Shown: piece after piece, positions 1 to 41,355 of the stretch | How positions within the stretch are numbered: the first letter of the stretch is position 1 | Layout of the letters: every line of letters begins with the position of its first letter | Assembly: GCA_947626825.1 (NCBI GenBank) | Contig: CANQTM010000013.1 | Span: forward strand, 1 to 41,355 | Source: an uncultured Bacilli bacterium | GTDB lineage: Bacteria > Bacillota_I > Bacilli_A > RFN20 > CAG-631 | Direction: 5' to 3' | Length of the DNA stretch: 41,355 nt | The notes under the pieces: generated by a model | What the model was told of the DNA's origin: nothing | The model's database searches: none | Seen by the model: only the letters and a program-made list of their open reading frames with translations | Program-made: the position numbers and the translations under genes

Positions 1-68
1 ACCGAACACAGAAGTTAAGCACCGTAGCGGCGAATGTATCCTTTGGAGAGATTAGCACGTTGCCGGGC
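1..68 (+). rRNA. rrf: 5S ribosomal RNA, 3' part
   Basis: The window opens inside a 5S rRNA. The conserved segment CCGAACACAGAAGTTAAGC starts at base 2, and the 3' arm ends at about 68 (GCCGGGC) just before a run of T. The 5' half lies outside the window. It is probably the last gene of an rRNA operon; the T-run at 69-78 is likely its termination region. The exact 3' end is good to about 2 bases. Confidence 0.9.
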
Positions 69-111
69 TTTTTTTTTTATTAAAAAAAATAATTAATAAT
101 AATTTAAAAAA

Positions 112-120
112 TGTTATAAT
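112..120 (+). promoter_or_regulatory. Extended -10 promoter of mnmA
   Basis: TATAAT lies at 115-120 and is preceded by TG plus one base (112-114), an extended -10. The matching -35 position (92-97, ATTAAT) is poor, as is usual for extended -10 promoters. Transcription would begin near 127, giving an untranslated leader of about 10 bases that contains only the AGGTG ribosome site of mnmA. Confidence 0.45.
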
Positions 121-136
121 TGATTAGGTGATAATA

Positions 137-1276
137 ATGGCAAAAGTTATTGTGGGTTTAAGTGGTGGAGTTGATAGCGCAGTTGCTGCATACTTATTAA
201 AAAAACAAGGATATGAAGTTGTTGGAGCTTTTATGCGCAATTGGGATTCACAACTTAATAATGATTTTTTAGGTAACGATTGGCATGGTGAAATATGTCC
301 TCAAGAAGTTGACTATAATGATGCCAAAGAAGTTGCAAGAATTTTAGATATACCATTACTTAGAATAGATTTTATAAAAGAATATTGGGATAATGTATTT
401 ACATATTTTTTAGATGAATATAAAAAAGGAAGAACTCCAAATCCTGATATTATGTGCAACAAATATATCAAATTTGATAGTTTTTTAAAATTTGCAAAAG
501 AAAATGGTGCAGATTATATTGCCACAGGACACTATGCAAAAATAATTCATAATGGAGATACTTCAATATTATTAAAGGCTAAAGATGAAAATAAAGATCA
601 ATCATATTTTCTTTCTTTTTTAAAACAAGAACAATTGCATGATGTATTATTTCCATTAGCAGAATTAACTAAAACTGAAGTTAGACAAATTGCTAAAGAA
701 TTAAATTTAAATGTAGCGGATAAAAAAGATTCAACTGGTATTTGCTTTATTGGAGAAAGAAATTTTAGAGAATTTTTAAAAAATTATATCCCTGCAACTA
801 AAGGTAAAATAGTTGATATTCAAACAAATAATGTTGTTGGTGAACACCAAGGTGTTTATTATTATACAATTGGGCAACGTAAAGGTTTAAATATTGGTGG
901 TATTAAAGGAAGTAATGGTCAAAGCTGGTTTGTTGTTCGTAAAGATGTTAAAAATAATATATTATATGTGGCTATTGGGGATGATAATAAATATTTACTT
1001 TGTGATGAAGTTTTAATTACAGATTGTAATTTTTTACAAAATATACCTAAAAATGTTAAAATTGATTGTACTGGAAAATTTCGTTATCGCCAAAAAGATA
1101 TTGCAATTACAATTATTAGAAATGATAATGATACAATTAATGTATTTTCAAATAATCCATTAAAGGCTGTAACAAATGGTCAAATTGCTTGTTTTTATAA
1201 CGAAAATGATGAATTATTTGCTGCAGGAGTAATTGATAGTATTTATAGAAATCATCAAAAGGTTGAATTAAATTAA
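137..1276 (+). CDS. mnmA: tRNA 2-thiouridine(34) synthase MnmA
   Basis: MnmA activates U34 of tRNA-Lys, -Glu and -Gln by adenylation and replaces O2 with sulfur. The N-terminal PP-loop SGGVDS (residues 9-14) binds ATP. Two cysteines sit in the expected contexts, PNPDIMC (C107) and STGICFIG (C203), the pair used as nucleophile and persulfide carrier. The length of 379 residues is normal. An in-frame GTG at 128 would add three residues, but it lies within the ribosome site AGGTG (126-130), so the ATG at 137 is chosen. The stop overlaps the recD2 start by one base, so the two are co-transcribed. Confidence 0.95.
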   Translation: MAKVIVGLSGGVDSAVAAYLLKKQGYEVVGAFMRNWDSQLNNDFLGNDWHGEICPQEVDYNDAKEVARILDIPLLRIDFIKEYWDNVFTYFLDEYKKGRTPNPDIMCNKYIKFDSFLKFAKENGADYIATGHYAKIIHNGDTSILLKAKDENKDQSYFLSFLKQEQLHDVLFPLAELTKTEVRQIAKELNLNVADKKDSTGICFIGERNFREFLKNYIPATKGKIVDIQTNNVVGEHQGVYYYTIGQRKGLNIGGIKGSNGQSWFVVRKDVKNNILYVAIGDDNKYLLCDEVLITDCNFLQNIPKNVKIDCTGKFRYRQKDIAITIIRNDNDTINVFSNNPLKAVTNGQIACFYNENDELFAAGVIDSIYRNHQKVELN

Positions 1277-3483
1277 TGAATGATAAAATTTTTGATTTGG
1301 TTTTAGAAGATGATATCCAACTTGAAGGATTTATAACATTTTATAAATTTGAAAATGAAGAAAATGGATATCGAATTGCAACATTTAAAATAGATGATAA
1401 TCAACAAGAAAGAAATATAACTATTGTTGGTTATTTTCCTCATTTTAATAAAACCGATGCTTTAACTTTAAAAGGAACAGTTATAAAACATAAACGTTTT
1501 GGATTACAAGTTGATGTTCACGAAATATATAAAAAAATGCCAACTAGTAAAGAAAATGTCATACGTTTTTTATCATCAAGCCAATTTAAAGGAATAGGTA
1601 AAAAAATGGCCTCTAAAATATATGAATATTTAAAAGAAGATTGTATTTCATTATTAATTTCAAATCCTGAAATATATGATAAGTTAATAAAGGCAAATAT
1701 AATAAACGAAAAACAAGAAAAAATTTTAAAAGAAGGACTAGAAAAATTTGATTTCACATCAAATTCATATCAAATATTATTAAAATATGGCTTTTCTTTA
1801 AAAAATATAATGAAAGCAGAAACAATATATAAAGATAAGCTTGAGCAAGTTATTAATGATAATCCTTATCAAATGATTCTAGATATTGATGGTATTGGTT
1901 TTAAAAGCATAGATAAAATTGCTCTTAATATGGGATTTAAAGAAAATGATTCAAGAAGAGTAAAAGCTGCAATTTTATATTGTCTTATTAATTTATGTCA
2001 TAGTCTTGGAGATACTTATACTTCAATTGAAAAAATTTATTTAGAATTAAAAAAAATTATTGAAATTGATCAAGATGAATTTAAATGTTATTTAAATGAA
2101 TTAATTGAAGAAGAATTAATTATAAATGAAGATGAAAAATTATTTCATTATAAACTTTATAATTCAGAAATAAGTATTGCTAAAAATTTAAGGCCTTTTA
2201 TAAATCGTAAAATTAATCAAGTTATTTTAAAAAAACATTTTGACAATATTCTAAAACAAATTGAAGAAGATGAAGGTATTATTTATTCTGATGAACAACA
2301 ACAAGCAATTTTTCAAGCATTAAATAATGGATTGTTTATTATTACTGGTGGACCAGGAACAGGAAAAACAACAATATTAAAGGCAATCTTAAATTTTTAT
2401 AAAATTATTTATGGTGAAGATGCTAATATTGCCTTATGTGCGCCAACAGGTAGAGCAAGTAAACGAATGTCAATGTTAGCAAATTGTTATGCGTGCACAA
2501 TTCATAGATTATTAAAATGGGATTTACATGCTAATTCATTTACCTATAATGCCACAAATAAATTAAAATGTGATGTTATTATTATTGATGAATTTTCAAT
2601 GGTTGATACTTTATTATTTCAAGCTTTACTTGAAGGAACAAAAGGTGTCAAACAAATATTGTTAATTGGTGATGATAATCAATTACCATCAGTTGGTGCA
2701 GGAAATGTTTTACATGATTTATTAGAAATTAATGAAATACCAAAAATTACTCTTTCATATATATATCGTCAAGCATCTGATTCATCAATTGTAACATTAG
2801 CATCAAAGATAAGAAATAATACTTTAGATAATAATTTTAATTTTAAAGGTGATGTGACTTTCATTAAGGCTAGTAATCAACAAGTAAGTGAAATAATAAT
2901 TGATTTAATAAAAAGATTATTTAATAAAGGGTTTACATTTGATGATTTTCAAATAATTATTCCAATGTATGCAGGTGTTTGTGGCATAGATAGTATTAAT
3001 GCAACTATTCAAGATTTTTATAATCCTAAAACTAAAAATAGTAAAGAAATAAAAATAAATCATCAAGTTATTAGAGAAAATGATCGAGTTTTACAATTAA
3101 AAAATCAACCTGAAGATGATATATATAATGGCGATATAGGAGTTGTTAAAGAAATTGATTTAGAAAATGAAGAATTAACTGTTGAATTTGATGTAGGTGA
3201 AGTAATTTATTCAAAAGCTATGTTTATAAATTTAACTTTAGCTTATGCAATATCAGTCCATAAATCACAAGGCAGCGAATTTCAATATGTTATTATGTGC
3301 ATTTTAAATGATTTTTCATATATGTTGAATAAACAACTTATCTACACTGGTATAACAAGAGCTAAGAAATCATTAATAATTTTAGGAAATTGTCAGACAT
3401 TCATAAATAAATCAAAAATTGAGAATTTAAAGGTTCGTAAAACTAATTTAATTACTCAAATAAATAAAACTTTGTATAATTAA
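1276..3483 (+). CDS. recD2: RecD2-type SF1B DNA helicase
   Basis: ATP-driven 5'-3' helicase of the RecD2/TraA family, which acts in DNA repair without RecBC. The N-terminal third holds the OB-like region and helix-hairpin-helix segments (KGIGKKMASKIYE, IDGIGFKSIDKIA). The motor follows: Walker A GGPGTGKTT near residue 358, Walker B IIIDEFSMVD near 435, motif III GDDNQLPSVGAGN near 463, VHKSQGSEF near 660, and YTGITRAKKSL near 688. The 735-residue length fits the family. The start overlaps the mnmA stop by one base (TAATG), implying translational coupling. recD2 next to mnmA is a common Bacillota arrangement. Confidence 0.93.
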   Translation: MNDKIFDLVLEDDIQLEGFITFYKFENEENGYRIATFKIDDNQQERNITIVGYFPHFNKTDALTLKGTVIKHKRFGLQVDVHEIYKKMPTSKENVIRFLSSSQFKGIGKKMASKIYEYLKEDCISLLISNPEIYDKLIKANIINEKQEKILKEGLEKFDFTSNSYQILLKYGFSLKNIMKAETIYKDKLEQVINDNPYQMILDIDGIGFKSIDKIALNMGFKENDSRRVKAAILYCLINLCHSLGDTYTSIEKIYLELKKIIEIDQDEFKCYLNELIEEELIINEDEKLFHYKLYNSEISIAKNLRPFINRKINQVILKKHFDNILKQIEEDEGIIYSDEQQQAIFQALNNGLFIITGGPGTGKTTILKAILNFYKIIYGEDANIALCAPTGRASKRMSMLANCYACTIHRLLKWDLHANSFTYNATNKLKCDVIIIDEFSMVDTLLFQALLEGTKGVKQILLIGDDNQLPSVGAGNVLHDLLEINEIPKITLSYIYRQASDSSIVTLASKIRNNTLDNNFNFKGDVTFIKASNQQVSEIIIDLIKRLFNKGFTFDDFQIIIPMYAGVCGIDSINATIQDFYNPKTKNSKEIKINHQVIRENDRVLQLKNQPEDDIYNGDIGVVKEIDLENEELTVEFDVGEVIYSKAMFINLTLAYAISVHKSQGSEFQYVIMCILNDFSYMLNKQLIYTGITRAKKSLIILGNCQTFINKSKIENLKVRKTNLITQINKTLYN

Positions 3484-3518
3484 TCATTTTTTACACAAAA
3501 TAACATGGGTGAGTTTTA

Positions 3519-3686
3519 ATGTGTAAAATGGCTTTAATTTCAATCCATGTTATTGCAGCAATGGCTCTAGCAAGCGCTGGGTGTTACATCTATTTAAATG
3601 AAACAGGGCGTTTAGACAAGGTAAAACGTAATTGTTATAATAAAGTAATGGATTTGAAAGATGATATAAAAAGAAAAATGAAATAG
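3519..3686 (+). CDS. Small single-TM membrane protein (55 aa), unknown function
   Basis: A 55-residue ORF too short for many gene finders. It has a good ribosome site, GGGTGAG at 3507-3513, five bases before the ATG. Residues 5-27 form one hydrophobic segment (ALISIHVIAAMALASAGCYI), followed by a strongly basic tail ending KRKMK, so a single-pass protein with the tail inside the cell is expected. It is followed at 3702 by a strong terminator, which supports a real transcript. I do not recognise a family. A hairpin pairing 3489-3497 with 3520-3528 places the ribosome site in its loop. Confidence 0.6.
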   Translation: MCKMALISIHVIAAMALASAGCYIYLNETGRLDKVKRNCYNKVMDLKDDIKRKMK

Positions 3687-3701
3687 CTATAAATATTGTA
3701 A

Positions 3702-3726
3702 TGTGTCGTGGAAACACGGCATTTTT
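3702..3726 (+). terminator. Rho-independent terminator after the small membrane protein
   Basis: Bases 3703-3710 pair with 3715-3722 (8 bp including G-T pairs) around a GAAA tetraloop, followed by TTTT. It closes the mnmA-recD2-small protein unit. Confidence 0.85.
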
Positions 3727-3894
3727 AAACATTTTTCATTAAATTTTTCTAGTTCTAGTTTTTATTTTTTTATAGTGTTGATTGCTTCATTAACTGCAAT
3801 AGTAATTGGCATTATTGGCAATGTTAAGACAATCAAAGCTAGTAAAAATAATGAAAATAAGACTACAGAAGATAAATAATTTATGTTTAAGTTT

Positions 3895-3928
3895 AAAACT
3901 CTAGGGTTATTCTTTAGAGTTTTTCTTT
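3895..3928 (+). terminator. Rho-independent terminator upstream of the alaS leader
   Basis: AAAACTCTA at 3895-3903 pairs with TAGAGTTTT at 3915-3923 (9 bp, 11-base loop), followed by TTCTTTTA. No convincing gene lies between this and the terminator at 3702-3726. It may end a short transcript or back up the first terminator. Confidence 0.55.
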
Positions 3929-3954
3929 TATTTTTATTTTCAATAATGTATAAT
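3926..3954 (+). promoter_or_regulatory. Putative promoter of the alaS T-box transcript
   Basis: TATAAT at 3949-3954 lies about 30 bases upstream of the T-box leader. The -35 position (3926-3931) is T-rich and poor. It is placed mainly by context. Confidence 0.4.
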
Positions 3955-3990
3955 AACTTTGTCGATGAAAAAGAATAAGTATTATTTTTT

Positions 3991-4165
3991 GATTATAGAG
4001 ATAGCTATTTGGTGGAAATGCTAATAAAAAAAATACTTTGCTACTTTGGAGATGGAACTAATCATTCCCGTTAAATCTACGTAAGATTAAATTAAGTGCT
4101 CATGTGAGAAGTAGGATGGTACCGCGACTTTGTCGTTCCTACATATACATTTTTGTATAGGAGGT
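3991..4165 (+). promoter_or_regulatory. T-box leader controlling alaS
   Basis: The T-box motif AGGATGGTACCGCG lies at 4113-4126. Its bulge TGGT is complementary to the ACCA 3' end of tRNA-Ala. The base of stem I is GATTA (3991-3995) pairing with TAATC (4059-4063), with AGAGA at 3997-4001. A GCT at 4040-4042 followed by A is a plausible alanine specifier codon. Uncharged tRNA-Ala should switch expression on. The competing hairpin pairs 4111-4116 with 4137-4142 and CGAC (4125-4128) with GTCG (4132-4135). The next U-run is eight bases further on, and TCCTA (4137-4141) can also pair with TAGGA of the alaS ribosome site, so control may act on translation. Confidence 0.88.
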
Positions 4166-4174
4166 ATTTTTTTT

Positions 4175-6853
4175 ATGAAATATTTAACAAGCAATGAAAT
4201 AAGAACAATCTGGCTTAACTTTTTTAAGAATAAAGGTCATCATATTGAAGAAGGTGCATCATTAATTCCACTTAATGATCCAACATTATTATGGATTAAT
4301 GCTGGTGTTGCTGCATTAAAAAAATATTTTGATGGTAGCATTATTCCAACTAATCCACGAATAACTAATGTGCAAAAAGCAATTAGAACAAATGATATTG
4401 AAAATGTTGGCCATACAGCAAGACATCATACTTTTTTTGAAATGATGGGAAATTTTTCTATTGGTGATTATTTTAAAAATGAAGCTATTGAGTTTGCCTT
4501 TGAATTATTAACAAGTGATAAATATTTTGCTATTCCATTAGATAAATTATATATAACTTATTTTCCAAAAGATTTAGACACTTATAACAAATGGATATCA
4601 CTAGGTGTTTTAAAAGAACATATGATTCCTTGTAATGATAATTTTTGGGAAATAGGGGAAGGACCTTGTGGACCAGATAGTGAAATCTTTTTTGATAGAG
4701 GGGAAGAATATGATCCAAAACATATAGGACTTGACTTATTAAAAAATGATATTGAAAATGATCGTTATATAGAAATTTGGAACATAGTTTTTTCACAATT
4801 TAATTCAAAACCTGGTGTAAAAAGAGAAAATTATCAAGAATTACCTCATAAGAATATTGATACTGGTGCTGGTCTTGAAAGATTTTGTTTAATAATGCAA
4901 AATGCTAAAACTAATTATGAAACAGATTTATTTTATCCAATAATTAAAGAATGTGAAAAAATTGCCAAATTTAAATATGAAGGAGAATATGAAGTTAGTT
5001 ATAAAATAATTGCAGATCATTTAAGAACTTGTACTTTTGCTTTAGCAGATGGGGCATCATTTTCAAATGAAGGTCGAGGTTATGTGTTAAGACGATTATT
5101 AAGAAGAGCTGTTCGTCATGGTCGTAAACTTGGCATTGAAAAAGAATTTTTAGCTCAACTTGTTGATGTTGTTATTGAGATAATGAAAGATTTTTATCCA
5201 TATTTAATAGATAAAAAAGATTTTATTAAAAATCAAATAACAAATGAAGAAAGAAAATTTTTAGATAAACTAGTTGATGGTGAAAAAATTTTAAATGAGC
5301 TATATGAAAAAAATCACGAATTAACTGGTGAAGATGCTTTTTTACTTTATGATACCTATGGCTATCCTTTTGAAATAACTTTAGAATTTGCTAATGAACA
5401 TAATATAACAATAGATAAACAAGCTTTTGATGAAGCTATGGCTAAACAAAAAGAATTAGCAAGATCATCACGTGATAATAAAAATTCTATGAAACAACAA
5501 AATGAAGCCTATATGGATTTTAAAGAAACATCAATTTTTATGGGCTATGATAATTTAAGAATTGATAATGTAAAAATTATTGGAATTTTTAATGAAAATG
5601 ATAATTTAGGTATCGTTACAGATAAAACTGCATTTTATGCTGAAATGGGTGGCGAAGTTGGTGATAAAGGTGTTATATTTAATGATAACTTTGTTGGAAA
5701 TGTTATCGATTGTCAAAAATTGCCAAATGGTCAACACATGATGATTACTAAAGTTGTTTATGGAAATATAAAAATAAATGATTTAGTGAATGTTGAAGTT
5801 AATGATGAAATAAGAAAACAAATTGAGGCCAATCATTCAGCTACTCATTTATTAGATCAAGCATTAAAAGATGTTTTGGGCAATCATGTTTTTCAACATG
5901 GTTCTTTAGTTAATGAAAATAATATACGTTTTGATTTTAATCATTTTGAAAATGTAAAAACTGATGATTTATTAAAAATTGAAAAAATTGTTAAAGAAAA
6001 AATTCAAAATAAATTAAATGTTAGAACTTATGAATTACCTATTGAAGATGCCAAAAAAGAAGGTTGTATAGCTGTTTTTGGAGAAAAATATGGTAATATT
6101 GTTAGAATAGTTAATATTGATAATTATTCAAAAGAATTTTGTGGTGGTTGTCATGTTAAAAATAGTCAAGATATTTCTGATTTTGCTATTTGTAATATTG
6201 AATCAAAAGGTTCTGGAATATATCGTATTGAGGCAGTAACAAAAGATAATATAATTGAAAAATTAATAAATCACAATCAAACATTATTTACTGAATATGA
6301 TACAATGCTTACAAAATATAATTTACTTTTAGAAAATGCTAAAAAATTAAATTTAAAAATAAATGATGTAAATATAAAATATCAAAAAGAAAATTCATAT
6401 CAAATGATTTTAAATGTTAAAATTGCTTTAGAAAATTTAAAAGAGGCAATAAAAAGTTTAGATAAACAAATTAAAGCCTTAGAAACAAGTAAAGAAATAT
6501 CAAATTTTGATTATGATAATGTGACAATTGAAACAATAAAAGATATTAAAACTATTTTTGTTAAATTAACTTTAGATGATGGTGCTTTAGTAAAACAAAT
6601 TGCTGATAATCTACAAAATAAATATAATGATTGTTTGATATTCGTAATGTCAGTAAGTAATGATAAAGTATTATTTGTTGCAAAAGCAAATGATGAAATA
6701 AATAAAAAAGGAATTATGTGTGGTAATTTAGTTAAGAAGGCTAGCATGCTTTGTGGTGGTAATGGAGGAGGTCGTCCTGACTTTGCTCAAGCAGGTGGTA
6801 AAGATATCACAAAAGTTGATGAAGTTTTTAAATTAGTTAAGGAGTCAATCTAA
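4175..6853 (+). CDS. alaS: Alanine-tRNA ligase
   Basis: Class II synthetase that charges tRNA-Ala. Class II motif 2 region HHTFFEMMGNFSIGDYF lies near residues 84-100 and GAGLERF near 232. The editing domain has H554xxxH558 and C656xxxH660 (CGGCH, where many homologues have CGGTH), so the zinc ligands are kept. The C-terminal domain ends GGNGGGRPDFAQAGG. At 892 residues it is full length. The ATG at 4175 follows AGGAGGT (4159-4165). The longer reading from 4130 would start inside the T-box hairpin and is rejected. The T-box leader confirms the amino acid, and ruvX follows with a one-base overlap. Confidence 0.97.
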   Translation: MKYLTSNEIRTIWLNFFKNKGHHIEEGASLIPLNDPTLLWINAGVAALKKYFDGSIIPTNPRITNVQKAIRTNDIENVGHTARHHTFFEMMGNFSIGDYFKNEAIEFAFELLTSDKYFAIPLDKLYITYFPKDLDTYNKWISLGVLKEHMIPCNDNFWEIGEGPCGPDSEIFFDRGEEYDPKHIGLDLLKNDIENDRYIEIWNIVFSQFNSKPGVKRENYQELPHKNIDTGAGLERFCLIMQNAKTNYETDLFYPIIKECEKIAKFKYEGEYEVSYKIIADHLRTCTFALADGASFSNEGRGYVLRRLLRRAVRHGRKLGIEKEFLAQLVDVVIEIMKDFYPYLIDKKDFIKNQITNEERKFLDKLVDGEKILNELYEKNHELTGEDAFLLYDTYGYPFEITLEFANEHNITIDKQAFDEAMAKQKELARSSRDNKNSMKQQNEAYMDFKETSIFMGYDNLRIDNVKIIGIFNENDNLGIVTDKTAFYAEMGGEVGDKGVIFNDNFVGNVIDCQKLPNGQHMMITKVVYGNIKINDLVNVEVNDEIRKQIEANHSATHLLDQALKDVLGNHVFQHGSLVNENNIRFDFNHFENVKTDDLLKIEKIVKEKIQNKLNVRTYELPIEDAKKEGCIAVFGEKYGNIVRIVNIDNYSKEFCGGCHVKNSQDISDFAICNIESKGSGIYRIEAVTKDNIIEKLINHNQTLFTEYDTMLTKYNLLLENAKKLNLKINDVNIKYQKENSYQMILNVKIALENLKEAIKSLDKQIKALETSKEISNFDYDNVTIETIKDIKTIFVKLTLDDGALVKQIADNLQNKYNDCLIFVMSVSNDKVLFVAKANDEINKKGIMCGNLVKKASMLCGGNGGGRPDFAQAGGKDITKVDEVFKLVKESI

Positions 6854-7266
6854 TGAGAGCACTTGGACTTGATATTGGGAGTGTTACTGTTGGTGTTGCT
6901 TTATCTGATTCATTAAAGATGATTGCATCATCATATTGTGTTATTCGTTATGAAAAAGAAGATGACGAGCTATTTTTAAAAATTGTTAAAATTATTCAAG
7001 AACAAGAAGTCGATGAAGTTGTTGTTGGTATGCCATATCATATGAATGGCGATATGTCTATTGGTTGTGAAAGAACAAGAAGATTTGAAAAGAAGATTCA
7101 AGAATTAATAGACATTAAAATTATTGAAATTGATGAACGTATGTCAACAATTAGTGCTAATAATGCCTTGTTAACATTTGATGTTTCACGCAAAAAAAGA
7201 AAACAAGTTGTTGATAAAGTAGCGGCAACTGTTATTTTACAAACATATCTTGATAAGAAAAGATAA
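6853..7266 (+). CDS. ruvX: YqgF/RuvX-type nuclease (Holliday junction resolvase fold)
   Basis: RNase H-fold protein of the YqgF/RuvX family, implicated in 5'-end maturation of pre-16S rRNA and in Holliday junction resolution. The fold motifs are visible: GLDIGSVTVGVALSD at residues 4-18 with the first catalytic Asp, VVGMPYHMNG in the middle, DERMSTISAN, and VDKVAATVILQ near the C-terminus with the last acidic residue. The length of 137 residues is typical. The start overlaps the alaS stop by one base. The alaS-ruvX pair is normal in Bacillota, although yrzL, often between them, is absent. Confidence 0.92.
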   Translation: MRALGLDIGSVTVGVALSDSLKMIASSYCVIRYEKEDDELFLKIVKIIQEQEVDEVVVGMPYHMNGDMSIGCERTRRFEKKIQELIDIKIIEIDERMSTISANNALLTFDVSRKKRKQVVDKVAATVILQTYLDKKR

Positions 7267-7338
7267 TTTTACAAAAATAGTTATAAAAAGAAAATAAAAA
7301 TAATATATAGTAATATAAAAATAAAATAAGGTGATATT

Positions 7339-7878
7339 TTGTATAATAAAATATTTGCTCCAAAAATTTTAACTAATCGTTTGCTTATTCGTTTAGTAGA
7401 ATTTAATGATTTCTATGATTATTTTTTGATGTGTAGTGATATAGATGTTTGTCGTTATCTTACTTTTAATCCTTATGATAATGATAGACAAGCTCAAATT
7501 GCTATTAATAATATGCTAAATGCATATATGAATGGTACTGATACTAATTTTACCATTATTTTGAAAGAAACAAATCAAATAATTGGTTCTATATCATTAA
7601 CATTTCATAAAGAAAATAATTCAGCAGAAATAGGTTATATTTTAAATAAAAATTTTTGGCATAATGGTTATATGGATGAAGCGTTAAAAGCAATAATTAA
7701 AACATCATTTGAATATTATCATTTAGATTTTATAATAGCAAATTACATTGATGAAAATGTTTCAAGTGCTAAATTATTAGATAAAAATGGTTTTGTTATT
7801 TATGACCATTTAAACAAAGCTTTTATGAAAAACCATATTGCATATAATATTACTAAAACTATTTTAACAAAAAGATAA
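7339..7878 (+). CDS. GNAT-family N-acetyltransferase (RimJ/RimL type)
   Basis: The 179-residue GNAT fold opens with LTNRLLIRLVEFNDF, typical of RimJ/RimL-like enzymes. The middle has IIGSISLTFHKENNSAEIGYILN, and FWHNGYMDEALKAIIKTSF is the acetyl-CoA binding region. It ends NVSSAKLLDKNGF. The substrate cannot be told from sequence; it could be a ribosomal protein N-terminus or a small amine. No ATG is in frame near the start, and TTG at 7339 after AAGGTG (7328-7333) is the best choice. A strong terminator follows. Confidence 0.83.
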   Translation: MYNKIFAPKILTNRLLIRLVEFNDFYDYFLMCSDIDVCRYLTFNPYDNDRQAQIAINNMLNAYMNGTDTNFTIILKETNQIIGSISLTFHKENNSAEIGYILNKNFWHNGYMDEALKAIIKTSFEYYHLDFIIANYIDENVSSAKLLDKNGFVIYDHLNKAFMKNHIAYNITKTILTKR

Positions 7879-7883
7879 TTATT

Positions 7884-7927
7884 CTATATTTTAAGTATTC
7901 AAAGTATTTAAAATATAGTTTTTTTAT
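7884..7927 (+). terminator. Strong rho-independent terminator after the GNAT gene
   Basis: CTATATTTTAA at 7884-7894 pairs perfectly with TTAAAATATAG at 7908-7918 and extends to 14 pairs around a 7-base loop. It is followed by TTTTTTTA. Confidence 0.85.
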
Positions 7928-7961
7928 TTTATTGAATAAAAATAAAATATCTAAATCAGAG

Positions 7962-7990
7962 TTTACAACTAAAAAATTAAATGATAAAAT
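7962..7990 (+). promoter_or_regulatory. Promoter of the anchored surface protein gene
   Basis: TTTACA at 7962-7967, a 17-base spacer, then TAAAAT at 7985-7990 preceded by TGA (extended -10). The start codon is about 45 bases downstream. Confidence 0.6.
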
Positions 7991-8040
7991 AAAATTGATT
8001 TTGAAAGAAAGTTTTTTAGTGTGCAAAGGAGAATAAAAAA

Positions 8041-9579
8041 ATGGCAAAGAAAAAAGAAAATAAATATGTTGGCTATTTAGTTATTTCAATTATTCCAATT
8101 ATTGGTATTGTTTGGGCTGTTGTTGCTGGTATTGTTCATAATGGATATGTAAAAAGTGCTCAGAAAGAAGAAATTGCTTTTGAAAATCAATTTAAAACTG
8201 AATTAAATAAATTAAATGATTATGTAAATAAAGATGATCAAGATAATAAATATTATATGGATAAAGCATTTCCAGCAATTAATGAAGACTTAAATGTTAC
8301 AAATGCTAAATTAACAAGTTATGATAATAAATTACTTTTTGATGATGTCAATACTAGTAAATCATATACTATAACTTTAGGCGCTAACCCTACAATTACT
8401 GATGTCAATATTTTAGTTTCTAATGTAAAAGTTTCTAGTGAAAATTCTGATACTACAACCGATATAACAGGTACTAAAATATCAAATATTACATGTGATA
8501 ATTCTTCTGTTATTTTGCAACTAACAAATAATAAAAATGATTTTGATGAAACTTTTACTTTCAATAATAGCAATTCGTTTGATGATGATTTCAATTCTGA
8601 AAATTTAAATAAATGGCTCGTAAATGGTGAATTTAATAGAACTGATGAAAATAGTTCTACTGATAGATTATCATTTGATGAAAATAATAATGGTACAATA
8701 AATGTAACATCTAGTGATGGTACTATATATTCTTTATCTTTTTCATGGAAAAGTGAAGATGTTGTTTCTTTTGGCTTAACATTTGAATTCTATATTTCAG
8801 GTGATGAATATGAAGATATATGTGAATATTATACTAAAGATACAACTCAAACTATTGGAACTAAGCAATATATTTATGAACATTATAATAGCAATAGTCC
8901 AAAAAGATCTCCTGTAGCAAAATTATTAGAATTATTTAATAAACATAAAAGTGATATTAATTATTTTGAATACAAAAAAGAAATTTATATTGGTTTAACT
9001 TCTAAATTAGTTAGAGATATGATAGACGATATTGATTTAACTCAAATAAAATATGAAACAAAAGAAAAATTACTTGACCAAATTATGACTTCTTATAATT
9101 TATTAACTAAAGAACAACAAGCTGAAGTTACTAATTTTGATAAATATAATGAAGCCTTATCTATATGGCAAGTAAAAGAAGTTGAATATTATATTGATAA
9201 ATTACCTAAACCTGAAGATATAAAACGTAATGATGATTATGATATCAAACAAGCTGAAGGAAAATATGATAAATTAACTGATGAACAAAAGCAACAAGTT
9301 AATGAAAAATCTTATCAAAATATGCTTGAATGTCGTCAAATGTGTATTTTAAGAAATCTTGAAAATTTATTTGCAGATAGCAATAATAATAATTTAAATA
9401 AACTTCTTGAAGGAAATGATATAAAACAAGGTGAAAGACAATCAGTTAAAAATGCTGTTAATTATTATAATTCATTAGATGATGAACATAAAGCTATGTT
9501 TAAACAATTAGACAATTTAAAAGCAGTTGTTGAATTATATAATAAATTATATTCTAGTGATAATTTAGAATTAAATTAA
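8041..9579 (+). CDS. N-terminally anchored surface protein with EQK helical repeats
   Basis: A 512-residue protein with a Lys-rich start and one hydrophobic segment at residues 10-33 (YLVISIIPIIGIVWAVVAGIV). The absence of a lipobox or cleavage site suggests a signal anchor with the rest outside. Residues about 60-280 are Asn/Asp/Ser/Thr-rich and probably beta-rich. The C-terminal third has three helical units near residues 348, 408 and 476 carrying LLTKEQQAEV, KLTDEQKQQV and SLDDEHKAMF, a pattern common in Bacillota surface proteins. The ribosome site AAAGGAG precedes the ATG. It appears to be a single-gene unit. The function is unknown; adhesion or cell-envelope binding is a guess. Confidence 0.7.
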   Translation: MAKKKENKYVGYLVISIIPIIGIVWAVVAGIVHNGYVKSAQKEEIAFENQFKTELNKLNDYVNKDDQDNKYYMDKAFPAINEDLNVTNAKLTSYDNKLLFDDVNTSKSYTITLGANPTITDVNILVSNVKVSSENSDTTTDITGTKISNITCDNSSVILQLTNNKNDFDETFTFNNSNSFDDDFNSENLNKWLVNGEFNRTDENSSTDRLSFDENNNGTINVTSSDGTIYSLSFSWKSEDVVSFGLTFEFYISGDEYEDICEYYTKDTTQTIGTKQYIYEHYNSNSPKRSPVAKLLELFNKHKSDINYFEYKKEIYIGLTSKLVRDMIDDIDLTQIKYETKEKLLDQIMTSYNLLTKEQQAEVTNFDKYNEALSIWQVKEVEYYIDKLPKPEDIKRNDDYDIKQAEGKYDKLTDEQKQQVNEKSYQNMLECRQMCILRNLENLFADSNNNNLNKLLEGNDIKQGERQSVKNAVNYYNSLDDEHKAMFKQLDNLKAVVELYNKLYSSDNLELN

Positions 9580-9611
9580 AATTAAAAGAAAATAAATAAT
9601 CTAAATAGAAT

Positions 9612-9631
9612 TATAAGGTATATACCTTATA
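9612..9631. promoter_or_regulatory. 20-bp perfect palindrome, candidate operator
   Basis: TATAAGGTATATACCTTATA is a perfect inverted repeat lying 16 bases upstream of the -35 element of the antitoxin-like gene. There is no T-run after it, so it does not look like a terminator of the preceding gene. Phd/YefM proteins often repress their own promoter by binding palindromes, which makes autoregulation a reasonable inference. Confidence 0.5.
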
Positions 9632-9646
9632 TAAAACTAATTTTGT

Positions 9647-9675
9647 TTGACTTTACAAATAAGAATTTATATAAT
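9647..9675 (+). promoter_or_regulatory. Consensus promoter of the Phd/YefM-like gene
   Basis: TTGACT at 9647-9652, exactly 17 bases, then TATAAT at 9670-9675. It is one of the best sigma-A promoters in the window. The start codon is 28 bases after the -10. Confidence 0.75.
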
Positions 9676-9703
9676 TAAGTCGTAGTTATGTGGAGGATGG
9701 AGT

Positions 9704-10132
9704 ATGAAAAAAATCAATGTCACTGATGCAAGAAAAGATATGAGTACTTTTTTCGACTCTGTTATTCATGAAAAACCAATCATTTTAAAAAGACGTAAAT
9801 ATGAAGCTGTATTAGTTGAACGTTCACTTTTACAAATGATGCTTGAATATGCAACTATCAAAGTTAATTGTGTTCAAACAGATAATAAGTGGGTATATCA
9901 AGCTAGTGATTTAGATATTTTTGCAGATGGTGAAACAAAAATTGAAGCAGAAAATAATTTATGTTCTGCATTACTTTCATATGCAAATGAAGTATATGAT
10001 AATTTTATGTTTTATTACTATGGACAAAATATCAAGGCTAAATTACCTTTTATTTTTCATATCTTAAATTGCGATGATGAAAATGATGTAAAAAAAATCT
10101 TAATTTATAATAAAAAGCGTTCTAAGAAATAG
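9704..10132 (+). CDS. Phd/YefM-like antitoxin-type protein, orphan
   Basis: A 142-residue protein whose first 50 residues (KKINVTDARKDMSTFFDSV, then KPIILKRRKYEAVLVE) resemble the DNA-binding N-terminus of Phd/YefM antitoxins. The second half contains DLDIFADGETKIEAENNL, reminiscent of the HicB-like fold, and ends in a basic tail KKRSKK. It is longer than a classical YefM (about 85 residues). The ribosome site GGAGG (9692-9696) is 7 bases before the ATG. No RelE, Doc or HicA toxin gene is adjacent: the gene has its own promoter and terminator. It could be a stand-alone transcriptional regulator. Confidence 0.65.
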   Translation: MKKINVTDARKDMSTFFDSVIHEKPIILKRRKYEAVLVERSLLQMMLEYATIKVNCVQTDNKWVYQASDLDIFADGETKIEAENNLCSALLSYANEVYDNFMFYYYGQNIKAKLPFIFHILNCDDENDVKKILIYNKKRSKK

Positions 10133-10168
10133 TGCATTTTTTGACAAAATTCACTATTTTTGTTTTTT
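10127..10168 (+). terminator. Rho-independent terminator after the antitoxin-like gene
   Basis: AAATAGTG (10127-10134) pairs with CACTATTT (10152-10159), and an inner stem pairs 10136-10140 with 10146-10150. It is followed by TTGTTTTTTT. Confidence 0.7.
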
Positions 10169-10170
10169 TA

Positions 10171-10186
10171 TGGCAAACGCTTTAAA
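10171..10186. promoter_or_regulatory. LacI/GalR-family-like operator upstream of the ABC operon
   Basis: TGGCAAACGCTTTAAA has the central CG and A/T arms of LacI/CcpA-family operators. It matches the cre consensus TGWAANCGNTNWCA imperfectly, at about 11 of 14 positions. It overlaps the candidate -35 of the ABC operon (10181-10186), so a bound protein would repress. No LacI-type regulator is encoded in the window. Confidence 0.4.
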
Positions 10187-10212
10187 ATAAAGAAAATCTA
10201 TGCTATGATAAT
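10181..10212 (+). promoter_or_regulatory. Putative promoter of the nuclease/ABC operon
   Basis: TTTAAA at 10181-10186, a 17-base spacer, then TATGAT at 10204-10209 preceded by TGC (extended -10). An alternative -10, GATAAT, lies at 10207-10212. The leader to the first start codon is about 60 bases. Confidence 0.5.
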
Positions 10213-10276
10213 TAAGAAAATATGTTATTAATTAAATAGCCAAAGAACAAAAACCACATTGGAGGAAGTAGAAATT

Positions 10277-11389
10277 ATGAAAGTTAGATTAGAAAACTTA
10301 ACAAAAATTTTCCCAGGAAGATCAAAAGATGATGTGGAAACTGTTGCAGTTGATCATTTTAATTATGAAATTCCAGATGGCAAATTAATTGGTTTACTTG
10401 GCCCATCAGGTTGTGGAAAATCAACTACATTATTTATGTTAAGTGGCTTACAAACACCTACTTCAGGTAAAATTTATTTTGGTGATGATGATGTTACTAA
10501 TTTAACACCTGAAAAACGTGGTGTCGGACTTGTATTCCAAAATTATGCTTTATACCCACATATGACTGTTCGTCAAAACATTATGTTTCCGCTTCAAAAT
10601 CAAAAAGTTCCTAAGGCTGAAATAGTAAAAAGAACTTTTGAAGCTGCAAAGTTGGTTCAACTTGAAAATTTATTAGATCGTAAACCTAATGAATTATCAG
10701 GTGGCCAACAACAACGTGTGGCTATTGCTAGAGCACTTGTAAAAAGACCTAAAGTTTTATTACTTGATGAACCACTTAGTAACTTAGATGCTCGTTTAAG
10801 ATTACAAACTCGTGAAGAAATTCGTCGTATTCAAAGAGAAACAAAAGTTACAACAATTTTCGTTACTCATGACCAAGAAGAAGCAATGAGTATCTCAGAT
10901 ATGATTGTTGTTATGAAACTTGGTGTTGTTCAACAAATAGATGTTCCTCAAAATGTTTATGACAATCCAGTTAATTTGTTTGTTGCTAAATTTTTAGGAA
11001 CACCACCAATTAATGTCTTTAAAGGAAAAGTTTCTAATAAAAAACTATATATTGGTGATGAAGCCATAATGGATGTTGATATTGACGATATTGATGTTTA
11101 TGTTGGAATTCGTCCTGAAGGCTTTATTTATGCTCCTAATGATGGTGTTTTAACATGTCATCTTGAATCTGTTGAAGTTATGGGAAGAGATAGTTCAATT
11201 GTTTCATCTCATCCAAATTCAGAATCAGTTAATATAAGATCAATTATTGATTCAAGTGTTGTTGTAGAAAATGGTATAGAAAATGTTAAATTTAATCTTA
11301 AACCAAATAAAGTTTTCTTATTTAGACAAGATGATGAAACTAGAATATATTTAGATGGCTCAAAAAATGTTAAAAATTTAGGGGAATAG
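10277..11389 (+). CDS. MalK/UgpC/MsmK-type ABC importer ATPase
   Basis: The 370-residue nucleotide-binding subunit of a CUT1-type importer. Walker A GPSGCGKST is at residues 42-50, signature LSGGQQQR near 141, Walker B LLLDEP near 160, and the H-loop is in VTHDQEEAMS. A C-terminal OB/TOBE-like domain (about residues 235-370) is typical of MalK-like subunits. The ATG at 10277 follows GGAGG; the longer reading from TTG at 10259 begins on that ribosome site and is rejected. First gene of a seven-gene operon with two permeases, two binding lipoproteins and a nuclease. The substrate is not shown by this subunit; context argues for nucleic-acid breakdown products or a sugar. Confidence 0.9.
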   Translation: MKVRLENLTKIFPGRSKDDVETVAVDHFNYEIPDGKLIGLLGPSGCGKSTTLFMLSGLQTPTSGKIYFGDDDVTNLTPEKRGVGLVFQNYALYPHMTVRQNIMFPLQNQKVPKAEIVKRTFEAAKLVQLENLLDRKPNELSGGQQQRVAIARALVKRPKVLLLDEPLSNLDARLRLQTREEIRRIQRETKVTTIFVTHDQEEAMSISDMIVVMKLGVVQQIDVPQNVYDNPVNLFVAKFLGTPPINVFKGKVSNKKLYIGDEAIMDVDIDDIDVYVGIRPEGFIYAPNDGVLTCHLESVEVMGRDSSIVSSHPNSESVNIRSIIDSSVVVENGIENVKFNLKPNKVFLFRQDDETRIYLDGSKNVKNLGE

Positions 11390-11392
11390 TCT

Positions 11393-12436
11393 ATGGTAGA
11401 TGCTCAACACAAATGGAAAGCATGGATTTATTTAGCACCTGCTTTAATTCTATTATTAATTTTTACAGTCTGGCCAATTATCAATACATTCCATGTTGCA
11501 TTTTTAAATGGATATAACTCACTTGGTAATCAAGGTGGAGCTACTTATGCATTTGGTATTGAAAACTTTAAACAAGTTATTACTTATAAAGATTTCTTAC
11601 AATGTTTAAAAAACACAACATTATTATGTGTTCTCACAGTACCACTATCATGTTTTTTAGCCTTATTAATAGCGGTCTTTCTAAATTCTATTACTAGATT
11701 TTCAAAATTATTACAAACAATTTTCTTCTTACCTTATGTTACTAATACAATTGCTATTGGTATGGTCTTTGCAATGATGTTTAATATCGTTGGTTTAACA
11801 AAAGAAAATGATATTGCTAAATATGAAGCTGATTGTCTTGCCAAAGGTGCAACGCCATTACAGCATTATATGGTAAGTGAAGTTGAAAGAGATGGCATTT
11901 TATATCAAACTGGATATCGTGCTAGCTCTTGGGGTATTATTAATAGATTTTTAATTGTTATGAACATTGAACCAATTATTTGGATAAATCAAGGTTCATC
12001 TTATGCTGCAAATATTGCAGTTATGGTTATATATATTGTTTGGAATGCATTGCCATTTAAAATATTAATTTTACTTGGTGGTTTACAATCCGTTAATAAA
12101 CAATATTATGATGCTGCAAAAATTGATGGTGCATCACGACTTACAATATTTGGTCGAATTACTGTACCACTTCTTTCCCCAATGATTGCTTATGTTGTTA
12201 TCACAGGCTTTATTGGTGGCTTTAAAGAATATACTAGTGTTGTTGGTATATATGGTACAACACTTGGACCTGTAGGATATGATGGTCGTCTTAATACAAT
12301 TGTTGGATATATTTATGATGCATTATCAAAAGCAAATTATGGTGTTGCTAGTGCTGCTTCATTAATATTATTTGTAATTATCTTTGCTGTAACTATTGTA
12401 AACTTATATGTTTCCAATAAAAAAGTACATTATTAG
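11393..12436 (+). CDS. CUT1-type ABC importer permease, MalF/UgpA-like
   Basis: A 347-residue membrane protein with about six TM segments, the first at residues 10-33 (WIYLAPALILLLIFTVWPII). The EAA loop that contacts the ATPase is clear: AAKIDGASRLTIFGRITVPL near residue 241. Between the third and fourth TM segments is an extended polar loop (about residues 127-185), longer than in many UgpA proteins and probably exposed outside. It starts 3 bases after the ATPase stop and is followed 13 bases later by the second permease. Confidence 0.88.
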   Translation: MVDAQHKWKAWIYLAPALILLLIFTVWPIINTFHVAFLNGYNSLGNQGGATYAFGIENFKQVITYKDFLQCLKNTTLLCVLTVPLSCFLALLIAVFLNSITRFSKLLQTIFFLPYVTNTIAIGMVFAMMFNIVGLTKENDIAKYEADCLAKGATPLQHYMVSEVERDGILYQTGYRASSWGIINRFLIVMNIEPIIWINQGSSYAANIAVMVIYIVWNALPFKILILLGGLQSVNKQYYDAAKIDGASRLTIFGRITVPLLSPMIAYVVITGFIGGFKEYTSVVGIYGTTLGPVGYDGRLNTIVGYIYDALSKANYGVASAASLILFVIIFAVTIVNLYVSNKKVHY

Positions 12437-12449
12437 GAGGGCTTAGAAT

Positions 12450-13634
12450 ATGGAAAATTCTAATTTAAATACTAATGATGTTGCTATTTCATTAAAAAGA
12501 AAATATGGTAAATTATTAAAAATTGAAGGTATTTTCAAATGGATTAGTATAAGCCTTATTACATTATTTGCCATTTATTTATTGGTTTTATTACTAACAA
12601 TTGGTAATTTAGGGTTAAAAGGTGTAAATGTTAATTTAGTTTTATTTTCAATTGTAACTATTATTACTGTTGCCATTACTTTTACATGGATTTTGTTAAG
12701 AGATGAAGTTAAATATATAAAAGAACAATTAAAAAAATTATTAGGTAATAAATATGAGATATTAGTTGAAGAATATGATTTAAGACGTATTGAAATTGAT
12801 TCAAAAATATCTAAAGGAATTGTTACTACTTTAATTTATATTTTCTTATTATTTATTGCTATTATTGTCTTATTCCCATTTTATTGGATGATTAATTCAT
12901 CATTAAAATCATTAGAAGAATATAAAAGATCAGTTCCAACATTTTGGCCTGAAGAAGTATTATGGAAAAACTATGCTGAAGCTTATAGCACTGCAAATTT
13001 AGGTACATTGTTTATTAATACATTATATGTTGGCTTAGTTTCTACAATATTATCATTAATAATTACAGTTATTACAGCATTTGCATTTGCTCGTCTTGAA
13101 TTTAAAGGGAAAAATATTTTATTTGCTGCTTTACTTGCAACAATGATGATTCCTGGTGAATTATTTACAATTACTAATTATGCTGTTGTTAGTCAACTTG
13201 GATGGTTAAATACATTTACTGTCTTAATTATACCTTTCTTAGTTTCAGTCTTTTATATCTATCTATTGCGCCAAAACTTTATGCAAATACCAAATGAATT
13301 ATATTTAGCTGCTAAAGTTGATGGCACAAGTGATATGAAATATTTAATGAAAGTAATGGTTCCGCTTTCATTACCAACATTAATATCAATAACGATATTA
13401 AAAATGATGGGATCTTGGAACTCTTATGTTTGGCCAAACCTAGTTGCCAATGATGATGCTCATAAATTGATAACTAATGGTTTGCGTAATTCATTTACTG
13501 CTGCTTCTGGTGATGTAAATTACCCAGTACAAATGGCAGCCGTTGCGTTGGTCTCTTTACCACTATTCCTTGTATTCGTTTTCCTTCGTAAATATATTAT
13601 GAAGGGCGTTTCAAGAAGTGGTATTAAAGGATAA
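12450..13634 (+). CDS. CUT1-type ABC importer permease, MalG/UgpE-like, extended N-terminus
   Basis: A 394-residue permease, over 100 residues longer than a usual MalG/UgpE (about 275-300). The extra N-terminus contains two hydrophobic segments (about 31-55 and 60-82) and a charged stretch to about 128. The standard six-TM permease follows, with EAA loop AAKVDGTSDMKYLMKVMVPL near residue 287. The ribosome site AGGAGGG lies 7 bases before the ATG. Heterodimerisation with the preceding MalF-like subunit is expected. The role of the extension is unknown. Confidence 0.87.
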   Translation: MENSNLNTNDVAISLKRKYGKLLKIEGIFKWISISLITLFAIYLLVLLLTIGNLGLKGVNVNLVLFSIVTIITVAITFTWILLRDEVKYIKEQLKKLLGNKYEILVEEYDLRRIEIDSKISKGIVTTLIYIFLLFIAIIVLFPFYWMINSSLKSLEEYKRSVPTFWPEEVLWKNYAEAYSTANLGTLFINTLYVGLVSTILSLIITVITAFAFARLEFKGKNILFAALLATMMIPGELFTITNYAVVSQLGWLNTFTVLIIPFLVSVFYIYLLRQNFMQIPNELYLAAKVDGTSDMKYLMKVMVPLSLPTLISITILKMMGSWNSYVWPNLVANDDAHKLITNGLRNSFTAASGDVNYPVQMAAVALVSLPLFLVFVFLRKYIMKGVSRSGIKG

Positions 13635-13661
13635 AAAAAAATTGGAGGAAAAAAAGAAAAA

Positions 13662-15089
13662 ATGAAAAAAAATTTGAAGTTGTTAGCTGTATTGTTGATG
13701 GCTACTTCATTACCAGGTCTTGCATCTTGTGGTGGTAGTACTGGTGGAAAAATTACTGGACTTAGTGGTAACGTAACTATCAACTTTTATTCAACAATGG
13801 GTACAGATTTAAAGAATGTTTTTGATCCATACATCGAAATGTTCCAACAAGAATATCCAAATATTGAAGTTGTTCACTCAACATCATCTGGTGGTTATGA
13901 TAATTTAAGAGATGATATTAAAACACAACTTGGTAACAATGAAGGCCCAAACCTTGCTTATTGTTATCCTGACCATGTTGCATTGTATAATCTTTCAGGA
14001 AAAGTTCAAACATTAGATAAATTTATCAATGATACTGAAAAAGATGAAAATGGTAATTTAAAATATGGTTTAACTAAAGAACAACAAGATGATTTTGTTC
14101 CTGGTTATTGGAATGAAGGTAAATCATATGGTGATGGATTAATGTATTCACTTCCATTTTCTAAATCAACAGAAGTTTTATATTACAATAAAACTGTATT
14201 TGATGAAATGAATTTAAGTGTTCCTACTCATTGGTTTAAAGATGACACAGGTACTGGATTCACTCCTGAAAACTCAATGGAATATGCTTGTGAAAAATTA
14301 ATTGAAAAATATCCAAATGATATTCCTTTAGGATATGATTCTGAAGCTAACTGGTTTATTACATTATGTGAACAATATGGTGCTGATTACACTTCAACAA
14401 ATAAAGATAATCATTTTATTTTCGATAATGAAACAACAAGAGAATTTGTTGCAAAATTAAATGGCTGGAGAGAGAAAAATTATTTCACAACTCAATCAAT
14501 TGAAGGCACATATACATCTAGTTTATTTGTAAATCAAGATAAATCAAGTAAATCATCTTATATGTGTATTGGTTCATCTGCTGGCGCATCTCACCAATTC
14601 CCTGGTATTGATACTGCAACAGAAAATCCATATTTTGAAGTTGGTATTGCTCCAATTCCACAAGTAAATCCAAATAATAAAAAAGTTATTTCTCAAGGTC
14701 CATCAATTTGTATCTTTAAGAAATCAAATCAAGATGAAGTTTTAGCTTCATGGTTATTTTTAAGATATTTAGTTACAAATGTTCCTCTAATTGCTGACTT
14801 TGCTATGAGTAGTGGTTATGTACCACCTATCAGATCAATTGAAAAGAATGACATATACCATGATTATCTTGCAAATGCAAATGGAAATACATCTAAAGGA
14901 TGTACTGCATTAAGTGCTAAAGTATGTAATGAACAAGCTGATTATTATTTTACATCACCTGCATTTGTAGGTTCATCTGATGCTAGAGATCAAGTAGGTG
15001 CATTAATGAGTGCAGTATTTACAGGATCTAAATCAATTGATGATGCATTTAAAGATGCATTAGCTGAATGCGAAGCTGCAATTAAATAA
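13662..15089 (+). CDS. Extracellular solute-binding lipoprotein 1 of the nuclease-linked ABC importer
   Basis: A 475-residue family 1 (MalE/UgpB-like) binding protein. The signal peptide ends in lipobox LASC with lipidated C23. NVTINFYSTMGTDLKNVFDPYIEMF begins the first lobe in the way usual for the family (split here as NVTINFYSTMG and FDPYIEMF). Near residues 160-200 it has SLPFSKSTEVLYYNKTVFDE, the cross-over seen in sugar-binding proteins. It ends with PAFVGSSDARDQVG and an acidic tail. GGAGG precedes the ATG. The next gene is a close paralogue of the same length. The ligand cannot be read from sequence. Confidence 0.88.
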   Translation: MKKNLKLLAVLLMATSLPGLASCGGSTGGKITGLSGNVTINFYSTMGTDLKNVFDPYIEMFQQEYPNIEVVHSTSSGGYDNLRDDIKTQLGNNEGPNLAYCYPDHVALYNLSGKVQTLDKFINDTEKDENGNLKYGLTKEQQDDFVPGYWNEGKSYGDGLMYSLPFSKSTEVLYYNKTVFDEMNLSVPTHWFKDDTGTGFTPENSMEYACEKLIEKYPNDIPLGYDSEANWFITLCEQYGADYTSTNKDNHFIFDNETTREFVAKLNGWREKNYFTTQSIEGTYTSSLFVNQDKSSKSSYMCIGSSAGASHQFPGIDTATENPYFEVGIAPIPQVNPNNKKVISQGPSICIFKKSNQDEVLASWLFLRYLVTNVPLIADFAMSSGYVPPIRSIEKNDIYHDYLANANGNTSKGCTALSAKVCNEQADYYFTSPAFVGSSDARDQVGALMSAVFTGSKSIDDAFKDALAECEAAIK

Positions 15090-15118
15090 TCAAATTTATA
15101 ATTATTGTATGTTGAAAT

Positions 15119-15141
15119 GTAGTTATAAAAATCATAACTAC
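15119..15141 (+). other. Intercistronic stem-loop between the two binding-protein genes
   Basis: GTAGTTAT (15119-15126) pairs perfectly with ATAACTAC (15134-15141) around AAAAATC, directly followed by the ribosome site TGGAGG. There is no T-run. It is likely an mRNA-stabilising or segmental-expression hairpin rather than a terminator. Confidence 0.5.
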
Positions 15142-15152
15142 TGGAGGCCTAT

Positions 15153-16580
15153 ATGAAAAAAATAATTAAATTGTTATCTGTTGTAACAATAATTACTTGT
15201 ATGACAGGTTGTGGTGGTAAAAAAAATGACAAGCTTACTGTTGAATTTGATAGCAGTAAGCCTGTTTCAATTACTTTTTATCATACAATGAATGCTAATC
15301 TAAATGAAGTTTTAGATGAAGCAATTGGTAGATTTAATTTAAAATATCCAAATATAAATGTTGAAAATGTTTCTGCTGGTGATTATGATGGTGTTAGAGA
15401 TCAAATGAAAATTGCTATTTCATCAGAACAAGGAGCCGCAAGTGATTTAGTATATTGTTATCCAGATCATGTTGCTTTATATAATCAAGCTAATGCAGTT
15501 GTTGCACTTGATAGTTATATAAACGATACTAAGACTGATGAAAATGGTGAACTATTATATGGTTTAACAAAAGAACAGCAAAATGATTTTGTACCATCAT
15601 ATTGGAATGAAGGTAAAGAATTTGGTAATAATTTGATGTATTCATTACCATTTTCTAAATCATCAGAAGTATTGTTTTACAATAAAACATTTTTTGAAGA
15701 AAATGAACTTCAAGTTCCTATTCATTGGTTTAAAGATGACAAAGGTACTGGATTTACAGAACAAAATTCAATGGAATATGTTTGTGAAAAAATTAAATCA
15801 TTAGATACAAAATGTTATCCATTAGGTTATGATTCTGAAGCCAATTGGTTTATTACAATGTGTGAACAATATGGCTCAGCTTATACTACAAGTATTGGAA
15901 CAGAACATTTCCTATTTGATAATGATACAAATCGTGCATTTGTTAAAAGATTTAAACAATGGTATGACAAAGGATATTTCACTACTAAAGATATTTATCG
16001 TGAATATACATCATCATTATTTACAGAAACTAATCCTGATGAAATGAAATGTTATATGTGTATTGGTTCATCAGCTGGTGCTTCAAATCAAATTCCACCA
16101 AATGAAGCATTTGAAGTAGGAATTGAAAAAATTCCACAATTAGATCCTAATAATGGTAAAGTTATATCTCAAGGACCAAACGTTTGTATCTTTAATAATG
16201 GCGATAATCAAAAAGTTATGGCAAGTTGGCTACTTCTTAGATTTTTAACAACTGATGTATCTTTCCAAGCTAACTTCTCAGTTATTTCTGGATATTCACC
16301 AGTTATTAATGAAGTATATAGAAACGAAATTTATAATGAATTACTAGAAGGTGCTAACGGTTATAGCAATTTAACTGCTTTATCAACTAAAGTCGCTAAT
16401 TCACAAAATGATTGGTATTTTACATCACCAGCATTTGTTGGTTCATCTGATGCAAGAGATGAAGTTGGCATATTAATGGATAAAGTATTTACAGATGAAA
16501 GAACAGATCTTGATACAATTATTGATGAAGCATTTAAAGCTTCTCTTGAATCATTAAAAGCAAAAGGAGCTGGTAAATGA
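15153..16580 (+). CDS. Extracellular solute-binding lipoprotein 2, paralogue of the preceding gene
   Basis: 475 residues, the same length as its upstream neighbour and alignable throughout. It shares YCYPDHVALYN, LTKEQQ-DFVP-YWNEGK, SLPFSKS-EVL-YNKT, HWFKDD-GTGFT, YMCIGSSAGAS and PAFVGSSDARD. The signal peptide ends in MTGC (lipidated C20). The N-terminal third and the extreme C-terminus differ most. It arose by tandem duplication and probably docks on the same permeases with a different or broader ligand range. It ends in TGA, overlapping the next start as ATGA, so the nuclease gene is translationally coupled to it. Confidence 0.87.
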   Translation: MKKIIKLLSVVTIITCMTGCGGKKNDKLTVEFDSSKPVSITFYHTMNANLNEVLDEAIGRFNLKYPNINVENVSAGDYDGVRDQMKIAISSEQGAASDLVYCYPDHVALYNQANAVVALDSYINDTKTDENGELLYGLTKEQQNDFVPSYWNEGKEFGNNLMYSLPFSKSSEVLFYNKTFFEENELQVPIHWFKDDKGTGFTEQNSMEYVCEKIKSLDTKCYPLGYDSEANWFITMCEQYGSAYTTSIGTEHFLFDNDTNRAFVKRFKQWYDKGYFTTKDIYREYTSSLFTETNPDEMKCYMCIGSSAGASNQIPPNEAFEVGIEKIPQLDPNNGKVISQGPNVCIFNNGDNQKVMASWLLLRFLTTDVSFQANFSVISGYSPVINEVYRNEIYNELLEGANGYSNLTALSTKVANSQNDWYFTSPAFVGSSDARDEVGILMDKVFTDERTDLDTIIDEAFKASLESLKAKGAGK

Positions 16581-17914
16581 TGAAAATTAAGAATTTATTA
16601 TTACTATTTGTTACAGTTTTATCAACAGCAATTTGTGGTTGTACATCAAATAACAAAGAACCTGTTGATTATGTAGCACAAACAAAATTAGATTTAAATG
16701 ATACATCGAAAGTTTATGCTGAAGTAACAGTTCTTCGATATGTTGATGGTGATACTACACATTTTGCATTAAAAGATGGTTTTACACCAAAAGAATGGAT
16801 TGAAGATGAATATTTAAAGGCACGTTATAATTCAGTTGATACTCCAGAATCTACAGGTAAAGTTGAAAAATGGGGAAAAACTGCTGCATATTATACTCGT
16901 GATGCTTTATCAAGTGCAACATCTATTATCATTCAATCAGATACAAATAAATGGAATAAAGATTCAACAGGAGAACGTTATTTAGTTTGGGTTTGGTATA
17001 AAACAGCTAGTGATACTGATTACCATTTACTAAATCTTGAACTTATTCAAAATGGTTTAGCAAAATTAAAAAGCGCTAGTGATTTCTCTTTGTACGATAC
17101 TTTCCTAAATGCCAATAATCAAGCAATTGCCTTAAAATATAATTTGTATGATGCAAATAAGGTCGATGAAAATTGGTATGCTGGTAAAGCAATCAATATG
17201 ACAATCGAAGAATTAAGACTAAATGCTGAAGAATATGCTGCTCAAAATGCTAAAGTATCTGTTGAAGGTCTTGTAACAATTTATGATGGAACTAATCATA
17301 TGGCTTATGCTCAATATCAAGATCCTGAAACTGAACGTTGGTATGGTATGAATTTTTATGAAGGTTTCACTCATTATACTCCTTTAGAAAAAGGCAATTT
17401 AGTTAGACTTGTTGGAAATATATCATTATATACACCAGATCCAGATAATCCTGAAAATGCTTCATATCAAGTTTCTGGTTTAAATTATTTAGCAATGACT
17501 CCTGATTATGAAGGAAGTATGAAATTGCTTCAAAAAAATGTAGAAGTTACTCCTCTTAAAATAACTTCAGATGATTTGTCAAATGAAAAAGAAGATCCTG
17601 AAGATACACTTACAAAAGGAGAAAAACTTGAATCTGTTCTAGTTTCAATGGATGACTTGACAGTTGTTTCTGCATATACTACAACAAATTCAAGTATAAA
17701 ATCAGATGGTGCATTAACATTAACTTGTAAAGATGCCAATAATAAAGAAGTTATTGTTAGAACATCTGTATTAAAAAAGAGTGATAATACCATTTTAACA
17801 AAAGAAGAGGTTGAAGGAAAAACTATTTCAGTTAATGGTATTGTTGCTAAATACGGTGGAAAACTTCAAATCCGCGTATTTACTATAAATGATTTAACAA
17901 TTAAAAATGCGTAA
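16577..17914 (+). CDS. Lipoprotein thermonuclease (SNase) with C-terminal OB-fold region
   Basis: A 445-residue secreted lipoprotein. The signal peptide ends ICGC (lipidated C22). Residues about 47-195 form a staphylococcal-nuclease domain with all key residues: D59 in YVDGDT, R83, D88 and E91 in ARYNSVDTPES, and R134 in GERYLVWVW (equivalent to Staphylococcus D21, R35, D40, E43, R87). LLNLELIQNGLAKL is the conserved late helix. Residues about 200-440 look like two OB-fold modules (VSVEGLVTIYDG..., ISVNGIVAKYGGKLQIRV), common in nucleic-acid-binding surface proteins. It should cut DNA or RNA at the cell surface. AGGAG precedes the ATG by 7 bases; the start overlaps the binding-protein stop. 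Confidence 0.9.
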   Translation: MMKIKNLLLLFVTVLSTAICGCTSNNKEPVDYVAQTKLDLNDTSKVYAEVTVLRYVDGDTTHFALKDGFTPKEWIEDEYLKARYNSVDTPESTGKVEKWGKTAAYYTRDALSSATSIIIQSDTNKWNKDSTGERYLVWVWYKTASDTDYHLLNLELIQNGLAKLKSASDFSLYDTFLNANNQAIALKYNLYDANKVDENWYAGKAINMTIEELRLNAEEYAAQNAKVSVEGLVTIYDGTNHMAYAQYQDPETERWYGMNFYEGFTHYTPLEKGNLVRLVGNISLYTPDPDNPENASYQVSGLNYLAMTPDYEGSMKLLQKNVEVTPLKITSDDLSNEKEDPEDTLTKGEKLESVLVSMDDLTVVSAYTTTNSSIKSDGALTLTCKDANNKEVIVRTSVLKKSDNTILTKEEVEGKTISVNGIVAKYGGKLQIRVFTINDLTIKNA

Positions 17915-17940
17915 ACGCAGAAAGGAAAAAAAAGAAAAAA

Positions 17941-20526
17941 ATGAAGGAATTTAAAAAATTATTAGTTTTGCCAATCACAGCCTTCTTGGTTCTTGCTACT
18001 GCTTCATGTGGTGGAACAACAACATCAAATTCTGGTGCAGATGTAAAAGATGTAAAGGCTGAAGATTTTGTTGAAATCCTTAAAGACAATTATTTCACTA
18101 AGGACACTTTGACAAAAACTGCTGACTTCACATTACCAGTTAGTCTTTCAAAATATGTAAACGATACTGAACAAGTAACAGCATCAATATCTTATACCTT
18201 AGCTAAAGTTAGTGGTTTAGATAATATGCTTACTTTAGGTGACAAAGAAGGAAACACTCAAAAATTTGTTGTAAATTATTCTGAAGCAAATACTGAAGAA
18301 TCAGTTTACAAAGTTACAGCTAACATTACTTATGAAGAAACATCTGCTTCATATGATGCAAACTGGACTGTACCTGAATACAAATATGCTACATTTGCTG
18401 AATTTGCTAAAGCAGCAAAAGATGGTAGTAAAGATGTATTAACTGTAAAAGGTAAAATTACAGCATTATATAATTATAAAGAAAAAATTCATCCATATAT
18501 TATTAATGATGCTGGTGAAGGATTCTATGGTTATAATCCAACTTATGCTGATGAAACTTATACAGCAAAACTAGGTGATGAAGTTATTTTAGCAGGAACT
18601 GCAACTAGTTATAATGGACAACTTGAATTTAATGGTTGTACAGTTACAAAGAAAGCTGATGCAGCAGCAGACTTTAAATTAACTTATAAAGATGCAAGTG
18701 CTGATTTTGCAGCAGCTGCAAGTAGTAAAGATACTGACAAATTAAACAAATATCAAAATTCACCAATTGAATTGAATGATGTTACATTAGGAAGAGTTGA
18801 TTCAGCTAATAACTATTATTATTTCACAATTGGAAATGATAAGAGAGAATATTACTTTAGACCTTCTAAAGGAATTAACAATTTAGAAACTGTTGATACA
18901 TTAGTTTCTGATTGGAAAGCTGGATATACTGCAAATCTTCGTGGTTTATGTACAGTTTATAGTAATACATTCTACATTCAACCACTTGAAATCACTGCAA
19001 ATGTTGCAGTTGAAATTACAAATAAAGAATTAAGTGGTTCTGAAAAAGCTAAAATCGCTGCTGAAACAGTTGCTGCAACAATTCCAACTGAGTATGGTTA
19101 TGCAACATCTGTTACACTACCTGCAACATCTGATGACGCAACATTAACATATAAAATTGCTGAAACAGAAGTTACTGCTGCAAAAGTTGATAATGGTAAA
19201 TTAGTTATAACTCCACAAGCAAGTGATGTTACAGCTACATTAAATATTACTGCTACACTTTCTGATACTGATACAGGTTCTGCTTCAGTTAAATTAACAG
19301 TTTTAGGCTCTTCATCAGTTACAAAATTAACTGCTGCAGAAGCATATACTGAAACTGGAAAACTTGCTGAAAATGCAAAATCTGAAAAATATTATATGGT
19401 TAGTGGTACTTTATTAGATAATCCATCTGATACATATTGCAACTTTAATTTAGATGCAGGCGATGGAAATAAATTTTATGTATATGGTTTATCAGATGGC
19501 GCTGATCAAGGAAAAACAACATTTGGTTCAAAGAAAGATGGTGTAATGCCAAATATTCATGCTGGTGATACAGTTACAATTTATACTAAATTATATAACT
19601 ATAAAGGAACAACAATGGAAACTGATGGTGCATTATTAATTGAATCTAAATGTATCCATCCTACAGTTTACACTGAAACTCCTGCTGAAGGTACAGTTAC
19701 ACTTGGTACTGTTGCAATTGCTTTAGATGCAACTGGTATGATTATTTATGCATCTTATACTGTTGGTTGTGGTGGCCCTCAAGATGGTTTCTATTGTGAT
19801 GGCACTATTATGCATGAACGTTGCACAACTGCTGATGCTGGAAAAACAATTGGTATCTTTGAGTTAAGTCCTGAATGGGCTCCATGGCCTGATGAAAATT
19901 ATACTCATTATAAAGTAGTAGTTCCAGAAGGTGGTAAAATTATTACTGGTACTTCTGAACAAATGGTTCCAGTTGTAAATAGTATTTTTGGCCAAGAATT
20001 TACTGAAATAACTGGAAATGCATTCTTTGAAACTCAAATTGCTGATGGTGCTTATAATGATAAGGTTGTTGAAGAATCTAATGGTGTTTATACATTAGTT
20101 GAAAAACCTGAAACTCCTGTTTCAAAAGTTACATATACTTTCTCTAGTTATGAAGCAGGAACTCAATATGCTGAAAATGAAGTACACGTATTAGATGAAA
20201 CACTAACTTGTACAACTAATAAAGCACATTTTACAACAGAAATTAGATTATATGATAATTCAAGTAATGATGGTACAGCTGTATTTGCTTCAACAAAAGA
20301 AATTCTTTCAATTACATTAAATGCTGGTAGTAAAGATGGTCAATTATTAGTTCAAACATCAACTGATGGTTCAACATGGACTGATGCTGAAACACTTGAT
20401 GTTACAAGTGCTTATGCTGATTACACTGTTACATTTGCTTCACCAGTTAAATATTTTAAATTGGATTCAATTTCATCACAACAATTAAGAGTTAAGAGCA
20501 TTGTTGTTAGTTACATTGCTGAATAA
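17941..20526 (+). CDS. Large multidomain lipoprotein with OB-fold-like modules, last gene of the nuclease/ABC operon
   Basis: 861 residues. The signal peptide ends ATASC (lipidated C23). Residues about 145-240 (TVKGKITALYNYKEKIHPYI...GDEVILAGTATSYNGQ) look like the OB-fold module found beside secreted nucleases, and a second OB-like unit spans about 255-360. Residues about 365-455 look Ig-like. Residues about 460-570 repeat the OB-like pattern (MVSGTLLDN, AGDTVTIYTKLYNYKG). The C-terminal 140 residues resemble the beta-sandwich (YTFSSYEAG, VKYFKLDS) seen at the end of other Bacillota surface nucleases and binding proteins. No catalytic motif was recognised. A terminator follows. It likely holds polymeric substrate, possibly DNA, at the cell surface. 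Confidence 0.7.
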   Translation: MKEFKKLLVLPITAFLVLATASCGGTTTSNSGADVKDVKAEDFVEILKDNYFTKDTLTKTADFTLPVSLSKYVNDTEQVTASISYTLAKVSGLDNMLTLGDKEGNTQKFVVNYSEANTEESVYKVTANITYEETSASYDANWTVPEYKYATFAEFAKAAKDGSKDVLTVKGKITALYNYKEKIHPYIINDAGEGFYGYNPTYADETYTAKLGDEVILAGTATSYNGQLEFNGCTVTKKADAAADFKLTYKDASADFAAAASSKDTDKLNKYQNSPIELNDVTLGRVDSANNYYYFTIGNDKREYYFRPSKGINNLETVDTLVSDWKAGYTANLRGLCTVYSNTFYIQPLEITANVAVEITNKELSGSEKAKIAAETVAATIPTEYGYATSVTLPATSDDATLTYKIAETEVTAAKVDNGKLVITPQASDVTATLNITATLSDTDTGSASVKLTVLGSSSVTKLTAAEAYTETGKLAENAKSEKYYMVSGTLLDNPSDTYCNFNLDAGDGNKFYVYGLSDGADQGKTTFGSKKDGVMPNIHAGDTVTIYTKLYNYKGTTMETDGALLIESKCIHPTVYTETPAEGTVTLGTVAIALDATGMIIYASYTVGCGGPQDGFYCDGTIMHERCTTADAGKTIGIFELSPEWAPWPDENYTHYKVVVPEGGKIITGTSEQMVPVVNSIFGQEFTEITGNAFFETQIADGAYNDKVVEESNGVYTLVEKPETPVSKVTYTFSSYEAGTQYAENEVHVLDETLTCTTNKAHFTTEIRLYDNSSNDGTAVFASTKEILSITLNAGSKDGQLLVQTSTDGSTWTDAETLDVTSAYADYTVTFASPVKYFKLDSISSQQLRVKSIVVSYIAE

Positions 20527-20541
20527 TTATAACTATTAATT

Positions 20542-20578
20542 AAAAAGAGGAATTCTCTTTAATGAGGTTCCTTTTTTT
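20542..20578 (+). terminator. Terminator of the nuclease/ABC operon
   Basis: An imperfect hairpin between AAAAAGAGGAA (20542-20552) and TTCCTTTTTTT (20568-20578), with inner CTC/GAG pairing. The right arm runs into seven T. Confidence 0.65.
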
Positions 20579-20590
20579 GGTTTATGAATA

Positions 20591-20619
20591 TTGAAAAAAA
20601 AGTAAAAATATGTAATAAT
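20591..20619 (+). promoter_or_regulatory. Promoter of the RDD/DHH/5'-nucleotidase operon
   Basis: TTGAAA at 20591-20596, a 17-base spacer, then AATAAT at 20614-20619 preceded by TGT. The start near 20626 rules out translation from the ATG at 20584 and supports the ATG at 20644. Confidence 0.5.
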
Positions 20620-20643
20620 ATTGCCATGAAAGAAGGACTTAAA

Positions 20644-21570
20644 ATGGAGAAAACTATTATTCTAAAAAAACCTAAATGGTTAAGAAGAATTGCTTCTTCA
20701 TTTTTAGATTTATTAATTGCTTTTGTTGTTGGTATTATTTTTTCATTTGCAACAACTCCATTAAGTAATTTATTATTTAATGGTAATGAAGCCAAAAAAA
20801 TACGTAATGATATTGTTTGTGCAACACATATTTATGTTTTAAGTAATAATGGTGATTTAGTTGCCAATGATAATATAACAACACTTGATGATGATTTAAC
20901 TTATTTTTATGAAAACTATAAACCAGATTTATTAAAAGAATATAATGATAAAAAGAAAAATTATAATGGTTTATTTGTTTATAATGAAGATACTGATAGT
21001 TATGTTGAACCTGCAAATATTGATTATAATGATCCAACGAATCGTTTATTATATGAAGAATTTTATTATCAAGTAAGAGATGATATTATTAATAATTATA
21101 TTGATGATATTTTAAATGCCAATGAAGAATTTAAAAAAGCAAACAATAAACTTTTTTTGATTGATTATACGAGTTTATTAATTTCATCATCATTAACATT
21201 AATAATATTTTATATTTTAGTTCCAATGATTAATAAAGAATATAAAACTATTGGTAAAATTGCTTTTAAATTAAAAGTGGTTTCTAAAGTTAGTTTAGAT
21301 ACTAAACCAACAAGATTACAAGCTTTATTTAGACAATTAGTATTGGTGTTATTTGAATATATCTTAACAATTTCTACAATTGGATTATTTGGAATTCCAA
21401 TTCCTATTGTTTTAATTATTTCTATTGTAATGGAATTGATAACTAAATATCATCAAACATTCCATGATTTTGTTTGTCAAACAATTGTTGTTGATGATTC
21501 AAGTTATGAAAAAATAAATGCTAGTGAAAGATATGAAATAACATTTATTAATGTAAAAGAGGACAAATAA
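20644..21570 (+). CDS. RDD-family membrane protein
   Basis: 308 residues. The N-terminal motif LRRIASSFLDLLIAFVVG has the Arg-Asp pattern of RDD proteins in the first TM segment. A long polar loop (about 50-175) follows, then two or three TM segments with TIGKIAFKLKVVS and TRLQALFRQL. It ends with the family motif QTFHDFVCQTIVV. RDD proteins have no single agreed role; transport has been suggested. AAGGA precedes the ATG at 20644; two earlier in-frame ATGs lie at or before the predicted transcription start. It is followed one base later by a second RDD protein. Confidence 0.8.
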   Translation: MEKTIILKKPKWLRRIASSFLDLLIAFVVGIIFSFATTPLSNLLFNGNEAKKIRNDIVCATHIYVLSNNGDLVANDNITTLDDDLTYFYENYKPDLLKEYNDKKKNYNGLFVYNEDTDSYVEPANIDYNDPTNRLLYEEFYYQVRDDIINNYIDDILNANEEFKKANNKLFLIDYTSLLISSSLTLIIFYILVPMINKEYKTIGKIAFKLKVVSKVSLDTKPTRLQALFRQLVLVLFEYILTISTIGLFGIPIPIVLIISIVMELITKYHQTFHDFVCQTIVVDDSSYEKINASERYEITFINVKEDK

Positions 21571-21571
21571 A

Positions 21572-22357
21572 ATGGCAAAGGAAAATTTAATTGACAATTA
21601 TAAGCCAATACATGCTAAAATAATTCATCGTTTAGCTGCTTTTTTACTTGATCTTATATTATTTGTTATTTTATTAACAGGATTTCTTTATTTAATATCT
21701 GCTATTTTTCATTATAATAGTCATTTAGATAATCTTCATGAAGAATATCGTAAAATTGGATATGAAATATATAATGAAGAAACCAAAGAATATGAAATAA
21801 TTTCCCAAGATGATCCAAATATTGAAATTATAATGAATGAAAAAAATCAAAATGAAATAATTATTAAAGAAGAATCATTTTGTAATTCTTTTGTTTTAAA
21901 TAGCCCTTTAGTTGCAATTTTTTTATCACTTGGAATTTTAGAAATTATAATTCCATTAATTTTAAAAAATGGACAAACAATAGGAATGAAATGTTTTCAT
22001 GTTGGTCTACTATCTAATAATAAAATTGCCATTAAACCAATACAAACATTTATTAGAGGATTATTTGGAAAAATAATTATTTTAACATGTATTCCATATC
22101 TAGGTATATTTTATATTTTTTATTCTTCTTTATATGCTCATGGAGGATTACTCGGTTCAATTTTTGTTTTAATTGTAGCCATTACTAATTCTGCTTTATT
22201 GATTTTCAATAAAAAACATGTTGGTATACAAGATATTTTAGCACAAGTATATCCTGTTGATGCTTCACAAGTTATTTTTTATAGAAACGAAGAAGAATTG
22301 AAAGTTGCTTTGCTTGAAGAAGATAAGATTAGAAAATCACAAAAAAGGATTTATTAA
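21572..22357 (+). CDS. RDD-family membrane protein, second copy
   Basis: 261 residues. IHRLAAFLLDLILFVILLTGFLYL is the first TM segment with the RDD Arg and Asp (motif RLAAFLLDL). TM segments follow at about 110-130, 165-185 and 190-213. The mid motif NGQTIGMKCFHVGLLS and the late GIQDILAQVYPVD fit the family. The central polar loop (about 48-100) is shorter than in the upstream gene, and the two are only distantly alike. It starts 1 base after the previous stop. Confidence 0.78.
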   Translation: MAKENLIDNYKPIHAKIIHRLAAFLLDLILFVILLTGFLYLISAIFHYNSHLDNLHEEYRKIGYEIYNEETKEYEIISQDDPNIEIIMNEKNQNEIIIKEESFCNSFVLNSPLVAIFLSLGILEIIIPLILKNGQTIGMKCFHVGLLSNNKIAIKPIQTFIRGLFGKIIILTCIPYLGIFYIFYSSLYAHGGLLGSIFVLIVAITNSALLIFNKKHVGIQDILAQVYPVDASQVIFYRNEEELKVALLEEDKIRKSQKRIY

Positions 22358-22359
22358 AT

Positions 22360-23175
22360 ATGACTCTTGAAAAAATAAATTCTAAAAGAAGAAAAATAAC
22401 TATTTTATCTGTTACATTAACTATTTTAATTGTTGCATTATATGCATTTTTAATCGTTTTTTATAATGGATTTGTTTGGTTGATTATTTTAGGCTTATTT
22501 GCCGTATTGGCTTTATTATATTGTTTATCTAAATTTTTAGTATATAAAACATATTTAAAACTTAAAGTTGATGTTATTGAATTAGCATTAAAGAAAAAAT
22601 TTAAAGCTGAAAAAATTACAATTAATAATTCAAAAAATGATTTTATAGAACATTTTTATGCTAAATCATTAGTTAATATAAAATCATCATATGATATTAA
22701 TTATCACACAAATGAAAAAATAAGAATTATTGAATTTGAAGTTACTCAAAAAAGAAATTTTAAATCAAATAAAGTTATTTTAGCAGGAAAGATTTTAGAT
22801 ACAAATATAGATAGTAATGATGATTGTGTTATGATTTTAAATTATCATTCTGAAACAAATAAATTTCTACAATATTATGGTGATTCTTATCAAAATAAAA
22901 AAGATTATTCTTTAAAAAATAGTAATAATCAATATGTATGCTTATATAATGATAATTTAAATACAAATTATCTACAAATTTTTGAAAGATATAATAATTT
23001 TAATATGATGGCCTTAAAAGATGGTAAATTAAGTGTATTATTTATAGATAAGATGCAAATCTTTGATTTTAAATTGCAAAAAAATATTGACAATAATATT
23101 ATTAAGTTATGTGAAGCCTGCAATGAGAATACTATTAAAATTGTTAATGAATTAAGAAAAGTAATTAAAGGTTAG
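22360..23175 (+). CDS. Two-TM protein of unknown function
   Basis: 271 residues. Two adjacent TM segments (about 13-36 and 39-62, VWLIILGLFAVLALLYCLS) are followed by a cytosolic domain of about 200 residues with alternating strands. The layout, two TM segments then a mixed domain with KLSVLFIDKMQIFDFKL, is faintly reminiscent of DUF3137 proteins, but I would not assign it. AAAGGAT precedes the ATG. It sits between the RDD and DHH genes with only 2 and 9 base gaps, so it belongs to the same operon. Confidence 0.65.
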   Translation: MTLEKINSKRRKITILSVTLTILIVALYAFLIVFYNGFVWLIILGLFAVLALLYCLSKFLVYKTYLKLKVDVIELALKKKFKAEKITINNSKNDFIEHFYAKSLVNIKSSYDINYHTNEKIRIIEFEVTQKRNFKSNKVILAGKILDTNIDSNDDCVMILNYHSETNKFLQYYGDSYQNKKDYSLKNSNNQYVCLYNDNLNTNYLQIFERYNNFNMMALKDGKLSVLFIDKMQIFDFKLQKNIDNNIIKLCEACNENTIKIVNELRKVIKG

Positions 23176-23184
23176 GTAAATAAT

Positions 23185-24120
23185 ATGTATCAAAAAGTTT
23201 TAAAGATCATTGATAAATATGATAAGATAATCATTTCTAGACATAATAGACCTGATTTGGATGCACTAGGATCTCAACTTGGTTTAAAACAACTTATCTT
23301 AGATAATTTTAAAAATAAAAAAGTATATGCTGTTGGCGATATGACTAGAACATGTTTTTTAGGTGATATGGATGATATTAATGAAGATGAATATTATAAT
23401 TCTTTATTAATTTTAACTGATGTATCAGTTAGTGAATTATTACCTAATATACCATATGAAAAAGCAAATAAAATCATTTGTCTTGATCATCATGAAAATA
23501 AATGTAATATTAAAAATGCTTTAGCAATTTATGATCATAATGCTGCGGCTGCTTGTCAAATAATTGCTAAAATGGCTCTTACAAATAATTTAGTTATCAC
23601 AGAACAAACTTTTAGATGTTTTTTTTCAGGAATTATTTCAGATACGAATCGTTTTAATTTTTCACTTAGTAAAGATTTATTTAATATAACAGGAGAATTA
23701 ATAAATTTAGGATTTAATTATTCAGATATTTATAATATAATGTATTCTGAAAAGGTTAGTAATCTTAAAATGAAAGCCTATTTTATAGATAAATTTGTTG
23801 TTGACTCATATGGTGTAGCATATATGTTTAATGATGCTAGTGTTTTTGAAAAATTTCCTGTTGATTTTTTTAGTATTTCAAGGGGAATGGTTAATGTAAT
23901 GGCTAACCTTGATGGAGTTGAAATTTGGTGTAATTTTACAGAAGATCCAATGACTAAAAAAGTTGTTTGTGAATTTAGAAGTAAAAATATACCAATTGTT
24001 GATATAGCAACTAAATATGGTGGTGGCGGTCATAAACTTGCATGTGGAGCAACAATAAATAATTTTGAAGTTGCTAAAAAAATAATTGAGGAATTTGATA
24101 ATTTATTGAAAGGAAGCTAA
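23185..24120 (+). CDS. DHH-DHHA1 phosphoesterase, NrnA/MgpA-like (first of pair)
   Basis: 311 residues. NrnA enzymes hydrolyse 2-5-nt RNA and DNA fragments and 3',5'-pAp. Visible metal motifs are RHNRPDLDALGSQ near residue 20, LTDVS near 77, CLDHHEN near 99 (the DHH signature), and GIISDTNRF near 153. The DHHA1 substrate loop GGGGHKLACGA lies near residue 275. Motif I reads PDLDA instead of the usual PDGDA. It is followed one base later by a related gene, so the pair may have split substrates. In Mycoplasma genitalium a DHH gene (MG190) follows a nuclease/ABC cluster, as I recall. Confidence 0.88.
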   Translation: MYQKVLKIIDKYDKIIISRHNRPDLDALGSQLGLKQLILDNFKNKKVYAVGDMTRTCFLGDMDDINEDEYYNSLLILTDVSVSELLPNIPYEKANKIICLDHHENKCNIKNALAIYDHNAAAACQIIAKMALTNNLVITEQTFRCFFSGIISDTNRFNFSLSKDLFNITGELINLGFNYSDIYNIMYSEKVSNLKMKAYFIDKFVVDSYGVAYMFNDASVFEKFPVDFFSISRGMVNVMANLDGVEIWCNFTEDPMTKKVVCEFRSKNIPIVDIATKYGGGGHKLACGATINNFEVAKKIIEEFDNLLKGS

Positions 24121-24121
24121 A

Positions 24122-25102
24122 ATGGATTTTGGTATTTTACTTAAAAAAATTAAAGAATATGATACTATAGCCATTTTTGGTCATATAAGGCCTGATGGTG
24201 ACTGTTATGGTTCTTTAAATGGACTTAAGAATATCATAATGACAACTTTTCCAACGAAAAGAGTTTTTTGTTTGACAAGTCATGTGGAATCTTTAACTTT
24301 TTTAGGTAAAATGGATGATGTAACTGATGATGAAATTTTTACTAATGCCTTAGGTATAGTTTGTGATACATCTACAAGAGAAAGAATTGCTGATAAAAGA
24401 TATAAACTATGTAAAGAATTAATTAAAGTTGACCATCATATAGTGATAGATAATTATGGTAATTATAACTTTGTAGATGAAAATATTCCAGCAACATCAT
24501 TACTTATATGTCGCTTCTTTTTTACGTACCCTGAAGAATTAAAAATGACTTCAATTGGTGCTAATGCGTTATATACAGGAACTATTACTGATACAAGTAA
24601 TTTTCGTTATCGTGGCGTTAATTTGGAAACATTTACATATGCAGGCAAGTTAGTTGAATTAGGAGCCGATGTTGAATATATAGATCATAATTTATCTTGT
24701 GAATCATTAAGAACAACTAAATTGAAAACATTTGTTTATCGTACACTTAAAGTAACAAAAAATGGTGTGGCATATGCTAAATTAACTAAAACCATTATTA
24801 ACCACTATAATGTTACATATGATGAAGCAGCCTCACTTGTTACTTTGTTATCAAATATTAAAGAATGTCCAGTTTGGATTTTATTTATAGGTTATCCTAA
24901 AGAAGTAAGAGTTAGAATTCGTTCAAATGGTCCTGATATAAATATGCTAGCTGAAGCTTATGGTGGAGGTGGTCACCAAAAAGCAGCAGGTGCGTCATTA
25001 AAATCATGGTTTAAGGTTCGTAATTTCGTAAAAGATAGTGATGAACTTGTTCGATGTTATAAACAAAATATTCCTTATAAGATTGGAAAGAAAGAGGTTT
25101 AA
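24122..25102 (+). CDS. DHH-DHHA1 phosphoesterase, NrnA/MgpA-like (second of pair)
   Basis: 326 residues, paralogous to the upstream gene. Motif I is the canonical GHIRPDGDCYGS near residue 20. GIVCDTS, KVDHHIV (DHH), TGTITDTSNFRYRG and GGGGHQKAAGA follow in the normal order, so every metal and substrate loop is intact. By motif quality this copy is the better candidate for the oligoribonuclease/pAp phosphatase role. The stop is 7 bases before the 5'-nucleotidase start, in an operon running from the RDD genes. Confidence 0.9.
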   Translation: MDFGILLKKIKEYDTIAIFGHIRPDGDCYGSLNGLKNIIMTTFPTKRVFCLTSHVESLTFLGKMDDVTDDEIFTNALGIVCDTSTRERIADKRYKLCKELIKVDHHIVIDNYGNYNFVDENIPATSLLICRFFFTYPEELKMTSIGANALYTGTITDTSNFRYRGVNLETFTYAGKLVELGADVEYIDHNLSCESLRTTKLKTFVYRTLKVTKNGVAYAKLTKTIINHYNVTYDEAASLVTLLSNIKECPVWILFIGYPKEVRVRIRSNGPDINMLAEAYGGGGHQKAAGASLKSWFKVRNFVKDSDELVRCYKQNIPYKIGKKEV

Positions 25103-25109
25103 ATGTAGT

Positions 25110-26684
25110 ATGAAAAGAAATTTTATTTTATTTATTTGTTTATTAACTTTAGCTAGTTGTAATCAAAATATTGGCTCAGCAAGTTCAAGTATAAATAGTA
25201 CTAATAGTTCAAGTACTAGCAGTTCAAGTTCTAATAGTACAAGTAGTGATAAACCTTCTGTTAATGTTGATGATAAAATGTATTATAAATCATTAGTAGA
25301 GCGTGAAAACATTAAATATAGTACCCCTTTAGTTAATGATCCAAATCATGATATTGATAATCTTGAAATATTTCAATTAAATGATACTCATGGTGCATAT
25401 TATGATGAAAAAGATATTGTTGGTATTAGTAGAGTAAAAACTTGCATTGAAGAAAATACTATTGATCCTTATGCTACAGTTAAAATTGCAAATGGTGATA
25501 TGCTACAAGGCACTGCTTTTTCAAATATGTTACTTGGTGAACCTGCCATTGCATCATTAAATGAAATGAATTTTGATTGTTTTGTAATTGGTAATCATGA
25601 ATTTGATTGGATTATTGATACATTAGGAATTTATAAAGATAATGATCCTAGTAATGGTGAATTAAATTGTCCATTTTTAGGTGCTAATATTGTTGATAAA
25701 GATGGCAATCATCCTGAATTTTTACAACCATATACTGTAGTGGAAAAAGGAAATGTAAAAGTTGGAATTATAGGTATTATTGGCGATGGACTAGAAAGTA
25801 GTATTTCTAATTTATCATTAAATGGTTATCATTTTACAGATACTGTTGATATTGTAAATAAATATAGTAAAATTCTAAAAGAAGAAGAATTAGTTGATGT
25901 TATTATTTTAGCATCTCATGCTCATGATGAAGATAAAAATCAACAATATGTTGATAAAAATGATATTGATTGTATTATTAATGGTCATGATCATTATAGA
26001 GTTGAAGAAACTGTTAAAAGACATGATAATCTTACAATTCCAGTAATTGAATCAAATACTAAAAATGGTTCAATGGGAAAAGTAACATTAAAATTAAATG
26101 AAAATAACAAAATGACATCTTATGAGATAAAACATTTTTATCCTGAAGATTATGATGAAGATACAAATTTAAAAAATATTATTGAAGAATATCATAAAGT
26201 AACACAAAAATATCAAGATAGTGTTATAGCTCATACAAATAGTTATTTATCAAAACAAGATATTGCTATATTAACATGCAATTATTTTTCTAAAAAATAT
26301 GATGTTGATTTAGTATTTGTTAATCAAAGTGGTGTTCGTGCTAATATAAGTTCTGGAGATATAACAAATGGTCAAGTATATGAAGTATTCCCATTTGATA
26401 ATGAAATGTATATAACTTCTATCAAAGGAAGTGACATTACTAAAATGATATCTTCAAAGAATATGTCGCAATATTATTATAATAACAATAAACCAATTGC
26501 CAAAGGTAATTCATTTGATAGTTCAATTATAAGTTCAGATACAATATATAAAGTTGCTACAGTTGATTATCTAGCTACTAAAGATTATATGACTAGTTAT
26601 TTTTCAACTAAAAACAATCTATTTATGACAGGAGAATATATAAGAGATTGTGCGATTGAAGCAATTATAGATAAATATAATTAA
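25110..26684 (+). CDS. Surface lipoprotein 5'-nucleotidase (UshA/CpdB family)
   Basis: 524 residues. The signal peptide ends LASC (lipidated C17), followed by a Ser/Asn/Thr-rich linker (about 20-50). The calcineurin-like metallophosphatase domain has NDTHGAYYDE, ANGDMLQG, GNHEFDW, SHAHDED and NGHDHY, all metal-ligand motifs of the family. The C-terminal nucleotidase domain binds the base (about residues 355-524, with FVNQSGVRANI and YEVFPFDNEMY). It should remove phosphate from external nucleotides so that nucleosides can enter. The 25110 ATG is chosen because it starts the signal peptide; the longer reading would begin inside the upstream DHH gene. Confidence 0.9.
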   Translation: MKRNFILFICLLTLASCNQNIGSASSSINSTNSSSTSSSSSNSTSSDKPSVNVDDKMYYKSLVERENIKYSTPLVNDPNHDIDNLEIFQLNDTHGAYYDEKDIVGISRVKTCIEENTIDPYATVKIANGDMLQGTAFSNMLLGEPAIASLNEMNFDCFVIGNHEFDWIIDTLGIYKDNDPSNGELNCPFLGANIVDKDGNHPEFLQPYTVVEKGNVKVGIIGIIGDGLESSISNLSLNGYHFTDTVDIVNKYSKILKEEELVDVIILASHAHDEDKNQQYVDKNDIDCIINGHDHYRVEETVKRHDNLTIPVIESNTKNGSMGKVTLKLNENNKMTSYEIKHFYPEDYDEDTNLKNIIEEYHKVTQKYQDSVIAHTNSYLSKQDIAILTCNYFSKKYDVDLVFVNQSGVRANISSGDITNGQVYEVFPFDNEMYITSIKGSDITKMISSKNMSQYYYNNNKPIAKGNSFDSSIISSDTIYKVATVDYLATKDYMTSYFSTKNNLFMTGEYIRDCAIEAIIDKYN

Positions 26685-26693
26685 AAAATTTGC

Positions 26694-26721
26694 TTGAAAA
26701 TAATTAAAAAAAAGATAAAAT
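26694..26721 (+). promoter_or_regulatory. Putative promoter of rpmG
   Basis: TTGAAA at 26694-26699, a 16-base spacer, then TAAAAT at 26716-26721. The leader to rpmG is about 60 bases and very A-rich. Confidence 0.45.
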
Positions 26722-26789
26722 GCTTAAAAAAAGTAGATATTTAAAAAAAATTATGATAATATTATCTAGATACATATGGAGGTGTAATT

Positions 26790-26951
26790 ATGGCAGTTAA
26801 AGGTAGAGAAACTTTTATTTTAAAATGCACTGTTTGTAATGAAGAAAATTATAATGGCAGTAAGAATAAACGTTTACATCCAGATAAAGTAGAAGTTAAA
26901 AAATATTGTCCAAGATGTAATAAAATGACAGTTCATAGAGAAAAGAAATAA
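26790..26951 (+). CDS. rpmG: 50S ribosomal protein L33
   Basis: A 53-residue ORF starting MAVKGRETFILKCTVC and containing CTVC and CPRC, the two zinc-binding pairs of the C+ form of L33. The ending MTVHREKK is typical of the family. TATGGAGGTG supplies the ribosome site. It is easily missed because of its size. It is probably co-transcribed with the MBL gene, which starts 2 bases after the stop. Confidence 0.93.
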   Translation: MAVKGRETFILKCTVCNEENYNGSKNKRLHPDKVEVKKYCPRCNKMTVHREKK

Positions 26952-26953
26952 AT

Positions 26954-27583
26954 ATGAAAATAGAAAAACTAATCCTAAGTGATTTTAAAACAAATTGTTA
27001 TATTATTTCTGATAATGGTATTGCAATAATTGTAGATCCAGCAAGTAATGGTGAAAATATTGATTTATTTTTAAAAAATAGAAATTATCAATTAAAAGCC
27101 ATTTTCTTAACTCATGGACATCAAGACCAAATAGGAGCATGTGATTATTTATATAATATTTATAAATGTGATATATATGCTCATATTAATGATCGTGATT
27201 TAATTGCTGGAACAGATCCAAGTAAAATTTTAACTATTCCATCATTAAAAAATGTAAAAGTAACAGCTCCTGTTAAATATTTTGATGATGAATTTGTTTC
27301 ATTTAATATTGATGGTATTATTATTGATGCTATTTTAACTCCAGGCCATAGTGATGGCTCTGTAACTTATGTCTTAAGAAAATTTAGTCGTATTTTTTCT
27401 GGAGACACAGTTATTAAAGATGGCATTGGTGATACTAATTATCCAACATATGATGCAACTAAATTAAAAGAATCAATTGAAATTTATAAAACATTTAAGG
27501 ATACTTGTAAGCTTAATCCTGCCCATGGCCCTGCTTCAACTATTGGTGATGAAAAAGCTAACAATCAATATTTTAAGTATTAA
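26954..27583 (+). CDS. MBL-fold hydrolase (glyoxalase II-like) with altered metal motif
   Basis: 209 residues of the metallo-beta-lactamase fold. The signature THxHxDH reads T53-H-G-H-Q-D-Q59: the last His, normally a ligand of the second metal, is Gln (codon CAA at 27128-27130). The other ligands are present: H54, H56, D58, TPGHSDGS, FSGDTVIKDGIGDTNY and NPAHGP. The order and spacing fit the YcbL/GloB-like group. The enzyme may use one metal or a different substrate; sequence alone does not say it is inactive. It is followed by a terminator. Confidence 0.82.
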   Translation: MKIEKLILSDFKTNCYIISDNGIAIIVDPASNGENIDLFLKNRNYQLKAIFLTHGHQDQIGACDYLYNIYKCDIYAHINDRDLIAGTDPSKILTIPSLKNVKVTAPVKYFDDEFVSFNIDGIIIDAILTPGHSDGSVTYVLRKFSRIFSGDTVIKDGIGDTNYPTYDATKLKESIEIYKTFKDTCKLNPAHGPASTIGDEKANNQYFKY

Positions 27584-27590
27584 TATTAAG

Positions 27591-27623
27591 AATCATCCAA
27601 AAATATAAATGGGTGATTTTTTT
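27591..27623 (+). terminator. Terminator after the MBL gene, overlapping the next ribosome site
   Basis: AATCATCC (27591-27598) pairs with GGGTGATT (27611-27618), 8 bp, then TTTTT. The right arm GGGTGA also serves as the likely ribosome site of the next gene. Confidence 0.65.
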
Positions 27624-28044
27624 GTATATTTTAAAAAATCTTTTTATTGTTATTATTGGTTTATTATTTTCATTTGCAGCTTTAGAATTTAGTATATATA
27701 TTAAATTAACTAATATGTCTTTTGATGAATATTATATACATTTTTTTAATGAAGAATATCTAAATATAATAATATTTATTTTAAGTTATATTTTTGTATA
27801 TTTTATTTTTTCTTTATTTAATTATTTGATAAGTTCAAATACTATTACCAATTATTATTCTTTTATTTTGGCATTATTTATTTCTACATTTCATGTATAT
27901 ATTTTATATATAAATGATATTACTTTTGATATAGAAAGTTATTTAAGTTTAATAAGCATTCAAATTTTTTTATCATTTTTTATTAATTATTCGACTAAAT
28001 ATGAAAATGGAATCAATAAAAACTTGAAAAAAAGGACCTTTTAA
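27622..28044 (+). CDS. Small multi-TM membrane protein, unknown
   Basis: About 140 residues, mostly hydrophobic, with four predicted TM segments (about 5-25, 47-70, 79-98, 108-123) and a basic tail KNLKKRTF. No family was recognised. There is no ATG; TTG at 27622, five bases after GGGTGA, is preferred over the GTG at 27613, which lies in the ribosome site. Both the start and the ribosome site sit in the 3' arm and tail of the preceding terminator, so translation would need read-through or an internal promoter. Base composition is extremely AT-rich. Treated as probable rather than certain. Confidence 0.5.
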   Translation: MYILKNLFIVIIGLLFSFAALEFSIYIKLTNMSFDEYYIHFFNEEYLNIIIFILSYIFVYFIFSLFNYLISSNTITNYYSFILALFISTFHVYILYINDITFDIESYLSLISIQIFLSFFINYSTKYENGINKNLKKRTF

Positions 28045-28052
28045 GTTATAAT
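28024..28052 (+). promoter_or_regulatory. Consensus promoter of efp
   Basis: TTGAAA at 28024-28029, exactly 17 bases, then TATAAT at 28047-28052, overlapping the end of the preceding gene. The leader is about 25 bases with AGGAG just before the ATG. Confidence 0.7.
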
Positions 28053-28081
28053 TAAGGCGATTAAAAAAAGGAGTGTTGTTT

Positions 28082-28642
28082 ATGGTAATCTCAAACGATT
28101 TAAAACCAGGAAATTATTTTTCATATGATGGCAATATTTATGTAGTATTAGATACTTTACATAATAAAACAGCAATGGCCAAAATGGTTATTAAATTAAA
28201 AACAAAAAATTTAAGAACTGGTGCTATTACAAATATTTCATTATCAGGTGGTGAAAAGGTAGAAGATATTCATATCGATAAAGAAGCAATGTCATATCTT
28301 TATGATGATGGTGATTCAATTGTATTTATGAATCAAGAAACTTATGAACAAATTTCTATACCAAAAAATAGATTAGAAAATGAAATGAAATTTTTAGTTG
28401 CTGCTTTACCAGTTGAAATTATTTCATATCAAGGTGAAGTTTTATCATTAAATTTACCTGCAAAAGTTGCATTAAAAATTACTCATACTGAACCTGGAGT
28501 TTCAGGTGATACACAAACAAGAGCATTAAAAGATGCTACTTGTGAAACAGGTTTATTAATTAAAGTTCCATTATTTATTGAAGAACATGAAAAAGTATGG
28601 GTTAAGACTGAAGATGGCTCATACGACTCAAGAGTTAACTAA
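28082..28642 (+). CDS. efp: Translation elongation factor P (Met at the tip position)
   Basis: 186 residues, three-domain EF-P, which rescues ribosomes stalled at polyproline. The N-terminus aligns without gaps to Bacillus subtilis EF-P (from memory), sharing NLRTGAI and GEKV. The C-terminal TQTRALKDATCETGLLIKVPLFIE is the family signature region. The tip residue that is modified in characterised EF-Ps (Lys32 in B. subtilis, in PGKG) is Met32 here, in KTAMAK, codon ATG 28175-28177. The ATG at 28082 follows AGGAG; the TTG at 28073 lies too close to it. It is followed by its own terminator. Confidence 0.95.
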   Translation: MVISNDLKPGNYFSYDGNIYVVLDTLHNKTAMAKMVIKLKTKNLRTGAITNISLSGGEKVEDIHIDKEAMSYLYDDGDSIVFMNQETYEQISIPKNRLENEMKFLVAALPVEIISYQGEVLSLNLPAKVALKITHTEPGVSGDTQTRALKDATCETGLLIKVPLFIEEHEKVWVKTEDGSYDSRVN

Positions 28643-28652
28643 TTAAATAAAT

Positions 28653-28690
28653 AAAAATAAATTTTTAGCAATAAAGATTTATTTTTTTTC
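28653..28690 (+). terminator. Terminator after efp
   Basis: AAAAATAAAT (28653-28662) pairs with ATTTATTTTT (28677-28686), followed by more T. The stem is A/T only. Confidence 0.6.
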
Positions 28691-28718
28691 TTTATTTTGC
28701 ATATTTTGAAAATTAGAT

Positions 28719-28727
28719 TGATATAAT
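28719..28727 (+). promoter_or_regulatory. Extended -10 promoter of the SpoIIIAH-like gene
   Basis: TGATATAAT: a perfect TATAAT at 28722-28727 with TG one base upstream. TTGCAT 19 bases upstream could act as a weak -35. Confidence 0.5.
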
Positions 28728-28754
28728 TTATTGAACATGAGGTGGATTGATTAT

Positions 28755-29258
28755 ATGAAAAAGCAAGTTATATCATTTTTAGCCCTATTTGGTTTAGTTT
28801 TAGTTTTATCAGTTTATTATGTTTTATTACCAACAAATTTATTTATTCAAACCAATGGAGAAATAAAAGATCCTAATATTGTAAATGTTGATTTTACAAT
28901 TGATGAATCAAGTAATTTATATTTTGCAACTTTAGATAGTAAACTTGAAGAAAAACATAATAATGTTATTTATGATTTTGAATCAGTTGTTGCTTCGCAA
29001 ACATATGATAATGAAGATAAAGAACAAGCACTAAACAAGTTAAATTATGAATATAGAATAATAAATAGTGAAAAGGAAATTGTTTCATTAATTAAAGAAA
29101 GTGGCTATCAAAATGCTTATGTTGAATATTTAGATAGTATGATTAAAGTAATTGTTCAATCTGAGAATTTAACAAATGTTCAAGCTGCAGAAATTGTTTC
29201 TATAGTTATTGATAATTCAATAAATGGTTTACTTCCTGAAGTAACGTATGTTAAATAA
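28755..29258 (+). CDS. SpoIIIAH-like protein
   Basis: 167 residues. It begins MKKQVISFLALFGLVLVLSVYY, the typical SpoIIIAH start (a KKQ tail, then one TM segment ending SVYY). The external domain (about 95-165) ends with the ring-building-motif-like pattern EYLDSMIKVIVQSENLTNVQAAEIVSIV. In spore formers SpoIIIAH joins SpoIIQ to make the mother cell-forespore channel. No other spoIIIA gene lies here; it is a single gene with its own promoter and terminator. In non-sporulating relatives such proteins may do something else. The start at 28755 follows GAGGTG. Confidence 0.78.
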   Translation: MKKQVISFLALFGLVLVLSVYYVLLPTNLFIQTNGEIKDPNIVNVDFTIDESSNLYFATLDSKLEEKHNNVIYDFESVVASQTYDNEDKEQALNKLNYEYRIINSEKEIVSLIKESGYQNAYVEYLDSMIKVIVQSENLTNVQAAEIVSIVIDNSINGLLPEVTYVK

Positions 29259-29287
29259 AAAAACTTAGGATTTCTAAGTTTTTTTTG
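29258..29287 (+). terminator. Strong terminator after the SpoIIIAH-like gene
   Basis: AAAAAACTTAG (29258-29268) pairs with CTAAGTTTTTT (29274-29284), an 11-bp perfect stem with a 5-base loop and a T-tail. Confidence 0.85.
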
Positions 29288-29305
29288 TTTAATAACATAA
29301 ATATA

Positions 29306-29334
29306 TTTAAAAAACAGCAAAAAAATAGTATAAT
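29306..29334 (+). promoter_or_regulatory. Putative promoter of the RhuM fragment
   Basis: TTTAAA at 29306-29311, 17 bases, then TATAAT at 29329-29334. The GAGGAG ribosome site lies about 20 bases downstream. Confidence 0.5.
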
Positions 29335-29371
29335 AATTGTCGTATGAAATGATATGAGGAGATCTATTGTT

Positions 29372-29542
29372 ATGACATTTATTGAAAAAAATAATAACAA
29401 AGAAATCACAATGCAAAGTTCTGCAGCAAAAAATTTTACTTATGTAGCCTCAATTGGCAAAGAAATACAAAATATAGAAGTAAGATATGAAGATAGAAAG
29501 GTTTCAAACGAAATTACAGAAACAGAGTATGAAAAATATTGA
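29372..29542 (+). pseudogene. N-terminal fragment of a RhuM-family protein
   Basis: 56 residues. MQSSAAKNFTYVASIGKE followed by IEVRYED closely resembles the N-terminus of RhuM-family (virulence-associated DNA-binding) proteins, in which RYED is normally followed by ENIWLTQ and then about 250 more residues. Here the resemblance stops after RYED and the frame ends 15 residues later at TGA. GAGGAG precedes the ATG at 29372 and a plausible promoter is present, so the fragment may still be expressed. I call it a broken remnant; it might instead be a small gene that kept only this segment. The family match is from memory. Confidence 0.5.
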
Positions 29543-29580
29543 ATAATTCAATATAAATTGTTTATAAATATATGCCTAAA

Positions 29581-29609
29581 TTGAAAGTGCATATTAAATG
29601 AAATAAAGT
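29581..29609 (+). promoter_or_regulatory. Putative promoter of tex
   Basis: TTGAAA at 29581-29586, 17 bases, then TAAAGT at 29604-29609. The tex start codon is 30 bases downstream. Confidence 0.45.
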
Positions 29610-29638
29610 AGATAAAAAATGAAGGAGTTTATATATTT

Positions 29639-31825
29639 ATGGAAGATATTATTGTAAAAAGTATTAGTGAAGATTTAAAAATAAGTGAAAAACAAACTAA
29701 AGCTGTTTTAGATATGTTAGAACAAGGTAATACAATACCATTTATTGCTAGATATAGAAAAGAAGCTACTGGTGGTCTTGAAGAAGTAACAATTAATGAA
29801 ATACAAAAAGTTTATCAATATGAATGTGATTTAAAGGAACGTAAAGATACTGTAATGCGTTTAATTGATGAAAAAGGATTATTGACTGATGAACTTAAAA
29901 ATCAAATTTTAGCAGCTAAAAAACTTGTTGAAGTAGAAGATCTATATAGACCTTATAAAGAAAAGAAGAAAACAAAAGCTACAGAAGCTGTGGCAATGGG
30001 ATTACAAGGCCTTGCTGATTACATTATGGCACAAGCAGAAGATAGTGATGTATCTAAAGAGGCTTTAAATTATTTAAATGACAAAGTTACAACTGTTGAA
30101 TTTGCTATTACAAATGCTTTATACATCATTGCAGAAAAAATATCTGATGATGCTGATCTTAGAAAGTGGATAAGAAACTATATATTTACAACAGGTAATT
30201 TACAAACAAAAATCAAAAAAGATGCTGAAAAATTAGATCCTACAAAAATATATGAAACCTATTATGAATATAAAGAACCATTAAGTGCAATTAAACCACA
30301 TAGATTGCTTGCAATGAATCGTGGGGAAAAAGAAAAAATATTAACATCTTCATTTGTCTATGATGAAGAAAAGATTCTAGAACACATTTCTAAGGCTTAT
30401 TTACATTGTAAAAATCAAGAAATAGTAGATATATACCAAATTTGTATAAAAGACGCTTACAAGCGTTTAATTGGCCCTTCAGTTGAAAGAGAAATATATT
30501 CTGGTATGTTTGATGATGCATGTGATGTGGCAATAAATATATTTGGTAGAAATGCCAAACAATTATTACTTCAAGCACCTATAAAAAATAAGATGGTTTT
30601 AGGTGTTGACCCAGGATATAGAACAGGATGTAAACTAGCTGTTGTAGACTCAACTGGAAAATTTATTTATAAAGATAAAATGTATCCTCATAATTCTGAA
30701 AAAGAATGGAATGAAGCTGTTAAATTAGTAAGAGATGTTTGTCAAAAATATAAAATTGATATAATTGCTATTGGAAACGGAACTGCATCTAGAGAAACTG
30801 AAAAACTTATAGTTGAAGCAATTAGTATTTTTGATAATAAAATTCAATATGCTTTAGTATCTGAAGCTGGTGCATCTGTATATTCAGCTAGTGAAGAAGC
30901 AAGAAAAGAATTTCCAGACTTTCATGTTGAAGAAAGAAGCGCAGTATCAATTGCAAGAAGAATAATTGATCCACTTGCAGAACTTGTTAAAATTGATCCA
31001 AAATCAATTGGTGTAGGACAATATCAACATGATGTTAATCAAAAGAAATTAGATGATGAATTAACATTTGTTGTTACATCTGCAGTTAATACTGTAGGTG
31101 TAGATTTAAACACTGCGTCAAGTTCACTTCTTAAATATGTTTCAGGTTTAAATGGCTTTGTTGCAAATAACATTGTTAAATATCGTGACGAGAATGGTAC
31201 ATTTAAATCAAGAAATGAATTATTAAAAGTAAGTAGATTAAATGATCAAATTTATGAACAAGCTGCAGGATTTTTAAGAATAAAAGATGGAATCAATCCA
31301 TTAGATGCTACAGGAATACATCCTGAAAGTTATGAAATTGCTACAAAATTAATGAAAGATTACAAAATTGATTTTGATGATCTTGGAACAGAAATGGTTG
31401 AAATAAAATTAAAACTTCAAAAATTTGACATCAATAAATTTGTAAAAGATTGTAATTCAGATAAATATACTGTTGAAGATGTAATTAAAAACTTAAAAGC
31501 ACCTTCATTGGATCCACGTGATGCATTTGACAAACCTATTTTAAAAAGTGATGTAATTCATTTTGAAGATTTGCAAGTTGGTGACGAACTTGAAGGTACA
31601 GTAAGAAATCTTGTTGATTTTGGAGCATTTATTGATTTAGGTATTGCAGATAAAGATGGTCATAAAATCGATGGTTTAGTACATATTTCAAAGATTACAA
31701 CTAAATATATTAAACATCCAATTGATGTTTTACAAATTGGACAAATTGTTAAAGTATGGATTTTATCTGTTGATCAAGTAAAGAGAAGAATCCAATTAAC
31801 AATGATAGCACCAAATAAAGAATAA
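29639..31825 (+). CDS. tex: Tex-family S1 RNA-binding transcription accessory protein
   Basis: 728 residues, full length. The N-terminal helical Tex domain includes TIPFIARYRKEATGGLEEV near residue 32. The YqgF-like RNase H-fold domain starts GVDPGYRTGCKLAVVD near 322. Helix-hairpin-helix motifs (VDLNTASSSLLKYVSGL, FKSRNELLKVSRL) lie at about 485-545, and a C-terminal S1 domain (GDELEGTVRNLVDFGAFIDLG) at about 643-722. It binds nucleic acid and interacts with the transcription machinery; the exact role varies between species. GGAG precedes the ATG by 11 bases. It is the last + strand gene before the strand switch. Confidence 0.95.
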   Translation: MEDIIVKSISEDLKISEKQTKAVLDMLEQGNTIPFIARYRKEATGGLEEVTINEIQKVYQYECDLKERKDTVMRLIDEKGLLTDELKNQILAAKKLVEVEDLYRPYKEKKKTKATEAVAMGLQGLADYIMAQAEDSDVSKEALNYLNDKVTTVEFAITNALYIIAEKISDDADLRKWIRNYIFTTGNLQTKIKKDAEKLDPTKIYETYYEYKEPLSAIKPHRLLAMNRGEKEKILTSSFVYDEEKILEHISKAYLHCKNQEIVDIYQICIKDAYKRLIGPSVEREIYSGMFDDACDVAINIFGRNAKQLLLQAPIKNKMVLGVDPGYRTGCKLAVVDSTGKFIYKDKMYPHNSEKEWNEAVKLVRDVCQKYKIDIIAIGNGTASRETEKLIVEAISIFDNKIQYALVSEAGASVYSASEEARKEFPDFHVEERSAVSIARRIIDPLAELVKIDPKSIGVGQYQHDVNQKKLDDELTFVVTSAVNTVGVDLNTASSSLLKYVSGLNGFVANNIVKYRDENGTFKSRNELLKVSRLNDQIYEQAAGFLRIKDGINPLDATGIHPESYEIATKLMKDYKIDFDDLGTEMVEIKLKLQKFDINKFVKDCNSDKYTVEDVIKNLKAPSLDPRDAFDKPILKSDVIHFEDLQVGDELEGTVRNLVDFGAFIDLGIADKDGHKIDGLVHISKITTKYIKHPIDVLQIGQIVKVWILSVDQVKRRIQLTMIAPNKE

Positions 31826-31890
31826 ATGTATTTAATTAACATTATACACATTATGTACATAATGAACATTTAATATATAATGTATTATAA

Positions 31891-31938
31891 AGACATAATA
31901 TACATAAAATATTTTGAAAAATATTATGTCTTTTTTTA
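31891..31938 (+). terminator. Terminator after tex
   Basis: AGACATAATAT (31891-31901) pairs perfectly with ATATTATGTCT (31921-31931), and the loop can form an inner AAAATATTTT stem. It is followed by a T-run. The left arm and loop contain the 13-mer ACATAATATACAT, also present in the dif-like site. Confidence 0.75.
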
Positions 31939-32010
31939 TTAAAATATAAATTTAAATTGTAAATTTTATGCTTAAAATTCAAAAAAATGCCATTAAATCC
32001 TAATTTATGA

Positions 32011-32050
32011 AAAGAAACATAATAATTAAATATATGTTTCTTTTTTTTTT
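32011..32050 (+). terminator. Terminator-like hairpin with no gene upstream
   Basis: AAAGAAACATA (32011-32021) pairs with TATGTTTCTTT (32033-32043), and T continues to 32050. There is no ORF between it and the tex terminator. It may be a backup terminator or the end of an unseen small RNA. Confidence 0.5.
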
Positions 32051-32668
32051 ATTAAAATTAAACATTATGATTATAAAGTAATTATTAATTAATTAATAAT
32101 AAGAAAAGATCAATTGTTTTTTAAAAAGCAGATTTATTTTGATAAAAGAATCTGTATCAAATATAAATATTAAAAATAATTAAATATAGAATTATGTAAA
32201 TTTAATTTGGTTCCATAGTAGAAAATACGATAAATAGCTTTATAAGTAAATTTTATGTAAAAAAAGAATTATAAGAATATTTTATAATTAATTTATTTAT
32301 GCACATAAAATGCTTTAAATATTTTATGTACATTAAATACTTAAAGTACAATAAAAATATATTGTACATAAATAATTATTTTATATAAATCGATAAAATA
32401 TTTTAAAAAGTATATATAAATTATTATTTGATCATTTATAGAAAAATGTTATGTAATTTAAAATCAAACTTTTTTTTAATTTAAGGAAGAGAAGGAATTA
32501 AACATCATTATTAAAAATATCTGATATCCAAAAATATTATTAATAATAAATATATATTAAAAATTTTATATAAAATTATTAAATAATGTAAAAAGCTAAA
32601 TTATAAAAAAAAAAAATTAACCAAATTTAATTGATTAATTATATATTTTTTATAATATTTTCAAATGT

Positions 32669-32696
32669 ATTTTACATAATATACATTATGCGAAGT
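32669..32696. other. dif: Putative dif site (chromosome dimer resolution)
   Basis: The 28-mer matches the reverse complement of the B. subtilis dif site, as I remember it, at 23 of 28 positions. The XerD-side arm (32669-32679, containing TTTACATAA) agrees at 10 of 11, the central hexamer TATACA at 5 of 6, and the XerC-side arm (32686-32696, ending GCGAAGT) at 8 of 11. It lies between convergent gene blocks, exactly where dif is expected, and a Xer recombinase gene is about 5 kb away. No alignment was run. Confidence 0.72.
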
Positions 32697-32706
32697 AAAT
32701 TACACA

Positions 32707-34029
32707 CTAAAATTTAAGCCTTAAACCTTTAGGATAATGATTCTTTAATTGATTATTAACATGTTTCACCCAACCTAAAGGTATTTTTTTATATGTAACA
32801 ATTTTGTAACCACTATTACCTTCTTTAGAAATAGTTAAACCTTTTAAATATTCTCTTGTCTCGTCTTCATTTAATTCAATATACATTTCTTGAGGCATTT
32901 TAAAATATTTAGAAAACGCATGTGCAGGTTCAAAATGATTATTTGATGTTGTTCCTATTTCCATTCCATAACGATTAATTTTAACATCGTATAAATCAAA
33001 TTTAGTAAAATTAGCAAATGAATAATTATTTTTGAATAAAATAATATCATTACTATTAATATCCACCTTAATATCATTTAAAAATTTTAAAACATCTTTT
33101 GATGGTTTAGATGTTTTTATTTCTTTATAATACGAATTTAAAGGTGTCTCTTCTCTCTTCTTTTTTAATATGAAAATAACTTGTCCTTCACCTTCAAATT
33201 TATGTGGATAAAGTCTTAGTCCACCTTTGATGTTAATTGTGTCATTGTAAAGTTTATTTAAACTAATTGGCACAATTTCAATGTCAGGATGATTGTTTAA
33301 AAAGAATTCTATTACTTCTTCATTCTCTTGTATTGAAAAAGAACATGTTGAATATAGAATTTCACCTTCTGGTGCAAGCATTTCATAAGCATCTTCAATC
33401 AATGATTTTTGTATACTTTGACAATTATATACTTTTTCTATTGACCACTCTTCTTCAGCTTGTTTATTTTTTCTAAACATTGCAGATCCTGAACATGGAG
33501 CATCAATAATAATTTTATTAAAATAATTTTTAAAATGTTTTTTATAATGTTTTGAATCATCATTTAGAACAATTACATTGTCAAAACCATATTTTTCAAT
33601 ATTAGCTGACAATATTTTACTTCTTATCTCATGAATATCATTTGCAATTAATAGACCAGTGTTTTCCAATTTATTTAAAATATTAAATGATTTTCCTCCA
33701 GGAGCTGCACACATATCAAGTACTTTCTCATCTTTTTGAATGTTTAATAATGATACTGCCATCATAGATGAAGGCTCTTGAATATAAAAAGCACCAGCAA
33801 TAAATTCTAGTGATTTACCAAATTCAATCTCTTCTTTATCATATATATATGCATTTTCAATATGAGGATGTTTCTTTAAATTTATTGAATTATTAAAAAG
33901 ATCATTGATGCTTATGTTATAGTTATTATTTAACATAAAACAATGAATTTCAGGCATTTTCCTTGAATTAATAATTAGTTCTGTCTCGTCTTTGCTTAAA
34001 AAAGTTTCTAAATGTTCTTTAAAATTCAT
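32707..34029 (-). CDS. RsmF/NOL1-NOP2-Sun family rRNA (cytosine-C5) methyltransferase
   Basis: About 440 residues. SAM binding site DMCAAPGGKS lies near residue 105. The two catalytic-region cysteines are in DAPCSGSAMF (about C179) and YSTCSFSIQENE (about C229). The C-terminal third, ending GWVKHVNNQLKNHYPKGLRLKF (start GWVKHVNN), is the PUA-like tail of RsmF-type enzymes. It probably methylates a cytosine of 16S rRNA. There are two candidate starts, ATG at 34047 and at 34029, neither with a ribosome site. I prefer 34029 because MNFKEHLETFL fits the family start and a -10-like TACAAT (34053-34048, - strand) would start transcription near 34041. First - strand gene beyond the terminus gap. Confidence 0.88.
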   Translation of the reverse strand: MNFKEHLETFLSKDETELIINSRKMPEIHCFMLNNNYNISINDLFNNSINLKKHPHIENAYIYDKEEIEFGKSLEFIAGAFYIQEPSSMMAVSLLNIQKDEKVLDMCAAPGGKSFNILNKLENTGLLIANDIHEIRSKILSANIEKYGFDNVIVLNDDSKHYKKHFKNYFNKIIIDAPCSGSAMFRKNKQAEEEWSIEKVYNCQSIQKSLIEDAYEMLAPEGEILYSTCSFSIQENEEVIEFFLNNHPDIEIVPISLNKLYNDTINIKGGLRLYPHKFEGEGQVIFILKKKREETPLNSYYKEIKTSKPSKDVLKFLNDIKVDINSNDIILFKNNYSFANFTKFDLYDVKINRYGMEIGTTSNNHFEPAHAFSKYFKMPQEMYIELNEDETREYLKGLTISKEGNSGYKIVTYKKIPLGWVKHVNNQLKNHYPKGLRLKF

Positions 34030-34202
34030 TTTTAATTTTAAGTACATATTGTATTTAAAATATATAAATTACAAATAATACATTATGTACATATTGCACA
34101 TTATGTTTTTTTATATAAATTATGTATTTATTTCATAAATTAAAATACAATATCATCCTTTCTTCAACTAAATTATACTATATTAATTTTTAACAGTAAA
34201 AT

Positions 34203-34230
34203 AAAAACAATCTTTAATTGATTGTTTTTA
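34203..34230 (-). terminator. Terminator of the permease/binding-protein operon
   Basis: AAAAACAATC (34203-34212) pairs perfectly with GATTGTTTTT (34220-34229) around a 7-base loop. On the - strand the stem ends in TTTTT followed by ATTTTA. It can work in both directions. Confidence 0.75.
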
Positions 34231-34235
34231 ATAAA

Positions 34236-34997
34236 TTAATTATTTTTTATTAGTTTTTTCTTTATTAAATTACTTAATAATTCTATTACAAGTAATATTA
34301 GTATTGCAATTGTTCCCCATGCTAATATACCTGCCATATTTACATCATTTGCTTGAACATATTTTAATGATGTACCTATCCCATAAACTGTTGCTCCACT
34401 TAATACTTCTGACATTATTTCAACTTTAAATGCTAATGCAAAACTTGATGCAATTCCTACCAAAATATAGTTAAATGCTAATGGTATTTTGATTTTAATA
34501 ACATTTAATAGATTATTTCCCCCATCTAAAGAAATTGCATCATTTATATTTTTTGGTATGTTTGTAATTCCACCAACAACAGCTTCATATAATATAGGAA
34601 ATGCTACTAAAATTACAACAAATATTGGTGCATTAGCAAAGCCTATCATTACTATAAATAAAAATAATAAGCATGCTGTTGGTATTGTTTTTAGTGTAGT
34701 AATAAATGGTTTAAATATTAAATAAAAATTATTAAATAAACCAGCTATAGTACCAAAAAATAATGCTAACATAATCGATATTAAATAACCAACTAACATT
34801 TTCCATAAACTATTTAAAATAGATAAATAAGTTGACTTAGTTATTAATAAATTTCTTAAATAGTTAAATGTCTCTATTGGTCCTGGAAATACTAAAACTT
34901 TTTCTCCAATAATTTCAGCAATTACAAACCAAATTAATATTAGTAACAAAAATCCAATAATACTAAATGTTATTTTTTTGTATTTAGTAAATATCAT
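34236..34997 (-). CDS. NitT/TauT-type ABC importer permease (SsuC/ThiX-like)
   Basis: 253 residues with about six TM segments. VFPGPIETFNYLRNLL near residue 35 is typical of SsuC/TauC-like permeases. The ATPase-contact loop includes ISLDGGNNLLNVIKIKIPLA near 158, and VGIASSFALAFKVEIMSEVLSG (core ALAFKVEIMSEVL) is the family C-terminal signature. It overlaps the binding-protein gene by 14 bases, so the two form an operon. The usual third gene, an SsuB-like ATPase, is absent on both sides; a shared ATPase elsewhere is likely. Substrate unknown; thiamine precursors, sulfonates and other small organics are all possible. Confidence 0.87.
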   Translation of the reverse strand: MIFTKYKKITFSIIGFLLLILIWFVIAEIIGEKVLVFPGPIETFNYLRNLLITKSTYLSILNSLWKMLVGYLISIMLALFFGTIAGLFNNFYLIFKPFITTLKTIPTACLLFLFIVMIGFANAPIFVVILVAFPILYEAVVGGITNIPKNINDAISLDGGNNLLNVIKIKIPLAFNYILVGIASSFALAFKVEIMSEVLSGATVYGIGTSLKYVQANDVNMAGILAWGTIAILILLVIELLSNLIKKKLIKNN

Positions 34998-35895
34998 CTT
35001 TTGAAATTGTTTGATTAAATAATTGTAAGAAATTACTTATAGCTGTAAAGTTATCTTTTGCTTCTTTAAATCCTAAACCAATACTATTATTTTTATTTAA
35101 ACAAGTAATAATTGTTTCAGCATCAATTCCTATTTTAGTATTAAATGCTTCAGGTGTCATATCTTCATGACCTTCATAGATCTTTTGAGAATTATTTAAT
35201 AATTCATTAATTTCTTCTTTTGTTTCTTTTAAGAATTCTTTTCTTGCACTTTTACTTACAGTATTTTTTATGAAAATACCAGCTTGAATCATTTCATTTC
35301 CACCTGATTTAGCTTTATATTCACTTTGAATATCTTTGTAAATAGAAGCACTTGTATTTTGTAATAAAGCTTTAGATAAAACTGGTTCAGCTATAAATAC
35401 ATATTTAACATCTTCAGTTCCATTTTTCTTTGAAATTAAACATTTTGCTGCATCTTGAACATTGTTTACATATGAAATATTAGTGTAATCAGTACCATAT
35501 AAATATTCAAATACTTTTTGTGGTGTTTGACCCATACCAAATAAAACAATGTTGTCATCTTTATCCATATTGTTATTATCATCAATACCAGTACTTGCAA
35601 TATAGAAATTTCCAAATGTTATATTTGCTGCTAATTTATATGGAGCACCACTTTCAATTGCTTTAACTCCAGATACAGTATCAATTACAATTACATCACT
35701 GCCATTATTAGTCATGCTACTAACAATGTTAGCAGGTGTTGAATTAGTTTGAAATTCAACATCATCTACCCTTTCATAAAATGCAATTGCAGGAGCCCCT
35801 GTTGGACATAAAATTGTTAGATCATCACCATCAACATCATTACAACTTGCAATACTTAATAATATAGGCAAAAGCATTAAAATTCTTTTTTTCAT
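34984..35895 (-). CDS. Solute-binding lipoprotein of the NitT/TauT-type importer
   Basis: 303 residues. The signal peptide ends SIASC (lipidated C18). LTILCPTGAPAIAFYE, then TPANIVSSMTNNGSDVIVIDTVSG, follows the NMT1/SsuA-like pattern in which the first strand and a Gly-Ala-Pro turn form the ligand pocket. The middle (VLFGMGQTPQKVFEYLYG) and YVFIAEPVLSKALLQ fit the second lobe. AAAGGA precedes the ATG. It is divergent from a Crp/Fnr regulator, with a TGTGA-N6-TCACA box between them. Confidence 0.83.
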   Translation of the reverse strand: MKKRILMLLPILLSIASCNDVDGDDLTILCPTGAPAIAFYERVDDVEFQTNSTPANIVSSMTNNGSDVIVIDTVSGVKAIESGAPYKLAANITFGNFYIASTGIDDNNNMDKDDNIVLFGMGQTPQKVFEYLYGTDYTNISYVNNVQDAAKCLISKKNGTEDVKYVFIAEPVLSKALLQNTSASIYKDIQSEYKAKSGGNEMIQAGIFIKNTVSKSARKEFLKETKEEINELLNNSQKIYEGHEDMTPEAFNTKIGIDAETIITCLNKNNSIGLGFKEAKDNFTAISNFLQLFNQTISKDDIY

Positions 35896-35923
35896 TTTTT
35901 TTGTTCCTTTCTCTTTTTTTTAT

Positions 35924-35951
35924 ATCATAATTATAATATAATTATTTACAA
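35924..35951 (-). promoter_or_regulatory. Putative promoter of the binding-protein/permease operon
   Basis: On the - strand TTGTAA (35951-35946), a 16-base spacer, then TATGAT (35929-35924). The Crp-type box lies just upstream of the -35. Confidence 0.45.
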
Positions 35952-35956
35952 GAAAA

Positions 35957-35972
35957 TGTGATTTTAATCACA
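35957..35972. promoter_or_regulatory. Crp/Fnr-type operator, TGTGA-N6-TCACA
   Basis: TGTGATTTTAATCACA is a perfect inverted repeat identical to the classical CRP half-sites. It lies between the divergent importer operon and the Crp/Fnr-family gene, immediately before the latter's start codon and upstream of the importer's -35. The regulator probably controls both. Confidence 0.7.
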
Positions 35973-35981
35973 ATATATATT

Positions 35982-36557
35982 ATGAATGAACAAGAATTTA
36001 TTAAATATTTATTACAAAATGCTAATTTTATAAAAAAACATAACAAAGATGAAATCATTTTTAATGAAAATGACCTTTGCGAATATGTTTGCATTGTTAA
36101 AAATGGTGAAATATTAGTTTCTTCATATTCTTATAAAGGAAATGAAATAATATTTAAAAAAATAAAACCAATGTCTATGTTTGGACATTTATTAATTTTT
36201 GCTACTAACAATGTTTATAGAGGTATCATTATTAGTAAAACAAACTCAGAAATTGCTTATATAAATAAAAATTGTTTTTATAATTTAATTATTAAAGAAC
36301 CTTTTTTAAGTCAATATCTTGCTATTTTAAGTGATGATATTTTAATTTCAAAAGAAAAAACACGTGTCTTATCTTTTAATTCGACAAGTGATCGTTTATT
36401 ATATTTATTATCAATTCATCAAAGCCTTAAATTTGAATCAATTTCATCTTTAGCAAAAGATTTATCAATCACTAGAGAATCGCTTTCTAGAACGCTTAAA
36501 AGCCTTGAAAAACAAGAAATTATTAAAATAAAAAATAAAACTATTTATTTAAAATAA
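35982..36557 (+). CDS. Crp/Fnr-family transcriptional regulator
   Basis: 191 residues, the only + strand gene in the right-hand block. The N-terminal cNMP-binding-like barrel (about 10-110) includes CEYVCIVKNGEILVSSYS and MSMFGHLLIF. There are few Cys and no FNR iron-sulfur cysteine set. The C-terminal winged helix has ISSLAKDLSITRESLSRTLKSLE (core TRESLSRTL), the RE-R recognition pattern that reads TGTGA half-sites. The barrel lacks the usual RxA cAMP pocket, so the effector is unknown. The ATG at 35982 is chosen; the upstream GTG at 35958 is inside the operator. There is no clear ribosome site. It is short compared with most Crp proteins (about 210-230). Confidence 0.85.
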   Translation: MNEQEFIKYLLQNANFIKKHNKDEIIFNENDLCEYVCIVKNGEILVSSYSYKGNEIIFKKIKPMSMFGHLLIFATNNVYRGIIISKTNSEIAYINKNCFYNLIIKEPFLSQYLAILSDDILISKEKTRVLSFNSTSDRLLYLLSIHQSLKFESISSLAKDLSITRESLSRTLKSLEKQEIIKIKNKTIYLK

Positions 36558-36581
36558 TTTTATTTTCTAAATTGTTATTTT
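36551..36581. terminator. Possible bidirectional terminator between the regulator and deoB
   Basis: AAAATAA (36551-36557) pairs with TTATTTT (36575-36581), spanning the two convergent stop codons. The stem is all A/T, so it is weak. Confidence 0.35.
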
Positions 36582-37750
36582 AATTTATTTAATATTGATT
36601 TTCCAAGACCCGTGTTTGCAACATCAAAATTATCAGCAATTGTTGCAGCAAGTGTTGCAAAAGTATCTTCTTCATTTAAAATACCACATTCTTTAAAGGC
36701 CTTACTATAAATAAGTAGAGGTACTTTTTCTCTTGTATGGTCACTACCTTGCCATGTTGGGTCATTTCCATGATCAGCTGTGATAAACATAATATCTTGC
36801 TCATTTAATAATGTTTTAAATTTAGTAACATATTGATCAAATTTTTCTATAGCTTTGCCATAGCCAACTACATCTCTTCTATGACCATATTCCATATCAA
36901 AATCAACTAAATTGGCAAAACATAAACCAGTAAAATCTTCTTTCATTTTAGTTATTATTTTTTCACATCCATCATCATTTGAAACTATTTTATTACTTTC
37001 AGTTAGACCTTGTTCAGCAAAAATATCATATATTTTACCAATTGAGATAACACTATATCCTGCATCTTTTAAATAATCAAGTTCAGTTTTAGCAAATGGT
37101 TTTAATGCATAATCATGTCTTTTTGGTGTTCTTTTAAAGTTTTCAGAATTAGTACCAATAAATGGACGAGCAATGATTCTTCCTAATTTATATTTATCAT
37201 CAAGAGTCACTTCACGTGCTATTTCACACATTTTATATAATTGTTCAATTGGAATAACATCTTCATGAGCTGCAATTTGTAAAACAGAATCACTTGAAGT
37301 ATAAACAATAACAGCTCCTGTTTTTAAATGTTGTTCTCCTAATTGTTTAATTATTTCTGTTCCTGAAGCAGCAACATTACCAATTATTTTTCTTTGCCAT
37401 TTTTGTTCTAAAATATCAATTAATTCTTTAGGAAATCCTGTTTCTGTAAAAGTTTTAAAAGGTTTTTCTACTTTTAAACCCATTAATTCATAATGACCAG
37501 TTAATGTATCTTTACCATTTGATATTTCATTTAATGCTAAGGCATATGAATGATCTAATTTGCTATTACTTGGTGTAATATCACAAATCCTATCAATTCC
37601 TAGACTTCTAAGTTCTGGAACATTAAGATGCATTTTATCATCAATATGTTTAAAAGTATTTGATCCTTCATCTCCATATTTTTTAGCATCTTTTCCATGT
37701 CCAATTCCCATTGAATCACAAACAATTACAAAAATTCTTTTAAATCTCAT
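36575..37750 (-). CDS. deoB: Phosphopentomutase
   Basis: 391 residues. It interconverts (deoxy)ribose 1-phosphate and 5-phosphate, linking nucleoside breakdown to the pentose pathway. The alkaline phosphatase-superfamily metal motifs are present: VIVCDSMGIG near residue 9, the KDTLTGHYELMG segment with the phosphorylated Thr near 95, FITADHGNDPTWQGSDHTREKVPLL near the C-terminus (ADHGND and SDHTREK). The length is typical. It overlaps the Xer gene by 4 bases (ATGA). It fits the nucleic-acid salvage theme of the window. Confidence 0.95.
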   Translation of the reverse strand: MRFKRIFVIVCDSMGIGHGKDAKKYGDEGSNTFKHIDDKMHLNVPELRSLGIDRICDITPSNSKLDHSYALALNEISNGKDTLTGHYELMGLKVEKPFKTFTETGFPKELIDILEQKWQRKIIGNVAASGTEIIKQLGEQHLKTGAVIVYTSSDSVLQIAAHEDVIPIEQLYKMCEIAREVTLDDKYKLGRIIARPFIGTNSENFKRTPKRHDYALKPFAKTELDYLKDAGYSVISIGKIYDIFAEQGLTESNKIVSNDDGCEKIITKMKEDFTGLCFANLVDFDMEYGHRRDVVGYGKAIEKFDQYVTKFKTLLNEQDIMFITADHGNDPTWQGSDHTREKVPLLIYSKAFKECGILNEEDTFATLAATIADNFDVANTGLGKSILNKLK

Positions 37751-38646
37751 TTGTCATCTTCCTTTCTTAAGTTTAATGGATCTTGAAATTTCTTAAAATA
37801 ATCATCTTTTATTTTATTTTTAGAAATATTTAAATATATTTGTGTTGTTGAAATATCTTTATGTCCTAATAATTCTTGTACACTTCTAATATCAGCTCCA
37901 TTTTCTAACATATGTGTTGCAAAGCAATGTCTTAATGTATGTGGTGTAACTTTAAGTTTTATATCGGCCTTTTTGGCCGATTCACTAATTATATTATATA
38001 TCATTTGTCTTGACAGTGGTTTACCATTTTCATTGACAAATACATATTTACTTTCAAGTCCAAATAATATTTCATTTCTCACATTATTTGTATAATTATC
38101 TAAAGCTATTTTTAATAATTCACCAACAACAATTACTTTTTCTTTATTTCCTTTACCTATTACTCTAATATAGCCATCAGTAAAATTAATATCACTATAT
38201 GTTAAATTTACAAGTTCGGAAACTCTTAGTCCTGTAATATATAACATCATAATAATAACTTTATTTCTTTCACCTAGAATATTATTATCTTGAATCGCAA
38301 TCATTTTTTTTATATCTTCAAGTTTTATAATTCTTGGATATACTTTTTCATTTTTAATATGTTCAAGTCTATTAACATCCACATTTATAGATTTTTTATT
38401 AGCAATTTCATAATTATAAAATTCTTTTAATGCAGTCATTTTTCTATTGTAACTTTTATTTTTAAAATTATTTTTATTTAAATAATTATAAATATCTTCA
38501 TTAATTGCACTATTAAAATCTTTATTGATACTTGTTAGGTATTCATAAAATTTATTTAAATCATTGCCATAAGCTTCTAAAGTTTTATTTGATAAATTTC
38601 TAATGGCTAATAAGTCATTTAAAAAATATTTAATTTCCTGATTCAT
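37747..38646 (-). CDS. XerC/XerD-type tyrosine recombinase
   Basis: 299 residues. The N-terminal SAM-like core-binding domain covers about 1-90. The catalytic domain has the full set: R141 in TGLRVSEL, K165 in IGKGNKEK, H236 and R239 in HTLRHCFATHML, H262 in LLGHKDIS, and nucleophile Y271 in TQIYLNIS. Size and spacing fit chromosomal XerC/XerD rather than integrases. With the dif-like site about 5 kb away it is the obvious candidate for chromosome dimer resolution. No second xer gene is in the window. It overlaps dinB upstream (17 bases) and deoB downstream (4 bases), all in one operon. Confidence 0.9.
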   Translation of the reverse strand: MNQEIKYFLNDLLAIRNLSNKTLEAYGNDLNKFYEYLTSINKDFNSAINEDIYNYLNKNNFKNKSYNRKMTALKEFYNYEIANKKSINVDVNRLEHIKNEKVYPRIIKLEDIKKMIAIQDNNILGERNKVIIMMLYITGLRVSELVNLTYSDINFTDGYIRVIGKGNKEKVIVVGELLKIALDNYTNNVRNEILFGLESKYVFVNENGKPLSRQMIYNIISESAKKADIKLKVTPHTLRHCFATHMLENGADIRSVQELLGHKDISTTQIYLNISKNKIKDDYFKKFQDPLNLRKEDDK

Positions 38647-39799
38647 TTTTTATTGCATCCTTAGCTTTCATAAATATTTCTTTACCAGCCAAACCATTTA
38701 ATTTTCTAATTAAATCTGATGTTGTATCTTGAGCAATTATTTCTTTTGAAAATAAATCTAATTGTTTATGATATTGTTCTTTAAAGATTAAATTTGAAAC
38801 AGTTACTCCAACTAGTCTTATAACTTTAATTTCAAATTTATCATATAATTTTAATATTTCAATTAATATTTTATCATTATCATCTGTTGGATCAATAATT
38901 TGTTTTGATTTAGATTTTGAAATAAAATTTTGATCTTTTAATGTTAATGATATTGTATAACCTAACATATTTGCAGCCTTTAAACGCATTGAAACTTCAT
39001 CACAAAGCCATTTTAAATTTTCTTTAATTGTTTCATAGTCATTAGTATTTCTTTCTAAAGTGTGAGAGTTACCAATGCTTTTAGGTGGTTCATTATGTAT
39101 TGTTATTCTTTCAGCTATTTCACCTTTACATAAAGAAATTATATTATCATAAAAGCTACCTAATATTTCTTTTACTTTAATTGAATTTGAGTTAACTAAA
39201 TCACCTATTGTTTTTATACCAATTTCTATTAGTTTATTTGATGTTGCTTTACCAATTCCATATGTGTTTTCAATTTTTAAAGGCCATATAATATCTGGAA
39301 CATCTTTTTTCTTAATAATTGTTATTCCTAAAGGCTTTTTATAATCAGAACCCATTTTTGCTAAAAAACGACAATAGGAAACACCAATTGAACAAGGAAT
39401 ATGAATTTTTTCATATATTTCTTTTTGTAAATTTACAAAATATTGATATGGATCTTGACCTAAATATATATCAGTCATGTCAATATATGCTTCATCAATT
39501 GAAGCAACATCAACAATTTTATAACGACTTTTTAAAAAACTAAATATTTCATCACTAACTTTGGAATAATATTCATGGTCAACAGGTAAAAAAATGCCAT
39601 TTTTACATGTTTCTTTTGCAAGATAAATTGGCATAGTGGTATAAATTCCATCTTTTTTTGCTTCATAAGAGGCAGCAGAAACAATACTTCTATTTGAAGT
39701 ACCTCCAATAATTATTTTTTTTCCTTTTAATGATGGATCTCTTTTAACCTCACAACTGGCAAAGAAACAATTCATATCAATATGAACAATGACTGGCAT
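38630..39799 (-). CDS. dinB: DNA polymerase IV (Y-family, DinB)
   Basis: 389 residues. Error-prone translesion polymerase. HIDMNCFFASCE (residues 6-17) holds the first metal Asp and the steric-gate Phe; the usual second Asp (HIDMD) is Asn. VASIDEAYIDMTDIY near 100 holds the catalytic Asp-Glu pair. NTYGIGKATSNKLIEIGIKTIGDL is the thumb helix-hairpin-helix (core YGIGKATSNKL). QLDLF at residues 346-350 is a canonical sliding-clamp binding motif. It starts 1 base after the dCMP deaminase stop, so it is co-transcribed. Confidence 0.94.
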   Translation of the reverse strand: MPVIVHIDMNCFFASCEVKRDPSLKGKKIIIGGTSNRSIVSAASYEAKKDGIYTTMPIYLAKETCKNGIFLPVDHEYYSKVSDEIFSFLKSRYKIVDVASIDEAYIDMTDIYLGQDPYQYFVNLQKEIYEKIHIPCSIGVSYCRFLAKMGSDYKKPLGITIIKKKDVPDIIWPLKIENTYGIGKATSNKLIEIGIKTIGDLVNSNSIKVKEILGSFYDNIISLCKGEIAERITIHNEPPKSIGNSHTLERNTNDYETIKENLKWLCDEVSMRLKAANMLGYTISLTLKDQNFISKSKSKQIIDPTDDNDKILIEILKLYDKFEIKVIRLVGVTVSNLIFKEQYHKQLDLFSKEIIAQDTTSDLIRKLNGLAGKEIFMKAKDAIKNESGN

Positions 39800-39800
39800 A

Positions 39801-40265
39801 TTAGTCTAATTCAATTTTTTCTCCTTTAAATTGTCTAACTTTAATGTTAGTAAATTGTAACATTTTTTTAGCAGCTAAATCAAAATCTACACCTTCATAT
39901 TTATTATCTTCAAAAACAAGTTCTTTAATACCTGCTTGAATAATCGCTTTCATACATTCATTACATGGAAATAATGTTACATATAAAATACAATCTTTAA
40001 GTGGCGTTGTAGCATTTAAAATGGCATTTAATTCTGCATGAACAACATAAGCATATTTTGTATCTTGTAATTTCCCATCTTTTATATTCCAAGGAAATTT
40101 ATTATCATCACAACCTCTTGGCATGCCATTATAACCAACAGCAACAATCCTTTTATCTTCATTTACAATACAACAACCAACTTGAGTATTTGGATCTTTA
40201 CTTCTTTTTGCTGAAAGCTTAGCAATGCCCATAAAATATTCATCCCATGTAATAATTCTTTTCAT
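39801..40265 (-). CDS. dCMP deaminase (ComEB family)
   Basis: 154 residues. Converts dCMP to dUMP for thymidylate synthesis; ComEB-type proteins belong to this family. The zinc site is VVHAELNAIL (HAE, with catalytic Glu) plus FPCNECMKAI (PCxxC). The start WDEYFMGIAKLSAKRSKDPNTQVG (core AKRSKDPNTQVG) is characteristic. A potential -10 TATAAT (40297-40292, - strand) and AAGGGA precede the ATG. First gene of a four-gene operon with dinB, the Xer recombinase and deoB. Confidence 0.93.
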   Translation of the reverse strand: MKRIITWDEYFMGIAKLSAKRSKDPNTQVGCCIVNEDKRIVAVGYNGMPRGCDDNKFPWNIKDGKLQDTKYAYVVHAELNAILNATTPLKDCILYVTLFPCNECMKAIIQAGIKELVFEDNKYEGVDFDLAAKKMLQFTNIKVRQFKGEKIELD

Positions 40266-40291
40266 AAATTTTTAATTCCCTTCACATATTT

Positions 40292-40319
40292 ATTATACAA
40301 AAATTTTTATTTATTTGAA
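40292..40319 (-). promoter_or_regulatory. Putative promoter of the dCMP deaminase-dinB-xer-deoB operon
   Basis: On the - strand TTCAAA (40319-40314), a 16-base spacer, then a perfect TATAAT (40297-40292). The leader is about 20 bases. Confidence 0.5.
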
Positions 40320-40331
40320 ATATTTTTATAA

Positions 40332-40369
40332 AAAATGTAGATAACATTTCTCTACGCTATCTACATTTT
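40332..40369 (-). terminator. Terminator of the repeat surface protein gene
   Basis: AAAATGTAGATA (40332-40343) pairs perfectly with TATCTACATTTT (40358-40369), 12 bp with a 14-base loop. On the - strand it is followed by TTTATA. It lies 5 bases beyond the stop of the - strand gene. Confidence 0.75.
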
Positions 40370-40373
40370 AAAA

Positions 40374-41355
40374 TTAAACTATTTTTTTCTTTTTGATTAA
40401 GAAAATAACTAAAGTAATAATACCACCTAGTCCTACAGCACCTACTACACTACCACCAACTATTAAACCAACATTGGATTCTTTTTTAGGTAGTTTTTCT
40501 ATAGTTTCAGTTTCTAAAATAGTTCCACAGTCAAGACATTCTTTATGTTTACTTCCTTCACTTTCTTTTGTAGGTTCAACATCAATAATCCAATCACTAA
40601 TAGTATGATTTTTTAAAGATATTGGTTCAGTCTTAATTGTTTTATGACATCTTTCACATTCTGTGTGTCTACTACCTTCTTCTTTACATGTTGATTCTTT
40701 ATCAATAATCCAATCACTTTCTTTATGACCTAATGCTTTAATGATTGTATCTAATTCATTAATAACTACCTTATTTTCATTAAAGAATTTATTACAATCA
40801 TCACATGTGAAATATTTAATATTTCCATTTTCTTCACATGTTGCATCTTTAGATTGATGTTCAACAAAGTTATGTCCTTTAGCATCTTTTGTTTGAACTA
40901 TTTTAGTTGCAGTAAAATCTTTGCCATTTTGATATTCATTCCATTTTACTTTTGCAATAAATGTTGTTATTTCAACTTGTTCACAACTTTGTTCTTGTGT
41001 TATTTGGCTTGTAACAATTGCATCTTCTTCATGAGTATGGCTACTATTATGTTCACAAACAAAGTGAACTTTAGCAGTTGTACCATCATCACTCCATTCA
41101 AATCCTTTTTCATAATCATCACTTAATTTCCATGAATGAACTAAAGCATCTTTTGTTTGAATTACTTTTGTTGATGTATATTCTTGACCATTTAGATTAT
41201 ATTTAGCTGTATATGTAGTAATTTCAACTTGTTCACAATCTTGTTCTTGTGTTATTTGGCTTGTTATAATTGCTTTTTCTTCATGAATGTGGCTGCTATC
41301 ATGTTCACAAACAAAGTGAACTTTAGCAGTTGTGCCATCATCACTCCATTCAAAT
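40374..41355 (-). CDS. Repeat-containing surface protein, C-terminal part (start beyond window)
   Basis: Open on the - strand from the right edge to TAA at 40376-40374, giving about 326 residues without a start. An 84-residue unit appears twice (EWSDDGTTAKVHFVCEH, then SSHxHEE, TSQITQEQxCEQVEITT, QTKDA), at DNA period 252 bp. Three shorter units follow, each with Cys-rich pattern CxxC (TCDDCNKFF, ECERCHKTI, ECLDCGTIL) and WIID spacers. It ends with LPKKES, a Gly-rich TM segment (VGAVGLGGIITLVIFLI) and KKKKIV, a membrane anchor without an LPxTG motif. This module mix is common in gut Bacillota surface proteins and suggests adhesion. Confidence 0.8.
   Translation of the reverse strand, partial: FEWSDDGTTAKVHFVCEHDSSHIHEEKAIITSQITQEQDCEQVEITTYTAKYNLNGQEYTSTKVIQTKDALVHSWKLSDDYEKGFEWSDDGTTAKVHFVCEHNSSHTHEEDAIVTSQITQEQSCEQVEITTFIAKVKWNEYQNGKDFTATKIVQTKDAKGHNFVEHQSKDATCEENGNIKYFTCDDCNKFFNENKVVINELDTIIKALGHKESDWIIDKESTCKEEGSRHTECERCHKTIKTEPISLKNHTISDWIIDVEPTKESEGSKHKECLDCGTILETETIEKLPKKESNVGLIVGGSVVGAVGLGGIITLVIFLIKKKKIV

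Follow-up and report, generated by a model that had tools for sequence, protein, structure and literature searches.

The elongation factor P (EF-P) gene examined here lies in a 41,355-nucleotide stretch of DNA (the window) from an uncultured Bacilli bacterium of the CAG-631 lineage and encodes methionine at the loop tip, the residue that is normally modified. This methionine tip is real and nearly order-wide, and it is not an artefact. On sequence grounds, we see about an even chance that the protein is an unmodified EF-P whose tip charge has been displaced to Lys34, the position being Arg33 in most relatives. This nearby basic residue went unremarked in the first-pass annotation, and it offers a possible simple route to unmodified function. 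The features concerned are as follows.

28024 to 28052, forward strand: promoter-like TTGAAA-17-TATAAT just 5' of efp (11/12 matches)
28069 to 28074, forward strand: AGGAGT, resembling a ribosome-binding site, 5' of the efp ATG (from the sequence)
28082 to 28642, forward strand: efp, elongation factor P of the Met-tip (NKTAM) type, 186 amino acids (TIGR00038 and Pfam domains; coordinates include the stop codon)
28163 to 28186, forward strand: tip loop codons 28 to 35, N K T A M A K M (from the sequence; loop 29 to 35 in the model)
28175 to 28177, forward strand: Met32 codon at the loop tip (ATG, codon 32 of the open reading frame from ATG 28082)
28181 to 28183, forward strand: Lys34 codon (+2), candidate displaced positive charge, proposed from co-variation with tip type

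The window protein scores 207.2 bits against the TIGR00038 equivalog (cutoff of 185.8), and its KOW, OB, and C-terminal domains (PF08207, PF01132, and PF09285) all exceed their cutoffs, in agreement with the first-pass annotation, which had called the rest of the protein intact. Relative to an ortholog from the same genus (88% identity), dN is 0.080 and dS is 0.684 (dN/dS of about 0.12), and codons 28 to 36 differ by synonymous changes only. The gene is under purifying selection. The intact open reading frame and the dN/dS ratio rule out a pseudogene, and a sequencing error is ruled out because the same-genus ortholog and most of the order have the Met tip too. A second EF-P copy, including one with a Lys tip, was looked for in the source genome (95% complete) and was not found. 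Promoter-like sites are not in excess in the region (26, versus 30.6 in shuffled sequences). The neighbors of efp encode an MBL-fold hydrolase, a small hydrophobic open reading frame, a SpoIIIAH-like protein, and Tex; none matched a known EF-P modification family in a profile search. The SpoIIIAH-like gene (PF12685; 28731 to 29258, forward strand) lies directly 3' of efp in what is a low-GC genome of 1.8 Mb.

Alignment with Staphylococcus aureus EF-P (PDB entry 6rji) is gap-free across the loop and places Met32 opposite Lys32 of VKPGKG. A structure model built on a 29-sequence alignment (the window protein and 28 named loci) gives a strand at residues 18 to 28, a loop at 29 to 35, and a strand at 36 to 43, with a mean pLDDT of 86.2 (76 for residues 31 to 40). 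The Escherichia coli and Bacillus subtilis sequences align likewise, with the tip residue opposite Met32. Residue 32 falls at the midpoint of the modeled loop, so Met32 is predicted to sit at the center of a tip loop of the normal seven residues; in E. coli EF-P, the loop spans residues 31 to 37 with Lys34 at its center (PMC6544042). The gapless alignment and the modeled loop center thus uphold the initial placement of Met32 at the normally modified residue. A small shift that would bring a Lys or Arg to the tip was looked for and is ruled out, as Met-tip rows keep a loop of ordinary length and need no gap to align with Lys32. The best PDB fold matches of the model are EF-P structures, and no Met-tip structure was recognized among 12 PDB sequence matches (alignments inspected for five). 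Hallmarks of the known tip types are absent from the window protein: residues 32 and 30 are Met and Thr rather than the tip Lys and Pro at -2 of the Lys type, the Arg tip of Arg-type EarP EF-Ps is missing, and so is the EfpL combination of an Arg tip and a loop of more than seven residues. The first-pass annotation had reasoned that such a protein must work unmodified or by a different tip chemistry; Lys or Arg chemistry is indeed impossible at residue 32, but sequence cannot choose between the two options.

The order of the source organism is represented by 58 genomes, source included, of which 54 yielded an EF-P match and 48 a readable tip (unread in G028, G037, G038, G045, G049, and G055). 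Related lineages, which the first-pass annotation had suggested aligning, share the substitution: Met tips occur in 44/48, Arg tips in two (G006 and G013), and a Lys copy only in two (G023 and G053, with estimated contamination of 7% and 5%). NKTAM is identical in all 44. An extra Lys copy was seen beside the Met copy in G011 and beside the Arg copy in G013, and no Lys-tip copy was seen in 43/44 of the Met-tip genomes read. At the DNA level, the NKTAMxxM pattern is present in 80/395 genomes of the class, comprising 53/55 of the order, 23 of family f25, and four elsewhere; the wider "phylum" sample consists of genomes of the same class only, and the spread of NKTAM is known within that class. 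The two genomes of the order lacking the pattern are G048 (no EF-P found) and G006. The four matches elsewhere (G175 in f19, G260 in f20, G167 in f21, and G411 in f27) are DNA pattern matches only. The last (G411:C14:552-575) is an exact NKTAMAKM coding pattern in a family whose other EF-Ps read have Lys tips, and it may be a Met-tip EF-P, a chance match, or contamination. In f25, six Met loops were identified as parts of EF-P (L162 to L165, L167, and L170), and f29 contributes one Met-tip row (L189, FNKTAMREG). Arg tips are found in Allobaculum (L107), Longibaculum (L146), and six f11/f22 rows, in five of which efp uses TGA for Trp in the manner of Mollicutes.

Across 198 unique EF-P rows (80 Met, 20 Arg, and 98 Lys tips), tip type and neighboring charge form a consistent pattern that is statistically unproven after accounting for relatedness. 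All Met-tip rows from unseeded whole-protein searches (49/49) carry Arg33 or Lys34: 35 have Arg33, and the other 14 have Ala33, with Lys34 in every case. The full set of unique Met-tip rows gives 80/80 (63 Arg33 and 17 Ala33 with Lys34), although this count is partly seeded, as loci L082 to L161 came from a scan (at least 80 matches) with two peptide seeds, one of them NKTAM[RA][KQ]M, which biases the Met-tip +1/+2 counts. No basic residue occurs at position 33 or 34 in 20/20 Arg-tip rows and 97/98 Lys-tip rows. The exception, L182 (G117, family f26), has an unusual loop, NV-PTKRGSV, and is the sole Lys-tip row with a basic +1 residue. Four f27 rows (L204, L205, L209, and L212) have a tip loop shorter by one residue (HVLQNK-VAYVR or HVLQNK-TAFVR); the short-loop f27 EF-P stands beside a normal VKPGKG copy in G223 and G277, and both copies are short in G130.

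The Lys, Met, and Arg states require six changes over the 198 unique rows on a quick tree, which was built with the loop columns excluded and carries SH-aLRT support only. One group of 98 rows (SH-aLRT of 95) contains all 80 Met and 18/20 Arg rows, with the remaining Arg rows (L175 and L178) placed among Lys rows. Two Arg groups, NKTARSAM and NKSARGQM/NKTARGQM, are nested in Met rows (groups with support of 95 and 90), a placement that suggests two separate changes from Met to Arg. The root of the 98-row group is poorly resolved, and the tree does not fix whether Met or Arg came first. Met and Arg tips can be compared in three contrasts on supported branches (four on all branches), and the +1/+2 charge tracks the tip in 3/3; with so few contrasts, the trend does not reach significance (sign test, p = 0.25). 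By parsimony, position 33 has switched between Arg and Ala on five or more occasions, and the exchange of Ala33 against Lys34 provides three contrasts, of which one to two are informative.

These observations can be accommodated if the window protein is the ordinary cellular EF-P of a clade that abandoned the modifiable Lys tip. The loop would have been replaced as a unit, from VKPGKGAA to NKTAM[R/A][K/Q/G]M, and the positive charge at +1 or +2 would stand in for the tip Lys or Arg, with residue 33 or 34 contacting the tRNA. Such a Met-tip EF-P would be active and would lack modification. Against a displaced charge, an E. coli EF-P K34M variant has been tested and is inactive (PMC6544042), although this substitution was made in a PGKG loop, and Lys34 of the window protein lies two residues beyond the tip.

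Known modification genes are missing from the source genome as far as it was searched: EpmA and YmfI did not exceed their cutoffs and PF06838 was not found, which matches the absence that the first-pass annotation had suggested checking. EpmA was above cutoff in 0/16 genomes (2/14 controls); weaker EpmA-like matches occurred in 16/16 and are probably lysyl-tRNA synthetase. YmfI was above its cutoff of 238 bits in 0/22 genomes (1/14 controls), and weaker matches to reductases of the YmfI/FabG kind were present in 20/22, the best scoring 222.5 bits (G233) and that of the source genome scoring 148. The EarP profile matched 0/19 genomes, but it matched no control genome either. PF06838, the YnbB family, matched the B. 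subtilis and Synechococcus controls. It was retrieved from 11/80 genomes: four of the order (G011, G013, G023, and G053) and G077, G080, G110, G126, G134, G140, and G187. Within the order, this amounts to 4/4 genomes with a Lys-tip copy versus 0/39 others (37 Met, 1 Arg, and 1 unread). The absence of PF06838 is not special to Met tips, however, because most single-copy Lys-tip relatives examined also lack it.

In 10/11 genomes, no more than about 4 kb separates PF06838 from a Lys-tip efp (the exception is G077). A co-oriented reductase gene of the FabG/YmfI kind was found directly 3' of the accessory Lys-tip efp at 9/9 loci examined (L213, L215 to L217, and L219 to L223, from G140, G134, G110, G080, G126, G013, G011, G023, and G053), a count that excludes G187. 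These reductases are on average 64% alike (50% at the least) and at most 41% alike to five other reductases of the class, which were chosen by motif and assumed to be FabG. They score 151 to 173 bits against the YmfI cutoff, and FabG models score them higher; the label "YmfI-like" is applied provisionally, from position and B. subtilis genetics rather than from a family threshold. Several of the loci also have a membrane protein of ~400 amino acids at the 5' side, which is PnuC-like (PF04973) in L223, the sole one scanned. Efp, the YmfI-like reductase, and the PF06838 gene likely constitute a transferable EF-P modification cassette. We infer that some genomes keep this self-contained Lys-type cassette beside a Met- or Arg-tip EF-P; it was not found in the source genome. 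A broader account, which we put forward tentatively, would describe a large EF-P clade that functions unmodified, with Met at the tip and the catalytic positive charge offset to +1/+2, in which Met and Arg tips are interchangeable and to which some members have added the transferable Lys-tip cassette.

The remaining explanations can be weighed against what the cell must translate. ValS of the source genome contains PPPNVTG; eight other genomes have PPPN[VI]TG in seven cases and PPPTV in G006. Five Met-tip genomes of the order without a Lys copy (G000, G001, G002, G004, and G012) keep the ValS PPP. A cell of the source type thus has to synthesize at least one PPP with a Met-tip EF-P alone. It is unlikely, in our judgment, that this EF-P is weak or mainly structural, with YebC and ABC-F proteins handling a few polyproline motifs and the proteome avoiding PP. 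The inactive K34M variant would fit, as would a YebC-family protein that is above cutoff in the source genome and could help with PPP, but that protein also occurs in the Lys-tip genome tested (G067). Sampled open reading frames are depleted in PP (47 seen versus 77.3 expected) and PPP (0 versus 2.5). The depletion is similar in a Lys-tip relative, however, with observed/expected ratios of 0.71 there against 0.61 and 0.64 for the two Met-tip genomes sampled (PPP is 0 in all three), and PP avoidance was therefore rejected as a signature of weak EF-P, the ratios being too close to separate. Purifying selection and the invariant NKTAM also speak against a weak protein.

Modification of the loop by an uncharacterized enzyme, on Met32, Lys29, Arg33, or Lys34, would agree with the modified tip that several well-studied EF-Ps need (PMC11611912) and with an invariant Lys29 (80/80 unique Met-tip rows). 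We consider it quite unlikely: Lys29 is unspecific, being present in 20/20 Arg-tip and 92/98 Lys-tip rows, and a dedicated enzyme would hardly permit the Arg33/Lys34 swap across relatives. The efp neighborhood, devoid of known modification families, points the same way, although an enzyme gene could sit elsewhere. Very unlikely is a shift of the Met-tip EF-P to another role or other stall motifs, with a Lys-tip EF-P doing the classical job where present. Four genomes (G011, G110, G134, and G140) do carry both types, the Lys-tip copy in its own cassette, yet such a copy is the exception among the Met-tip genomes of the order, and the ValS motif is retained in all five genomes tested in which no such copy was seen.

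Precedents for an unmodified protein carrying a displaced charge were sought in the literature (PMC6544042, PMC11611912, and PMC5885033). Met tips made up 0.77% of 1166 EF-Ps in the census of Volkwein et al. (2019), never with Pro at -2 (PMC6544042), and Met-tip EF-Ps are also on record in PMC11611912. The first-pass annotation described characterized EF-Ps as carrying Lys or Arg at the tip, but Met tips had been recorded before. Census members resemble the window protein in having a Met tip and no Pro at -2; for native Met-tip EF-Ps, the portion of the census drawn on reports neither a function nor a pattern of displaced charge (PMC6544042). B. subtilis EF-P (Lys32, 5-aminopentanolylated) and S. 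aureus EF-P (~40% identical to the window protein) belong to the same family and share the seven-residue loop but differ in their VKPGKG loop with a modifiable Lys. Arg-type EF-Ps (EarP, rhamnosylated) and Mollicute-like Arg-tip EF-Ps share the absence of Pro at -2, and the Arg-tip rows group largely with Met rows; they differ by their basic tip and non-basic +1/+2 positions. EfpL (YeiP) functions with an unmodified tip, and an actinobacterial EF-P with a stiffened loop is said to do so as well (PMC11611912). EfpL differs in its longer loop with Arg, and its profile gives the window protein 113.8 bits, short of the cutoff of 216. The stiffened-loop protein is presumably of the Corynebacterium glutamicum type. 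C. glutamicum EF-P (PDB entry 6s8z) has a similar fold and differs by its Lys tip (VKPGKGP). Among the open-licence papers listed, none was found whose title or abstract dealt with native Met-tip EF-P function, displaced charge, or an efp cassette. The Met-tip category was already known, and the +1/+2 charge rule, the Met/Arg interchange, and the cassette link were not found described.

The finding bears on a general question, namely what makes EF-P depend on a modified tip and why the modifications are so diverse. A clade without a modifiable residue but with a consistent replacement pattern makes it possible to test directly which property the tip has to provide, be it charge, position, or loop stiffness, and loop anatomy together with co-variation gives a testable mechanism.

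Elsewhere in the window, two pairs of tandem genes were observed on the forward strand. One pair (23185 to 24120 and 24122 to 25102) encodes NrnA-like DHH phosphatases, both below the NrnA equivalog cutoff; the other (13662 to 15089 and 15153 to 16580) encodes solute-binding proteins of 475 amino acids each and adjoins ABC transporter genes.

Follow-up and report, generated by a model that had tools for sequence, protein, structure and literature searches.

A putative terminus dif site linked to xerD in an uncultured Bacilli bacterium and its order

The described systems closest to the locus reported here are XerCD/dif of Escherichia coli, which like this locus has a 28-bp site of two 11-bp arms around a 6-bp centre located in the terminus, and the dif of Bacillus subtilis (CodV, RipX). 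Two further systems, XerS/difSL of streptococci and lactococci and XerH/difH of epsilon-proteobacteria, use one recombinase, and its gene is linked to the site (PMC5357621, PMC2731167). Such linkage has been described as a trait of single-recombinase systems, the XerCD genes being scattered (PMC2731167, PMC5357621), and the gene reported near dif is xerC rather than xerD, which tends towards the origin (PMC3025954).

We analysed a window of 41,355 nucleotides (the whole stretch of DNA examined) from an uncultured Bacilli bacterium, in which an initial annotation had placed a dif site at the likely replication terminus. The site is the 28-mer ATTTTACATAATATACATTATGCGAAGT, whose coordinates (Table 1) and letters are exact. 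From the comparisons described below, it appears very probable that this 28-mer is the chromosome's single terminus dif, at which XerC, XerD and FtsK would resolve dimers. XerC and XerD would each bind one arm and would be switched on by FtsK, the motor protein at the septum as it closes; they would then recombine two dif copies, converting chromosome dimers into monomers.

Sequence and uniqueness of the 28-mer

When the 28-mer was aligned with the E. coli and B. subtilis dif letters given in PMC3025954, the initially annotated identity of 23 of 28 positions with B. subtilis dif was borne out, and 24 of 28 positions were identical to E. coli dif. Its arms show partial dyad symmetry, as in XerCD/dif. 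The outer XerC arm reads GCGCACC in E. coli and GCGAAGT in the window's site, whereas in comparison with B. subtilis dif the window's XerC arm TTATGCGAAGT is nearer to the E. coli type. Across the order this arm is nearly invariant, and the most variable inner positions of the relatives' sites fall in the central hexamer. Both arms were assigned by homology and are presumptive. The description of the site as probably undescribed holds for this organism but not for the type of site, which is textbook and found throughout the order; the organism is undescribed, but its dif is an ordinary one.

Matches of 21 of 28 to B. subtilis dif arose by chance several times per AT-rich genome in simulations. 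At 22 or more of 28 there were about 0.6 per simulated order-3 genome, and at 23 or more none in 15 simulated genome-sized order-3 sequences, although a single, cruder order-1 simulation gave two. Because similar matches arise in simulated AT-rich DNA, the B. subtilis match taken alone is borderline to weak. The 24-of-28 match to E. coli dif was unequalled in the simulations.

The organism's own genome is a draft (87 contigs, 1.84 Mb, 95% complete). A search of its 1,840,610 bases with the exact 28-mer and with a degenerate 22-position pattern found no second site at three or fewer mismatches, and a reversed control pattern gave no match in the same draft. This search for further copies had been set beforehand as a refuting check; neither a second dif-like copy nor a better dif elsewhere came to light in the draft. 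Scored with a profile built from the relatives' sites, the window's site reached 39.5 bits, and the next-best scores, leaving out the dif site read backwards, were 0.8 bits in the window and 11.0 bits in 254 kb of other sampled DNA from the same genome.

Terminus position in the window and in relatives

The genes of the window converge on the AT-rich gap that holds the 28-mer, as initially annotated. To the left, the open reading frames from 128 to 31825 are all on the plus strand apart from short, overlapping antisense frames; to the right, those from 32707 onwards are on the minus strand but for one plus-strand gene of 199 amino acids (35958-36557), and a 90-amino-acid plus-strand frame at 40854-41126 is doubtful. 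The plus strand is G-richer on the left and C-richer on the right, as had been judged by eye (skew of about +0.1 to +0.3 and -0.09 to -0.26, respectively), and the GC skew crosses zero at 32-34 kb. The claim that dif sits at a skew minimum was mistaken, however, since the cumulative G-C curve peaks here and the site is at a maximum. About 8 of 20 other contigs of the same genome, sampled at their ends, also change skew sign between ends, so the local skew is weak evidence for a terminus here. Since the draft is in 87 contigs and others of them switch sign as well, it is the relatives that have to carry the terminus claim.

Table 1. Features of the window and of dif-like inverted pairs and repeats in related genomes
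Feature	Coordinates	Strand	Basis or remark
dif site, 28 bp (two 11-bp arms, 6-bp centre)	32669..32696	+	dif matches, uniqueness, order-wide conservation
Presumed XerD-binding arm ATTTTACATAA	32669..32679	+	Alignment with dif of E. coli and B. subtilis, reverse-complemented
Central hexamer TATACA	32680..32685	+	Register with E. coli dif
Presumed XerC-binding arm TTATGCGAAGT	32686..32696	+	Alignment with known dif
AT-rich gap between converging genes, holding dif	31826..32706	.	ORFs; skew zero crossing
Tex-like protein with S1 domain (Tex name presumed), final gene of rightward block	29639..31825	+	ORF; NCBIfam S1-domain matches
RsmF/NOL1-NOP2-sun-type rRNA methyltransferase, opens leftward block	32707..34047	-	ORF; NCBIfam
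ABC permease and substrate-binding protein genes (names presumed)	34236..35895	-	Same cluster in many relatives
deoB, phosphopentomutase, xerD partner and linkage marker	36575..37750	-	NCBIfam over cut-off; relatives
xerD-like tyrosine recombinase, 5 kb from dif	37747..38646	-	Pfam, NCBIfam, structure match
DinB/Y-family polymerase-like gene (name presumed), same conserved cluster	38630..39799	-	ORF; relatives
Inverted dif pair (L354), G068:C136	8708-8735; 8854-8881	-; +	
Inverted dif-like pair (L355), G147	6473-6500; 6600-6627	-; +	
XerD-arm inverted repeat (L356), G156	near 7017-7076		
XerD-arm inverted repeat (L357), G176	near 7017-7062		

Relatives place the site more firmly. Of the order's 147 genomes, 134 carry the degenerate form of dif, almost always as a single copy, whereas few genomes matched the reversed control. 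Between the window's genome and its congener G001 the 28-mer is identical at 27 of 28 positions and its left flank fails to align by eye, as expected of a protein-binding island. Three relatives carry dnaA and dif about half a chromosome apart: G121 (Bacilli bacterium UW_MP_BACIL2_1, the 1.48-Mb contig JAKVOO010000001.1; dnaA at 1,023,707, dif at 298,530, 48.9% apart), G079 (1,061,998 bases; 204,067 and 719,220, 48.5%) and G061 (one contig of about 2.1 Mb; 809,287 and 1,871,765, about 51%). In G079 the sampled skew changes sign at dnaA and dif only, and in G121 it switches at the same two places with one exception at 450 kb; in these two relatives, sampled across the chromosome, the site sits at the global skew switch. 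None of the refuting conditions set in the initial annotation was borne out, so far as each could be checked. Within 10 kb on each side of dif, genes converge and the skew switches at the site in 20 of 20 relatives. The location of dif opposite dnaA in three genomes and the global skew switch in two of them support the terminus reading.

Two other accounts of the 28-mer have to be set against a terminus dif. AT-rich DNA between convergent operons could have produced a chance resemblance, and both the simulated 21-of-28 matches and the skew switches of other contigs speak for this, but the uniqueness of the 28-mer at three mismatches, its retention across the order and the orthologous site opposite dnaA in single-contig relatives speak against it; on conservation and position we rejected a chance match, which is extremely improbable. 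The 28-mer could instead be the attachment site, or a remnant, of a mobile element that uses Xer rather than a chromosomal dif, and the degenerate core does have exact matches in 82 viral contigs, as it would in Xer-dependent elements. Integration would have left a direct pair of copies, however, and the genome has one; moreover, family members share the order of the conserved housekeeping genes that flank the site, and a mobile origin is very unlikely. Once its E. coli match, position and conservation are counted, the 28-mer lies far beyond chance, and we infer from the comparative evidence, and accept, that it is a dif in the terminus. Throughout this order of largely uncultured Bacilli the site would then mark the terminus reliably, allowing draft genomes to be oriented and their replichores to be assigned when no closed assembly exists.

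In the GC-rich genomes of the order (54-58% GC), genes still converge on dif, but the sign of the GC skew is reversed on both sides (L231, L239, L241, L242 and L374-L393). This reversed skew mostly holds over hundreds of kilobases in G083 and G098.

Linkage of xerD to dif and the recombination machinery

The Xer protein encoded in the window matches Pfam PF00589 (E=4.9e-48) and the E. coli XerD structure 1a0p (E=8.7e-44), and its best NCBIfam family is XerD (269.4 bits, short of the curated cut-off of 329.6). A second Xer gene lies on contig C4 beside a topoisomerase gene, with XerC as its best NCBIfam family (298.9 bits). Both proteins fall short of the equivalog cut-offs of NCBIfam, yet these families are the best of all for each. 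An FtsK gamma domain is encoded on contig C17 of the same genome (E=6.2e-29, over the cut-off), and with XerC-like and XerD-like genes the genome thus resembles E. coli in its machinery. The neighbourhoods of the two Xer genes are like those in B. subtilis, where the xerC-type gene lies near a topoisomerase gene and the xerD-type gene near deoB. In B. subtilis xerD is far from dif, whereas here it adjoins dif, a difference from E. coli as well.

This linkage extends across the order. Measured through deoB, the neighbour of xerD, which was searched for across the order, it was seen in every genome with deoB and dif on one contig: in 116 of 116, deoB starts between 69 and 10,440 bases away from dif and is directed towards it. 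In the first 20 relatives the DinB-Xer-DeoB cluster is within about 8.5 kb of dif, and xerD is beside dif at all 20 loci. Elsewhere in the class, xerD lies within 7 kb of dif in 11 of 20 genomes, always on the side of the presumed XerD arm. A search of the open-access literature on dif in Erysipelotrichia- or Acholeplasma-type bacteria gave no account of linkage to xerD.

A linked recombinase gene is what XerS/difSL and XerH/difH have in common with this locus, but those systems use one recombinase and two Xer proteins are encoded here. The window's protein is a weak match to XerS, with 107 bits where the cut-off is 267, and difSL is an atypical site of 31 bp with an 11-bp centre, unlike the canonical 28-bp site in the window. 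With two Xer proteins and a weak XerS match, a single-recombinase system of either type was rejected. Order-wide linkage of xerD to dif runs against the contrast drawn between linked single-recombinase and scattered XerCD genes (PMC2731167), and also against the reported tendency of xerD to lie near the origin (PMC3025954). The simple reading of the linkage is inherited synteny, and a functional reason behind it is possible. We suggest tentatively, and with rather less than even confidence, that xerD-dif is a conserved module despite the two recombinases, and that the orientation of dif within it is passed on unless an inverted second copy arises and takes the place of the first, as it would have done in the window's family.

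Among the candidate FtsK-guiding motifs tried, GAAGAAG was the only one with a strong bias towards dif (15 to 1 in the window). Codon use accounts for how often it occurs on the coding strand, however, and it was set aside. The others were too rare in the sampled DNA, in which no strand-biased guiding motif stood out beyond codon use.

Between dif and deoB, the window (34236-36557) holds ABC transporter genes and, transcribed the other way, the gene of a Crp-like regulator, and the pair of permease and substrate-binding genes is found beside dif again in many relatives.

Orientation of dif and wider occurrence

Of the 116 genomes, 112 share one orientation of dif relative to xerD-deoB. Four depart from it: that of the window, its family members G002 and G003, and G068. 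In G001, of the window's genus, dif and deoB are on separate contigs; we infer that its site is reversed too, because the Tex-like and RsmF neighbours are common to G001 and the window (the Tex-like gene has the same place in G003). In the genomes of families f5 and f6 in which EF-P was seen, EF-P lies across dif from xerD, and compared with these, both EF-P and the xerD-deoB cluster have changed sides relative to dif in the window's family. Since both swapped sides, it was probably the short site itself that was turned. Alternatively, the gene cluster may have been rearranged around a fixed dif, and gene order round dif does vary in the order, with EF-P on the xerD side in G011, for example. 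To account for the two swaps, however, turning one short site is the simplest event, and both dif orientations stand side by side in G068; we regard rearrangement of the cluster as unlikely, though less so than the alternatives to dif itself.

How a site might turn is suggested by G068, which carries two nearly identical, inverted copies of dif 118 bases apart. The flanks of the two copies are unlike, which argues against a fold-back assembly error, and the pair is plausibly an intermediate of dif reversal. If dif was duplicated in inverted form and the original was then lost, the reversed state in the window would result. A profile search of the window's gap found no relic of a second, inverted dif above background, the sole other match above 1 bit being the dif site read backwards. 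Turning the site should not affect dimer resolution, because both replichores converge on dif. An inversion specific to one family, with a candidate intermediate in another genome, would show how dif can turn round.

Several observations concern related arrangements. XerCD could flip the piece between the two inverted copies of G068. A second inverted dif-like pair, about 100 bases apart, occurs in G147, from another family of the class, and in two class members of one family (G156 and G176) the XerD-arm sequence forms an inverted repeat beside dif, a hairpin-like palindrome. In genome contigs (L028-L146), the degenerate dif core is found in many Proteobacteria as well as in Bacilli, and the variant is therefore no lineage marker. 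Many of the viral contigs with the exact core (L147-L228) are short (about 5-13 kb), sizes that would fit elements integrating through the host Xer.
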